This document shows, one piece after another, positions 1-55,071 of a stretch of DNA of 55,071 nt. The notes beneath the pieces were generated by a model. It ran no database searches and was not told the origin of the DNA. It saw only the letters and a program-made list of their open reading frames with translations. The position numbers and the translations under genes are program-made. Origin of the DNA: Candidatus Baldrarchaeota archaeon (lineage in GTDB: Archaea; Asgardarchaeota; Baldrarchaeia; Baldrarchaeales; DXJG01); assembly GCA_030587435.1 (NCBI GenBank), contig JAUQZC010000077.1:1-55071 (forward strand). Direction: 5' to 3'. Positions within the stretch are counted from its first letter, which is position 1; the number at the start of each line of letters is the position of its first letter.

Positions 1-270
1 GAATCCGAGGAAAAACTTGACAAATATTTCAAAGAAAATTTTCCAGAAGACTGCGAGAAAAGAATAGAAATTTATAGAAGAAACGGTGAAAGAGAAAAAA
101 TACGACTAAAAACAGGGCATGTTGTCTTGGTAAGGTATCTAGGGATGAGAAAAGATGAAGCAAAGGGACTTCTTAACAAATTTGTAAGACAAGGAGCAAT
201 ACCAGAACCGCTAAGAGTCTCCAGACTACTAGCAAGAACATTAATGCAACATCCATTAAAACCAGGCTAA
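1..270 (+). CDS. C-terminal part of a DUF99-like (endonuclease dU-like) protein, cut by window edge
   Basis: The first frame is open from base 1 to a TAA at 268-270 and gives 89 residues with no start, so the 5' part lies outside the window. The fragment is charged and helical, and it ends with IPEPLRVSRLLAR close to the C terminus. A PEPLR(V/I)..LIA-type tail is, as I remember it, typical of the archaeal DUF99 family (endonuclease dU-like, related to endonuclease V). I infer the family only from this short tail. The catalytic acidic residues would lie upstream and cannot be checked. It could instead belong to another small archaeal nuclease-like family. Confidence 0.45.
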   Translation, partial: ESEEKLDKYFKENFPEDCEKRIEIYRRNGEREKIRLKTGHVVLVRYLGMRKDEAKGLLNKFVRQGAIPEPLRVSRLLARTLMQHPLKPG

Positions 271-550
271 TTAAAATCCATCGTTAGAAGTTTAATCCAA
301 AATGCTTAAGAAAACAAATACCAAGCAAGAGATGAATCAAAATTGACATTATCCAATTTCCCTAACGATTTTTATCATTTCTAGCTAAAGTTTTATAAAA
401 CTTCCGAAATAAAACATCATAACAACTCTTCGTAACACTCATTTTACCTATAAATTCTATCACAGAAACAATTAAAAAATAAAAATACAAAATTATTTTC
501 TCGACAAAAACTGAAGAAATTTCGATGCTGGTAGTTGAGAAGGCGATGTC

Positions 551-2281
551 ATGAAAATTAGTTTTCCTCGATTTCCAGTTCACGCCAAAAAGTGGCTTAT
601 TTTAGATTTACTGGGCGGCGTTGCTGGAGTTTTAGGCGGACTAGGAGCAGTTGTTTTACATCTTATGATTGAAACAATTAATCACTTTTTCTTTGAAATA
701 CTGCTTCCCCGTATATCAGTTCACATAGGTGGTTTTAATCTAAGTATTATTCTACTACCTGTCCTTGGCGGGCTTATCGTAGGTCCCCTAATTACACGAC
801 TCGCACCAGAAACTAAAGGACATGGCATCCCCGAAGTTATGGAAGCCGTAGCATTAAAAGGCGGACACATAAGGAAGAGAGTAGCGTTTTTGAAAGTCAT
901 TGTTTCAGCGATTACCATAGGTTCAGGAGGAAGTGCGGGCAGAGAAGGGCCAATAGCTCAAACTGGATCGGCAATCGGATCAACACTTGCCCAAATATTT
1001 AAACTCGAACCCAGCGATGCAAAGCTATTAGTTGTTTGTGGGTTATCAGCAGGAATTGCAGGTGCCTTTAATGCTCCCTTAGGAGGGGCACTCTTTGGTA
1101 TGGAAGTTTTGCTTAGAGGAATAGGATTATTTAATGCTATGCCAGTGATCATTGCCTCCGTGATAGGTGCTGCTGTAGCATCAACCTTCCTCGGGCAGAA
1201 ACCTGCTTTTAACGCGGAAGGTTTGACTTCATGGAGCCCGCCGGAACTAGTTTTCTATGCAATTCTAGGATTAATTTTTGGGATTATTTCAGTTCTATGG
1301 ATAAAGAGCTTCTATGCCATAGAGGGAGTCTTTGAAAGATTAAAAGTATCTTCCACATATAAACCCGCCCTGGGTGGACTTGCAACAGGTTTCTTAATAA
1401 TGTTACTACCAGAACATGGAATCATGGGTGTTGGATACGAGGGAGTTAACAAAGCTTTAGCCGGAGAACTTTTCCTTGCTTTACTTCTCATACTGGGTAT
1501 ATTAAAAATGATTGCTACATCATGTACCGTAGGCTCAGGAGGTAGCGGCGGTGTTTTTGCACCAAGTCTTTATATAGGGGCTATGCTCGGCGCCGCCATG
1601 GGATTACTATTCGACATGGCATTTCCATCTATTGTAGATCAACCCTTAACATATGCTCTTGCCGGAATGGCTGCTCTTTTTGCAGGCGCTGCCCAAGCAC
1701 CAATTAACGTCATCATCATGATCCCAGAAATGTCAAATGATTTCGCACTTATCCCACCAATAATGATTTCCTCTTCAACTAGCTTCTTTGTAGCATGGCT
1801 CTTTCTACGAGGATCCTCTATCTATACCATAAAACTTCATAAACGTGGAATTATTCTGAGGATGGGTAGACCATTTATTCTCGACCTAATCAAAGTAGAA
1901 GAAGTAATGACCAAAAAGGTAATCACAATCTCACCTGACATGCCTGCCTCCATCTTGGAACTATTTTTTGAGGAACACCATCATACAGGATACCCGGTTG
2001 TCGAGAAGGGACAATTGGTAGGAATAGTAACAATAAGAGACCTCCAAAAACTTCCCCATAGCATACGGAATAAAGTAAAAATCATCGAGATAGCTTCTAA
2101 GGATATCATCGTAGCATATCCAGACGAAACTGTGCATTCGGTCCTCGATAAAATGCATGAAAAAAACATAGGTAGGTTGCCAGTGGTTGATAGGAACAAC
2201 CCAAGACGACTTCTTGGAATTATTTCTAAACGTGACATTATTAGAGCCCATGAAATTGCTGCTAAAAGACCTGCTGAATAA
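551..2281 (+). CDS. ClC-family chloride channel/transporter with C-terminal CBS pair (copy 1)
   Basis: A 576-residue polytopic membrane protein with the three ClC signatures in order: GHGIPEV near residue 90, GREGPIAQ near 130 with the gating glutamate, and GGSGGVFAPS near 330. SIYTIKL near 425 matches the inner-gate tyrosine helix. The last 120 residues are two CBS repeats (VMTKKVITI and SKDIIVAYP), which usually bind adenine nucleotides. The ATG at 551 follows GAGAAGGCG. Retention of the gating glutamate suggests a proton-coupled anion exchanger rather than a plain channel; this is inference from family knowledge. The gene lies 345 bases ahead of a diverged paralogue on the same strand, so the pair looks like an old tandem duplication with separate promoters. 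Confidence 0.95.
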   Translation: MKISFPRFPVHAKKWLILDLLGGVAGVLGGLGAVVLHLMIETINHFFFEILLPRISVHIGGFNLSIILLPVLGGLIVGPLITRLAPETKGHGIPEVMEAVALKGGHIRKRVAFLKVIVSAITIGSGGSAGREGPIAQTGSAIGSTLAQIFKLEPSDAKLLVVCGLSAGIAGAFNAPLGGALFGMEVLLRGIGLFNAMPVIIASVIGAAVASTFLGQKPAFNAEGLTSWSPPELVFYAILGLIFGIISVLWIKSFYAIEGVFERLKVSSTYKPALGGLATGFLIMLLPEHGIMGVGYEGVNKALAGELFLALLLILGILKMIATSCTVGSGGSGGVFAPSLYIGAMLGAAMGLLFDMAFPSIVDQPLTYALAGMAALFAGAAQAPINVIIMIPEMSNDFALIPPIMISSSTSFFVAWLFLRGSSIYTIKLHKRGIILRMGRPFILDLIKVEEVMTKKVITISPDMPASILELFFEEHHHTGYPVVEKGQLVGIVTIRDLQKLPHSIRNKVKIIEIASKDIIVAYPDETVHSVLDKMHEKNIGRLPVVDRNNPRRLLGIISKRDIIRAHEIAAKRPAE

Positions 2282-2626
2282 GCAAGGCTTTGCTTTTTTG
2301 AAAACATCTTCTAAAATAAAATAACATAAAAACATAAAAATATAGAAACATTTAAAAAGAACCCCAAATTTTCCATTCTAAAAAGATGCCAATATTTCTT
2401 TTAGGTGTTTTAGATTACCAGCAAATTATTGCCGAAATGTTCGATAACATTTGACTCATTTCAAAGTTTTAATAAAAATGTATTATAGTGAAATAAACTT
2501 TAGATACTAATTCGGCAAAAATTTTCTGTGAAAAATTTCCATAATTTCACTTTTTCTCACCGAAAAATTTTTCTTACTAACGTCAAAATCGATTTTGGAT
2601 ACTAAAGATTCTATGGTGAAAAAGCG
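2282..2626. other. AT-rich intergenic spacer between the two ClC genes
   Basis: No convincing ORF on either strand. The stretch is very AT-rich and probably carries the 3' end of the first ClC transcript and the promoter of the second. T-runs near 2525-2575 could serve either role. I see no clear hairpin or repeat. Confidence 0.5.
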
Positions 2627-4372
2627 ATGCCTCATCTCAAGAAATTCAACGATGCTATCAGTAAAAAAATACTTGCGCTAAGTGTTACTGTAGGTATTGT
2701 AGCCGGATTAGGCTCAATACTATTTTACACGCTATTACATTTGGCATCTTCAATATTTTTAGAATGTATTTGTGGTTTAAGCTTACCTTCGCCTGCTGGT
2801 GAATTACCTCTTATAGAATTACCATTTGATCCACCCAAATCACTAAGAAGATGGCTTCTAATTTTAATACCAACCCTAGGAGGATTATTGTCCGGATTAA
2901 TCGTTTACACCTTTGCACCCGAAGCTGAAGGCGATGGAACCGATGCAGTAATAGGAGTTATCCACAACCAAGCTGGGAAAATAAGAGGCAGGGTACCGAT
3001 AATAAAGACTATCGCATCTGCTATAACCATAGGAACTGGGGGAAGCGCGGGCAGAGAGGGGCCTATCTCACAAATAGGAGCTGGATTCGGATCTTCAATA
3101 GCGCAACGTCTAAAACTTTCCCCTAAAGAGAGAGAACTACTAGTAATATGTGGTGCTGCTGGCGGCATAGGCAGCATTTTCAAATCCCCATTCGGAGGAG
3201 CTCTATTTGGCATCGAAATGCTTTACAAAAGAGACTATGAAGTGGAAGCCTTTATACCAACCATAATATCAAGTTTTGTGGCATACAGTATCTTCGCATC
3301 CGTAACCGGTTGGCAACCAATTTTCATCGCTCCACTTTACACCTTTAACCCACTTGAGTTGCCATTTTTCGCCATATTAGGAATTGTAGCTGGCTTACTG
3401 AGCATATTATATGTCAAGATTTTCTATGAATTAAGAGACAAGTTCTTCAAAAAGTTAGAGTTTTCCAACTACGTTAAGCCGGCAGTGGGAGGCCTTCTCC
3501 TAGGATTAATGGCTTTCTTCTTCCCTTATGTCTTAGGACCTGGGTATGGATTGGCGCAACTGGCATTAGAAGGTAAATTGGCTTTATCGATACTATTAAT
3601 CTTAATTTTTTCTAAAATGGTAGCTACTTCTCTAACTATAGACTCGGGTGGAAGCGGAGGAGTTTTCGGGCCTTCCGTGGTTATTGGAGCAGCACTCGGG
3701 GGCGTATTAGGTGGAATATTTCACATGATGTTTCCAACAGTAGTGGTTAAACCAGAAATATTTGCATTAGTCGGAATGGGGGCGTTTTTCGCGGGTTCAG
3801 CTAAAGTTCCGATATCAGCAATAATTATGGTTTCGGAGATGACTGGAGACTACAATATTTTAATTCCAGCCATATTATCGTCAACAATGGCATACCTAGT
3901 TTCAGGAGACTATACGATATATGAAAAACAAGTATTAACTCGAGCAGATTCACCCGCGCATATACCAGAGCTTTTATCCGACATATTGTCTTCTCTGAGA
4001 GTTGAAGACGCTATGACAAGAGACGTTATTACAATAAAACCAAGTGCGACAATAGATGAACTTGAAAAACTAATCAATGAGACAGGACACTTAGGATTTC
4101 CAGTAGTAAACGAAAAAGATGAGCTTGTAGGAATTGTAACGTACGAGGATGTTATCAAAGTTAGACCTGAAAAACGGTCTGAAATGAGGGTGGAAGACAT
4201 AGAAACCAAAAAATTAATCGTGGCATATCCCAATGAAACTTTGAACGCGGTTCTTCGCAAAATAGTTATACATGACATATCTAGATTGCCTGTTGTCGAT
4301 CCTAAGGACCCCAAGAAGCTTCTTGGAATAATAACCAGATATGATATCGCGAAAGCGATACATGTCAAATGA
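2627..4372 (+). CDS. ClC-family chloride channel/transporter with C-terminal CBS pair (copy 2, altered first signature)
   Basis: A 581-residue ClC membrane protein. GREGPISQ (gating glutamate) near residue 145 and DSGGSGGVFGPS near 345 are intact, and YTIYEK matches the inner-gate tyrosine region. The first signature is changed: EGDGTDAV stands where copy 1 has KGHGIPEV, so the usual GxGIPE loop that lines the central anion site is lost. The C terminus has two CBS repeats (AMTRDVITI, TKKLIVAYP). The ATG follows GGTGAAAAAGCG. Within ClC proteins, changes in this loop alter anion preference, so this copy may move a different anion or be regulated differently. That is inference. Identity to copy 1 is moderate and spread evenly, with no sign of recent conversion. 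Confidence 0.93.
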   Translation: MPHLKKFNDAISKKILALSVTVGIVAGLGSILFYTLLHLASSIFLECICGLSLPSPAGELPLIELPFDPPKSLRRWLLILIPTLGGLLSGLIVYTFAPEAEGDGTDAVIGVIHNQAGKIRGRVPIIKTIASAITIGTGGSAGREGPISQIGAGFGSSIAQRLKLSPKERELLVICGAAGGIGSIFKSPFGGALFGIEMLYKRDYEVEAFIPTIISSFVAYSIFASVTGWQPIFIAPLYTFNPLELPFFAILGIVAGLLSILYVKIFYELRDKFFKKLEFSNYVKPAVGGLLLGLMAFFFPYVLGPGYGLAQLALEGKLALSILLILIFSKMVATSLTIDSGGSGGVFGPSVVIGAALGGVLGGIFHMMFPTVVVKPEIFALVGMGAFFAGSAKVPISAIIMVSEMTGDYNILIPAILSSTMAYLVSGDYTIYEKQVLTRADSPAHIPELLSDILSSLRVEDAMTRDVITIKPSATIDELEKLINETGHLGFPVVNEKDELVGIVTYEDVIKVRPEKRSEMRVEDIETKKLIVAYPNETLNAVLRKIVIHDISRLPVVDPKDPKKLLGIITRYDIAKAIHVK

Positions 4373-4410
4373 TGTAATTACCGTTTTTATTTCCTCATTT
4401 TCGTAAAGTG

Positions 4411-5139
4411 CTATATGAACCGCAGAAATATCAATATAGAAAAAACAAATAACAATAAGAAGATTAAAGTTGAATACGTCATAAACAATTCAACATTAGC
4501 CTGAAGTTGCATAAAATCCACCTTGATTAATGAAAGGTTCTCAACAGCTTTTCTCAACTGCGATATTTCCTCTTTTAACTCCATCGCGCTTGACATTTTC
4601 TCCAAAAAATCTTTAACTCCTACCTGTTCTTCTCTAATTTCTGAGATAAATTTTACACCATCCTCCACTATCTTCCACGCATCTTCTACTGCAACATCCC
4701 AATCCTCTTCCTCATATTTATCTTCGACGACTCTATATATTTTTAAATCGATTTTTCTAGGATCCTTCTTGTTAACATAGGAAGTAGGGTCGATAACTAA
4801 AGCAACTGCCTTATCAAATAATGACTGATAAACTTTCTGAGTACTTATGTCAATATTACTCATAAAATTGGCTCCAAAACCCGGATGTGAATGCCACCAG
4901 CCAACAATACTTTCCTTCATGCCTCTTTTCTCCAATTTTTCGGCTACAGCGGCCATAGCTAGCGGATCTATTTCAATATGAGTTTTGGATCCTTTGCTTC
5001 TAGGAACCTCTATGTCAACTATATTTAAATAATCGTTGTTAACTCTACCAATTAAAAACCCTCCTACCTCCCTGTCTAATCTTCGAGATGCTGCATCAAT
5101 TATTTTGATAAGAGCAATGGGTGAAATCTTAACTTTCAT
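4411..5139 (-). CDS. Rpn11-like JAMM/MPN metalloprotease with C-terminal membrane anchor
   Basis: A JAB1/MPN/Mov34-type protein of about 242 residues. A catalytic glutamate lies in EVGGFLIG near the N terminus, and the zinc site is in GWWHSHPGFGANFMSNID. HSHPGFG is the same as in eukaryotic Rpn11. The spacing to the metal-binding aspartate is one residue longer than in Rpn11 (H-x-H-x11-D against x10). After the MPN domain come a charged helical region and one hydrophobic segment at the extreme C terminus (ILIFLRFI end), so it is probably tail-anchored with the protease in the cytoplasm. I place the start at the ATG at 5139 because GGTG lies eight bases upstream; a GTG at 5148 is part of that ribosome site. 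Known relatives remove ubiquitin-like or SAMP modifiers. No ubiquitin-like, E1 or E2 gene is in the window, so the substrate is unknown. Confidence 0.85.
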   Translation of the reverse strand: MKVKISPIALIKIIDAASRRLDREVGGFLIGRVNNDYLNIVDIEVPRSKGSKTHIEIDPLAMAAVAEKLEKRGMKESIVGWWHSHPGFGANFMSNIDISTQKVYQSLFDKAVALVIDPTSYVNKKDPRKIDLKIYRVVEDKYEEEDWDVAVEDAWKIVEDGVKFISEIREEQVGVKDFLEKMSSAMELKEEISQLRKAVENLSLIKVDFMQLQANVELFMTYSTLIFLLLFVFSILIFLRFI

Positions 5140-5328
5140 CTTTAACACCTAATTAACGGAGAACTATACATGTACGCATCATTTTATTAAACTGTTACTC
5201 GCATTAATTTACTTTTCCAAATTAAACGAGACCCTTTACATTTAACAGTAAAGGTTTCCAAAAGATATAAGAGTAAGTAGCCAAGTAGGTACATTACTAA
5301 AAAGAGTTTTTATCAGTGGGTGGGCACG

Positions 5329-6522
5329 TTGATAGATTTAACAGAGCGTGTTAAGTCAATAGAGTATGCTATTAGAGACGTGGTTGTTTACGCTAAAAAA
5401 TTAGAAAAAGCTGGCAAGAAAATCATATATTTAAATATTGGTGACCCTTGCAAGTACGACTTTGACACACCTCAACATATAAAAGAAGCTTACTGTAAAG
5501 CGATAAAAAACGGATATAATTGGTATGGTGATTCAAAAGGGCTTCTAGAACTTAGAGAAGCAATAGCAGAAAAAGAAAAGCGACTAAACAACGTAGATGT
5601 AGATCCGGAAAACATAGTAATCACCTCTGGAATATCGGAAGCAATATCAATGTTCATAGCAGCCGTAGTTGATAAAGGAGATGAAGTATTGGTTCCAGGT
5701 CCAACATATCCACCATATATAGCGTACACAAAGTTTTTTGGAGGAAAACCCATATCATATAGATGCATTGAAGAAGAAGGCTGGCAACCAGATATCGAAG
5801 ACATCAAAGACAAAATAAACGAAAGAACAAAAATACTTGTAATAATAAATCCAAATAATCCTACGGGAGCATTATATAGTGAAAAAACTATCAAAGAAAT
5901 ATTAGATATAGCTGCAGAACGTGAACTTATCGTTGTTTCGGATGAAATTTATGATCAAATAGTTTATGAAAAAAGACATGTAAACACAGCAAAAGTTGCC
6001 AGAGAAATTCCTGTAGTCGTTTTTAATGGTTTTTCAAAAGTATATCTCGCAACGGGCTGGCGTCTAGGCTACATGTACTTTTACGACCCAGAAGGGAAGT
6101 TAGAACATATCCGCGAAGGCGTAGAAAAACAAGCTAGAATAAGACTATGTGCAAACACTCCCGCCCAAGTAGCTGCTGTCACCGCGCTCAAAGGACCACA
6201 AGACCATATACAAAAAATGGTGGAAAAGCTCAGGAAAAGAAGAGACTACACATGGAAACGGCTCAACGAAATAGATAATATAAGCTGTGTAAGACCTGAA
6301 GCCGCGTTTTACGCTTTCCCCAAAATAAATCTGGGAAACAAATGGAAAGATGACAAAGAATTTGTCCTAGACCTTCTTAAAAACACAGGAGTCCTAGTAG
6401 TATTTGGATCAGGCTTTGATCCAATCTATGGCAAAAGTCATTTCCGATTAGTCTTCCTACCACCACTAGAAATACTTGAAGAAGCATTCAATAAAATAGA
6501 AGAGTATATATCAAGCAAGTAG
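5329..6522 (+). CDS. PLP-dependent class I/II aminotransferase (alanine/aspartate type)
   Basis: About 397 residues, the normal length for fold-type I aminotransferases. It contains LNIGDP near residue 38, GPTYPPY, INPNNPTG near 178 and SDEIYDQIVYE near 208. The PLP lysine is in NGFSKVYLATGWRLGY (about residue 240), and a terminal FRLVFLPP arginine motif for the carboxylate is present. The pattern fits the archaeal alanine aminotransferase group more than branched-chain or histidinol-phosphate enzymes, but substrate cannot be read from sequence. A GTG at 5320 is also in frame. I favour the TTG at 5329 because GGGTGGG just upstream would then be the ribosome site. The gene diverges from the JAMM gene across about 180 bases that should hold both promoters. 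Confidence 0.9.
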   Translation: MIDLTERVKSIEYAIRDVVVYAKKLEKAGKKIIYLNIGDPCKYDFDTPQHIKEAYCKAIKNGYNWYGDSKGLLELREAIAEKEKRLNNVDVDPENIVITSGISEAISMFIAAVVDKGDEVLVPGPTYPPYIAYTKFFGGKPISYRCIEEEGWQPDIEDIKDKINERTKILVIINPNNPTGALYSEKTIKEILDIAAERELIVVSDEIYDQIVYEKRHVNTAKVAREIPVVVFNGFSKVYLATGWRLGYMYFYDPEGKLEHIREGVEKQARIRLCANTPAQVAAVTALKGPQDHIQKMVEKLRKRRDYTWKRLNEIDNISCVRPEAAFYAFPKINLGNKWKDDKEFVLDLLKNTGVLVVFGSGFDPIYGKSHFRLVFLPPLEILEEAFNKIEEYISSK

Positions 6523-6574
6523 CGACAATAAAACCGTACAGGAACTTGTAGGTAAAATGGAGTTTAAAATAAGT

Positions 6575-7384
6575 TTAATCCCTGAAAATGTAAACCTCCT
6601 TAAATTTTTTCATAAACTCTAAGACTGACACATATTCTTCAACAAACTGCTTATATCCATCAGCAGTTTGCTGTTCCTCTAATGGTTGAGCCTGTAATTT
6701 TTCCACAATTGACCAGCACGAAACCGCGTCTTGGTTGAAAGATGTAAACTCTCTTTTATCAACATACAGAATTTTAAGCCTCTCTGGATGTTCATATAGT
6801 CTTTTTGAATATCTTTTCAAAAAGGCACTGTATATCGGTCTTTTAGCGCCCCCAAGTAAAAACTTTGCTTTCATGGCACCAGAAGTTAAGTGGACCTCAA
6901 TTTTTTCAAGGAACTTTTCCCTATATTCCACAGTTGGAATAGTGCCCTTCCTTCTTACTTCGGTCAATTTTTTAGGAGCCAGAACCATACCCCTACCCAC
7001 TAAAACTTTCTCGATTATAGTAGCTATCTCTGAAACAGAAGACTTAGCAAGTGGATCTACAACCTCAGGTGTAACTATATTCACAAGAGGGATCGGAGCT
7101 GTAGGTCTAAGCTCAGCTGGATTAAAAACCAAAGCGCCCACACCTTCCTCAACTTCAATTGGATGCCCCTTATGTAAAATTGTTCCCTTGACAACACCAG
7201 GTCCGATGAGACATGATCTAACAATATCTTCGCGTAGTAATGTCCAAAGCTGTTTAGACGCTATAAGAACCTCTCCTTTAAATTCAACATTTTTAATGTG
7301 CGGAAGATTCAAATCGGGAATGTATAAATCTAAGAGCCAGTAAAGAACAGTCTCAGCTGATTCAATAGACTCAGAGCTTGCCAA
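6575..7384 (-). CDS. Unrecognised conserved-looking soluble protein, second gene of an operon
   Basis: 269 residues, TTG start behind a strong GGGAGG site. I do not recognise the family. The N-terminal half is mixed alpha/beta and proline-rich around residues 60-110 (GALVFNPAELRPTAPIPLVNIVTPEVV). The middle has basic patches (KKLTEVRRKGTIP, FLKRYSKRLYEHPERLK) that could contact nucleic acid. The C terminus is helical. There is no signal peptide or membrane segment and no obvious catalytic motif. It begins 15 bases after the stop of the 405-residue gene at 7400-8566, so the two are almost certainly co-transcribed and probably work together. A long open frame on the other strand (6735-7343) is its shadow. 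Confidence 0.75.
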   Translation of the reverse strand: MASSESIESAETVLYWLLDLYIPDLNLPHIKNVEFKGEVLIASKQLWTLLREDIVRSCLIGPGVVKGTILHKGHPIEVEEGVGALVFNPAELRPTAPIPLVNIVTPEVVDPLAKSSVSEIATIIEKVLVGRGMVLAPKKLTEVRRKGTIPTVEYREKFLEKIEVHLTSGAMKAKFLLGGAKRPIYSAFLKRYSKRLYEHPERLKILYVDKREFTSFNQDAVSCWSIVEKLQAQPLEEQQTADGYKQFVEEYVSVLEFMKKFKEVYIFRD

Positions 7385-7399
7385 ACCTCCCGCCTCGCT

Positions 7400-8566
7400 T
7401 CAGTCTTTAACAAACTTTTTCATTAAGTGACTAAAGAGAAACTCGGATAAAATTTTTATTCTCTCTTCACGTGATTGAGTAACGATTTCCTTTACTTTTT
7501 CTCTAAGTTCTGCTTCTGGAAGTTCGCCAACATCAAATCTTTTGTACATCTCTGAGAGAATATGCATAACAGCATCCTCAGGCTCCATGCCTTGTTCTAA
7601 AAGTGCTTTTAGCACTTTCTCAACCGATGATCTCAAAAACTTAACTTGATCTTCTCCGCTCCTCCTTTTTGTAAGCATGATATCCCTCTCTAAAAAATCG
7701 GTGGGCTTAACCAAGTCTGGTTCAACTTTCCCCCCTCTAGTAATTGGGCCGCCTACAAAAAGATAATGTGACACTTGAACTTCCCTAGGAATAGGACGCG
7801 GTACCGAATTTAAAATCAACTCTAAATAAGTTTCTTTCATTAAATCTGTAGCTGGTTTTGACAAATCATCAATAATAGCAGCAACTCTACTTTTAATATT
7901 TTCAAAAAGCCTTATTCCCTTCACATCTTTTATTTTCTCATATATTTTTGACATAAACTCTTGAAGTACTCTTTTTCTTTCTTCCAATAATTCAAGTGCT
8001 TTTCCTCTACTAGTTTTTTCGAGCGCACATATTAACGCTATAGTAGCATCCAAATAACTGGCTTTTTTATGCGTTTTTAGCCATTCATCCATTACAGGTT
8101 CAATAACTTCATCAATAACCCTTTTCCTTTCGTTTAAAAAGTTAATAATGGATCCTTCTGATACTGTTTCTTCATCAGATACTATGCGTTCCCAATTAGC
8201 AAGATTTCTCACAGCTTCTTCAGCATTTTTCTTAAAAGAACCGTAGAGATATTCTATCCATTTTCCCTCTTTAACCGCAAAATTAAAAAGATAAGACGAA
8301 ATGTTTGGGATTTCAAAATCGACTTCTTTCAGTCTTTCCATTTCTCTCATTAATATCTCACATACGCTTTCCGCATCAAGAATGCCGTCGAGCTCCAACC
8401 TCACAGCTACCTTGGCGATTTCTAACGGGACATTTAACCTTCCAGATAGTTCTTCAGCGTCTTTATCTGGAGCTTTCCTGACTTTTTCAGCTAAATCCCC
8501 GTAGGTTTCCTTAAATTCCTTCCTTAGCATACTAGTATACTTTTTGGCATCGTTCTTTTGTTCCAT
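7400..8566 (-). CDS. Unrecognised long helical protein, first gene of an operon
   Basis: About 388 residues. The start is taken as the ATG at 8566, eight bases after GAGGAAG; a longer frame reaches 8617 but its extra 17 residues look non-coding (MMLRTLYCLHACRGR). The protein is almost entirely charged alpha helix. Residues 30-60 (AEELSGRLNVPLEIAKVAVRLE) resemble a helix-turn-helix. A shorter beta-like stretch around VSHYLFVGGPITRGG lies in the second half. There is no membrane segment. I cannot assign a family; a scaffold or nucleic-acid-binding role is a guess. It is followed after 15 bases by the other unrecognised gene, and the divergent neighbour is S-adenosylmethionine synthetase. Confidence 0.75.
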   Translation of the reverse strand: MEQKNDAKKYTSMLRKEFKETYGDLAEKVRKAPDKDAEELSGRLNVPLEIAKVAVRLELDGILDAESVCEILMREMERLKEVDFEIPNISSYLFNFAVKEGKWIEYLYGSFKKNAEEAVRNLANWERIVSDEETVSEGSIINFLNERKRVIDEVIEPVMDEWLKTHKKASYLDATIALICALEKTSRGKALELLEERKRVLQEFMSKIYEKIKDVKGIRLFENIKSRVAAIIDDLSKPATDLMKETYLELILNSVPRPIPREVQVSHYLFVGGPITRGGKVEPDLVKPTDFLERDIMLTKRRSGEDQVKFLRSSVEKVLKALLEQGMEPEDAVMHILSEMYKRFDVGELPEAELREKVKEIVTQSREERIKILSEFLFSHLMKKFVKD

Positions 8567-8751
8567 AATGATTCTTCCTCGGCAAGCATGTAAACAATAT
8601 AGAGTACGTAACATCAAATATTAATATTATTAGGGGTAACTACTATTACTCTCAATCATATTTTAGCTAATTTATCATGAGTCAGAGTAAAAAAATTTTT
8701 ATAAGGAAATTATGTAAGGTGTGATAAAATCTAGCGCGGGGAGAAGACGCA

Positions 8752-9969
8752 ATGGAAAAAATAGTGGTAAACAAAATAAATGTAACGCCAATAGAAGAGC
8801 AACCAGTAGAAATGGTTGAAAGAAAAGGACTTGGACATCCAGATTCCATATGCGACGGAGCAGTAGAGCAACTCAGCGTAAATTTGTCTAAATACTACCT
8901 AGAACACTACGGTCAAATACTCCATCATAACGTTGACAAGGGAAGCCTTGCCGGGGGGCGGTCAGAACCAAAATTTGGAGGAGGGGAGGTTTTAGAACCT
9001 ATATATTTACTTGTAATAGGAAGAGCTACCACCGAGATTATTAAAGACCATGAAATAGAGAGAATACCGATAGGAACCATCGCGCTAACTTCTGTTCGAG
9101 AATATTTAGAGAAGAACTTCAGGTTTCTAGATATCTCAAAACATGTCCAAATAGACTATAAAATAAGGCCTGGCAGCCAAGATTTAACAGAGCTATTTAA
9201 AGATTCATCCAAAGTTCCTCTATCAAACGATACAAGTTTTGGTGTAAGCTTTGCCCCTCTTTCCGAGACTGAAAGACTTGTATTAGAAACTGAACAATAT
9301 TTAAATTCACCTAAATTTAAAAAGGAACTCCCCGAAGTAGGAGAGGACATCAAGGTAATGGGCCTAAGACATAACAATAAAATTAAACTGACAATTGCAG
9401 CAGCAATAATCTCTTCATTAACATGCGACTTAGATCACTACATCAATGTAAAACAAGAAATAACAAATAGAATTTTAGATTTAGCCGCCAAAATAACCGA
9501 AAAGGAAGTAGAAGTTCTTGTAAACACAGCTGACAAAATAGATAGAAACAATCCAAGAGTATACATAACAGTTACTGGAACCTCCGCGGAGTCGGGAGAT
9601 GACGGTCAAGTAGGTCGTGGAAACCGTGTCAACGGATTAATAACACCCATGCGACCAATGTCACTTGAAGCAGCAGCAGGAAAAAACCCCAGAAGCCATG
9701 TAGGAAAAATATACAATATTCTGGCAAAAAACATCGCGAATGGAATAGTAAATGAAGTTAAAGGCGTAAAAGAAGTTTACGTAAGAATCTTAAGCCAGAT
9801 AGGCAAACCGATAACTGAACCACAACTTGCCAATGCACAGGTATTACTTGAAGAAAACGCCAACTGGAATGTTATAAAAAATGACATCGAAGCAATATTA
9901 GAAACTGAAGTCACAAATGTAACAAAACTAACAAATAGAATAATTAAAGGGGAATTTCAAATATTCTAA
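8752..9969 (+). CDS. mat: Archaeal-type S-adenosylmethionine synthetase
   Basis: 405 residues, the expected length of the archaeal MAT family (distinct from bacterial MetK). Diagnostic segments are ERKGLGHPDSICDG near residue 25, HHNVDKGSLAGG near 65, TVTGTSAESGDDGQVGRGNR near 275 and the SLEAAAGKNPRSHVGKIYN phosphate-binding region near 305. It makes S-adenosylmethionine from methionine and ATP in the cytosol and feeds methylation and the radical SAM enzymes also found in this window. The ATG follows GGGGAGAAGACGC. A TATA-like TTTTTATAAGG lies about 55 bases upstream. A single-gene transcription unit is likely, since the next gene runs the other way. Confidence 0.97.
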   Translation: MEKIVVNKINVTPIEEQPVEMVERKGLGHPDSICDGAVEQLSVNLSKYYLEHYGQILHHNVDKGSLAGGRSEPKFGGGEVLEPIYLLVIGRATTEIIKDHEIERIPIGTIALTSVREYLEKNFRFLDISKHVQIDYKIRPGSQDLTELFKDSSKVPLSNDTSFGVSFAPLSETERLVLETEQYLNSPKFKKELPEVGEDIKVMGLRHNNKIKLTIAAAIISSLTCDLDHYINVKQEITNRILDLAAKITEKEVEVLVNTADKIDRNNPRVYITVTGTSAESGDDGQVGRGNRVNGLITPMRPMSLEAAAGKNPRSHVGKIYNILAKNIANGIVNEVKGVKEVYVRILSQIGKPITEPQLANAQVLLEENANWNVIKNDIEAILETEVTNVTKLTNRIIKGEFQIF

Positions 9970-9990
9970 GCCAGAATATCAATTTGCAGT

Positions 9991-10212
9991 TTATACACCA
10001 AGAATAACAAAGAGAAAGTGAAATGCAAAGCCAAAAGACAGCGAAAACAACAGCACAGAAATAAATATTTTGATCCAAGAGCGATGTGTACTATACTCTA
10101 CATGAATTATTAAACCTATTAGAGCCAAAATACCTATTATTATAAGCGCCACTATAATATAAGGCATTGACTTGTATACCAATATTTTTTCTAATTTTGG
10201 CCATTCAACCAC
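9991..10212 (-). CDS. Small two-helix membrane protein
   Basis: About 73 residues with two hydrophobic stretches (YIIVALIIIGILALIGLII and FISVLLFSLSFGFAFHFLFV) joined by a short basic loop (STHRSWIK). An in-frame GTG exists at 10221, but the GTG at 10212 is better placed behind the GGTG ribosome site, giving an N terminus VEWPKLEKILV. No family is recognised. It converges on the MAT gene with 21 bases between stops and diverges from the signal peptidase gene. The length and clean hydrophobic pattern make it a credible gene; the function is unknown. Confidence 0.6.
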   Translation of the reverse strand: MVEWPKLEKILVYKSMPYIIVALIIIGILALIGLIIHVEYSTHRSWIKIFISVLLFSLSFGFAFHFLFVILGV

Positions 10213-10497
10213 TGTAAACACCTTATATAAGCTTTATAGAGAATTCGTTTTTCGTGGTAATCACTAGATTATTTTCCTGAACGAAATCACTAGTAAAAGT
10301 AAATATTTAAAGTTTTCGTCTATTCTCTCCGGCTAAACAAACCTATCGAAATCCATCAACGCATATTATCGTACAAATCAATAATCTCAAAATAACACAA
10401 CAGAAATACGCTCTATTCCATTTATAAATATAAATGTTAAAAATATAACATTGTATGAAAACTGAGAATTAATATTAGCAAAAGGGTGGCAGTAAAG

Positions 10498-11070
10498 GTG
10501 GCACAAAGTCAAGAAAAAAGCAAAACAGTGAAAGAAGTCGTCGTAGTCGTCGTAATCATTTTAGTACTTATTGGCGGAGTCTATGGAATAGATATAACCC
10601 TAAAATATACGTTACACACCTCAAAACCAGTTGTAGTTGTTGAAGGAGTAAGCATGCAGCCAACTCTTCATGAGGGAGACATTCTTATAGTTAAAGGCGT
10701 GGATCCAGAAGACATTAAGATAGGAGATATAATTGTTTTCGAGTCATCAGAGTCTACGCCTCACATTTTACCAAACAGAACCGTAGTTCACCGAGTAATA
10801 GACATAAAATACGATGAAAAACAAGGCCAATACCTATACTTGACCAAGGGAGACAACAATGAAACAAACCCCATTCCAGATGGATGGGTACCCTACAAAG
10901 ACGTTTACGGTAAAGTTATATTCATCATACCAAGAGTAGGAATAATTTCCCTTTGGCTACGTAAAACTCATCTGGCTCCCGTAATTATAGGCGCGCTCAT
11001 AGTGATTATGATAATACTAACAATATGGGAAACACCAGAAGAAGAGGAACAAAAACCAGAAAAGAAATAA
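10498..11070 (+). CDS. Signal peptidase I, archaeal/ER (Sec11) type
   Basis: About 190 residues. One N-terminal transmembrane helix is followed by the catalytic serine in EGVSMQPTLHEGD (about residue 52-56), the histidine in VVHRVID that replaces the bacterial lysine, and the conserved aspartate in TKGDNNETN. This Ser-His-Asp set marks the Sec11-like S26B family. A second hydrophobic helix near the C terminus is followed by a charged cytoplasmic tail, so both ends are anchored. It removes signal peptides of exported proteins outside the membrane. I prefer the GTG at 10498 because GGGTGG sits 7-12 bases upstream; GTG at 10486 is the alternative. Confidence 0.93.
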   Translation: MAQSQEKSKTVKEVVVVVVIILVLIGGVYGIDITLKYTLHTSKPVVVVEGVSMQPTLHEGDILIVKGVDPEDIKIGDIIVFESSESTPHILPNRTVVHRVIDIKYDEKQGQYLYLTKGDNNETNPIPDGWVPYKDVYGKVIFIIPRVGIISLWLRKTHLAPVIIGALIVIMIILTIWETPEEEEQKPEKK

Positions 11071-11072
11071 AG

Positions 11073-11708
11073 TTATTTACTAGCTTTTTCTTCCTCAATG
11101 TAATTAATACACTTTAAATATGTCTCCTCGTCCAAAAAATTTTGTTCACGTAAATATCTCATCAGTTCCATAATGCCTAAAATGCTATGTAACTTAACAC
11201 CAATTTTCTTTAAATTATCCCTTCCACCTTGCTCTCTATCAAGAAAAACAGCTACGTCCTTTACGATTCCCCCTTCCTCTCTTACATTATTAACGGAATT
11301 AATCAAACTTCCGCCCGTAGTTATTAAATCATCAATGATAAGCACGTTATCTCCCTTTCTTAATATTCCCTCAACCATTCTCCCTTTTCCATGAGCTTTT
11401 TGTTCCTTTCTAACGTAAATTAATGGCAAACCTAGCTTATAACTCACTAAAGTAGCAAATGGAAGACCTGCAGTTGGTACACCTGCAACACGATCAACTT
11501 TAGCTATTTCATTTTTGATCATCTTAACATACATATTGCAAACCTCGTCAAAAAGCTTGGGAAAACTGGGTATAACCCTCATATCTATGTAAAACGGGCT
11601 TTTCTTCCCCGAAGTCAAAATAAATTCTCCAAAACTAATAGCATTTGTTTTCATCAAAATTTCACACGCTCTAACTTTAAGCTCATCCTTAACTTTTTCC
11701 CAACTCAT
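11073..11708 (-). CDS. pyrE: Orotate phosphoribosyltransferase
   Basis: About 211 residues. The PRPP-binding loop is VLIIDDLITTGGS near residue 125, and the substrate region VDRVAGVPTAGLPFA with KEQKAHGKGRMVEG matches OPRTase. It converts orotate and PRPP to orotidine monophosphate in pyrimidine synthesis. The ATG at 11708 overlaps the stop of the preceding MBL-fold gene by four bases (ATGA), so translation is probably coupled. A TTG two codons earlier is possible, but the GGGAG site fits the ATG. It converges with the signal peptidase gene with almost no spacer. Confidence 0.95.
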   Translation of the reverse strand: MSWEKVKDELKVRACEILMKTNAISFGEFILTSGKKSPFYIDMRVIPSFPKLFDEVCNMYVKMIKNEIAKVDRVAGVPTAGLPFATLVSYKLGLPLIYVRKEQKAHGKGRMVEGILRKGDNVLIIDDLITTGGSLINSVNNVREEGGIVKDVAVFLDREQGGRDNLKKIGVKLHSILGIMELMRYLREQNFLDEETYLKCINYIEEEKASK

Positions 11709-12412
11709 TGACAATTCTCCCTCTTGTATTCAAACACTTCAAAAATCTCCAAATCTCTACCCTTTAAATTTTCCTCAAATAACCTCCTCACAAAAATATT
11801 AATACTTCCACGAGTATCCGTGTGATAGGGAATAGCAACCCTAGGCTTAGTTAACTTCGCTATTCTAACACCACTTTCATAAGAAGCCTGCGGAGCTATA
11901 CCAACAGTACAAAAAACAATATCCAAGTCAAAATTTTCTCCAATTTCTTTCATCTCTTGAAACGGCAAACTATCGCTAGTATGGAAAACAGTAATACCAT
12001 TTTCAAAACGAATTATAAAAGAAACTGGTTCAAGAGCCATATGATTAGACTTTTCAACAAAAATTTCATTCCCACCAATTTCCCACGTGAAACCAGGCGA
12101 GATCGTCACTAAATGCCTCTCAGGAACACGGCCAATCAACCTTTCAATAACTGGACGTGGAGCCAATATCTTCGATTTAAAAATAGATCTAATTCTGCTA
12201 ATAAGTAAGGGATTAAAATGACCAGGATGCTCATGAGTAATCAAAACAACATCAGCTTCCTTAAAGTCCGTAGCGTCAACACCGACGGGATCAACAATAA
12301 CAGTCAATTTACAAGACCGTAAAATTACACCACTACGCTTATTAATCCACGAAACAAGCACAGAATCATTACTTGGATCCACCTCAAATATCGGCGAGAC
12401 CATGCTAACCAT
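11705..12412 (-). CDS. MBL-fold metal-dependent hydrolase (UlaG-like)
   Basis: 235 residues. The metallo-beta-lactamase metal motif appears as THEHPGHFNPL near residue 61. Further metal ligands are likely in FHTSDSLPF near 148 and IPYHTDTRG near 197. The short form resembles the UPF0173/UlaG-like branch, for which many members have no firm substrate. The first histidine motif is HEHPGH rather than HxHxDH, so one usual metal-binding aspartate is replaced by glycine. It is translationally coupled to pyrE. A role tied to pyrimidine metabolism is possible but only suggested by position. Confidence 0.82.
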   Translation of the reverse strand: MVSMVSPIFEVDPSNDSVLVSWINKRSGVILRSCKLTVIVDPVGVDATDFKEADVVLITHEHPGHFNPLLISRIRSIFKSKILAPRPVIERLIGRVPERHLVTISPGFTWEIGGNEIFVEKSNHMALEPVSFIIRFENGITVFHTSDSLPFQEMKEIGENFDLDIVFCTVGIAPQASYESGVRIAKLTKPRVAIPYHTDTRGSINIFVRRLFEENLKGRDLEIFEVFEYKRENCQ

Positions 12413-12455
12413 ACCCTGTTGATACCTCCTGCATACCCTTCGCCAGTGATTTAAA

Positions 12456-13565
12456 TTAGAAAAATGGTGCAGGTAAACACAAAATAATTATGCTAAGAGG
12501 CACTAAGATTCCAATGATCTTTCTTTTTTTGTCTAGTGATGTTATATCGTTTAGGGGTCCAGGATGTCTAATCATGGCCAAGAATAAAGCAACAATGGCG
12601 AAAAAGTAGTATTTTAAAAAGAACAATATCAAAACAGCTGCATATGAGATGAGTTGATGCTTCTTACTGTCAAATATAGCCCTTGCAACATGTCCGCCGT
12701 CTAACTGTCCAACAGGAAACAGATTGATTGCCGTGATCACCATTCCAAGCCAACCAGCGAAGGCAACTGGATGTAACATTATCACGACTGGAGTACCTGG
12801 AGGAACATCTGGAACCTCTATTAAAAATTGCGCTAGAATTCCAAACATAAGCGGAGGGGGAAGAAAAACACCTTCAACTTCCCCTATATAAACTTTTGAC
12901 AACATTAAACCAATAAGTGAAGCAATAATCGACAATAAGAAGCTAACTAATGGCCCAGATATACCTAAATCGAAAAGAGATTTACGGTCAACAGGAGGAG
13001 TTCGCTGCCTAATAACCGCCCCAAGAGTACCATAAGGTGGAACCATTGGAATAAAAATAGGTAAATCAACCTTAACACCGTGAACTTTACTTGCAACAAG
13101 GTGGCCAAGTTCGTGGAGACCAATAATCCCTAAAAGAGAAACAGTAAAGCTAAGAGCAACAATCCAAGGATTAGTTATTCCAAATATTTGCGCAAAACTT
13201 GGATTTGCTGCCATTAGATAGCCCGCAAAAAAGACCGTTGCCGTAGTAGCTATAAGTGATATAAAACTCCACATTTTCGCCCGTTCGCCAGGCGGTGAAA
13301 AGGGAGCAACCAAAAGAAGATAATTTGTTTCATATCCTTCGGGTTTACGTAAAAAAGCTATATAACCCTTTTCCATAAGAGCTTCTTCAACCTCACGAAA
13401 ATAGTCTCCAACTCGATCTTCGTCAATCGGGAGAACGGTAAGCGAAACTACACCCCTTCCATATTCTAATGGAAGGTTAACATCAAGAATGTAGAATCCC
13501 CTGCTAACAATCTGCGTAATCTCGCTTACGTCCTCGTCAAAATACATATTTGTATCATTATCCAA
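12456..13565 (-). CDS. M50-family site-2 protease-like membrane metalloprotease
   Basis: About 370 residues. The N-terminal 105 residues are soluble. Several transmembrane segments follow, with zinc motif HELGH near residue 154 and the third ligand in NLFPVGQLDGGH near 288. A loop IPMVPPYGTLGAVIRQRTPP follows the first motif, as in the archaeal/plant S2P-like EGY1 group. It should cut membrane proteins inside the bilayer. The start is best at TTG 13565, six bases after GAGGTG; an upstream GTG at 13574 overlaps that site. Substrate unknown. It diverges from the acetyltransferase gene. Confidence 0.9.
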   Translation of the reverse strand: MDNDTNMYFDEDVSEITQIVSRGFYILDVNLPLEYGRGVVSLTVLPIDEDRVGDYFREVEEALMEKGYIAFLRKPEGYETNYLLLVAPFSPPGERAKMWSFISLIATTATVFFAGYLMAANPSFAQIFGITNPWIVALSFTVSLLGIIGLHELGHLVASKVHGVKVDLPIFIPMVPPYGTLGAVIRQRTPPVDRKSLFDLGISGPLVSFLLSIIASLIGLMLSKVYIGEVEGVFLPPPLMFGILAQFLIEVPDVPPGTPVVIMLHPVAFAGWLGMVITAINLFPVGQLDGGHVARAIFDSKKHQLISYAAVLILFFLKYYFFAIVALFLAMIRHPGPLNDITSLDKKRKIIGILVPLSIIILCLPAPFF

Positions 13566-13649
13566 AAATTTCACCTCTTAATTTTGAGATTTTGAAACAA
13601 ATATAAGTATATCCAAACAATATCAACTTAAATATAACACCACCTACTC

Positions 13650-14171
13650 ATGAAAAACACTGCAAGGCTGAAGAAAATGGTAACCGAACACTTGGAAGAA
13701 AAAGGATACACGATAAGAGAGGCAGCCCAAAACGATATCGCAGAAGTAATGCACATAAATAGAGTTTGCCTACCAGAAAACTACCCAGCATACTTCTTTC
13801 TTCAACTACAATCAAACTATTCAAAAGCATTCCTAGTTGCTGAAAAAGAAGGAAAAGTAGTAGGATACATAATGTGCAGAGTAGAATATGGAAAATCCCA
13901 CTTCGGCTTCAAAATCATAAAAAAAGGACACGTAGTTTCAATAGCAGTTTTACCCGAGCACAGAAGACAAGGAATAGGTAAAAACTTACTACTAAATGCT
14001 GAAAAAGCCCTAAAAGAATATGGAGCAAAAGAAATAATACTAGAGGTCAGAGTATCCAATACACCGGCAATAAACCTATACGAAAAACTTGGATACGAAA
14101 AAGTAAAGGTGCTAAAAGGTTATTACAGCGACGGAGAAGATGCATATCTAATGGCCAAAAAACTAGAATAA
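13650..14171 (+). CDS. GNAT-family protein N-alpha-acetyltransferase (archaeal RimI/Ard1 type)
   Basis: 173 residues. Acetyl-CoA binding motif VLPEHRRQGIGKNLL (R/Q-x-x-G-x-G/A) is near residue 110, and the acceptor-side ending is NTPAINLYEKLGYEKV. The N-terminal part (NRVCLPENYPAYFF) matches the archaeal NAT group that acetylates the first residue of proteins with Ser, Ala, Thr or Met-Glu starts. It is followed after 25 bases by a radical SAM gene on the same strand, so the two may share a transcript. There is no obvious GGAGG site in front of the ATG; a TATA-like AAATATAA lies about 20 bases upstream, so the mRNA may be leaderless. Confidence 0.9.
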   Translation: MKNTARLKKMVTEHLEEKGYTIREAAQNDIAEVMHINRVCLPENYPAYFFLQLQSNYSKAFLVAEKEGKVVGYIMCRVEYGKSHFGFKIIKKGHVVSIAVLPEHRRQGIGKNLLLNAEKALKEYGAKEIILEVRVSNTPAINLYEKLGYEKVKVLKGYYSDGEDAYLMAKKLE

Positions 14172-14196
14172 TCTTCATCTCGGAGGACCCATAATC

Positions 14197-15354
14197 TTGG
14201 TTTTTAAATTCCTACACTACCCAAAAACGAAAAAGATAACATGTAAAGTATGCGGAAAGGAAAGCATGCTGATCTCTGAAAGCATTGGCGTTTGTGGTAA
14301 ATGCATTAGAGAAAAACCGGAAGAAGCTTTACCATACGCACTAAAAGCGCACGAAGAAAGTAGAAGAAGATTCAATCTACCCATTCAGCCACCAAAAAAC
14401 AAAAATGGAAAAAGATGCGGTCTCTGCGTCAATGATTGCAGAATACCCGAAGGCGGTAAAGGCTATTGCGGCTTGGTAGTAAACAAAGATGGAAAACTGG
14501 TAAGACTAGCTGGAACCCCTCAAAAAGGGCTACTAGACTGGTACTATGACCCACTACCCACAAATTGCGTGGCATGGTTCGTATGTCCAGGATGTACAGG
14601 TTCAGGGTACCCAAAATACGCCTATAAACCAGGCCCAGAACATGGATATTCAAATTTAGCTGTATTTTATGGTGCTTGCACCTTTGACTGCTTGTTTTGT
14701 CAAAATTGGACGTATAGAGAACTTACATCGCGTTTAAAACCACTTGTTTCAGCTGAAGAGTTAGCAAGTAAAGTCACTCGTAGAGTTTCATGCATATGCT
14801 ATTTTGGAGGTGATCCTTCACCCCAAATGCCCCATGCGTTAATGACTTCAAAACTGGCTATAGAAAGAGCAAAGGAATGGAATGGTATCATGAGAATCTG
14901 CTGGGAAAGCAACGGAACAATGAGCTGGAACTTATTAAAACAAGCAGCAAAACTATCACTGGAATCTGGAGGATGCATAAAATTTGACCTTAAAGCGTGG
15001 ACAGAATCGTTAAATATTGCCTTAACAGGGGTAACAAATCGCCAAACCCTAGAAAACTTCAAAAAACTAGGCAAATATATAGAGAAAAGACCGGATCCTC
15101 CCTTTTTGGTGGCAAGTACCCTATTAATACCTGGATATGTTGACGAGGAAGAAGTAAGACAAATTGCAGGTTTTATAGCAGACATAGATCCAAACATACC
15201 TTACGCACTTCTAGCATTTTACCCACAGTACTTTATGACAAATTTGCCAACAACAAGCAAGAGGCATGCTGAACGGTGCCTTGAAGTAGCTAAGAAAGAA
15301 GGGTTGACAAGAGTAAGAATAGGGAACATTCATTTGCTATCAAATGCATATTAG
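14197..15354 (+). CDS. Radical SAM protein related to pyruvate-formate-lyase-activating enzyme
   Basis: 385 residues from a TTG eight bases after GGAGGACC. The N terminus is cysteine-rich: CKVCGKE...CGKCIRE, then CGLCVNDC near residue 75 and CPGCTGSG near 130. The radical SAM cluster motif CTFDCLFCQN (C-x3-C-x2-C) is near 165, followed by CYFGGDPSPQ, a GGEP-like SAM-binding motif. It is close to COG1313/AmmeMemoRadiSam-like PflA homologues, whose substrates are largely unknown. The zinc- or iron-sulphur-like N-terminal cysteines go beyond the core fold. The gene is probably co-transcribed with the acetyltransferase upstream. Confidence 0.87.
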   Translation: MVFKFLHYPKTKKITCKVCGKESMLISESIGVCGKCIREKPEEALPYALKAHEESRRRFNLPIQPPKNKNGKRCGLCVNDCRIPEGGKGYCGLVVNKDGKLVRLAGTPQKGLLDWYYDPLPTNCVAWFVCPGCTGSGYPKYAYKPGPEHGYSNLAVFYGACTFDCLFCQNWTYRELTSRLKPLVSAEELASKVTRRVSCICYFGGDPSPQMPHALMTSKLAIERAKEWNGIMRICWESNGTMSWNLLKQAAKLSLESGGCIKFDLKAWTESLNIALTGVTNRQTLENFKKLGKYIEKRPDPPFLVASTLLIPGYVDEEEVRQIAGFIADIDPNIPYALLAFYPQYFMTNLPTTSKRHAERCLEVAKKEGLTRVRIGNIHLLSNAY

Positions 15355-15444
15355 AATTTCTCATCTAATTATTGAGTGAAAAAGAAATAATTCCACTTCC
15401 TTTTTTCATAATGAATATGTATCGACAGTTTTATGTAGCGTTAA

Positions 15445-15465
15445 ATTTATATAGAAGTGCTATTT
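15445..15465 (+). promoter_or_regulatory. Thermosome 1 promoter block, identical to that of thermosome 2
   Basis: The 21 bases beginning ATTTATATAGAAG and ending TGCTATTT occur identically at 30238-30258 ahead of the second thermosome gene. TTTATATA fits an archaeal TATA box, here about 60 bases before the ATG. The downstream half (GAAGTGCTATTT) reaches towards the expected start of transcription and could bind a heat-shock regulator. Identity in otherwise dissimilar upstream DNA argues for shared control or a converted promoter. Confidence 0.75.
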
Positions 15466-15507
15466 GACTGCAATTGTAAGATAATAGGGAAAGATGGGTG
15501 ATGTAAA

Positions 15508-17151
15508 ATGGCATACTTATCTGGTCAACCCGTCCTAATTTTGAAGGAGGGTACTCAGAGGACTGTTGGTAGGGATGCTATGAGAGCAAACATAATGGCA
15601 GCAAGAGTAATAGCAGAAGCAATAAGAACGGCACTTGGCCCCAAAGGAATGGACAAAATGCTAGTAGACAGTTTTGGAGATGTCACAATAACCAATGATG
15701 GTGCTACGATTCTTAAGGAGATTGATGTGCAGCATCCAGCTGCGAAAATGATGGTAGAAGTCGCCAAGGCTCAGGACGACGAGGTTGGAGATGGAACAAC
15801 AACAGCAGTAGTAATCGCAGGAGAACTACTCAAAAAAGCAGAAGAACTACTAGACCAAAACATACACCCAACAATAATAGTAGAAGGATATCGCAAAGCC
15901 ACGGAACAATCAATAAAAATCCTTGATGAAATATCCCAAGAGACAAGCATCGACGACGAAGAAATGTTAAAGAAAGCCGCAATGACAGCCATGCACAGCA
16001 AAGTCGTTGCCGGGTCAAGAGACTACCTTTCAGACCTCGTAGTAAAAGCGGTGAAAAGCGTTGCAGAAAAAGTAGACGGCCAATGGAAAGTAGACATAGA
16101 TGACGTTAAGGTAGAAAAGAAACAAGGAGGAAGCCTAGAAGACACCAAACTAATCAACGGAGTAGTCTTAGACAAGGAAGTAGTACATCCTGGAATGCCG
16201 AAACGCGTAATAAATGCAAAAATCGCCTTGATAGACGCGCCATTAGAAATAGAGAAAACAGAGTTCGATGCAAAAATCCACATCAACAGCCCAGAGCAAA
16301 TGAAAGCCTTCCTCGATGAAGAGCAGCGCATGCTCAGAGAAATGGTTGAAAAAATCAAAGAAGTAGGAGCAAACGTAGTTCTATGCCAAAAAGGTATTGA
16401 TGATGTTGCTCAGCACTTCTTGGCGAAAGCAGGAATACTAGCTGTGAGAAGAGTCAAAAAGAGCGACATGGAAAAACTAGCAAAAGCAACAGGAGGAAAA
16501 ATAGTCACAAGCATCGACGACCTAACACCAGAACACCTAGGAGAAGCAGAAGTCGTAGAGGAAAGAAAAGTAGCAGACGACAAAATGGTGTTCGTTGAGG
16601 GATGCAAGAATCCAAAAGCAGTAAGCATATTGATCCGCGGTGGAACAGAACACATAGTTGATGAGGCAGAAAGAGCACTACACGACGCACTATGCGTAGT
16701 GAGAAACATCATACATGAGCCAAAAGTTGTACCTGGCGGCGGTGCGCCAGAAATAGAGATTGCGAGAAAACTCAGAGAATATGCAGAGACGTTAAGCGGT
16801 AGAGAACAACTAGCAGTAAAAGCGTTCGCCGAAGCAATTGAAGTAGTACCAAGGACGTTAGCAGAAAATGCAGGTCTTGATCCCATTGATATGCTAGTGG
16901 AACTAAGAGCAAGGCACGAAAAAGGAGAATGGTGGACAGGTATAAACCTAGTAAGCGGAAAAATAGATGACATGCGTAAACTAGATGTATGGGAACCAGC
17001 CAGTGTAAAGAAACAAGCTATTAAGTCGGCAAGTGAAGCAGCCCAAATGATCTTAAGAATCGACGACGTCATTGCAGCATCAGAGCTAGAGAAAGAGAAG
17101 GAAAAAGGAAAGGAAGAAGAAAGGGAAGAAGAAACCAGCAGCGAATTTTAA
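15508..17151 (+). CDS. Thermosome subunit (group II chaperonin), copy 1
   Basis: 547 residues, full length for archaeal thermosome/CCT-like chaperonin. It shows [12 protein letters not shown] near residue 45, the ATPase motif [12 protein letters not shown] near 95, NDGATILKE, and [10 protein letters not shown] near 410. The tail is charged ([13 protein letters not shown]) instead of the GGM repeats of some thermosomes. It assembles with copy 2 (30331-31965) into an ATP-driven folding cage in the cytosol. Long stretches are DNA-identical to copy 2 while the apical domain (about 15890-16190) has diverged. The start ATG follows GGGTGATGTAAA, not a strong GGAGG site. Confidence 0.97.
15691..15890 (+). 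repeat. Near-identical 200-base patch shared with thermosome 2 (30517-30716)
   Basis: From ACCAATGATGGTGC to GTAGAAGGATA the two thermosome genes differ at only about four positions, including synonymous sites. Flanking sequence is clearly diverged. A similar patch of about 95 bases (15536-15630 and 30362-30456) has one difference. The pattern fits gene conversion. Confidence 0.85.
16393..16549 (+). repeat. 157-base patch identical to thermosome 2 (31219-31375)
   Basis: By eye every base matches from GGTATTGATGATG through GAGAAGCAG, with no synonymous change, while the codons on either side differ. This encodes the segment after the apical domain. Identity at silent sites is stronger than protein constraint would require. 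Confidence 0.88.
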
Positions 17152-17313
17152 ACAGCAAACATAACTTTTTGTGACTAAATATTTTACTAAATTTTATTTT
17201 TCGCTCAACCGGGCTTTCTTTGAAATTTGCTGGAACATTTCTCAACCGATTAATTTTTATAACCTATTAGTTGAAATAGTAGCCCTACCAATAATTTAAT
17301 TTCTCCCCGCTAG

Positions 17314-17640
17314 GTGGGGGTGACAAAGTTAAGTAATTCTGCAAGTAGTTTTAGTAAAATTGCAACAAAACCTTCTGAAATCCGTATAGGACCTAAGAGA
17401 CTCACAAGATTCGAAAAAGCTAGAATAATAGGTGCACGTGCTCTTCAAATATCCATGGGCGCTCCAGTTCTCATAGAAATTCCGAAGGACGTAATTGATC
17501 CAATTAAAATAGCGGAACTGGAGCTTAAAGCCGGAATATTACCTATAATCATAAGAAGAAGAACTATTTCTGGAGATTATCAAGACATTCTTTTAAAAGC
17601 CTTATTAGAAGCAGAGAAAGAAGAATTCGGAACAACATAA
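17314..17640 (+). CDS. rpoK: DNA-directed RNA polymerase subunit K (Rpb6/omega homologue)
   Basis: Residues 28-90 are the Rpo6 signature: [27 protein letters not shown], then [21 protein letters not shown]. This subunit clamps the largest polymerase subunit and helps assembly. The protein of about 108 residues has an N-terminal Ser/Lys-rich extension of some 25 residues, longer than the shortest archaeal K subunits. The start is uncertain: GTG at 17314 or 17320 both sit within TAGGTGGGGGTG, part of which must be the ribosome site. It stands alone between thermosome 1 and the gelsolin-like gene. Confidence 0.92.
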
Positions 17641-17877
17641 CTCTATATTTTTCCTATGTTTAAACACAATACACAAAGATAGTTAAATTAAATAATCTTC
17701 ATTTTCTCAAGTCAGCTTCTAAAATTAACCTCTATTTCCCGTAACTCTCCTTCAAAAATATTACTAAATCTTTTCCCACGTTTTCTGACGAACTGTAGGT
17801 ACAGTTAAATAGACGTTTCACCAAATTCTAAAATAATTAACTTCACCCTAAATTCATTAGTAGGTGAGACTTTCAAA

Positions 17878-18720
17878 ATGCAAGCCTACAAAATAAGCGA
17901 AGAAGGAGAACTTGTAAGCGTACCACTTAAAGACATCGAACTAAGAAGCGACGACGTTGTCGTAATTGTTGAAGACAATAAGAAGAACATTTTCATATGG
18001 AAAGGAATAAACGCACCTGTAAGAAAAAAGTTCATTAGCGCAAGATCTGCATGGAAACTTAGAGGAGAACTCGGCCCACTATACAAAGTAGTAAGCATAG
18101 ATGAAGGAGAAGAGCCCGAAGACTTTCTTAATCTAATTAAAAGCCTAAACATATCGGTGAAAGCAACACTACCTGCCCCTGCTGAGGAAAAACCAAAAGT
18201 GGAAGCTCCACCTGCGCCAAAACCTGCCCCACCGAAGCCAAGACGAAGACCAACGATCACAGTTCCTCCTAAAGTTGGAAAACCACCAGAAGTCAAAAAA
18301 CCGACAAAAGTAGAAGTTAAAGTTGAGAAGCCACCAGAAGCTAAACCTGTTCCACCTCCACCAGTTGAGGAAATCGATGTAAGAAGTATTTTAGGTATGC
18401 TTGAAGGTCTTGATACGCCGCCAGAATATTCGAGAGAACTCTTAATCGTAGGAACACGAATTTACGCTCTAGGAGAAGTTAGAACAAAACTTTTCGGAAA
18501 AGAAAAAGTTAAACTGAGTGTTGAACTGCTTGACGCCCTACCAGAAGGACCGTACCTAGCCGAAGGATATATTCCACGAGTAATAATTAAGAACGATCAA
18601 GTTCTGGCTGTTGAACTTTTAAAGAAAACTAGAGCAACCGTTGAAGAAATCAAAAAAGAAATTAGAAAAGGACTTGAAACATACACCTCTCTAATCAGGA
18701 AGTTAGAAAAGGAGGAATAA
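17878..18720 (+). CDS. Gelsolin-like domain protein with proline-rich linker and novel C-terminal domain
   Basis: 280 residues. Residues 20-92 look like one gelsolin/villin repeat: DDVVVIVEDNKKNIFIWKG matches the D-x-hydrophobic...IYVWxG strand pattern, and the following helix (APVRKKFISARSAW) and the acidic GEEPEDFLNLI fit the usual end. Residues 100-165 form a low-complexity Pro/Lys/Glu linker with repeated PPxxKP units. Residues 165-280 are a separate alpha/beta domain of unknown family (RELLIVGTRIYALGEVRTK ... LPEGPYLAEGYIP). The ATG follows AGGTGAG. Its stop is two bases from the start of a Roadblock gene, with the GGAGG for that gene inside this one, so they are co-translated. Archaeal gelsolin-like proteins bind actin homologues in Asgards. 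Whether this one does is unknown; no actin gene is in the window. Confidence 0.75.
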   Translation: MQAYKISEEGELVSVPLKDIELRSDDVVVIVEDNKKNIFIWKGINAPVRKKFISARSAWKLRGELGPLYKVVSIDEGEEPEDFLNLIKSLNISVKATLPAPAEEKPKVEAPPAPKPAPPKPRRRPTITVPPKVGKPPEVKKPTKVEVKVEKPPEAKPVPPPPVEEIDVRSILGMLEGLDTPPEYSRELLIVGTRIYALGEVRTKLFGKEKVKLSVELLDALPEGPYLAEGYIPRVIIKNDQVLAVELLKKTRATVEEIKKEIRKGLETYTSLIRKLEKEE

Positions 18721-18722
18721 TC

Positions 18723-19088
18723 ATGACTAACGAAGAAGAACTTAAACAAATAATTAGTAAAATCCCAGAATATGCCGAGTTTGAAGCTCTTGCCGTGGTA
18801 ACAAAGGAAGGAGCAAGACAAGCTTTCTGGTCAAAAAGTGAGGTAGACCCAGACCTTCTATCAGCTATGGCTGCAACCATATTACAAACAAGCAATAAGG
18901 CAGCTAAAAAGATGGGGTTCGGAACCCTTTTCGAGGTTATTGTAAGAGGAGAAAATGGATACATGGTTCTCTCAGATGCAGGACCCTTTGTATTAATTGG
19001 CGCGGGTAGAGAAGTGACAAGCCTAGGTCTATCTATAAGAGTCCTAAGAGAGTTTGCAAGAAAAATATCAGAGAAATTCTCGGAGTAA
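18723..19088 (+). CDS. Roadblock/LC7 domain protein
   Basis: 121 residues, a single Roadblock/longin-like domain. It has the typical pattern IPEYAEFEALAVVTKEGARQAFWS, a central helix DPDLLSAMAATILQTSNKAAKKMG, then VIVRGENGYMVLSDAGPFVLIGAG and a final helix. Such proteins dimerise and serve as regulators or scaffolds of small Ras-like GTPases (MglB with MglA, or Ragulator). It lies two bases downstream of the gelsolin-like gene. No GTPase gene is next to it. I infer a shared complex with the upstream protein. Confidence 0.88.
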   Translation: MTNEEELKQIISKIPEYAEFEALAVVTKEGARQAFWSKSEVDPDLLSAMAATILQTSNKAAKKMGFGTLFEVIVRGENGYMVLSDAGPFVLIGAGREVTSLGLSIRVLREFARKISEKFSE

Positions 19089-19089
19089 T

Positions 19090-20385
19090 TTAAATATTTC
19101 CGTTTTTTAACGAGTCTAATTTCGTGAAAACGGCAGGAACTACAAGTTCATTTAAGATAAGCGATCCATGACTACCCTTAAACTCTACCTCTAGAACAGT
19201 TTCTTCCTTTTCTCTTTCAACAAACGATTCAGCACCCTCATCGAAAATCACCAATAGATTGCCGACTCTTTCCTCAACCATAGCAGGATTACCAACTTCA
19301 GGGAAAAGTTCACTGGCAACTTTTCTAAACTCCAAAACTACACCATTCTCTCCAATTTTTTCCTCCAGCCAGTCCTTTAATTTATCCATATGTTCTTCCG
19401 GCACATAAAAATGGAGTACTCTCCCACTCTTACCAGGTCTAGTCTTTATCCACTCCTTAACCATTGCAATGTCGTCTTCACTAAATTTAACCACACGTTC
19501 ATTTTTTAACATGACTTGACCATGATCAGAACATATAAAAATTACAGTTTCTCCTCGTGTTTCTTCATCCAACTTATCTACAAAGTGCTCTATCAGTTTT
19601 TCCAAAAATTGAAGCCCCAAAACATACTCTTCGCTACTTGGCCCATACTTGTGAGCTAAGTCATCTAACAAGCCAATATACACATCCATAAAAACTTTTT
19701 TATCTCTATATTCCTTTAATGCCCTCCTAGCTAATGAAAAAAGATCTATTAAATTTCCATATCCGACAGCTACTTTACGGTCTTCTGTAATTAATCTAGA
19801 AAGACCACTATAAGCTATATATTTATCTCGAAGAGAAATGTGGACAAAATCACCCTTTACCATGTCAAAAATATTTTTCGACCATAAAAACACCTTAACG
19901 TCAACACCAACCTTACAAAGAGCATCTCTTTCACGAAAATCCACCGTACTCATCCCTAACATGTCAACAACATTCCCTATCTCGCGTACATATATTTTAT
20001 GTCCCAGAATACCATGTTTTTCTGGTGGCAACCCCGTGTATATGGATGTTATAACAGTTGATGTAATTGTAGGGAAAACAGAAGATAAAAGAAACCCTTT
20101 CCCATCATCTAATAGTTTCGAAATTAAACTAGAATGTTTAATCTGCTCAAAACCGATGGAATCCACAAGAAATAAAATCACCTTACTAACGTTAAAACAC
20201 TCATGTTGCTCAAACAACCTCTTAAACCTAGAATATCTATTTAAGGAAGATACGTTATCAACTTCCAAACCCAAAAACTCTAGGAGAGTTGGCATAACTT
20301 TAAACACATTATACATATAATTAGGCCTAAAAAGATTAGTAGCAAATGTAGACTTTTCGACCAAATCATTTGCAATATCGATCAT
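19090..20385 (-). CDS. Alkaline phosphatase-superfamily phosphodiesterase/nucleotide pyrophosphatase
   Basis: About 431 residues. The metal and nucleophile motifs of type I phosphodiesterases are visible: LFLVDSIG near residue 60, the nucleophile region FPTITSTVITSIYTGLPPEKHGI near 90, GLLDDLAHKYGP near 245 and ICSDHGQ near 290. A last histidine lies in KGSHGSL near the C terminus. There is no signal peptide, so it is probably cytosolic. The ATG at 20385 follows GGAGGATGGAAA; the open frame extends ten codons further but that ATG has no site. Substrate could be nucleotides, lipid head groups or sugar phosphates. It converges on the Roadblock gene with one base between stops. Confidence 0.87.
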   Translation of the reverse strand: MIDIANDLVEKSTFATNLFRPNYMYNVFKVMPTLLEFLGLEVDNVSSLNRYSRFKRLFEQHECFNVSKVILFLVDSIGFEQIKHSSLISKLLDDGKGFLLSSVFPTITSTVITSIYTGLPPEKHGILGHKIYVREIGNVVDMLGMSTVDFRERDALCKVGVDVKVFLWSKNIFDMVKGDFVHISLRDKYIAYSGLSRLITEDRKVAVGYGNLIDLFSLARRALKEYRDKKVFMDVYIGLLDDLAHKYGPSSEEYVLGLQFLEKLIEHFVDKLDEETRGETVIFICSDHGQVMLKNERVVKFSEDDIAMVKEWIKTRPGKSGRVLHFYVPEEHMDKLKDWLEEKIGENGVVLEFRKVASELFPEVGNPAMVEERVGNLLVIFDEGAESFVEREKEETVLEVEFKGSHGSLILNELVVPAVFTKLDSLKNGNI

Positions 20386-20487
20386 TTTCCATCCTCCATA
20401 CCTTGAATTACGCAATCCTTAACTTATAAGTTATCAAATTTAACACACAAAAATATACTCCGTAGAGCATAGGAGGAGTTAAATGAA

Positions 20488-21270
20488 TTGTGGCCCAAAG
20501 GAAAAACAGCAGCTTTAATACTAACTTTTGATTTCGATGCAGAAAGCGCGGAATATCGAAAATACCCAGACAAACCTGTAAAATTAAGCAAAGGAATATA
20601 TGGAGCAAAGAAAGGGCTCCCAAGAATACTTAACCTTTTAGATAAACATCAATTAAAGGCAACCTTCTTTGTATGTGGCTGGGTAGCTGAAAAATATCCT
20701 GAAATCACAAAAGAAATCGTGAAAAGAGGACACGAAGTAGCAGCACACGGATATTTACATGAAAACCTAAGTGAATTAAGCTACCAGGAAGAAGAAAAAG
20801 TTTTTAATAAAATGATCACAGCAATAGAATCAATTTGCAAAACTAAGCCAAAAGGATTCAGAGCACCATACTGGGAGTTCAGCAAAAACACTCTCAACTT
20901 TCTGGGAAAATACGAGTTTTTGTACGACAGTAGTTTCATGGATGATGACGTACCCTACGTGATCGAGTTAGAGGATGGTAAGAAAATTGTAGAATTGCCA
21001 GTAGAGTGGGTTCTGGACGATTGGCCACTTTTCGAAATTCACCGCAAAACACCAGCACAAGTATATGAAACTTGGATAAGTGAAATAGATGCAGCATATG
21101 AAGAAGGAACCCTAACAGTCTTAACTATGCACCCACAATGCATAGGAAGACCCAGCAGAATAAGGCTCTTAGACGATCTAATAGTCTACGCGAAAAGATA
21201 CAAAAAACTCTGGATAGCTAAGGCAATAGACGTCGCAAAATGGTCTCTCTCAAATAACTTAAAAACATAA
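20488..21270 (+). CDS. Polysaccharide deacetylase-family (NodB) hydrolase
   Basis: 260 residues. NodB motifs: TFDFDAES with the catalytic aspartate pair near residue 13, RGHEVAAHGYLHENL with metal histidines near 88, GFRAPYW near 128, and a late histidine in LTMHPQCIGRPSR near 212. No signal peptide, so it acts in the cytosol, unlike cell-wall deacetylases. The family also contains cyclic imidase and allantoinase-like PuuE enzymes, and the intracellular form plus the HPQ motif fit that group about as well. TTG start ten bases after AGGAGG; an ATG at 20483 is out of frame. Confidence 0.88.
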   Translation: MWPKGKTAALILTFDFDAESAEYRKYPDKPVKLSKGIYGAKKGLPRILNLLDKHQLKATFFVCGWVAEKYPEITKEIVKRGHEVAAHGYLHENLSELSYQEEEKVFNKMITAIESICKTKPKGFRAPYWEFSKNTLNFLGKYEFLYDSSFMDDDVPYVIELEDGKKIVELPVEWVLDDWPLFEIHRKTPAQVYETWISEIDAAYEEGTLTVLTMHPQCIGRPSRIRLLDDLIVYAKRYKKLWIAKAIDVAKWSLSNNLKT

Positions 21271-21310
21271 GAAAGTTCTTAAAATATGATACATGCAAGG
21301 AGGAAAAACG

Positions 21311-22159
21311 TTGCCATACTGTCAATACTGCGGAAAAGAAGTCTATCTCCCATTTAGATGTAAATATTGTGGAGGAATATTTTGCTCAGAGCACAGACTT
21401 CCAGAAAAACATGAATGCCCCGGGTTAAAAAAGGGTATACCGCTTGATTATTCCTTACGTCGGGAAGAAATGCCCGAGTACGTAGAAACCGAAGAATATG
21501 AAATACCGGTAAAGCCAAAAAGAACACTAGAACCATGGCGACCCCTGTTTGAGATACCAAAAAAGCCTAAATTTACGTTTAGTAGAACTGAAATAATTCA
21601 CCTTACCATAGGAACAATACTTGTGGTTTTAGTGGGACTTTCATCCTTTTTTAAAACGCCAAGTGTTTTTATAAACTACCCACTATTAACATTAATGTTC
21701 TCAGTAATCTTTATTCTAATATTTTTACCCCACGAGTTAGCTCACAAATTTACTGCCCAACGTTACGGACTCTGGGCAGAATTTCGACTACTAGAGTGGG
21801 GAACAATATTAACTCTTATATCAATACTTTCACCCGCAAAAATTATAGCTCCAGGAGCAGTAATGGTACAAGAAGCCTACGACAATGAAATAACAGGAAA
21901 AATAGCATTAGCTGGGCCCTTAACCAACCTATTTATCGCAACAATACTAATATTTACATACTTCCTACTTCCTGTAACAGGAATCGTGAAAACTTTCTTA
22001 TCTATCGGCTTTTGGTTAAACATCATCTTAGGCATATTTAACATGTTGCCAATACCTCCTCTAGATGGCAGTAAAATTATGAAATGGAGCGTGGGCCTCT
22101 GGGCCTTGGTATTCTCAGTATACGTAGTCTTCTTACTGATTTACTTAATAATTCTATAA
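21311..22159 (+). CDS. AN1-type zinc finger fused to M50-family membrane protease
   Basis: About 282 residues. Residues 1-40 form an AN1 zinc finger: CQYCGKEV...FRCKYCGGIFCSEHRLPEKHECPG holds the usual Cys/His set. A linker of about 55 residues follows, then five or six membrane helices with HELAHKFTAQRYG near residue 145 and NMLPIPPLDGSK near 250, the two halves of the S2P zinc site. AN1 domains in eukaryotes work with ubiquitin and Cdc48, and the cdc48 gene is the next gene, convergent on the other strand. TTG at 21311 fits AAGGAGGAAAAACG. An ATG at 21293 lies before that site and is unlikely. Confidence 0.9.
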   Translation: MPYCQYCGKEVYLPFRCKYCGGIFCSEHRLPEKHECPGLKKGIPLDYSLRREEMPEYVETEEYEIPVKPKRTLEPWRPLFEIPKKPKFTFSRTEIIHLTIGTILVVLVGLSSFFKTPSVFINYPLLTLMFSVIFILIFLPHELAHKFTAQRYGLWAEFRLLEWGTILTLISILSPAKIIAPGAVMVQEAYDNEITGKIALAGPLTNLFIATILIFTYFLLPVTGIVKTFLSIGFWLNIILGIFNMLPIPPLDGSKIMKWSVGLWALVFSVYVVFLLIYLIIL

Positions 22160-22209
22160 TATTTCTAAAAAATAATCACAGTAAATGTAAAAAAGTAAGA
22201 ATATAGAGA

Positions 22210-24399
22210 TTAAGCGTATAGGGAGTTGACAAAATCTTTGGAGATTTTTGCCCTGGATTTCTTTAAGACCCTAACTAGTTTATCGTACAATTCTGCATCT
22301 TCACTAGATATACTTGGCGATATGATTTCCAATGCTTTCTTGAAGTGTCTCATGTGCACCTTTTCAGCTCTCGGATCTTCTCTAAGCGCATTAAGAGCAG
22401 CTTCCCTACAAACAGCTTCTATATCGGCACCAGTATACCCTTCAGTCATCTCAGCAAGCTTTTCTAAGTCCACATCATCGGCTAATGGCATTTTCTTAGT
22501 GTGTACCTTGAAAATCTCTAGTCTACCGTTTTTATCTGGCGGAGGAACATAAACGATACGGTCAAATCTCCCAGGCCTTAGCAAAGCAGGGTCTAAAATA
22601 TCAGGTCGATTAGTGGCCGCAATAACAACGACATTCTTTAGTTTTTCTATTCCATCCATTTCAGCAAGCAGTTGGTTAACTAACCTTTCTGTAACTCCTG
22701 ACTCACCACCATACATGCCACGTCGTGGAGCAATTGAATCTATCTCATCAAAGAATATTATACATGGCGCGGCCTGCCTAGCTTTTTGGAAAACCTTTCT
22801 AATAGCTTTTTCAGACTCTCCAACCCATTTTGATAAAACTTCTGGACCACGTACTGCAATAAAGTTTGCCTCACTCTCGGTTGCAACAGCTTTCGCAAGC
22901 AACGTTTTACCGCAGCCAGGAGGCCCGAAGAGAAGAATTCCTTTCGGAGGCTCTATACCCATTCTTGAGAACATTTCTGGATGTTTCAGTGGCCATTCAA
23001 CCATTTCCTTTAACTGCTGTTTCACGTGATCTAAATCACCAATATCATCCCAGTGTACATTAGGTACTTGAACCATAACTTCTCGTAACGCTGTGGGCGT
23101 AATCGATTTGAAAGCATCCATAAAATCTGCCCTAGTAACCTTAAGTTTTTCAAAGACTTCAGGAGGGATTTCACCTTTCTCTAAGTCTAGTTCAGGTAGA
23201 ACCCTTCTTAAAGCTCTCATAGCAGCTTCCTTACAAAGGGCTGCAAGATCTGCCCCAACATAACCATACGTAATGTCCGCAAGTTCATCCAGATCTACGT
23301 CATCAGCTAACGGCATATTTCTAGTATGCACTTGAAGTATCTCTTTTCTACCATCTCTATCAGGTATACCTATCTCTATTTCCCTATCAAATCTTCCAGG
23401 TCTTCTAAGCGCCGGATCTATAGCATCTGGACGATTAGTTGCTCCAATAACTATAACTTGACCCCTAGACTTTAAGCCATCCATTAACGTAAGCAGTTGA
23501 GCTACAACTCTACGTTCAACTTCACCAGCAACTTCCTCACGTTTCGGCGCTATAGCATCTAACTCGTCAATAAAGATTATGCTAGGTGCATTCTTCTCAG
23601 CTTCTTCAAAAGCTTCTCTGAGCCTTCTTTCAGATTCACCATAAAACTTACTCATAATCTCAGGGCCGTTAATGGCAATAAAATGAGCACCCGCTTCATT
23701 AGCGACAGCTTTTGCAATCAAAGTTTTGCCAGTACCTGGAGGACCGTAAAGAAGCACACCCTTTGGTGGCTCTATACCTAAGTGTCTAAACAACTCTGGA
23801 TACCTTAAAGGCAGTTCTATCATTTCTCGAACTTTCTGTAACTCTTCTTTTAAGTCACCAATATCATCATAAGTTACCTCTGGAACCGCGAGCTCTACTT
23901 CCTTTGCTGGTTCAGGTCTAACAACAATCTCCGTATTTCTATCAACAACAACAATACCTGTGGGACTTACAGAAGTCGCGACTAGAGTTATAGCTTCATA
24001 AACCGTAGGAATCTGGACTATATCCCCCCTAGAAATAGGGCGACCTAAAAGAACGTTCTTAATGTAATCTTCTGGAAGTAAATACCTTATATACTCGGTT
24101 GGAGCAAATACAATTCTACTAGCTTTTTTAACCCTTGCACGTCTAACGGTAACATAGTCACCTATTCCGACACCAGCATTTTTCCTAGTAATAGCATCTA
24201 TCCTAATAAGGCCCTTTCCTTCATCTTGAGGATAAGCTGGCCAAACGGTAGCAGCAGTTACTCTCTTACCAATAATCTCAACAATGTCTCCCGTAGTGAC
24301 GTTTATCTTACGCATAGTTTCGGAATCAAGTCTAGCAATACTTCTTCCAACATCCCTTGTAGGCGCTTCCGCGACTCTAAGCTTTACTTCAACAACCAT
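22210..24399 (-). CDS. cdc48: Cdc48/VAT-type double AAA+ ATPase
   Basis: 729 residues: an N domain (double-psi barrel, residues 1-180) and two AAA modules. D1 has GPPGTGKT and FIDELD; D2 has GPPGCGKT and FFDEID; both carry the arginine-finger RPGRFD segments and SRH region. It unfolds protein substrates for degradation. The last residues are SLYA, so the protein ends in hydrophobic-Tyr-X, the HbYX motif used by archaeal Cdc48 and PAN to dock on the 20S proteasome. The ATG follows GGTGAGGGAAACAT. It is directly downstream of a small gene at 24413-24679 and likely shares its transcript. Confidence 0.97.
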
Positions 24400-24412
24400 A
24401 TGTTTCCCTCAC

Positions 24413-24679
24413 CTACTGTTCTAATAACTTTTTAATTAACTCTTCTTCAAATTTTTCTTGGTCCAAGCTAATTGGATTATTTAACTTTAAGGCTTTTCCC
24501 TCTAAAATTATTTTTGCTATATCCCTAACAACAGACAACAATTCATCCTTATTCTTCAACATAGAATGATTTATATCCCCGAAGTAAATAACGTCATTTC
24601 CACTACTTATAGTTAAGGCGGTCCAATCACCTTTCCTAGTTATCTGAACTTTTAAACCATTAATCTCAAATTCTGACAT
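24413..24679 (-). CDS. Small uncharacterised protein upstream of cdc48
   Basis: 88 residues from the ATG at 24679 (GGTGG seven bases upstream; the longer frame to 24706 lacks a site). The first half is beta-rich (FEINGLKVQITRKGDWTALTIS) and the second half helical with charged ends. No cysteines or membrane segments and no family recognised. It ends 14 bases before the cdc48 ATG, and the cdc48 ribosome site follows directly after its stop, so it is probably the first gene of a two-gene operon. A cofactor or adaptor of Cdc48 is a fair guess only from position. Confidence 0.7.
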   Translation of the reverse strand: MSEFEINGLKVQITRKGDWTALTISSGNDVIYFGDINHSMLKNKDELLSVVRDIAKIILEGKALKLNNPISLDQEKFEEELIKKLLEQ

Positions 24680-24775
24680 ACAAACCACCACAACCTTAAT
24701 CCACATATGCTAAATCAACTTTTTCATAAAAACAAATTAGTGTATTTCAATCGAAATATCATATATGCACCACTA

Positions 24776-25285
24776 TTACCCTTTGTATTTTTCATGCTTT
24801 TTAGTTTTTAAAACTCGATGTAAATTAAATAATTTTTCAAGAGGTACCTTATGTTCCTCCTTAAAAGTTTCTAACACAGTCATAACAAAAATATCATCAA
24901 CCCCGTTCATTGAGCGAATAACGTTTAAAATTCTGCTCAAATCTTCCATAGAGACTGCTTTAATCTTAACCATCAAGTCAAATTCTCCTGTTACACCGTA
25001 AACTTCAATTACTTCATCAATCCGAGAAAGCTCCTTAGCAACTTTACCATAATTTTCAGATTTAGTTTCAATGCCAACAAGAGCAGTTATGTTAATTCCA
25101 AGCTTTTTATCATCTAAAATTACGGTAAATCCTTTTATCACTTTTTTCTCCTTTAATCTAGAGATTCTATCATAAATGGTTGAATCTGGTATTCCAGTTC
25201 TCCTAGAAATCTCCGCAAAACTAATTCTTCCATTCTTTTGAAGTTCTTTAAGGATCTTAAAATCAATCTCATCAATATTACCCAA
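24776..25285 (-). CDS. Lrp/AsnC-family transcription regulator
   Basis: 169 residues. An N-terminal helix-turn-helix (DFKILKELQKNGRISFAEISRRTGIPDSTIYDRISRLK) is followed by an RAM/AsnC ligand-binding domain (VTGEFDLMVKIKAVSMEDLSRILNVIRSMNGVDDIFVMTVL). Such proteins form octamers and control amino-acid and energy metabolism genes in response to small molecules. TTG start ten bases after GGAGG. No target is evident in the window. Similar length to archaeal Lrp proteins with a basic C-terminal tail (HRVLKTKKHEKYKG). Confidence 0.92.
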   Translation of the reverse strand: MGNIDEIDFKILKELQKNGRISFAEISRRTGIPDSTIYDRISRLKEKKVIKGFTVILDDKKLGINITALVGIETKSENYGKVAKELSRIDEVIEVYGVTGEFDLMVKIKAVSMEDLSRILNVIRSMNGVDDIFVMTVLETFKEEHKVPLEKLFNLHRVLKTKKHEKYKG

Positions 25286-25857
25286 CTCGGAAATCCTCCG
25301 GATAACAATGTAATAAATGGAAGTTTTATAAAAGTAATGTCCCTATACCGGATATTTTCGAAAAATTTAAAAGACACGGATAATCAACACTTCACCAGAT
25401 AAGTAACAAAAAACGCTACATGGTAATATGAAAAATTTATGCCGAGCAAGCTAACTGGTGAATGGCAGAATGGATCTATATGGAACGATTTATAAATTAG
25501 TAAACGGTGGAAGCATTGTTAGCACAAAGCACAATAAAAAAGCGTATTCCAACAAGAATAACCTCAACAACAATAAACTTAGCAATGAAGATACTGCCAA
25601 TAAAACTTTCAGGCTGCTTAAAAGAACCATACGTAACGATATCCTCTACTTCACCGATATCAGAAATAAGATACAGAACTTTTCCTCAACCGTTGAAAAG
25701 AAGACCAACCTGTTTCCCTAATAGTGGAAAAGAAAAAACTAATTTTAATCAAAATTATTACCTAAATTTTCCTTCTAAAATATTTGATCAAAAAATTTTA
25801 ACAAAATTGATAGCCACAAGCCTATATACGACAGTAAAATAGAAGGCGGGAGAAGTT
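25286..25857. other. Intergenic region without a clear gene
   Basis: This AT-rich stretch holds short open frames on both strands that look unconvincing. The longest plus-strand frame (25507-25842) has odd composition. A minus-strand stretch at 25497-25685 is open for 63 codons with balanced, protein-like composition (VEDIVTYGSFKQPESFIG) but has no good start and a stop just upstream. It may be a gene relic. The last 60 bases hold the promoter and GGGAG site of the MgtE gene. Confidence 0.4.
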
Positions 25858-27078
25858 ATGAAAGATAAGGGGGGTCGCAATGTAACACTATTCAGCAGTA
25901 CTTTCCCGCAGGCTTTATTTGCTTTGTCATTCGGTACACTAGATCTAGTAGCAGGTTTCATTGCGTCACTGGTGGCTTCATATGTTGTTAAAATGCCTTG
26001 GATTCTAATAATATATCCCCCCCTTCTCACAGTACGTGGAAACATAAGCGGTATGTTTTCGGGAAGATTAACTACAGGCCTCCACGTAGGTCTCATAAAA
26101 CCTAACATTAGAAAAAACACAGAGTATTTTTATAGTCTTCGTGCGAGCATTTTTTCCATGAGTTTCATAAATGCACTTATAGTTGGGGTTCTTACATATA
26201 TTGTCTTTTTAATATTCGAACCCTTATACTATGTTTCACTACTGATTTTAATCTTCATAGCGGTAATGTCCATGATGATCCCAACAACCATTTCAATATT
26301 CTTTTTAGCTCCCTTAGTTGCTATTGTATCATACAAAAAGGGCATAGATCCAGACGTTATTGCCTATCCCATACTATCGACAGTAAATGACATTATAGTA
26401 TCTGCAGTTTATGTAATAACCATATGGCTGTTTATTTTTTGGGGAAACGTGTTTATAACCGTGTCATATATTTTAATTATCCTCTTTTCCTTCATCTTCA
26501 TTTACTCATCTAAATATTGGACTGATAAAAACTTTAAGAAAACATTTTCTGAAGGAATGTTTATTCTAATGGTTTTAATGATAATTAGCAATTTTACTGG
26601 AGGAGTACTCTCCAAACTAAGATATTACATAGAACGTTACCCACATATTCTTGCCATTTATCCGTGTCTTCTCACAATGATAGGAGACGAAGGATCCATT
26701 ATTGCCTCCATTACAACCACAAAATTAGGCCTTGGAAACATTAAGCCATCCTTAAAATCCATAGTTTACCGCGAAAATGCAATACCTATTTTTGGAGTTT
26801 TGCTCGCCGGGCTTATTATGTCAACGATCTTTGCAACACTTGGCTCATTTCTCTATGCCTTTTCAGTACTTAAACTCGTACAAACTATTTTAGTGTCTTC
26901 TGTAACAGTTATCCTTCTTGCCATACCAATAATTCTCGTATCTTTTGGATCAGCCATCATTACTTTTAAACGTGGATTAAACCCCGATAACTTCACAATA
27001 CCTACAATAACCTCCCTATCAGATTTTCTAACCACAATAAGTCTCTTTACAGTTATTAGGTTAATTATGGGGATCTAA
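25858..27078 (+). CDS. MgtE/SLC41-like divalent cation transporter with two membrane repeats
   Basis: 406 residues, about ten hydrophobic segments arranged as two related halves. The repeats share matching motifs: YPPLLTVRGNISGMFSGRLTTGLHVG and later YPCLLTMIGDEGSIIASITTTKLGLG, and DPDVIAYPILSTVNDI and later NPDNFTIPTITSLSDFL. These match the MgtE pore domain (PF01769) that carries Mg2+ or related ions. The cytoplasmic N and CBS domains of bacterial MgtE are missing and the domain is duplicated in one chain, as in archaeal and SLC41-type members. ATG after GGCGGGAGAAGTT. Confidence 0.88.
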   Translation: MKDKGGRNVTLFSSTFPQALFALSFGTLDLVAGFIASLVASYVVKMPWILIIYPPLLTVRGNISGMFSGRLTTGLHVGLIKPNIRKNTEYFYSLRASIFSMSFINALIVGVLTYIVFLIFEPLYYVSLLILIFIAVMSMMIPTTISIFFLAPLVAIVSYKKGIDPDVIAYPILSTVNDIIVSAVYVITIWLFIFWGNVFITVSYILIILFSFIFIYSSKYWTDKNFKKTFSEGMFILMVLMIISNFTGGVLSKLRYYIERYPHILAIYPCLLTMIGDEGSIIASITTTKLGLGNIKPSLKSIVYRENAIPIFGVLLAGLIMSTIFATLGSFLYAFSVLKLVQTILVSSVTVILLAIPIILVSFGSAIITFKRGLNPDNFTIPTITSLSDFLTTISLFTVIRLIMGI

Positions 27079-27224
27079 TTATCTAAACAAAAACCATGAG
27101 CATTTAATTTTTCTTTCACTCAGATAAGAGATAAAGTGTTAAATCAAAATTAAAACTTACCTCTTCTAACAAGTATTTACAATGTTCTCTTACAAAATCA
27201 CTTTAAAACTACCGACTTGCCTCT

Positions 27225-27875
27225 CTACTTAGACCTTAGCATTTTCAGAACATCCTTTATACTATTAATAGCATGTGGTGTCTTTCCACTTCGGTCAATT
27301 AAAACGGCTTGCATTCCTAAGGATCGCGCAGGTAGAATATCGGAAGATAAAGAATCGCCAACCATAAAGGTATTCTCTGCGCTACTTTTCAAGTCGTAAA
27401 GAGCTTTATAAAAAATTTCTCTATCAGGTTTAGCACATCCAACCTCGCATGAAAATATGACAGTAGAGAAATATGAAAGAAGTTTACGCGTATTTTTCCT
27501 TCTTCTAACCCATTTAGCAGTAGTTTCGTAAATATTAGAAATTAATCCAAACTTGAAGTTTTCTTTTTAAGCTTTCTAAAACGTCCTCAACCTCAGGATA
27601 TATACCAAATTCTTGAGGAACCATAAGAATTTCATAAAGCTGATTCGTTAACTCCTAATGGCAATACACGACTTAAATTTTCTCTGTCGTCAGTATATTC
27701 TGGAGAAAGAGCCATTTATCATTTTCTTTTATCTAACAGACCACACATTTTCTTCTAAGTCCTTATTTTTAGGAACCTTATTGGTCCTGTGTGCTTCAAA
27801 ACATAAAGTTCCTTCCATATTTCCAATAGTTATGTAAACATCCAAGTTCTGTAAGGTCTTATTAAGAAGTGTTTA
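27225..27875 (-). pseudogene. Decayed HAD-superfamily hydrolase
   Basis: Read on the minus strand, the 3' half is clearly a HAD hydrolase: NFKFGLISNIYETTAKW, FSCEVGCAKPDREIFYKALYDL, then MVGDSLSSDILPARSLGMQAV and a stop at 27225. These are motifs II to IV. Upstream the frame is broken. A shift near 27563 in an A-rich run separates LKRK from NFKFG. Others lie near 27640 and 27710, where EENVWSVR runs into a stop. The motif I region reads YITIGNMEGTL, so both catalytic aspartates of DxD appear replaced (N and E). Three breaks and a lost nucleophile make this a pseudogene. It lies in a 930-base stretch with no other gene. Confidence 0.8.
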
Positions 27876-28011
27876 GTTGCATTTAAATATTAGTTTGGCA
27901 CTTCAATTTCTCCAGCGTTTCAAGAAAATTAAACTCTTAAATTATAGAAACAAATTCGATATTTAATTAACTGATGTACATAAAATTTAGAGAAGTATGA
28001 GTTGATGATCA

Positions 28012-28944
28012 GTGACGAGGTTTGTAGATGAAAAAGATATAGCAATCTTAAGGGTAATAGATGGTTTAAGAACCGCTTTTGAATGGGTGCCAATAGAAAA
28101 AATCGTAGAAAAACTTCCATACAAAGACTTCGAAGTTAAGAGAAGAATAAAAGAACTAGACAAAATGAGGTTAGCAAGATACCGTTACGTTAGCCATTAT
28201 AATTCTTTTGCAGCAATGCTTACAGAAAAAGGATTCGACACTCTTGCTCTCTGGGACTTTAAAAAACATGACGTAATAGAAAAAGTAGGTGCAGAGATCG
28301 GCGTAGGAAAGGAATCCGTCATAATTGGATGCGTAAGTCCAAAGGGTGAATGGGTGGTAGTAAAATTCCACAGATATTGGGCAAAAGAGTTCCGCAACAT
28401 AAGAAAATCACTAGCTTATGCTTCCATAATAGTTAGAGGTAAAGAACTCAACCTTGAAGATAGCCGCATCGACATACCTAGAGCAAAAGCACAGGTAGAA
28501 ATGAATGCGTTAGAAAAATTACATAAAATAGAGGTAAACGTCCCCGAGCCGCTTGGAATTAACAGACATGCAATAGCAATGAAAATGCTAACTAGAAACG
28601 GCGGAATACCCGCTCCACAACTAGTGCGTGTAAAACTAACAGATCCAGTCACAGCTTATGAAACAATTGTCGAGGACTACATAAAAATGGTAGATAAGGG
28701 AGATGTCATTCACGGCGATTTCAACGAATATAATGTTATTATAACTGAAAATGAAACTCCATACTACATAGACTTTCCACAAGCAGTCCCAAAAAGTTAC
28801 CCAGAAGCAAAGTTCCTGATTCGAAGAGACCTAAATAAAATATCCCATTACTTTCAACTAAAATATAGGCTAAAAACAAAAGATGTAGAAAAAATATTAA
28901 AGGATCTTATGGAAAATAATAATCGAAATTCTTTACTACAGTAA
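28012..28944 (+). CDS. rio2: RIO2-family serine/threonine protein kinase
   Basis: 310 residues. The N-terminal winged-helix domain (residues 1-85) is the Rio2 hallmark. The RIO kinase domain follows with GVGKESVIIG (P-loop-like), VVKFHRYW (ATP lysine), catalytic HGDFNEYNV near residue 240 and metal-binding IDFPQAVP near 262. In archaea and eukaryotes Rio2 acts in maturation of the small ribosomal subunit. Ribosomal S17e follows on the same strand. The start is a GTG with only a weak site upstream, so it could be a few codons off. Confidence 0.95.
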   Translation: MTRFVDEKDIAILRVIDGLRTAFEWVPIEKIVEKLPYKDFEVKRRIKELDKMRLARYRYVSHYNSFAAMLTEKGFDTLALWDFKKHDVIEKVGAEIGVGKESVIIGCVSPKGEWVVVKFHRYWAKEFRNIRKSLAYASIIVRGKELNLEDSRIDIPRAKAQVEMNALEKLHKIEVNVPEPLGINRHAIAMKMLTRNGGIPAPQLVRVKLTDPVTAYETIVEDYIKMVDKGDVIHGDFNEYNVIITENETPYYIDFPQAVPKSYPEAKFLIRRDLNKISHYFQLKYRLKTKDVEKILKDLMENNNRNSLLQ

Positions 28945-29120
28945 TTAAAGTATCCTCAACTTTCCCAAAAACTGCTATCGATCAAAGATAGAGTAAAATA
29001 CCCTCAATGTTCAATTAACATAATGCTTAAAAATGGTATTGTTAATTTAGAAACGCCTATAAGTTCCTGCATGTCAAAGTGGTTTTAAGTTCAGAACTTC
29101 GTGATGAAGGAGGAAGCAAT

Positions 29121-29348
29121 ATGGGCAAAGTTAGACCCGCTATGATAAAGAGGACAGCAAGAGAGTTGATTGAAGAGTTCCCAAACGAAGTTACCACAGA
29201 CTTTGAGAAAAACAAAAGAATAGTTGAAAAATACACAAACATAACTTCTAAAAAAGTTAGAAATAGGGTAGCGGGATATCTTGTAAGATTAGCGAAACTA
29301 AAATTAGTAGAAGGAGTTAAAGTAGAATCGGAAGAAGAAGCAAGATAA
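29121..29348 (+). CDS. rps17e: Ribosomal protein S17e
   Basis: 75 residues: MGKVRPAMIKRTARELIEEFP near the start, then FEKNKRIVEKYTNITSKKVRNRVAGYL. This is the archaeal/eukaryotic-only small-subunit protein eS17, with the usual basic helical fold. The open frame starts at 29079, but AAGGAGG ten bases before the ATG at 29121 and the conserved N terminus fix the true start. It is close to rio2, whose product matures the same subunit. Confidence 0.96.
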   Translation: MGKVRPAMIKRTARELIEEFPNEVTTDFEKNKRIVEKYTNITSKKVRNRVAGYLVRLAKLKLVEGVKVESEEEAR

Positions 29349-29593
29349 CAATGACTTCAAAAAGAGTCTATTAAACTAAATTTTTGAAGCGATACATTAA
29401 TTATATATTCAATTTAGTTTTGAAATATCATGGTAAAAGCTAAACTTGAAATGATGACGTTACCCCCATTGATCCTTTTGGAAATGATAAAAAGCTCTTG
29501 CCGGCTGACGTCCCACACGACCACCCGTATCTTATCCAAACATTAACAAATAAGCAATAACTGTACCAATATCTAATTTAGGAGGTGGGAATC
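29349..29593. other. Intergenic region upstream of hsp20
   Basis: No clear gene. ATTATATATTC near 29400 is a candidate TATA box. A frame from ATG 29431 runs only 38 codons with unlikely composition. An overlapping open stretch without a start reads DPFGNDKKLLPADVPHDHPYL, which is protein-like and could be a relic or a short leader. The region ends with AGGAGGTG, the ribosome site of hsp20. Confidence 0.35.
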
Positions 29594-30145
29594 TTGAGTG
29601 AATGGAGAAGAAAAAGAAGAAGAACATGGTTTGATGACATTTTTGAAGAAGTCAGAGAAATGTTTGAGGACTTAGAGGAAAGAATGTTCAAAGAATTTGA
29701 GGAATTCGAAAAAATGGCACCAAAAATCAAAACACCATCAGGTATGGAAGTAAGAGGACCAATAGTTTGGGGCTGGTCAATGACCATCGGACCCGATGGC
29801 AAACCAATCATTAGAGAATTTGGAAACATCCCAGGAAGGAGAGTAAGAGGAGAGCCACCGATAAAGGAAACTAGAGAACCACTTGTAGACATTATTGAAG
29901 GAGACGAAGAGATAATAATAGTGGCGGAGGTTCCAGGAGTAGAAAAAGAAGAAATTGATCTCAATGCCACAGAAACAGAACTTGAAATAAAAGCAGGAGA
30001 CAAATATTACAAGCATCTAGAGTTGCCCACTGAAGTAATACCAGATAAAGCGAAGGCAACCTACAAAAACGGAGTACTAGAAATTCGCTTACCAAGAAAA
30101 AAGGCTAAAGAAAAACCAAAAGGAAAGAAAATACAAGTAGAATGA
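29594..30145 (+). CDS. hsp20: Small heat-shock protein (Hsp20/alpha-crystallin)
   Basis: About 184 residues. The N-terminal 95 residues are very charged (EWRRKRRRTWFDDIFEEVREM) and then glycine-rich. The alpha-crystallin domain covers residues 95-170 (PLVDIIEGDEEIIIVAEVPGVEKEEIDL ... YKNGVLEIRLPRKK) with the canonical GVLEI motif. A C-terminal KKIQVE stands where many relatives have an IxI/V assembly motif. It holds unfolding proteins under stress. Start: TTG at 29594, after AGGAGGTGGGAATC; an in-frame GTG at 29585 is inside that site. It is followed by thermosome 2, forming a stress-protein block. Confidence 0.94.
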   Translation: MSEWRRKRRRTWFDDIFEEVREMFEDLEERMFKEFEEFEKMAPKIKTPSGMEVRGPIVWGWSMTIGPDGKPIIREFGNIPGRRVRGEPPIKETREPLVDIIEGDEEIIIVAEVPGVEKEEIDLNATETELEIKAGDKYYKHLELPTEVIPDKAKATYKNGVLEIRLPRKKAKEKPKGKKIQVE

Positions 30146-30237
30146 CAAATTTATTTCGTTACCATTATTCATTCTAATATTTTAAGACGCAAACTTTTGC
30201 TATCATGCACAGACTATGTTATTTTGCAAACCGTTAT

Positions 30238-30258
30238 ATTTATATAGAAGTGCTATTT
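30238..30258 (+). promoter_or_regulatory. Thermosome 2 promoter block, identical to that of thermosome 1
   Basis: Same 21 bases as at 15445-15465, containing TTTATATA as TATA box plus GAAGTGCTATTT. Distance to the ATG is longer here (about 73 bases after the block against 43 in copy 1), so the block is conserved independently of the leader that follows it. Confidence 0.75.
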
Positions 30259-30330
30259 AGGCTTTTTTGCAGAATTAACAACCACGATTTTAGCGGTGTT
30301 ATTTAAAATAAAATTAAGGGAGGAAATAGA

Positions 30331-31965
30331 ATGTCTAAACAAGCAGTTGGAGTTCCAGTCATAATTTTGAAGGAGGGTACTCAGAGGACTGTTGGTAGAG
30401 ATGCTATGAGAGCAAACATAATGGCAGCAAGAGTAATAGCAGAAGCAATAAGAACGTCCTTAGGACCAAGAGGAATGGACAAAATGCTAGTAGACAGCCT
30501 AGGCGACGTAGTCATCACCAATGATGGTGCTACGATTCTTAAGGAGATTGATGTGCAGCATCCAGCTGCGAAAATGATGGTAGAAGTAGCTAAGGCTCAG
30601 GACGACGAGGTTGGAGATGGAACAACAACAGCAGTAGTAATCGCAGGAGAACTGCTCAAAAAAGCAGAAGAACTACTAGACCAAAACATACACCCAACAA
30701 TAATAGTAGAAGGATACAAAAAGGCAGCAGATGAAGCCTGTAAAATTCTTGACGAAATTGCACTAACCACAACACCCGACAACTACGACACACTTGTAAA
30801 AATTGGAAAAACAGCGTTAAACAGTAAAGCAGTTGCTGGCGCAAAAGACCTCTTCTCCAAAATAGCAGTGGACGCAATAAAACAAATTGTAGAAGAAAGA
30901 GATGGAAAACTGTTTGCAGACATAGAACTTGTAGGCATATTAAAGAAACAGGGAAAAAGCCTACTCGAAACGGAACTTGTCTCTGGAATCGTTATAGATA
31001 AGGAAGTTGTTCACCCCGGTATGCCAAAGCGCGTAACAAATGCAAAAATCGCCCTTGTAAATGCTCCACTAGAAATAGAGAAAACAGAGTTCGATGCAGA
31101 AATCAGAATCACAGATCCCACCCAGATGAAAGCTTTCCTTGAAGAAGAACAGCGCATGCTCAGAGAAATGGTTGAAAAAATCAAAGCAAGCGGTGCCAAT
31201 GTCTTGTTCTGTCAGAAGGGTATTGATGATGTTGCTCAGCACTTCTTGGCGAAAGCAGGAATACTAGCTGTGAGAAGAGTCAAAAAGAGCGACATGGAAA
31301 AACTAGCAAAAGCAACAGGAGGAAAAATAGTCACAAGCATCGACGACCTAACACCAGAACACCTAGGAGAAGCAGGACTAGTAGAAGAAGTTAAAATCGG
31401 CGAAGATAAGATAGTCTATGTAAGAGATTGTAAGAATCCGAAAGCAGTAAGCATCGTGATTAGAGGTGGAAGTGAACACGTTGTCGACGAAGCAGAAAGG
31501 GCACTACACGACGCACTATGTGTAGTTCGGGACGTTATTGAAGATGGAAAATATGTTGCTGGCGGTGGTGCACCAGAAATAGAAGTTGCAAAAAGACTTA
31601 GAGAATATGCACAGCAAATCGGTGGAAGAGAACAACTTGCTATCGAAGCTTTTGCAGATGCCATCGAAATAGTTCCAAAAACATTAGCAGAAAACGCAGG
31701 ACACGATCCACTAGACATAATAGTACAACTTAGAGAAAGGCACGCTAAACCTGACGGAGTATGGTACGGTGTTGACGTATTCGAAGGAAAAGTTGCAGAC
31801 ATGCTTGAACGCGGAGTTCTAGAACCACTAAGAGTTAAGAAACAAGCCATTAGATCAGCGAGCGAGGCAGCCCATATGATCCTAAGAATTGATGATATCA
31901 TTGCATCAAAGCCAACAGAACCATCAAAGGGCAAAGGCGGCCCAGAAGGCATGCCAGAATACTAA
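30331..31965 (+). CDS. Thermosome subunit (group II chaperonin), copy 2
   Basis: 544 residues with [12 protein letters not shown], the ATP motif [22 protein letters not shown] and a glycine-containing tail ([13 protein letters not shown]), closer to the classic GGM-type end than copy 1. The apical domain differs strongly from copy 1 while equatorial and intermediate segments are partly identical at DNA level. The two probably form hetero-oligomeric rings. ATG follows AGGGAGGAAATAG, a strong ribosome site. Confidence 0.97.
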
Positions 31966-32033
31966 ACTAATAATATAATACACCATAACACCTTTTTCTG
32001 TAAATTTTATTCTTTGGTATTGGAGGTAAATAT

Positions 32034-32549
32034 ATGCGAAGAGGCTTTTTTATCGGTCGTTTTCAACCCTTTCACAAAGGACACCTATATGTTGTTAAAC
32101 TTGCATTAAAGGAGGTTGACGAACTAATTATTGGCATAGGAAGCACTCAACTTAACTACGAGGTAAACAATCCATTTACATGCGGCGAACGGCTTCAGAT
32201 GATTAGAGAAGCGTTGCGAGAGGAAAATATATCTCCCGACAAATACTGGCTTATACCTATTCCAGACATACATAACAATTACGTCTGGGTTTCTCACGTA
32301 GAATCCTTATGTCCGCCTTTTCACGTAGTCTACGGCGGAAATAAACATACACTCAAACTTTTCGAAGATGCTGGCTATGAAGTCAAAGAAGTTGAAATTT
32401 ATGGTTCAGGAGAATACTCAGGAACCGAAATAAGAAAGAAAATGTTAAATAAAGAACCCTGGGAAACCTACGTCCCACTTGCAGTAGCAAATTTCATTAA
32501 AAAGATTAGGGGCGTTGAGCGACTATTAACTATAGCAGAATCAAAGTAA
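32034..32549 (+). CDS. nadM: Archaeal NMN adenylyltransferase
   Basis: 171 residues. It has the nucleotidyltransferase motif GRFQPFHKGH (H-x-G-H) at the N terminus and SGTEIRKKM (ISSTxxR-like) near residue 145. FTCGERLQMIREAL is typical of archaeal NadM. It joins NMN and ATP to NAD in the last step of NAD synthesis. ATG follows GGAGGTAAATAT. Its 3' end overlaps the convergent RNA ligase-like gene by nine bases. Confidence 0.96.
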   Translation: MRRGFFIGRFQPFHKGHLYVVKLALKEVDELIIGIGSTQLNYEVNNPFTCGERLQMIREALREENISPDKYWLIPIPDIHNNYVWVSHVESLCPPFHVVYGGNKHTLKLFEDAGYEVKEVEIYGSGEYSGTEIRKKMLNKEPWETYVPLAVANFIKKIRGVERLLTIAESK

Positions 32550-33080
32550 GGAATATCTCTCAATGTCCACATACTTTCCTCCAACATTTGCCTTTAACTT
32601 AAAACAGCTAACATGAAACTTTCCAAAAAAGTAATCTTCATAATTCCTGATAAACCTCTTTAACCCTTCAACATCAACTATTTTTCTAACACGAGCAACT
32701 GTGACATGTGGTATTTCTTCTGCATGTCGATCCAAAGTAACTGCATGCACTTTCTCCATTAAACCGTGAACTTCTACACTTTCAACGCCCACCCATAAAA
32801 TCCTAATAGGTAATTTAGCTGAGGGAAAATGCTTAACACCTCTGAGCATGATCTCAAACGAATTCATGTGAATTTTCCGCAGTTTCGCTCTCATTTCATT
32901 AATAGTTTTCCATTGAAGCTTGCCCAGAAAATTAAGTGTTATATGTAATCTTTCGTTAGGTTGAATTTCTGCAAATCCTTTGTCTATTAATTCCCTCTGA
33001 AAGCTGCGAATTCTATTAACTATTTCTTCATCATCTATGTCTATTGCAATAAAAAAGGAACGAACAGCCTTTATCATCAT
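32541..33080 (-). CDS. thpR: ThpR-type RNA 2',3'-cyclic phosphodiesterase (2'-5' RNA ligase family)
   Basis: 179 residues with the two H-x-T/S-x motifs of the 2H superfamily: LHITLNFLG near residue 46 and PHVTVARV near 127. FFIAIDID at the N terminus is typical. Enzymes of this group open 2',3'-cyclic phosphates on RNA and reversibly ligate tRNA halves with 2'-5' bonds in vitro. The cellular role in archaea is unsettled. The gene tail overlaps nadM on the other strand. Confidence 0.93.
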   Translation of the reverse strand: MMIKAVRSFFIAIDIDDEEIVNRIRSFQRELIDKGFAEIQPNERLHITLNFLGKLQWKTINEMRAKLRKIHMNSFEIMLRGVKHFPSAKLPIRILWVGVESVEVHGLMEKVHAVTLDRHAEEIPHVTVARVRKIVDVEGLKRFIRNYEDYFFGKFHVSCFKLKANVGGKYVDIERYSLL

Positions 33081-33239
33081 GCTAGACTTCCATATAAGCT
33101 TTACTTACTTCAGTTAAATTATTCTTAATGTAAAGATGATTTTAGTCAAATTTAAATATATAAGTGACCTCAGATGAAAATAGGTGTATGACAAATAGAT
33201 CATAGTATATTGAAAAGGTTTATAAGGGATAAAGTGAGA

Positions 33240-33370
33240 GTGAATACGAAAAATTTAAAAATGTAATGCGCAGTACAAGTGTTTCGCCTTGTTCACTCAT
33301 AGTGATTTGGGGGGTGACTAGTTCTCAGATAGTTGCCAAGGGGTAGTCAGCGTCACCCCTCACAAATGAA
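33240..33370 (+). ncRNA. Candidate structured RNA or leader upstream of tfb
   Basis: In a 400-base gap, 33275-33292 forms a small hairpin (ACAAG / CTTGT). 33305-33367 forms a long one: ATTTG with CAAAT, then GGGGGTGAC with GTCACCCCT, separated by a two-base bulge. Inside the loop GTTGCC can pair with GGTAGT. A second pairing, TGACTA (33315-33320) with TAGTCA (33344-33349), excludes the main stem. AATTTAAAAA at 33251-33260 could be a TATA box. It might be a small stable RNA. An ACA lies 14 bases after the inner stem, as in H/ACA guides, but the internal loop is lopsided. A regulatory leader of tfb is the alternative. Confidence 0.45.
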
Positions 33371-33483
33371 CTCAAAATAATGTTTAGAGCTAAAATTCAT
33401 CGTTACTGATCTAATGTAGAGATCTTTCAATGGAGAGGTGGGCTTCAACTAACCTTGAAACTAAAATATTATAATAATATATT

Positions 33484-34422
33484 ATGGGGGAAATAAAATT
33501 GACAGAAGATGTAGTAAATAAGAAGAAAGAAGTTATGGTTTGTCCGGAATGTGGTAGTACAACTATACTTTTTGATCCAGCTAGGGGAGAGCATGTTTGC
33601 GCATCCTGTGGATTGGTTATTTCCGAGCATGTTGTAGATACAGGACCTGAATGGAGAGCTTTTACTCATGAAGAATTAGAGAAGAGGAGTCGAACCGGGG
33701 CTCCTACAAGTTATAGATTTGCTGATAAAGGTTTAAGTACAACTATTAGTTGGTCTGATCGTGACGCTCACGGTAGAAAACTTTCTCCCTCAAGAAGAGC
33801 TCAAATATATAGACTTAGAAGATGGAACATTAGAACAACAGTTAGAAGAAGTCTTGCAGACGGGCTTATCGAATTAAGTAGAATAGCAAGCCAAATGGGA
33901 ATACCAAACGATGTAAGTGAAACGGCAGCTCTACTTTACAGAAAAGCCGTAGAAAAACGGCTAACAAGAGGACATCCCGTTAGTGCAATGGCTGCAGCAG
34001 CAGTCTACCTAGCATGTAGAATACACAAAATACCAAGACCATTAGACGAGGTAGTAGCTCAAGCAAAATCCGATAGAAAAGACGTATCAAAATGTGTACG
34101 AGTTTTAATAAGAAGATTAAAACAAGAGTTCCCAAGACCCACAGCAATAAACTTCATACCAAGATTTGCAGCTGAACTAGGCCTATCAACAAGAACCCAG
34201 CGAAGAGCAATAGAAATCATGAAGAAAGCTCAAGATTCAGGAATAACAGCCGGGAAAGATCCATCAGGTCTGGCCGCTGCAACAATTTACATTGCCAGCA
34301 TACTTGAAGGAGAAAGAAGAACACAAAGACAAATAGCAGAAGTAGCTCACGTAACAGAAGTAACCGTTCGAAACAGATACAAAGAACTCTGCAAAAAACT
34401 TGGAATAAAAATCAAGGTCTAA
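33484..34422 (+). CDS. tfb: Transcription initiation factor TFB (TFIIB homologue)
   Basis: 312 residues. N-terminal zinc ribbon CPECG...CASCG, then the B-finger/linker region with TGAPTSYRFADKGLSTTI, and two cyclin-like repeats (residues 110-205 and 205-312) ending in a helix-turn-helix (RQIAEVAHVTEVTVRNRYKEL) for BRE binding. It bridges TBP and RNA polymerase. ATG at 33484 lacks its own site. GGGGGA at 33486-33491 would better serve the TTG at 33499, shortening the protein by five residues. The structured stretch upstream may influence expression. Confidence 0.97.
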   Translation: MGEIKLTEDVVNKKKEVMVCPECGSTTILFDPARGEHVCASCGLVISEHVVDTGPEWRAFTHEELEKRSRTGAPTSYRFADKGLSTTISWSDRDAHGRKLSPSRRAQIYRLRRWNIRTTVRRSLADGLIELSRIASQMGIPNDVSETAALLYRKAVEKRLTRGHPVSAMAAAAVYLACRIHKIPRPLDEVVAQAKSDRKDVSKCVRVLIRRLKQEFPRPTAINFIPRFAAELGLSTRTQRRAIEIMKKAQDSGITAGKDPSGLAAATIYIASILEGERRTQRQIAEVAHVTEVTVRNRYKELCKKLGIKIKV

Positions 34423-34466
34423 AATGCTCTCCCCTTTTATTTTTTCACTAATTTTGATACGTAGTT

Positions 34467-35714
34467 TTACTCTATGTTTGCATGTCCAAAACGCATGTCT
34501 TCTTCTTTTATACCAATATATGTTGCAAGACCAGCAAAAATACCGTCAAGAAAAGCAGCCACCGAAACTTCAAACTCTGTACCATCCGGGGCAAACGGGC
34601 TTCTCCAACCTTTCCACTGCCTAATATCCCAATCATATATATTGTCATGATCTTTTCTTCCAGGTATCTTTATTTTTATATCTGAAATTTCCCAAAGAGC
34701 GTTTTCAAACGATGTTATACCAATTATCATGCTTCCCATTTCCTTAGCTATTCTTGCAATACTATATGCAGCGCCACTACCACTTGCAGTGAATGTAATT
34801 TGCCCTTTACGCACAGGTCTATTCAGAGGTTCGAAATCTATGATACTTGTAACGAAGGCATGAGGAATCTGATCTAATCTCATCTTGAAAGGCCCAACAG
34901 CCATATTAAATGTTTTACCACGAGCACAGAAATGAACAGTTTGCTGACTATAATATTTTAAAAGAAAATTAGCAAGTAAAGCAGTTATCTCATCTTCATC
35001 ACTATAAGCAACACTTAGATTTTTCTCAGCCCGATCCAAAAGTTCAAGAGCAGTTTCTTTAGATATTTTGAAACTTTTTTCGACATCCTCATTGTTTAAA
35101 ATACATTCCATTAAACCTCTACAAATAGCCTCGGAAAAAATCAACTGCGTATATTCTGAAGTTGTACCAAGCGGAGTAAATGGCTTTTCATCCTCTTTAT
35201 ATTTTGACAGAAGTTCCTCACGTTTACAATCAGGTTTTAAATATATCACTGGGAAACTTGCCAACTTAGCTAATGGGGAATCCAAGGAACCAGTTATTAC
35301 GATAATTTCACATCCAATTTCCCGCCCAAACTTAGCTTTCTTTAAAACTTTCCCAGTTCTCCCAGAAGTACTGAAACAAATTATAATATCGCCCCTTTCT
35401 AAGACGGCGTTTGGATCGTAAACAATATATTGCTCTAAAGTTGGATAAACGGCATTAAGATTTAACTGCGTCAGTCTGTCGGCAAAGGTCCTAGCGCCCA
35501 GAAGAAGACTCCTACCTCTAGCCGCAAAATGAATTCTTTTATCCTTAAAATTGGATATATGCTCCAGAAACTTAATTATAGCGTCTCTCTGTTTGTTAAA
35601 GAGGAAATTAATATTTTCCTTAGCCTGTTCGATAAGATACAAGGAAGTATTTTTTGAAACATGTAAAGATCTCTCAACATCGTTTTCCCTGATCGGAACA
35701 TAAACTCTTAACAT
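34467..35714 (-). CDS. Protein with two SIS (sugar isomerase) domains
   Basis: About 415 residues from ATG 35714 (GAGGG site); the frame extends to 35798 without support. Two similar halves each carry a SIS phosphosugar-binding fold. The first has AARGRSLLLGARTFADRL and CFSTSGRTGKVLKKA; the second has CARGKTFNMAVGPFKMRL and TASGSGAAYSIARIA. The layout is like two fused 6-phospho-3-hexuloisomerase (PHI) units. PHI acts in the ribulose monophosphate pathway that archaea use to make ribulose 5-phosphate. No hexulose-phosphate synthase is next to it. Enzyme or sugar-phosphate sensor remains open. Confidence 0.85.
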   Translation of the reverse strand: MLRVYVPIRENDVERSLHVSKNTSLYLIEQAKENINFLFNKQRDAIIKFLEHISNFKDKRIHFAARGRSLLLGARTFADRLTQLNLNAVYPTLEQYIVYDPNAVLERGDIIICFSTSGRTGKVLKKAKFGREIGCEIIVITGSLDSPLAKLASFPVIYLKPDCKREELLSKYKEDEKPFTPLGTTSEYTQLIFSEAICRGLMECILNNEDVEKSFKISKETALELLDRAEKNLSVAYSDEDEITALLANFLLKYYSQQTVHFCARGKTFNMAVGPFKMRLDQIPHAFVTSIIDFEPLNRPVRKGQITFTASGSGAAYSIARIAKEMGSMIIGITSFENALWEISDIKIKIPGRKDHDNIYDWDIRQWKGWRSPFAPDGTEFEVSVAAFLDGIFAGLATYIGIKEEDMRFGHANIE

Positions 35715-35841
35715 GACGTTCCCTCGGATAGACAATATCCATAAATATCTAATACAATGTCTATTTGAGGTTTTCCTACCCGTTCGACAAAATCCCAACT
35801 AATCGATTAAAAACTCTAAAAGACACAATTCACAGAATAAG

Positions 35842-36636
35842 TCAAGGAAACTCCATCTCTTTCTTTTCTTTAGCTTTAAGCACCTTCTCTGCAACCTGTC
35901 TCGGTAAACGAACATCTTCAGCCCTATATTCGGTAGGACTTTTCAAAATCATGCCAACACCATCAATAATTTCAATTTCCCACATTCTAAGATCATGAGC
36001 AGTCAATCTACATTTTTCAATCAGTAAAAACCTCCTAAGTACACCGCCTCTAACATACTTCCTAAAACGGAAAATAGCATCACCGATATGTTCCAAGCCA
36101 AAACCAAATGCTTCTCCAGTTGTAATAGCATATTCACTAACAGCATAAGTAGTAAAATTCCAAGGATGCAAAACCTTCTTAATAATATAGCTTTCTCTAC
36201 GAGCCATAGCAGGAGCGTGAAGCCAAAAAGCACTCAAAGAATCGATAACAAGTCTTCCGCGACCGTAACCCAGTTCTTTTTTAGCATCAATAACCTTTTG
36301 AAGAAGTTCCTGAGTATCAAGCGACTTCAACATCCAAGGATCATCCTTCTTCTTCAACAAAGCATCAATAATAATAAGCTGATTCTCGTCAATAGCTTTC
36401 TCAAAATTAAAGCCGAACAGAGAAGCAGCAGCAATAATACTCTCCCTACTTTCCTCAGTAGTACAGTAAATACACTTATCCCCCTCCTTAATACCCTGAG
36501 CAATAAAATGAATCGAAGCAATAGTTTTACCAGTACCAGGCTCACCAACCAAGGCAACAAGAAACCCTCGAGGAATACCACCCTGCAAAAGATTATCTAA
36601 CGAAGGAATACCAGTAGAAATTCGTTCAATCCTCAA
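35842..36636 (-). CDS. KaiC-like RecA-superfamily ATPase
   Basis: 264 residues, one KaiC domain. ISTGIPSLDNLLQGGIPRG at the start, Walker A GEPGTGKT near residue 32, a CTTEESRESI segment typical of KaiC (E-E pair), and Walker B RLVIDSLSAF near 148. A basic, charged C-terminal tail (RQVAEKVLKAKEKKE) follows. Single-domain archaeal KaiC proteins are thought to be signalling ATPases, often linked with motility or chemosensory genes; none is seen here. TTG start after GGAGGTTTAAATT. Confidence 0.92.
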   Translation of the reverse strand: MRIERISTGIPSLDNLLQGGIPRGFLVALVGEPGTGKTIASIHFIAQGIKEGDKCIYCTTEESRESIIAAASLFGFNFEKAIDENQLIIIDALLKKKDDPWMLKSLDTQELLQKVIDAKKELGYGRGRLVIDSLSAFWLHAPAMARRESYIIKKVLHPWNFTTYAVSEYAITTGEAFGFGLEHIGDAIFRFRKYVRGGVLRRFLLIEKCRLTAHDLRMWEIEIIDGVGMILKSPTEYRAEDVRLPRQVAEKVLKAKEKKEMEFP

Positions 36637-36861
36637 AATTTAAACCTCCAATAATACCAAAAATATAATCCCCAAAACATATTTATAATTGACCTTTTTT
36701 CCATTTCTCATAACTATCCAGAGTTACAACCTCAATTTCATTAACAGACAAATCGTAACCTTCTCTTTTTACTCTAGCTAATACATAGCGATGTAATAAT
36801 TATAGTAAATTTAAAGGAAACGTGGGGAGTTTTAAGCATATTTAATTAAAAAACACAGAAG

Positions 36862-36951
36862 TGGAGCCGGGGGTGGGATTTGAACCCACGGTAAAGCGGA
36901 TCTGCAATCCGCCGCCTTAGCCATTTCCGCTTTTGTCTCGGCCACCCCGGC
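36862..36951 (-). tRNA. tRNA-Cys (GCA) with an expanded D arm
   Basis: On the minus strand: acceptor GCCGGGG pairs with CCCCGGC, followed by U73 and encoded CCA. The anticodon stem GCGGA/TCCGC holds loop TTGCAGA, anticodon GCA. The T arm is GTGGG-TTCAAAT-CCCAC. U73 is the cysteine discriminator. The D arm (GCC...GGC) is 29 bases long instead of about 15; some 13-14 extra bases (around ACAAAAGCGGAAA) lie between the A14/R15 and GG positions. A TTTTAAAATAG box lies about 20 bases upstream. The insertion repeats GCGGA, which could compete for the anticodon stem. It may be a tiny intron or a real D-loop expansion; I find no clear bulge-helix-bulge. Confidence 0.88.
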
Positions 36952-37149
36952 TTATGGATTCTATTTTAAAATTTTCCTATTTTGAGGTTTTTATGTTGAA
37001 GTGAAAAGTTTTCATTTTAGCTTAGCAAGTTAAGTAGGTGGTTCAAAATATTTAAGTTTAGCGGTAATTTTTGCCGTGGTTCTTAATTTTACTGGGTTGT
37101 TTTGCACAATTTATTACGGCAGTTTAATGAATTCATGCTTATATGAAAG

Positions 37150-38361
37150 TTATGGTCCTATGTGTCCTATTGTTGTTTGTACTATGACCGTTTTTAGTCC
37201 TGCTGCTTCAAGTATTCTCTTTACTTGTAACATTTCTTGTGGTGTGGGTTGTTTGATGTCTCTTCGTCTAAATTCAGGTCTATAATCCAATACACAAACT
37301 TGGATTTCAGGATCTATTTCAGCTATTTTTTGCCCCATTTTAAATAGTTCATCCATCGTTGGGTAAAAGAATTTATTGTAGGGAATTCCGATCCCCATAA
37401 AAACCTTTTCAGGATAATAGTTATCAGCTATATATTTAACAGCATCCCAAGACGTCTTCAAATATTTCATAGCAAGTTCCTTATCATCGATACCCGTAAT
37501 CAACTGAAAAGTCTCCAAGTTTAATGCTTTGAGATCCGGGCCAATATCAGTAATTCCCGCCTCCATAAGCTCATCAATATAGTCCCTTGTTAAGATTGTA
37601 GTATTTGTGTCGAGATGAAATCTAGCTTTCTCATCTCTATTCAATCTTCTGAGCTCTTTAAAGAACTCCAATAGCCATCTCCGGTTAATAGTAGGTTCTC
37701 CACCACTAATAGCCATTCTGTCGACCCCGTATCTTCTCCTTAGAGAAGTAAGTTTTAACGCTGCTTCACGTGGAGTAAGCGGAGTACTGACACTATCATA
37801 GGTTACAAAAAAGTTCTGACACGTCTTACAACGTAAATTGCAGCCAGCAGCAAAACAAGCAACCTCAATATAACGTCCAACACCCTTCAAATAATATGGC
37901 GTTCCAACACCACCAACACTATGAGGAGTGAACCCCTCTATAATTCTAAGCGGCGTCGTATTTGACACATCTGTCTCTATAACCATTCCATCTTCAACTT
38001 TCGTATGACATGAAGGCTTAAGTTCACCGTTAATTAAAACAGCACAACTATAACATCCACCAGTCCCGCAAGGAGCAAAAAGAGCACCCTTCTCTGGAAA
38101 CCGAGTAAACCTATAACCAACAATTTCCAAAACCGTTTTAACAGTCAAATACTCCGGAACCTCATATTTCTCACCATCAATTGTAACCTTAATAGTTCTC
38201 CGAGGTTCAAAATCATCTACAGGAACAATCGCCTCATACGGACAACCCAAATAACACGCTTCACAGCCAATACAACGCTCTGGACTAGGGCATCTTATAA
38301 CACTAGAACAAAAACCACAATCCACACACCTCGATCGATCTCTTACGTACTTCCTATACAT
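37150..38361 (-). CDS. Radical SAM enzyme fused to ferredoxin-type and [2Fe-2S] domains
   Basis: About 403 residues with three iron-sulphur modules in order. Residues 10-45 are a ferredoxin-like cysteine block (CVDCGFC...CIGCEACYLGCPYEA) for [4Fe-4S]. Residues 55-130 look like a plant-type [2Fe-2S] domain as in NuoG or xanthine dehydrogenase (CGTGGCYSC, C-x4-C-x2-C, then a later C). From residue 175 a radical SAM domain has CNLRCKTC and ISGGEPTINRRW. ATG at 38361 fits GGGAG five bases upstream; a TTG at 38373 is less likely. The extra clusters could carry electrons to the SAM cluster. The radical SAM part is close to PflA-like activases. Its target is unknown. Confidence 0.88.
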   Translation of the reverse strand: MYRKYVRDRSRCVDCGFCSSVIRCPSPERCIGCEACYLGCPYEAIVPVDDFEPRRTIKVTIDGEKYEVPEYLTVKTVLEIVGYRFTRFPEKGALFAPCGTGGCYSCAVLINGELKPSCHTKVEDGMVIETDVSNTTPLRIIEGFTPHSVGGVGTPYYLKGVGRYIEVACFAAGCNLRCKTCQNFFVTYDSVSTPLTPREAALKLTSLRRRYGVDRMAISGGEPTINRRWLLEFFKELRRLNRDEKARFHLDTNTTILTRDYIDELMEAGITDIGPDLKALNLETFQLITGIDDKELAMKYLKTSWDAVKYIADNYYPEKVFMGIGIPYNKFFYPTMDELFKMGQKIAEIDPEIQVCVLDYRPEFRRRDIKQPTPQEMLQVKRILEAAGLKTVIVQTTIGHIGP

Positions 38362-38553
38362 TACTGCTCCCAACTTAAATCATCCACTTATCTATTAAAA
38401 TGAAGCATTCAAGTGGATTTATTTGTGTTGTTATTTACGCTGTGTTTCATAAGTTTAGAAGCGAAAATTAGCAAGCATTCATTACATGCATAAATGTGAT
38501 GCGAGGTGTCTTCCATAAATGTAGAACGTCCGTCGTTATAATACATGGCGTTT

Positions 38554-39732
38554 TTAGCCTAAAGCTGGCTTATTTTCGTTTAAGGTCTCCTTTAATTTAA
38601 GTAGTGATATTGTTCCTCCAACGAAGTTTAGGAGAGCTGCTATGTAAAGGTTTTTAGCTAATCCTAGTATTTCACCGGTTACTCCGCCGAGAATTGCTCC
38701 AAAACTTCTTCCTAAATTCATGGAACTATTTATTATTGACATCCCTCTTCCTCTTTCCTCTTCTGAAGTTAGATCAGAAGTGATAACCACCGATCCAACA
38801 TATATGCCCGTATAAAGAGGAATTGCCCATAACGCCGCCACTACGTACGGGTTTTGAATGTACGGAAGAATTAAGAAAAGCGCACTGTATCCAAAAGAAC
38901 TATAGAGAATAACAAGCTTTCTACTTACTCGATCAGCAATTTTGCCGAGTAGAAGTGATGCTACCATACTAGCTAGTGTTGCAGCAGCATTTGAAACGCC
39001 CAAAAGAATATAGGTCCCCTTTATACCTTCAATAAAATATATGGAGAAATATGTGGAAAACGTGCTTGTTCCGAAGGAAATGAAAAACACAACAAAAAAC
39101 AAAGCAAGGATCTGTGTTCTAACAAAAATCTGCCAAAAAGTAACTTTACTTTTCTCTCCCATTTCATAACCATGTTCAATCACAGTTTCTCTTAAACACA
39201 CTAAAACAATAAAAGTTCCAATCAAAGATGATAGGAAACCGATGAAAAACACAAAGCTAAGCCCAATAGTTTCAGCACCAAAACCTCCAACTAAGCTACC
39301 AGCAAACCATCCAATAGATGTATAGGCTCCATATTTGCCCACACCTTCCCCTTTCATTTCAACATGTTCACTGAGAAACGCGTAGCTAGTTGGAAGTGAA
39401 GCCGCGTTAAAAACTGTTACGAAAATGGTTGCCAAAAGAAAGTGGAAAGGATTTCGCAATACAGCATAAAGTAAAGATAGAAGACCCGAAGTAAATAACC
39501 CCAAGATTATGAACGGTTTCCGTTTACCTATTTTATCCGATAGATGTCCCCATAAGGGGGAGGCGGTCATAGAAACCAAAGATGGAATAGAGCAAACAGC
39601 GCCAATTAAAACTAAAGACGCCCCCTTTATAAAAATGTAAATTGGCATAAAAGCCCATATTAAACTCCAAGTGAAAGCATCTAAAGCATAACTAATATAC
39701 AAGGGCATTATCTTTTCCGTTTCATTTTTCAA
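38554..39732 (-). CDS. Major facilitator superfamily permease
   Basis: 392 residues with about twelve hydrophobic helices. The MFS loop between helices 2 and 3 is visible (SPLWGHLSDKIGKRKP, a G-x-L-S-D-x-x-G-R/K pattern) and again in the second half (LLGKIADRVSRKL). TTG start after GGTGGCAATGG. It follows the kinase gene with 12 bases between, and the Trx-like gene before that, so the three form an operon. The substrate is unknown; short loops and the arrangement suggest a small-molecule exporter or sugar-type carrier. Confidence 0.9.
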   Translation of the reverse strand: MKNETEKIMPLYISYALDAFTWSLIWAFMPIYIFIKGASLVLIGAVCSIPSLVSMTASPLWGHLSDKIGKRKPFIILGLFTSGLLSLLYAVLRNPFHFLLATIFVTVFNAASLPTSYAFLSEHVEMKGEGVGKYGAYTSIGWFAGSLVGGFGAETIGLSFVFFIGFLSSLIGTFIVLVCLRETVIEHGYEMGEKSKVTFWQIFVRTQILALFFVVFFISFGTSTFSTYFSIYFIEGIKGTYILLGVSNAAATLASMVASLLLGKIADRVSRKLVILYSSFGYSALFLILPYIQNPYVVAALWAIPLYTGIYVGSVVITSDLTSEEERGRGMSIINSSMNLGRSFGAILGGVTGEILGLAKNLYIAALLNFVGGTISLLKLKETLNENKPALG

Positions 39733-39744
39733 CCATTGCCACCT

Positions 39745-40485
39745 TTAACTGTTCTCTAAATAGCTTTTAACATCTATTTGAAGTCTCTTTGTAACTTCCT
39801 GTAGAATTGCATTAAAAATATGTGATTTTTCTTTCGCGTTTTTATATTCCTTTAGTAAGTTGAAGAGTGGAATTACATCGTCTTCAGATAAGTTAAAAGT
39901 TTCTAATACCCTTTTTCTAACAGCTGATCTGGGATTTAAAAAAAGAAACTGGACAAGTTGGGTTAAATTTTTCCCCTTTTTTGAAAGAACACCCTTATCA
40001 AAATCTAAAAAACGTGGTCCGCCGCTGGTAATTATGATGTGACGCTTAGGTAAATGTAACTGGCCGTGAGCTACGCCAATTTCATCCATTTTATAAGCTT
40101 TCCAAAGACTTTTCAAAACCGCTTCTCTAATCTTTGCAAAATCTTCTTCCTTCAATAGAAAATCTATTATAAAATCTCCTTCCAAAAATTCTTCTATCAA
40201 AAATCTTTCTCTTTCGTCGTAAAAGTAAAGTTTGGGTCCAAGCCCATACTTATTCAAGTAACTTAAGAAATGAGCCTCCTTTCTAGCAGCATTCTTAGCG
40301 CACTGCTCATCTTTTTCGATCTTAACAACCATTTTATTTTCATTTTGCTTTAAAAGCAGTGCAACAAAGTTTGTACCTTTCCCTAAATAAGAAAGCTGTC
40401 CTTTTTTAGCCAATTCTAACAAAATCTTTTTCGCTCTTTCCTCTTTAACCTTATTTGTTGTTAAAATGTCAAGTATTTCTTCCAA
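39745..40485 (-). CDS. Predicted serine/threonine protein kinase (COG2112-like, RIO-related)
   Basis: 246 residues. Kinase-like landmarks: LGKGTNFVALLL (glycine loop) near residue 38, MVVKIEKDE (ATP lysine) near 55, an EEFLEGDFI hinge near 115, HGQLHLPKRHIII as catalytic loop near 142 and FLDFDKG as metal-binding DFD near 158. The catalytic aspartate of HGD is replaced by glutamine (HGQ), as in the archaeal COG2112 group as I recall it. TTG start after AAGGTGTGAAATC. It sits between the Trx-like and MFS genes. Confidence 0.83.
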   Translation of the reverse strand: MEEILDILTTNKVKEERAKKILLELAKKGQLSYLGKGTNFVALLLKQNENKMVVKIEKDEQCAKNAARKEAHFLSYLNKYGLGPKLYFYDERERFLIEEFLEGDFIIDFLLKEEDFAKIREAVLKSLWKAYKMDEIGVAHGQLHLPKRHIIITSGGPRFLDFDKGVLSKKGKNLTQLVQFLFLNPRSAVRKRVLETFNLSEDDVIPLFNLLKEYKNAKEKSHIFNAILQEVTKRLQIDVKSYLENS

Positions 40486-40496
40486 GATTTCACACC

Positions 40497-40781
40497 TTAC
40501 TTAGGACTTAACTTTAATTCTCTTATTAGGAAACCTCTAATAATCTCGTACAGAAATCCAGCTTCACTGGGGAGGCCAACAAAAGCTTCCTTCCCTTCTA
40601 TTAACAGTACAGGAAAGTAATTGTAAGAAGAAAGCTTTTCTTCATCATTTTCCCATCTTACATCCACCTTAACATCAAAGTCTTCTTCAATTAAATCTTT
40701 TGTCTCCAAAAGCCATAGATAACAGGTATAACTTGGATAATCTTCTTCAGGACCGATAACCTCGATCTTCACCTTCTTCAT
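40497..40781 (-). CDS. Small thioredoxin-fold-like protein
   Basis: 94 residues, ATG after GGGGGTTTGA. The pattern of a short alpha/beta domain with SYTCYLWLLETKDLIEE, a central strand and FPVLLIEGKEAFVGLPSEAGFLYEII resembles the second half of thioredoxin-like folds (cis-proline before a strand, then G-x-P/S and a helix). There is one cysteine and no CxxC, so it is not a redox thioredoxin. Family not recognised with certainty. First gene of a three-gene operon with the kinase and permease. Confidence 0.7.
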   Translation of the reverse strand: MKKVKIEVIGPEEDYPSYTCYLWLLETKDLIEEDFDVKVDVRWENDEEKLSSYNYFPVLLIEGKEAFVGLPSEAGFLYEIIRGFLIRELKLSPK

Positions 40782-40830
40782 TCAAACCCCCTTCGAAAAA
40801 TTTTTCAATTCCCCCTAGAATTTTAAGTTT

Positions 40831-41406
40831 GTGATTAACATGGAGGTTAAAACTATATATTTTGAACGTCCAGGACCAGAGAACACCGATAAAACACTTG
40901 AAGCAGCGAAGAAAAGAGCACAAGAACTAGGCATCAAATATGTTGTAGTTGCAACAACCTCCGGGAAAACAGGGGCAAAAACAGCTGAAATATTTCAAGG
41001 AACAGGTATAGAAGTCATCGTCGTGGCTCATCAATACGGTTTCCGCGAAGCAGGAAAAATAGAGTTAAAAAAGGAGTTTGAAGAGAAAATCAAAAATTTA
41101 GGAGCAAAGCTCCTAATAGGAACAGACATTTTCACCATGGTACCCAGAGCTTTTAGAGGAAAACTAGGAGGAGACCCGCTAGATATCGTGAGCGCAACAT
41201 TAAGAATGTTCTGTCAAGGCGTGAAAGTTTGTGTTGAAATCGCAGTCATGGCAGCAAATACAGGTCTCGTACCGGTTGATCAAGACATAATAGCCATAGC
41301 TGGCACTGGCTCAGGAGCAGATACAGCAATAGTGTTAAAACCAGCAGACATTTCAAGAATGTTCACCGACCTTAAAATCAAGGAAATCATAGCAAAACCG
41401 AGATAA
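40831..41406 (+). CDS. Pyruvate kinase alpha/beta-domain-like protein (COG1751)
   Basis: About 188-191 residues. It matches the stand-alone version of the C-terminal domain of pyruvate kinase: VVVATTSGKTGAKTAEIF, VVAHQYGFREAG, and GTGSGADTAIVLKPAD near the end. These small archaeal proteins lack the catalytic barrel, so they are unlikely to be pyruvate kinases; a phosphate- or nucleotide-binding regulator is possible. The frame opens at GTG 40831, but the ATG at 40840 is also a possible start; no strong ribosome site is visible. Single gene. Confidence 0.88.
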   Translation: MINMEVKTIYFERPGPENTDKTLEAAKKRAQELGIKYVVVATTSGKTGAKTAEIFQGTGIEVIVVAHQYGFREAGKIELKKEFEEKIKNLGAKLLIGTDIFTMVPRAFRGKLGGDPLDIVSATLRMFCQGVKVCVEIAVMAANTGLVPVDQDIIAIAGTGSGADTAIVLKPADISRMFTDLKIKEIIAKPR

Positions 41407-41598
41407 CTAAATCACTTTAGAGCATCTTCGTAGCGATTTATTTCTTTATAGCAGATTGTCCTTGTTTTTCTACCGTTTAGATAAGCTAATGTCAAAGTAA
41501 AGAGAGAACTCTCATTCCCTTAAGCAGGTAAATAACCTAAAATATCTCATTAACTATTCATTTTAGTAAGGTTAAATAATTTGACTTCGGTGTAGGAA

Positions 41599-42570
41599 TT
41601 GTTAATAAGTGAAATTGTACCTGGCATAATTCGAGTACGAGGAGAGTATAAATCCTCAATAGGCTACCCTTCAAGTTACATGTTCTTTGGAGACGATGAA
41701 ATCGCTATTATTGACACAGGTACCCTAGACTTTCCTCGTAGAGAACTATTAAAAACCATTGAGAAACGTGGTTACGACTTTCAAAAACACGTTAAAACAA
41801 TTATAATCACGCATCCGCATCCCGACCATATAGGGGGGCTAAAATGGTTAAGAAATAAAACAAAGGCTGAAGTTGCTGCTTTTGAAGGCGTTGAGGAACT
41901 CTTAAAAAAACCGTCAAAAATATTTGAAAAAAATTTTAATGTTGGAACGTTCAGCAAATTAAAGTTAAAAACCCTAAACCCAACCTTTGATTACGAGGAA
42001 CTAAAAGGTGTGGATGTAGATCACCCACTTGAACAAGGAGAAACCTTAACCTTTGGAAATCATAGATTGAAAGTTTATCATACCGGAGGGCACTGCTTTG
42101 GTCACATTGTCCTATACGATCCCTTAAGAGAGGTTCTCTTTGCTGGAGATGAAGTCCTATGTCATCCTCAAAGCCCATTAAAATTCTTCATAGATCTAAC
42201 TGGGGATGTCGAGAAACGGGAACATGCACTTAAAGTTCTCAACAAGCTAAACCCTAAATATTTACTGCCTGCACACGATGAACCAAGAATAGGGGAGCAG
42301 GCAAAAATTGCACTAGAAACAGCGCTAGATGCCCATAATATATGGAAGGAAACGGTAATAGACGCTGTCAAAGCTTTAAACAAGGGGAAGCTATCAGAAA
42401 TCGGGGAGCGTGCTAGGAAACTTCTCAATATGAAATGGACGCAAGGAATGGACATGCTTGTAAACGATTTAACAACATTAGCTTTTCTGAAACAGCTTGA
42501 AAAAGAGGGAAAAGTGGAGAAAATTAAGGAAAAGAAAGAAACCCTGTGGAAAATAAAGACTTTATTCTAA
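41599..42570 (+). CDS. MBL-fold metallo-hydrolase
   Basis: 323 residues. The zinc motif is THPHPDHIGGL near residue 75, with further ligands GGHCFGHI near 160, FAGDEVL near 178 and LPAHDEP near 220. A helical C-terminal domain of about 90 residues (KLSEIGERARKLLNMKW ... LEKEGKVEKIKEKK) resembles the winged-helix tail found in LACTB2-like nucleases. That suggests an RNase or thioesterase/glyoxalase II-type hydrolase. TTG start after GGTGTAGGAA. It converges on the TPR gene. Confidence 0.9.
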   Translation: MLISEIVPGIIRVRGEYKSSIGYPSSYMFFGDDEIAIIDTGTLDFPRRELLKTIEKRGYDFQKHVKTIIITHPHPDHIGGLKWLRNKTKAEVAAFEGVEELLKKPSKIFEKNFNVGTFSKLKLKTLNPTFDYEELKGVDVDHPLEQGETLTFGNHRLKVYHTGGHCFGHIVLYDPLREVLFAGDEVLCHPQSPLKFFIDLTGDVEKREHALKVLNKLNPKYLLPAHDEPRIGEQAKIALETALDAHNIWKETVIDAVKALNKGKLSEIGERARKLLNMKWTQGMDMLVNDLTTLAFLKQLEKEGKVEKIKEKKETLWKIKTLF

Positions 42571-42600
42571 AATTAATTTACGTATTAGAGAATTAAAAGT

Positions 42601-43431
42601 TTAAGATCTAATTTTTGACTGATACTCGGCTAGTAATCTTCTTATTTTCTTTGCTTTTTCTCTACCAAACTCTGGGATTAAATCCTTTATTCGTTTAATA
42701 ATATCTCCAACTAACTCCGTGTCATTAGCTTCCAAATATTTATCTATTGCCTTAAAATAGTAATCAACAGCTTTACCGTATTTTCCACTTTCCTCCCATG
42801 CTTCAGCTATTGTCACCAAAGTATCAGCAACACTTGGCGTATCTTCTTTTTCCTCTATAATATCTAAAGCTTTCTTAAAATATCTCTCAGCTTTCTGAGT
42901 ATCATTTAAAGCTAAATAACTGCTACCTAAATCTAGGTAAGCACTCACTAATCCATCAGTAATATTCAGTTTTTTATACATCCTTATGGTTCTCTGCAAA
43001 TAATTAATTGCGTCTTCAAACTTTTGCATGTTCAAATATACCACTGCTAACCCATAGTAGGTGTCCGCTAATCCCTCTTCTTCTTTAAGTTTCTCGTAGA
43101 TCTTTAAAGCCCTATTGCAACAGGAAATCGCGTTTTCATGTTTTCCAAGATTACTAAAGGCTATGCAAAGATTATAGGAAGTATCTGCTATACCCTTCTC
43201 ATCACCAATCTTCTCATAATTTTTTAAAGCTCGTAAACAGCAATCCACAGCTCTTTCATGTTCTTCACTTTCAAGTAAAATTAACGCTGCCTGATTAAAT
43301 CTCTGAGCAGCACTCAAAAAATCGCCGCTTTCTTCAAATTTCTCTCCTTCTAAAATAAGTTTATCAACATCTCCATTTTCTTCCTCAGCGTTTTCACTAA
43401 ACTCACCATTATCCTTGTACACTTTTCTCAC
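42601..43431 (-). CDS. Tetratricopeptide-repeat protein
   Basis: 276 residues with about six TPR units of roughly 40 residues (repeated AxxYNLCIAFSNLGKHENAISCCNRALKIY-type helices), forming a soluble helical scaffold. No enzyme domain is visible. The N-terminal 25 residues are acidic and probably disordered. GTG at 43431 overlaps a GGTG site and the GTG at 43422 may be the true start. It follows the unknown 402-residue gene at 93 bases on the same strand. Confidence 0.9.
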   Translation of the reverse strand: MRKVYKDNGEFSENAEEENGDVDKLILEGEKFEESGDFLSAAQRFNQAALILLESEEHERAVDCCLRALKNYEKIGDEKGIADTSYNLCIAFSNLGKHENAISCCNRALKIYEKLKEEEGLADTYYGLAVVYLNMQKFEDAINYLQRTIRMYKKLNITDGLVSAYLDLGSSYLALNDTQKAERYFKKALDIIEEKEDTPSVADTLVTIAEAWEESGKYGKAVDYYFKAIDKYLEANDTELVGDIIKRIKDLIPEFGREKAKKIRRLLAEYQSKIRS

Positions 43432-43524
43432 CTTTACTACTTACCTTATTCTGTCTTTATTTTTGTATCGCTGCAAAAACTTTTCATTTAAGCTTTAAAA
43501 GTTTTGCTTACAGTGTAAATTTGC

Positions 43525-44733
43525 TTAACCTAAAATATTTGAAATCAGCTGACTTACCTTCGGTATTTCAGACTGCTTCATTTTATTCAGAACAATTTTA
43601 ACCCGAGCTTTACCTTCAATGAGATCTGGAATAGATTTAAAGAACTCTTCGACGGCGATATCAAATATTTTCCTATATCCAATTTTCTCTATGGTCCACC
43701 CATAGTATTTTTTCCAAGAAGCTCTTGGCAACAATTTCTCAGCAGTCAAATACGGGTTCAGAGAAGCGGATATTGTTACAATGAAATCCAAAAATTTGCT
43801 TTCCCTTTCAACAGGTAGAAGCTTAAACCTTTGCTTAAAAATCTTCAAACTTTCATATTGCGCCTGAACTGTTTCAACAGATTCAACTATACTTTCTCTA
43901 AAAGCTCTTCTAGGCTTAGTCCCTTTAAGATTAGGCGTATATGCTATAGTTCCTCTTTCACCAATAACCACGATATCTTCCTCAGCCTTTCCAAGTGAAA
44001 AACCAGCCTCCTCTTTTGCCACATCTAAGTCGACAGAAGACCAGTCAGGAGATAAAGTTACCATACCATAAATTTCCCGAATGTTATCTTGCATAGTTAG
44101 TGGGTCGGAGCTTATTATATGCGTGAAGTGACGTGTTTCACTTGTAGCAATTTTAGCGTCTTCTTGAGCGTCAAGAGTGTACATACTGTAGATGACAGCG
44201 TCTCTAAGCTTTTCAAAAAACTCGTCAAAACCCAACTTACCAAAAGACGGTGAACTAATAGTGATATCTTCACCATTAGCAAATCTAATCAAAGTATCCA
44301 CGGTAAATTTCCCTTGAAGAGCAGACTTCAAATGAAGAATGCATGAGCCATATGGGAAAATTTTTACTTCAATATTGCCCCTTATTGGCAAATCCAATAC
44401 TCCCTCGATTAACAAATTTTTTTGAGACTTAGCTACTAAAGGCGCTAAATGTCTTATCGGAAATTTAATTGTTTTAGATAACTTTAAAAGCTCGTGATGA
44501 GTTGCTCTCCAAGAGCCGTGCACATTTATCCTTAAAAGTCCAACTCCCTCTATGTAGTCTATTACTCTTTTTTCAGCATCCTTCTCCGCTATTTTACACT
44601 TTCTCAAAACGTAATCAGGTTCTCCTAGAAATCTGAACCTTTCTTTTAACTTTTCAGGTTTCTCTATAACATATATTAATGGGAAGACCCTGTAAATATC
44701 TATTGAAGCAACACGAAGGCTTACTAACTTCAC
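43525..44733 (-). CDS. Unrecognised soluble protein
   Basis: 402 residues, GTG start four bases after GGGAGGAAAA, so a real gene. I do not recognise the family. The first third has mixed strands and helices (HGSWRATHHELLKLSKTIKFPIRHLAPLVAKS), the middle has a beta-rich block (SSDPLTMQDNIREIYGMVTLSPDWSS), and the last third is helical with a basic end. No membrane segment, signal peptide or cysteine cluster. It lies between nfeD and the TPR gene on the same strand, but spacers of 80-90 bases leave an operon unproven. Confidence 0.72.
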   Translation of the reverse strand: MKLVSLRVASIDIYRVFPLIYVIEKPEKLKERFRFLGEPDYVLRKCKIAEKDAEKRVIDYIEGVGLLRINVHGSWRATHHELLKLSKTIKFPIRHLAPLVAKSQKNLLIEGVLDLPIRGNIEVKIFPYGSCILHLKSALQGKFTVDTLIRFANGEDITISSPSFGKLGFDEFFEKLRDAVIYSMYTLDAQEDAKIATSETRHFTHIISSDPLTMQDNIREIYGMVTLSPDWSSVDLDVAKEEAGFSLGKAEEDIVVIGERGTIAYTPNLKGTKPRRAFRESIVESVETVQAQYESLKIFKQRFKLLPVERESKFLDFIVTISASLNPYLTAEKLLPRASWKKYYGWTIEKIGYRKIFDIAVEEFFKSIPDLIEGKARVKIVLNKMKQSEIPKVSQLISNILG

Positions 44734-44813
44734 TTTTCCTCCCTTCTCTACCTTAATGACATTAACTACTGTTGCGTTTTTAATAATGTCTCAGCTCTTC
44801 AATTAATAGTTGG

Positions 44814-46268
44814 CTAGTAATATTTTTCTTTCTCTTGTTTAACTCTCTTTACAATAAGAGTTAAACCCTCTACATCAACCACCTTGACTTTATCGCTAGT
44901 TGCTATGAAATCTTCTTCTGTTTTTGCAGACCATTCTTCGCCTTCCACATAGACGATGCCTTTTAAATCAGGCGTTATATCAGTCTTCGCATAGCCTGTC
45001 TTCCCTATTAAAGCTTCTATATCAAGCGTCTTCTTCAACCGTTTAGCTTCCAATCCCTTATAAATTATAAAACCGAAGAACAACGAGGTAAAAGCCGTTA
45101 TGGTAAACGCTAAGATTCTGAAAGTCGTGTAGAACCGAGGTGGCACATACCATCCCCTATATTCAAACGGCACAAAAGGAGGAATTATCAGCAATATACC
45201 AATAAGAATACATACGCTTCCACCCACAGCTAAAGCACCAATATGCGTTTTTAACTCAGCTATAAACAACGATACTCCAATCAGAAGGAAAATCACTGAA
45301 GCCGTACTAACACCAATAACTCCTAGACCAACTAAACCGAGAAGCAGACATATACTTCCAACAAGTTCAGCACCAACACCGGGTGTTACAAGACCAAAGA
45401 TCAAGGAATAAATTCCTATCGTTAAAAGTATAGATACTATCAAAGGATCACTTACTGCATGCAATAGCAAATAACGTGTTCCCCGTGAATAAAAGATAAC
45501 ATCCTTATTACTTATACCGGAAAAAGAATACTTCTTAAGTATCTTTCCCTCTATGGTTTGATCTTTATCCAAAAGCTTCCAAACAGGGGTAACATTAGCT
45601 AAAATCTCTTCTTCTACCTCTACCAATACCTTACCTTCAAGTTTTGAAAACAACTCTTGCAATGCAATATCAAGATCTGACGTAGATTGAACTACAAACT
45701 CTACTACTCCGTACTTCAATGCCTCCTCGGCGATTAAGTTAAGATTACTTAAGATAAATTCAACGGCAGCAGTTTCATTTCTTGAGTGATGGATTGCAAG
45801 ACTTCTCATCTTAGCAACAAGGAAATTTATTACTTTATCATCGGTTACTGGCCGCCCGTATTGGTCAACGGGGCTACAAGAACCTATAACCGAACCAGTG
45901 GACATAACCGCTATATGGCTTGCCATCAATATGTACGTACCGCCACTTACAGCTGTTGCCCCCTTCGGATAAACAAAAACTGCAATAGGAACTTTTGAAT
46001 TTGAAAAAAGCGTTATAATATTATCTATTGCTCCAAGCTCTCCGCCTAAAGTATTAATCACGAAAACAGTTAAATTTGCATTAATTTCCTCAGCCATTTC
46101 TACAGCGTTTTTAAACATTTCGTACGTTGCCGAAGTTATTTCCCCATCAAAATTAACTACAAGAACGCTATCAGAAACTCCCGCTATATTGCCAGTCGGA
46201 ATATTAACTACTAAAATTAACCACAAGATTAGGAAAACCGTACTCAACAACACTTTCACATTTTTCAT
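44814..46268 (-). CDS. NfeD/ClpP-class membrane serine protease
   Basis: About 484 residues. A signal peptide-like helix (VLLSTVFLILWLILVV) leads to an extracellular ClpP-type serine protease domain (residues 30-215). It has NTLGGELGAIDNII near 80 and the nucleophile serine in TAVSGGTYILMAS near 110. Then come several membrane helices (260-400) and a C-terminal OB-fold NfeD domain (LIGKTGYAKTDI ... GEEWSAKTEED). Archaeal relatives cut stomatin. The stomatin partner usually lies next door, but none is here. ATG at 46268 follows GGGGAAATTC; the ATG at 46280 is less well placed. Confidence 0.92.
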   Translation of the reverse strand: MKNVKVLLSTVFLILWLILVVNIPTGNIAGVSDSVLVVNFDGEITSATYEMFKNAVEMAEEINANLTVFVINTLGGELGAIDNIITLFSNSKVPIAVFVYPKGATAVSGGTYILMASHIAVMSTGSVIGSCSPVDQYGRPVTDDKVINFLVAKMRSLAIHHSRNETAAVEFILSNLNLIAEEALKYGVVEFVVQSTSDLDIALQELFSKLEGKVLVEVEEEILANVTPVWKLLDKDQTIEGKILKKYSFSGISNKDVIFYSRGTRYLLLHAVSDPLIVSILLTIGIYSLIFGLVTPGVGAELVGSICLLLGLVGLGVIGVSTASVIFLLIGVSLFIAELKTHIGALAVGGSVCILIGILLIIPPFVPFEYRGWYVPPRFYTTFRILAFTITAFTSLFFGFIIYKGLEAKRLKKTLDIEALIGKTGYAKTDITPDLKGIVYVEGEEWSAKTEEDFIATSDKVKVVDVEGLTLIVKRVKQEKEKYY

Positions 46269-46367
46269 GAATTTCCCCATATCAATTAAAATTTCTAGGG
46301 ATTTTAAATATATTGCAACAATTGTTTAACTTCTCCTCTAATAAATTAAAAGAAAGTTGCAAATAAT

Positions 46368-46664
46368 TCAAACCCTTGATACTGAATATATAACAATTCT
46401 CCCGCGTTCAATTTTAAACTCTAGGCTGTATCTTTTCCCTTCCAAACTTCCCTGTAAACTATACCCAATCCTATATTTTGGAGCAGGAGAATTCGGATAG
46501 TTCACCAAATATCTGTATAGTGAAAGTTTAGCCCTTTTCCTCTTAAGTCTCAAAAACAACTCCTTAACCTGCTCTTTTGATAAACTAACACTTTCAGATT
46601 TCCCCTTAGAAAAAACAATTTTCCCTTCTTTAGCCAACCTAAGTATTTCCGTTCTCGGTATCAT
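46368..46664 (-). CDS. Small basic uncharacterised protein
   Basis: 98 residues from ATG 46664 after AAGGTGAGGTTG (frame starts at GTG 46679). Helical N-terminal half with many lysines (EILRLAKEGKIVFSKGKS, KELFLRLKRKRAKLSLYRYLV). The C-terminal half is beta-hairpin-like (YRIGYSLQGSLEGKRYSLEFKIERGRIVIYSV). It could bind nucleic acid. Family not known. A TTAAC-rich, gene-poor stretch of 540 bases lies upstream. Confidence 0.65.
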   Translation of the reverse strand: MIPRTEILRLAKEGKIVFSKGKSESVSLSKEQVKELFLRLKRKRAKLSLYRYLVNYPNSPAPKYRIGYSLQGSLEGKRYSLEFKIERGRIVIYSVSRV

Positions 46665-46931
46665 CAACCTCACCTTCACTCCACGTACAGAGACTTGCTA
46701 TTTATGAGTATGGATAAAACAGTTACAAAACTTATAAGCATTGTTAACTTTACAGCCCAATATCAAGATAAATTGTTTACGTTTACAATACCACGCAAAT
46801 CAAAACGTTAAAATACTATTCGCATCAACGTCTCTCTATAGTAAAATTGCATAGAGAAAACTCAAAATATTAATTTAAAAATATTTAACGCCAAAAGCTT
46901 TCTATATCATGGTTATACTAAAGTATTATCG

Positions 46932-47045
46932 CTAATAATATAACTTAGAATAAATAGACGCGTCTAAAAGCGTTAAACTTCCATCTGGACACCTAACTTC
47001 AGTAAAATACCTAGTAACCTGACCTTCAACAATACCAGAATCTTA
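46932..47045 (-). pseudogene. Possible gene fragment in the gap before alba
   Basis: Between 46680 and 47205 no intact gene exists. On the minus strand a frame of 37 codons (DSGIVEGQVTRYFTEVRC ... SLTLLDASIYSKLYY, ending at TAG 46932) is well composed but has a stop directly before it and no start. I read it as a relic or chance. The rest of the gap is AT-rich with scattered T/A tracts and the promoter of alba. Confidence 0.35.
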
Positions 47046-47205
47046 TGTAAAATTAAGAGAGGAAAATCATTTATCTTACATATAGGAAAAATATATTACT
47101 CACTGGTGCAATAATTAATAGTCACAACAGGTTTGTCATAATACATGTGTTTCCTCTATACATTACTTAAGCAATGACAAACACAACAATTGGAGGTGTC
47201 TCTAG

Positions 47206-47496
47206 TTGGCACAAGCAAAAAGAGAAGAAAACGTAATATTAGTAGGTAAAAAACCCCCAATGAACTATGTTCTAGCAGTTGTAATGCAATTTAATAGTGG
47301 AGCAAACGAAGTAGTAATAAAAGCTAGAGGAAGAGCAATAAGTAAAGCCGTAGACGTAGCAGAAATCGTCCGACAAAGGTTCTTACCGGAAATGGTTGAA
47401 GTAAAAGAAGTAAAGATAGGAAGTGAAGAAGTAGGGGAGGAACAAAACAAGAGAACTGTCTCAACAATAGACATAACACTAAGAAGAGTAAGTTAA
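47206..47496 (+). CDS. alba: DNA/RNA-binding protein Alba
   Basis: 96 residues with the Alba fold: [20 protein letters not shown] near the N terminus carries the nucleic-acid-contact lysines, followed by [24 protein letters not shown] and a beta-hairpin tail ([12 protein letters not shown]). Abundant archaeal chromatin or RNA-binding protein. TTG start seven bases after GGAGGTG. No histone gene is seen in the window, so Alba may be a main chromatin protein here. Confidence 0.96.
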
Positions 47497-47744
47497 TCTT
47501 GTTTTTAACTTAAAATCTCCTGTTTACCTAACTTAGTTCTATTCTTTTATTTTGTTTGCCAATTATCGCTTTAAAGCAATAATTTTGGTTATAAGTTTAT
47601 TTACAGAGCTTCAAAAACAAAAATTTTGAATTATTTAGGTAAGCCTAAATAATTTCCTTCAAGAACTCAGTTAGCGATAAAAATATTTTTGTATATAAAA
47701 ATACCACAAATTAACAAGTGTTCATGTTGACTGTGGGGGGATTA

Positions 47745-47906
47745 GTGGCGAAAGAAGATTTTATTTTAATTGAAAGAAAAGCATCAAAGGGAACCCTTTG
47801 TGGAAATTGCGGCCATCCACTAACAGTAGAAGTGTATTGGAAATCTGGAAAAATAATTAAGAGAATTTTCTGTGAAAAATGCGGTATGGAAGCATGGAGA
47901 GAATAA
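47745..47906 (+). CDS. Small zinc-ribbon protein
   Basis: About 53-62 residues. CGNCGH near the middle and CEKCG near the end form a two-knuckle zinc ribbon with 20 residues between, so a folded single-ribbon protein is expected. The frame opens at GTG 47718. GGGGGA at 47735-47741 suggests the GTG at 47745, though the spacing is short. Such ribbons act in transcription, translation or as small adaptor proteins; no closer assignment is possible. Confidence 0.7.
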   Translation: MAKEDFILIERKASKGTLCGNCGHPLTVEVYWKSGKIIKRIFCEKCGMEAWRE

Positions 47907-48157
47907 AACACTATATCAATTCATTAATCTCGTAAATCATAACTGTATTTAGAAATTTTATACAACAAATTATTTATTTTCAAATTTAAAGTTGCACACA
48001 TTTTAAAAACAAAAATGGAAATTTTTCATTTCCAAATAAGGTTGCCTTATAGAATTTTGCTGCAAGAAGACCACTGGTTTTAACCGGTGGATGAATCATA
48101 GGTCTGCCTAGGAGATTTTAAATAGTTGAAACATAACTAAACCTTGAGGATGTTCCC

Positions 48158-49094
48158 ATGAAAAAAGAAGTTCAGGTAACAATGGTAGGAAAAGTTTTCA
48201 GACCGAATAAGAGAAAGGTTTTAGTGTTAAACAAGTGCTTAGAAGAATATTTTGAGCTCGTGAATTGGTATCTGAGCTTTAACTTAACGTCAAAGACCTT
48301 TCTACACAGAAACTGTTATGAGAAAGCAAAGCAACGGTTCAACCTCAACACAGCTTTGATTCAGACAGCAAGGGCAGTGGCAGTTCTGCACAGTTGAAAT
48401 GGTTAAACGAAACGGAGAATGGTACGCACATTTCGTGCTTAAGAAGGAAGTTGAATTTCACGAGCCAGAAACTGTTGTTGGTGTAGATTCAGGAGAGTGG
48501 AATATTGCTACCGCCATTGCTATTTCAAAACAGAATTCTAAGCCAATGAAGGGACAGTTCTGGAGCGGAACAAGGATAAGAGAAATCAGAGGGAAATATG
48601 CTCATATCCGAAGAAACTTACAGAGAAAGAAGAGACTGAATTTGGTTAAGAAGATTGGTCGCAGGGAGAAGAGAATAGTAAATCAGTTGATACATGTGGT
48701 AGCTAACGAAATTGTTGCTTACGCTAAGCAGTTTGAAAAACCAGTAATAACCATGGAAAAGCTTAGTGGAGTTAGAAAGAACATGAATAGTTACGCCAAA
48801 CTCAACAGAAGGTTGCATACCTGGAGCTTTCGAAAGCTACAGCAATACATCGAATACAAAGCAAACTTGGAAGGTATACCTGTTGTGTATATCGATCCCA
48901 AGAACACTTCTTCAAAATGCCATAGATGCGGGCATATTGCCCGAACAAATGGGAGAGAATTCAGATGCCCCAGGTGTGGTTTGGTTTACAATCGAGATTT
49001 AAACGCTGCAATAAATATAGCCTACTCCTTAACGAGAGGAGTAGGATGGGGGAGCTGTGAATCTCCCTCGAACTCCCACATGAAGTGCTGGTGA
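48158..49094 (+). pseudogene. tnpB: TnpB (RNA-guided nuclease-like transposase protein), internally deleted
   Basis: Two abutting pieces in different frames. 48158-48397 encodes the N terminus (KVFRPNKRKVLVLNKCLEEY ... ARAVAVLHS then stop). 48399-49094, in another frame, encodes the C-terminal part from MVKRNGEWYAHFVLKKEV. The sum is about 310 residues against 370-400 usual, so roughly 60-90 residues of the middle were lost, with a frame change. The RuvC residues seem intact: GVDSGEW, TMEKLSG and YNRDLNAAINI. The zinc ribbon is also complete (CHRCG...CPRCG). The second piece alone (231 residues) could be expressed from the ATG at 48399, but the guide-RNA-binding N-terminal domain is largely missing. 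Confidence 0.85.
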
Positions 49095-49146
49095 AAAGCC
49101 AGCACAGAACGGGAGAAGCCACCGTCTTTAGATGGTGGCAGTTCAC
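49030..49146 (+). ncRNA. Putative omega/reRNA region at the right end of the TnpB element
   Basis: In characterised TnpB systems the guide RNA comes from the 3' end of tnpB and the right end. Here three hairpins follow each other: GGGAG/CTCCC (about 49051-49070), GTGCTGG/CCAGCAC (49085-49105) and the right-end hairpin (49118-49139). The guide would be the bases just after about 49146. This is inferred from position and structure only. Confidence 0.5.
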
Positions 49147-49239
49147 AAACGATATGTTAAAAAGGTCTTCCTTTTTAAGTGAAGGTGAGTTTACAAAAGG
49201 TCACCCTATAATCGATATTTGGAAATGGAGGAACAATAA

Positions 49240-49794
49240 ATGAGCGGAGAGAAAATATATTACCGTGTGGAGAATATAGTGGCCAGTGTGATACTAGAGG
49301 ATAGAATAGACCTAGAAAAAGTGGCAAACGCTTATCACAGTGTCGAATACGATCCAGAGCAGTTTCCAGGCCTAGTATTTAGGCTTCAAAATCCTAAAGC
49401 TGCAGTACTTGTATTTAATACAGGTAAAATGGTTGTTACCGGCTTAAAAAGAGAAGAAGAAGCGGAGATCGTCGTCAACAAAGTCATAGAGAAGATAAGA
49501 AAAGCGGGAGTACCGATTAAAAGCAAGCCCCAAATACAAATACAAAACATAGTATCCTCAGGAAGCATAGGTGGAGAAATTGATCTTGAATTAGCTTCAA
49601 TAACTCTTGATGACTCCCTATATGAGCCGGAACAGTTTCCAGGATTAATTTATAGAATGAAAGACCCTAACGTTGTATTTCTACTTTTCAGTAGCGGAAA
49701 AATAGTATGTACGGGCGCCAAAAAAGAAACTGATGTAGCAAGAGCCGTTAAAAAACTTGCAAAAGAGTTAAGAGAACTCGGACTTGTTACTTAA
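49240..49794 (+). CDS. tbp: TATA-box-binding protein
   Basis: 184 residues, two TBP repeats: NIVASVILEDRIDLEKVA...YDPEQFPGLVFRL and NIVSSGSIGGEIDLELAS...YEPEQFPGLIYRM. Each has the phenylalanine-containing FPGL and the KMVVTG/KIVCTG strand end. It bends DNA at the TATA box and recruits TFB, whose gene lies 15 kb away in this window. ATG after TGGAGGAACAATAA. A decayed TnpB element ends about 95 bases upstream, so the native promoter must lie in this spacer or inside the element. Confidence 0.98.
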   Translation: MSGEKIYYRVENIVASVILEDRIDLEKVANAYHSVEYDPEQFPGLVFRLQNPKAAVLVFNTGKMVVTGLKREEEAEIVVNKVIEKIRKAGVPIKSKPQIQIQNIVSSGSIGGEIDLELASITLDDSLYEPEQFPGLIYRMKDPNVVFLLFSSGKIVCTGAKKETDVARAVKKLAKELRELGLVT

Positions 49795-49894
49795 ACAAAC
49801 TCTAACCTTTTTATATTAGCATTAGGAAACATTAATATCCATTTTTAGTCAAAGATAAAATAGTGGCCCTTTTAACATTTTGGGGGAAAAATAG

Positions 49895-50479
49895 CTGAGA
49901 TTTAAATGTCAAATGTGTGGACGCTGCTGCCGAGACAAAAAAATGATAGTAACACTAACTCATATTGATGTAATTAGAATAGCTTCTTTCTTAAATTTAA
50001 ATGCACGGGAAGTTCTAAGGTACGTAGCATTTTACCAAATAATTGGTGAAGGCGGTCAGAAACTTATAACACCTCCCATTATTACAACAAGGGGTATAGC
50101 ATACTTAGGGCTCCTTAAACTAAGTGATGGATCATGTATTTTCCTTTCAAAAAATAAATGCTCCATATACCCTGCTAGACCAACCGCCTGCCGCAATTTT
50201 CCGTTTACCTTCCAAGTGAAAAATGGGTGGCTGTATCAAGGAATATCGATAAGGGCAAAAGAATACTGTAAAGGGCTTGGGAAAGGTGACGAGATAAGCG
50301 AGAAAAAATTAGCTAAAAGAGGCACAAAAACTATTAAAGAACTAAAAGAATATGAAAAACTTGTTTCAAAGTGGAATAGCCTTGCATTAAAAGGCCAAAT
50401 ATCCCCTACACCACAGCTATTTATCGAATATGTTCTTTCCAGAGGATTCTTGGATTTATCCATACTTCCACTTAAGTAA
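49895..50479 (+). CDS. YkgJ-family cysteine-cluster protein, probable CTG start
   Basis: 194 residues if read from CTG 49895, 188 from ATG 49913. The family begins with R-F-x-C-x-x-C-G-x-C-C: here LRFKCQMCGRCC, and starting at the ATG would drop the first cysteine. The second set is CIFLSKNKCSIYPARPTACRNFPF near residue 85, likely a metal or iron-sulphur site (CxxxxCxIYxxRPxxCRxFPF). The only codons between the stop TAG at 49892 and the ATG include no ATG, GTG or TTG, and GGGGGA at 49882-49887 is seven bases ahead of the CTG. YkgJ-like proteins are of unclear function. Confidence 0.85.
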   Translation: MRFKCQMCGRCCRDKKMIVTLTHIDVIRIASFLNLNAREVLRYVAFYQIIGEGGQKLITPPIITTRGIAYLGLLKLSDGSCIFLSKNKCSIYPARPTACRNFPFTFQVKNGWLYQGISIRAKEYCKGLGKGDEISEKKLAKRGTKTIKELKEYEKLVSKWNSLALKGQISPTPQLFIEYVLSRGFLDLSILPLK

Positions 50480-50499
50480 TTCTAAGTAAGTTTAAAGAC

Positions 50500-50646
50500 G
50501 TGATATCCCGAAATTTTCTCCTAAGTTTTTATGGTCCTCATTGCGAACTTCGCAATACGACGGAAAAATCTGCTAAAGGTAGGACAAAAATCTACAATAA
50601 ATTCTTGAAGTTTTTGCTTGAAAAACATTTGACATATTCAAAATAA
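50500..50646 (+). CDS. Doubtful small ORF in the gap before the E2F-like gene
   Basis: A 48-codon frame from GTG 50500 (YGPHCELRNTTEKSAKG ... KFLKFLLEKHLTYSK) has plausible composition and covers part of a 394-base gap (50480-50873). No ribosome site is visible. It contains a perfect 7-base inverted repeat (ATTGCGA/TCGCAAT, 50537-50553) that may be a regulatory or terminator hairpin instead. The rest of the gap shows no gene. Confidence 0.25.
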   Translation: MISRNFLLSFYGPHCELRNTTEKSAKGRTKIYNKFLKFLLEKHLTYSK

Positions 50647-50873
50647 CTTTTCTAAAACAGTTAAGGAACGTTCAAAGCAAAGACTACCATTCTTTCTAAA
50701 AATATCAACTATCATGCTTTTAAATTCAAAAAGCGGTTGTGTTGGCGCCTAGCACATAGTAGAAGTTGAAGTGAAGCATTACAAGTAGTCAGCTAAAATG
50801 CTTAAAACCAAAAAGTATATGTGTAGCCGAAAAGTATACAAAAATAATACCTCTTTATTGCGGGGGGTACCAC

Positions 50874-51401
50874 TTGCACCTTAGAGACATGGCGCGGAAA
50901 GCTATCGAAATTCTTCAAGAAGTTGGCGAGGAAGGATGCCTCATCCTGGAATTAGCCTATAAATTGGGAGTTTCGCGAAGACGCATCTATGACATTGTAG
51001 CAGTACTAAGGGCAGCTGATCTAATAACAACCAAAAGAGAGAGACGAGGTACCAGAATAATATGGAAAACGGAACTACAATACTTAAAAGAGAAAAAGAT
51101 GCTCTTAGAAGTCATTAAAAAGGAAAGAACGCTAAGAAAAACCATTGAAAGAAAACTCTTAGAGTTAAGGGATAAGGAAACCTGGATGGAGGAGGAGGAA
51201 AAGAGGGGGAAGGCTATAGTTCAAACACCTGAAATGGTAAAATTTAATGTAAGTAAATTAAGAATAAGGAGTGATGGCGGATACTTAAAAGTATCAAACA
51301 AAGGCATAGAAGCAATTGTAGAATCTACGCGTCCAGGCATAATTGTTGAACCCGTACGCATATATGCTCCGCAAAGAAGACCAAGACCACTAAAAGAATA
51401 A
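50874..51401 (+). CDS. E2F/DP-like winged-helix DNA-binding protein with coiled coil
   Basis: 175 residues. Residues 1-65 form a winged helix whose recognition helix RRRIYDIVAVLRAADLI strongly resembles the RRIYDITNVLEGIGLI core of eukaryotic E2F/DP factors. A charged coiled coil follows (residues 70-115, LEVIKKERTLRKTIERKLLELRDKE), then a beta-rich end with proline-rich tail (RIYAPQRRPRPLKE). TTG start eight bases after GGGGGGT. It is probably a transcription regulator dimerising through the coil; targets unknown. Archaeal E2F-like proteins exist in several phyla. Confidence 0.82.
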   Translation: MHLRDMARKAIEILQEVGEEGCLILELAYKLGVSRRRIYDIVAVLRAADLITTKRERRGTRIIWKTELQYLKEKKMLLEVIKKERTLRKTIERKLLELRDKETWMEEEEKRGKAIVQTPEMVKFNVSKLRIRSDGGYLKVSNKGIEAIVESTRPGIIVEPVRIYAPQRRPRPLKE

Positions 51402-51479
51402 CTATGCTTCAACATGGAGTCCCAGTAATCCTTATTTAATAGACAATTCAATTGAGCATATTTACCATAGATTAGGTTT

Positions 51480-51866
51480 TCACTCTACCCTCAAAACTTT
51501 CACAATTTCTCCTCTTTTCACTTCCCTAAGTTTATTCAAATCACTGATAATTCTGCCTATGACATTAACCTCGGAATACGGCTCAATTTTCTCATAGAAA
51601 ATACATAAAGCATCTCCCATCGGCCAATATGCTATGTCCCCAGGTTCTATGTCTTTTCTCGCCTTTTCTTTTCCCATCTTTATTCCAACATTAAAATAAA
51701 TTTCACCAGGCTTTTGAGGAGGCCACAACATAACTCTAGAAGTTATTGGAAGCTTTAGTAAAAGCTTTTCAACAGTTCTAGGAGCTTTTATCCTTATGAA
51801 TTCACCTAAAACTTCCTTCCCGCTTCCAAAAACGAACTTTATTTTAAATCTACTAAGTTCACTCAT
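51480..51866 (-). CDS. Cyclophilin-like (TM1367/DUF369-type) protein
   Basis: 128 residues, all beta. The end GDIAYWPMGDALCIFYEKIEPYSEVNVIGRI matches the cyclophilin-like small family represented by TM1367. These share the fold of cyclophilins but lack the known prolyl isomerase residues. Role unknown. ATG at 51866 follows GGTGTTTGA. It diverges from the radical SAM gene region only by a short spacer. Confidence 0.8.
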   Translation of the reverse strand: MSELSRFKIKFVFGSGKEVLGEFIRIKAPRTVEKLLLKLPITSRVMLWPPQKPGEIYFNVGIKMGKEKARKDIEPGDIAYWPMGDALCIFYEKIEPYSEVNVIGRIISDLNKLREVKRGEIVKVLRVE

Positions 51867-51944
51867 TCAAACACCTCAACGCTTCTTTAAAACTCCTTTA
51901 TTTAATATTTGTATAACGTCATAGCGGCAACTTCTTAATAAACT

Positions 51945-52814
51945 CTAAGTAGGAACTAAATGTGAACCATCACAACTGGGAGCAAGGTGAAGTTCAGGGA
52001 ACCCTTCTCTACATGTAGCAAAAGTTAATCCATGTTTCGCAGCAATTTTCCTAACTTTTTTCATGAGTTGTCTTCTAATAGATGAAGGAAGATAGCGTGA
52101 AGCCCCTACTTTTTCACCTAACTTAAAGTAGTATTTATATAGTTTTCTTGAAATTGTTGGAAACCTTTTCTCAAAACGTCTCCAACTGTCAAACTTAGGT
52201 TTAAAGGTGGAACTGACAATGTGAAGCGCGCCTGCTTCCGCTACAGCAGATATAACATCCTCTATATCTTTCTCACTGCTATTTAAACCCAATATTATTG
52301 GGTCCACCCTTACAGAAACCTTTACTCCTTTCTCAACAAGTTTTCTAATAGCATCGATTCTTTTCCACGGATTTGGAGCATAAGGTTCCAGTGAAGTTGC
52401 AATTTCTTCGTTCACAGTTGTTATCGTGAAGCTAACGGAACTACGCATAGACGAAAGGATATCAACATCTCTAACCACGAGATCAGATTTGGTTATGATT
52501 AGAACTCTAACGTCATATTTCTTAAAAAGCTCCAAGATTCTTCTCGTTAATTTTAAGTCTTTTTCAATAGAAGGGTAAGGATCAGAGCTGTTCGACATGG
52601 AAACAACGAGATTTTTATCAATTTTCCTAATGTCTTTACGAATTTTTTCTAAAAGTTTCTCTTTAGGTCTGCAGTTAAAGGCATGAGGAATATATGAGGT
52701 AATGTAGCAGTAAATGCATTGATGCGTACAGCCAGTATAAGGATTTAAAGTATATTTTGGAGGACATGTGCAAAGGGGGTTTTTCCAAGGATCGAAAGGT
52801 TTAATCACTTGCAT
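51945..52814 (-). CDS. Radical SAM protein of the SplB/Rv2578c-like group
   Basis: About 289 residues. The cluster motif GCTHQCIYCY (C-x3-C-x2-C) lies near residue 30, preceded by CTCPPKYTLNPYTG. SMSNSSDPYPSIEKDLKLTR (near 77) and RVDPIILGLN (near 170) are typical of this group. A cysteine pair near the C terminus (TFATCREGFP, APSCDGS) may bind an extra cluster. ATG at 52814 fits GGGAGAAATC; the TTG at 52826 is part of the site. Relatives include spore photoproduct lyase-like enzymes, but no substrate is evident. Confidence 0.87.
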   Translation of the reverse strand: MQVIKPFDPWKNPLCTCPPKYTLNPYTGCTHQCIYCYITSYIPHAFNCRPKEKLLEKIRKDIRKIDKNLVVSMSNSSDPYPSIEKDLKLTRRILELFKKYDVRVLIITKSDLVVRDVDILSSMRSSVSFTITTVNEEIATSLEPYAPNPWKRIDAIRKLVEKGVKVSVRVDPIILGLNSSEKDIEDVISAVAEAGALHIVSSTFKPKFDSWRRFEKRFPTISRKLYKYYFKLGEKVGASRYLPSSIRRQLMKKVRKIAAKHGLTFATCREGFPELHLAPSCDGSHLVPT

Positions 52815-52987
52815 GATTTCTCCCAAGCAAAGAAATGGTCTTATCTTTAATACTCAATAGTACAAGCATTTTAGTTTTCAAGTATTTAAGTTAGGGTTAA
52901 AAGATTTATGTTTTCTCCAACAATCATAGTTGAAAGGAAAAATTAATGTAGAAAAATACAAATGTTAGATTCAGGTTGGTGCAGACA

Positions 52988-53635
52988 ATGAAACCATGGT
53001 TACTAAACATCTTAGCTTGTCCAATATGCAAACATCACCCACTTGACGCTTACTTTTATACTTGGGAAACTCCGAACGGGCAAATAAAAAAAATATGTGA
53101 GAAAGCAGGCGAACCAGTAGAGGAACACCTAGAAGACTACAAAACAATGTTAAAAGATCTCATAGATGGAATTATTAGTCCACCAGCAATGGAAAAAATC
53201 AAAGATGAAACAGAAAACGAAACAACGATAAAAACACTAGAAAAAGTTAGACAAACAATTTTAGGGCTTCTAGAGAAAGAAGACATAAAGAAAGCAGCAA
53301 AAGAATTCAAGAAACTAGAAGAACAAGTTGAAAGCAAAGGAAGAGAAACCGTAGAGAAAGAAAAAGACAAAATAATAGAATCCATAGCGGAAAAATACCT
53401 AAAAGAACTAAGCCTCCTATACAATTACATGATGCTCCTAGAAGTTAAGGAAGCCCTCCTATATTGTCCAAACTGCGGTAGATGGTACCCCGTAGGAAAT
53501 CAAGTAGAAGGAATCCCAGAAATGCTACCCGACGAACTTAGAGAAAAACATGTAGACTTAAAATTCTTTGAAAAATGGAAAGAAAAAATACCTCAAAACA
53601 TTCTTAAAGAAGGAAAACCCTTTGCCTTACCATGA
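52988..53635 (+). CDS. Trm112-like zinc-ribbon protein with a large helical insertion
   Basis: 215 residues. The start MKPWLLNILACPICKHHPL and the end LYCPNCGRWYPVGNQVEGIPEMLPDEL are the two halves of the Trm112/UPF0434 fold with CxxC pairs. Between them lie about 120 residues of charged helix (residues 40-160, KTLEKVRQTILGLLEKEDIKKAAKEFKKLEEQ), not present in bacterial YcaR or in short Trm112. Trm112 activates methyltransferases acting on tRNA, rRNA and release factor. I recall similar long archaeal versions. ATG 52988 follows GGTTGGTG. Its tail overlaps the surface-protein frame on the other strand by 43 bases. Confidence 0.85.
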   Translation: MKPWLLNILACPICKHHPLDAYFYTWETPNGQIKKICEKAGEPVEEHLEDYKTMLKDLIDGIISPPAMEKIKDETENETTIKTLEKVRQTILGLLEKEDIKKAAKEFKKLEEQVESKGRETVEKEKDKIIESIAEKYLKELSLLYNYMMLLEVKEALLYCPNCGRWYPVGNQVEGIPEMLPDELREKHVDLKFFEKWKEKIPQNILKEGKPFALP

Positions 53636-55071
53636 ACTCTTACCTTTTTACGTCCTAAAAGGATTGACTTTTCATCCTTAATTATATGTTGCAATTTAAC
53701 ACTAAAAGTGCCTACCATCTTCCGTGTTTTTTGCTTATCAACAGATTTTCTCCGCAAAAAACGATGCAAACTAGAAGTGAAATCACATTGTTGCGAAACT
53801 TTAGCTTTCATATTGTCTGTATCTACTGTTTTTACGGGTAGCTTTTGTGTTAAAACGTTTTCACTCACACTTACGTTAAAGATAATTGATGTTTTAATCC
53901 ATATGTGAACGGAGAACTCCAAATATAAGGAATTATAAAAGTCCTTGGAGAAATTAAACCTAATAACGTATATTCCCGGTTGAAAATCCGGTGGAATATG
54001 CCATAAATAAAAAATACTTCCATTATCGTCGGTTAACCCCTCTAAGATAATTTTATCATCGTTTAATTCAGCGAAAACTGTGGCATTAGGAACTGGATTC
54101 TGATTAAAATCATCTAAAACAAGAATTTCAAAGCTACAGTTTTCACCCCTACAAATATCTAGTGAAGATATGTTAATGGAAACATCAAACATGGATTTTA
54201 CAACCATTGAAACATTGCAAAAACTAACATCATAGTTGATCTCGTTGAATGTAACATTCAAAACATGAAAACCAACATTTTCACTAAGCGAGATATTCAG
54301 AAGAAATACACTTGACCCATTAAACAAGGATACATTAAGCAATTCAACATCATCCCAATAAATCTGAACACTGCCATTTAAAGGAACCTCGTCATCAGAA
54401 CAAACATAAACATTAACCATAACACTATTTCCTCTTAAAACTTCGGAGCAATTAACAGAAACATAAGTTAAAGAAACCTCCCTGAAAAACTGCTCCCAAA
54501 TAACCGAAGAATTCTCGTAAACCACCAGATCCCTAGTATCCATGAACCATCCCGCAACGTGACGATAACCCGGCAAAACATTCGCATAAGCAGCAGGAAT
54601 CTCCACCTGAAACTCACTATAACCACTCTCATTAGTAACCCCAAAGCCACTAAGCGGAAACTCCACAGGCCACTCACCGAAAAGAGAAACATTAACACCA
54701 GAAACACTTAACCCCGTAAAATTATCAACAACCCTAAATGAAACCCGATAACTCTCACCAACATAAACCACGTTCGGAAACTTCTTAACAACTTCAACTT
54801 TTAAAGGTCTAGGCAAAAATTCTGGAAGCATAAGCGTGCTATTCGAAGGATTGAAAGTTTCATTACCTAAAAACTCAGCATATATAGAAAAACTCCCAGA
54901 ATAAGGTGGAGAAAAAACTGTTTCAAAAACACCACTACCATTAGTTACACCAGTCACATTAAACACAGTAACATTTCTCCAATCAAAAACAAAAACATGC
55001 ACTTCACCAGATGAAATAGGAGAACCCAAAACATCATCAAAAAGCTTTACAAACACCTTAACAGGTTCAAG
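53593..55071 (-). CDS. Large secreted Ig-like/adhesin surface protein, 5' end outside window, 3' end unusual
   Basis: The frame is open to the window edge. It consists of repeated beta-sandwich segments of about 90-100 residues rich in Asn, Ser, Thr and Val with many N-x-S/T sites (for example NGSGVFETVFSPPYSGSFSIYAEFLG; DDNGSIFYLWHIPPDFQPGIYVIRF), as in archaeal cell-surface Ig-like repeats. The last 80 residues, from about 53840 to 53593, are different: basic and without repeats (SSLHRFLRRKSVDKQKTRKMV) and run into the tail of the opposite gene. This suggests loss of the original 3' part or a frameshift near VSENVLTQ. No C-terminal membrane anchor is seen. Confidence 0.8.
   Translation of the reverse strand, partial: LEPVKVFVKLFDDVLGSPISSGEVHVFVFDWRNVTVFNVTGVTNGSGVFETVFSPPYSGSFSIYAEFLGNETFNPSNSTLMLPEFLPRPLKVEVVKKFPNVVYVGESYRVSFRVVDNFTGLSVSGVNVSLFGEWPVEFPLSGFGVTNESGYSEFQVEIPAAYANVLPGYRHVAGWFMDTRDLVVYENSSVIWEQFFREVSLTYVSVNCSEVLRGNSVMVNVYVCSDDEVPLNGSVQIYWDDVELLNVSLFNGSSVFLLNISLSENVGFHVLNVTFNEINYDVSFCNVSMVVKSMFDVSINISSLDICRGENCSFEILVLDDFNQNPVPNATVFAELNDDKIILEGLTDDNGSIFYLWHIPPDFQPGIYVIRFNFSKDFYNSLYLEFSVHIWIKTSIIFNVSVSENVLTQKLPVKTVDTDNMKAKVSQQCDFTSSLHRFLRRKSVDKQKTRKMVGTFSVKLQHIIKDEKSILLGRKKVRVHGKAKGFPSLRMF

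Follow-up and report, generated by a model that had tools for sequence, protein, structure and literature searches.

A gelsolin-domain gene coupled to a Roadblock gene in Asgard archaea: a possible link between small GTPases and actin

Several architectures of gelsolin-domain proteins have been described in Asgard archaea: ProGel of Thorarchaeota (7c2f) is one gelsolin domain alone and the 2DGels (7c2g, 7c2h, 7whf, 7whg) carry two. A further class, "1DGelX", is named in PMC9433394, the only source of this term in the literature searched; the accessible text of this paper gives nothing about region X, a Roadblock partner or gene context of 1DGelX, and the word "roadblock" is absent from its main text. 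A divergent gelsolin-like protein (cls.008013 / Lokiarch_14920) was reported in seven of the eight Asgard genomes of another study (PMC6393860, accessible part), whose main text is also devoid of the word "roadblock"; it could belong to the family analyzed here. On the GTPase side, the MglA/MglB systems of Myxococcus and Thermus associate a Roadblock regulator with a Ras-like GTPase. According to the accessible parts of two papers, operons shared by GTPase and Roadblock genes are not the rule in MK-D1 (PMC10933270, 2024), and the possibility that operons would point to the targets of the small GTPases of Loki was an outstanding question (PMC4917890, 2016 review). No report of a gelsolin–Roadblock linkage was found in the literature searched, consulted in part and with most subscription papers outside its scope, so that priority is not proven.

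The present analysis concerns a window, i.e. a whole stretch of 55,071 nucleotides from a Candidatus Baldrarchaeota archaeon, in which a preliminary description had proposed a translationally coupled pair of a gelsolin-like gene (hereafter GEL-X) and a Roadblock gene. The parts of this locus are as follows:

17862..17867, + strand: AGGTGA, ribosome site of the GEL-X gene, read from the sequence, 10 nt 5′ of the ATG at 17878
17878..18720, + strand: GEL-X gene (280 aa), encoding a single gelsolin domain, a Pro-rich linker and a C-terminal domain (ORF, structure prediction, homologues)
17878..18165, + strand: gelsolin domain of GEL-X, residues 1-96
18166..18372, + strand: linker of GEL-X, residues 97-165, 34% Pro, of low confidence over most of its length (pLDDT blocks)
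18373..18717, + strand: C-terminal domain of GEL-X, residues 166-280, a helix, five strands and a long helix (AF2, conservation)
18710..18715, + strand: AGGAGG, ribosome site of the Roadblock gene, inside the GEL-X gene, read from the sequence
18723..19088, + strand: Roadblock/LC7 gene, 121 aa (PF03259; PDB relatives 9jue, 7f8m)

The pairing of these two genes is confirmed as a genuine observation. The two ORFs (17878-18720 and 18723-19088) are separated by only two bases, a strong ribosome site (AGGAGG) lies in the final GEL-X codons, 7 nt 5′ of the Roadblock ATG, and the coupling is conserved in relatives. The 121-aa protein is a Roadblock/LC7 protein (PF03259, 34.6 bits vs a cut-off of 23). 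An Rpb6-type RNA polymerase gene precedes the pair, and a phosphodiesterase-family gene follows it in convergent orientation. The window was compared via its relatives, the nearest genome among those compared (G001) having 33% of the sampled words of the window in common. GEL-X is also encoded in three named records (two Candidatus Baldrarchaeota and one Candidatus Odinarchaeota), with 69-93% identity. Elsewhere in the window, a single protein (21293-22159, + strand) matches both an AN1-type zinc finger and an M50-type peptidase.

The N-terminal domain of GEL-X has a gelsolin fold, the nearest structure being that of Thorarchaeal ProGel bound to actin (PDB 7c2f), in agreement with the single gelsolin-like repeat initially proposed. 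The window domain scores under the Pfam PF00626 cut-off (13.2 vs 21 bits). Among four relatives, the Odinarchaeal (22.1) and f22 (21.8) proteins are over this cut-off and those of f25 (13.1) and f3 (14.3) are under it. In alignment A1 (58 rows), W41, G43, R49, F52, A55, A58 and R62 are invariant, W41 and G43 providing the WxG signature of gelsolin domains named in the accessible text of PMC9433394. In alignment A6, whose 47 rows are more diverse (L120, one of the 48 references, is absent from them), W41, A55 and R62 are almost invariant and the sole invariant residues are G43, F52, G66 and G224. The acidic residues D25/D26 of the window, which may correspond to calcium-site positions, are not retained in the Thorarchaeal rows shown of A1. 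It could be proposed that the gelsolin domain has lost actin binding and that GEL-X is a Roadblock/GTPase adaptor whose gelsolin fold binds something else. The score under the Pfam cut-off, the lone gelsolin domain carried on a linker and the four residues kept in diverse rows would fit such a loss, but W41 to R62 is among the best-conserved stretches, the nearest structure is an actin-bound one and the f3 gene cluster (see below) includes an actin-family gene; we therefore regard it as quite unlikely.

GEL-X differs from ProGel by its linker and its C-terminal domain, and from the 2DGels by the presence of only one gelsolin domain, followed by a domain without gelsolin-profile match (probability of 0.4% for the C-terminal profile vs the gelsolin profile). 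It resembles 1DGelX, as far as the class name of the latter defines it, in joining a single gelsolin domain to a non-gelsolin region. The C-terminal domain of about 115 residues announced in the preliminary description is indeed found as residues 166-280, with an AF2 fold (mean pLDDT of 85.6 over residues 159-280); comparison of the predicted domain with known structures found no PDB match. In a metagenome protein of 518 aa (P0083), the unit formed by the gelsolin and C-terminal domains is duplicated in tandem, suggesting that these domains function jointly as a single module. A conserved basic tail (KKKKLVAK-like) ends the GEL-X of L034, L054 and the Thorarchaeal proteins of A1 and is absent from most other rows shown.

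The preliminary description had made its interpretation depend, beforehand, on homologues occurring beside a Roadblock gene. They do: a Roadblock gene is located within 1.5 kb in 36 of the 83 full-length GEL-X loci, spread over 12 families (these 83 rows omit six partial gelsolin matches, L104-L108 and L128, and L058, where GEL-X is present and was missed by gene calling). A first locus set had given a Roadblock match within the fetched stretch in 24 of 41 GEL-X loci, window counted. In the genome-wide search, this distance was found in at least 99 of the 150 genomes whose best Roadblock match was listed (out of 217 with a match and 227 searched, the count being a lower bound), downstream and on the same strand in 96 of the 99, with a median gap of 97 bp between profile matches; the Roadblock profile used (A3) derives mainly from Roadblocks already next to GEL-X. 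The pairs of f24 and f21 came from later locus reading, outside the 150-genome comparison. The spacing goes from 2 bp to overlap in several families. The Roadblock gene has the opposite orientation in two of the 36 linked loci (L083, L087), and small ORFs lie between GEL-X and longer Roadblock genes in f26/f27 (L081, L083, L089). These longer proteins (L081:5936-6838, L083:6541-7395, L089:9315-10244; 284-309 aa) have long tails with a common terminal ISDKEAVLEALKVLGWEE motif.

The gene order around GEL-X is partly ancestral, since other neighbours are retained as well: a YjeF gene upstream of GEL-X in f3, f5 and f18, the Rpb6 and phosphodiesterase clusters of the window in f7, and phosphodiesterase and VWA clusters in f12. 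The order of GEL-X and Roadblock could thus be an ancestral remnant or a convenience of co-expression, devoid of functional coupling, all the more as f7 (L051) retains the Rpb6 and phosphodiesterase neighbours also found in f1 and has its best Roadblock match on another contig. However, the GEL-X–Roadblock adjacency is the broadest of all neighbour pairings seen (12 families), its spacing is from 2 bp to overlapping in several of them, and f1, f4, f8 and f10 have the pair in common with remaining close neighbours from different clusters; many flanking genes are housekeeping ones that change from family to family (Rpb6, ABC transporter, aminotransferase, tRNA synthetases). A mere remnant is consequently very improbable, and gene context strongly argues for a shared pathway of GEL-X and Roadblock. 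The interpretation first given to the pair is supported, and the two proteins would be in physical contact. In L051 (G009), Roadblock was either lost from that spot or never inserted there.

No GTPase gene was flagged in the window, where an MglA/MglB-type Roadblock–GTPase adjacency was not found. The neighbourhood comparison for GTPase or crenactin genes proposed in the preliminary description gave GTPase or actin-family neighbours in some lineages (a Ras-like GTPase gene no further than 1.5 kb away in 15 of 83 full GEL-X loci; actin in 13 of 17 testable f3 loci); neither a Roadblock nor a Ras-like GTPase gene was found within 1.5 kb in 32 of the 83. The loci read of f6, f7, f12, f13, f16, f25 and f29 showed no partner, and neither did the second paralogue of f10. 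As controls, a GTPase was found within 1.5 kb of 10 of the 198 genes that these stretches contain beyond a distance of 4 kb from GEL-X, and of 78 of 665 genes of at least 150 aa in all fetched loci, many of which had been fetched for a nearby GTPase; the control counts MglA-like genes as GTPases and the GEL-X count (15/83) omits them.

Within the lineages concerned, the arrangement is conserved. The loci read of the counted types were 5 for f22, 3 for f24 and 18 for f3, i.e. some genomes of each. In f22 (5/5 loci), GEL-X, a Rab-like and an MglA-like GTPase gene follow one another, types assigned by PDB match from L079 alone (best match Rab23 for the former; MglA 6hjh, E 1.2e-19, for the latter); GEL-X and the Rab-like gene are on the same strand, from a 22-bp gap to a 4-bp overlap, with overlap in 2/5. 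A GTPase gene follows GEL-X on the same strand in all three f24 loci of that paralogue, overlaps it tail to tail in three of four f17 loci (a gene intervenes in the other one) and adjoins it on the opposite strand in f15 (two loci) and in one f3 locus (L120). These GTPases are not a single orthologous group, those of f15 and f17 forming one clade with f24 and f22 apart; the supported branches of the GEL-X tree require three or more changes of the GTPase label. The Baldrarchaeial genomes showed no clear orthologue; the nearest genomes compared have 14 (G001), 10 (G002) and 7 (G003) Ras-like matches. Overall, GTPase adjacency concerns about four lineages: it is a modest excess alone, stronger through conservation within each, and gene context moderately argues for a shared pathway of GEL-X and GTPases. 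The f22 loci resemble MglA/MglB by their MglA-like gene; the window differs in that its Roadblock gene is coupled to a gelsolin gene and not to a GTPase gene, and Baldrarchaeial G002 has a separate MglA-like gene flanked on both sides by Roadblock genes (L184:6921-9288).

The main rival explanation is a constitutive two-subunit GEL-X–Roadblock complex that acts on or tethers actin, the Roadblock dimer being a dimerising scaffold without any GTPase. The tight and widely retained coupling agrees with it, as do the absence of GTPase genes within 1.5 kb in the 36 Roadblock-linked GEL-X loci (0/36) and the ability of Roadblocks to scaffold, suggested for Thor-RB in the accessible part of PMC10933270. 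However, Ras/Rab-like GTPase genes adjoin GEL-X or a paralogue in f15, f17, f22 and f24, and we consider this complex rather unlikely, though less so than a loss of actin binding.

Actin genes were found in the neighbourhood of the pair in f3, which is probably Lokiarchaeia. In 13 of its 17 testable loci, GEL-X, Roadblock, a VWA protein gene, two smaller genes and an actin-family gene have the same orientation (L193, whose stretch stops at Roadblock, was left out; the VWA gene is missing from L192):

actin-family gene downstream of the pair: L052, L053, L067, L076, L187-L190, L192, L195-L198
no such gene downstream of the pair: L049, L050, L191, L194

The four f3 genes tested match Pfam actin with E 3.6e-43 to 1.2e-51. 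Since f3 is one lineage, this linkage counts as one association. In f17 (L074), Roadblock and a canonical actin gene lie 4.6 kb apart. Canonical actin is encoded once each in G001 (E 1.5e-137) and G002 (E 4.6e-138), in the latter on the contig that also carries the pair, about 130 kb off; none was found in G003 (84% complete). Gene context moderately argues for a shared pathway of GEL-X and actin. The protein of 664-758 aa encoded directly after the pair in six f3 loci (L049, L050, L052, L053, L067, L076) has a VWA domain in the three tested, with a weak CDC48-N match under cut-off in two.

From the computed gelsolin fold, Roadblock family, conserved gene coupling and GTPase or actin neighbours of relatives, we infer that GEL-X binds actin, contacts Roadblock and is under GTPase control, the least strained reading being that GEL-X relays the signal of a small GTPase to actin and has Roadblock as its partner on the GTPase side. 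GEL-X and Roadblock would thus be one co-made module linking an Asgard small-GTPase switch to actin (probability of about 0.52). The two proteins would be produced together and work as one; the gelsolin domain would bind actin like ProGel, the Pro-rich linker would supply reach, and the C-terminal domain might dock onto the Roadblock dimer and/or a Ras/Rab/MglA-like GTPase. The Roadblock dimer would read or reset the GTPase, and actin would be capped, severed or sequestered wherever the GTPase state is right. A gelsolin gene tied to Roadblock, GTPases and actin in different lineages provides concrete, testable partners for Asgard GTPases, the targets of many of which are, to our knowledge, largely unknown.

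More tentatively, and with somewhat more doubt than confidence, this pair could be an ancestral pan-Asgard module for actin control by Ras/Rab/MglA-like GTPases, predating eukaryotes, in which a gelsolin has a new GTPase- or Roadblock-docking domain; if true, small GTPases would have been tied to the actin cytoskeleton before eukaryotes arose. Of the 227 Asgard genomes, 221 match the GEL-X profile at E 1e-3, weak matches being possibly other gelsolins. At E 1e-20, a hand count of the 227 genomes gave 192 with both proteins, 17 with neither, 11 with GEL-X alone and seven with Roadblock alone; this co-occurrence is supporting evidence only, because incomplete genomes lose neighbour genes jointly. 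Neither was found at this threshold in f9 (one genome), f14 (two), f19 (one) and five of six f16 genomes, and the presence of actin in genomes of f9, f14, f19 and several f16 lacking both counts against a GTPase–actin module. In favour of such a module, actin is over the cut-off in 39 of 43 genomes, Ras-like GTPases are found in 43/43 and MglA-like GTPases in 25/25; 38 of the 43 genomes have seven or more Ras-type matches, with a range of 7 to 65 per genome among these 38. Odinarchaeum yellowstonii (G007), which we take to be the same organism as Odin LCB_4, encodes a GEL-X over the Pfam gelsolin cut-off (22.1 vs 21 bits). This gelsolin-domain gene contrasts with the absence of gelsolin reported for Odin LCB_4 in the accessible part of PMC8813620. 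In one genome without full GEL-X match (G033, L181), an actin gene is directly followed by an MglA-like GTPase gene.
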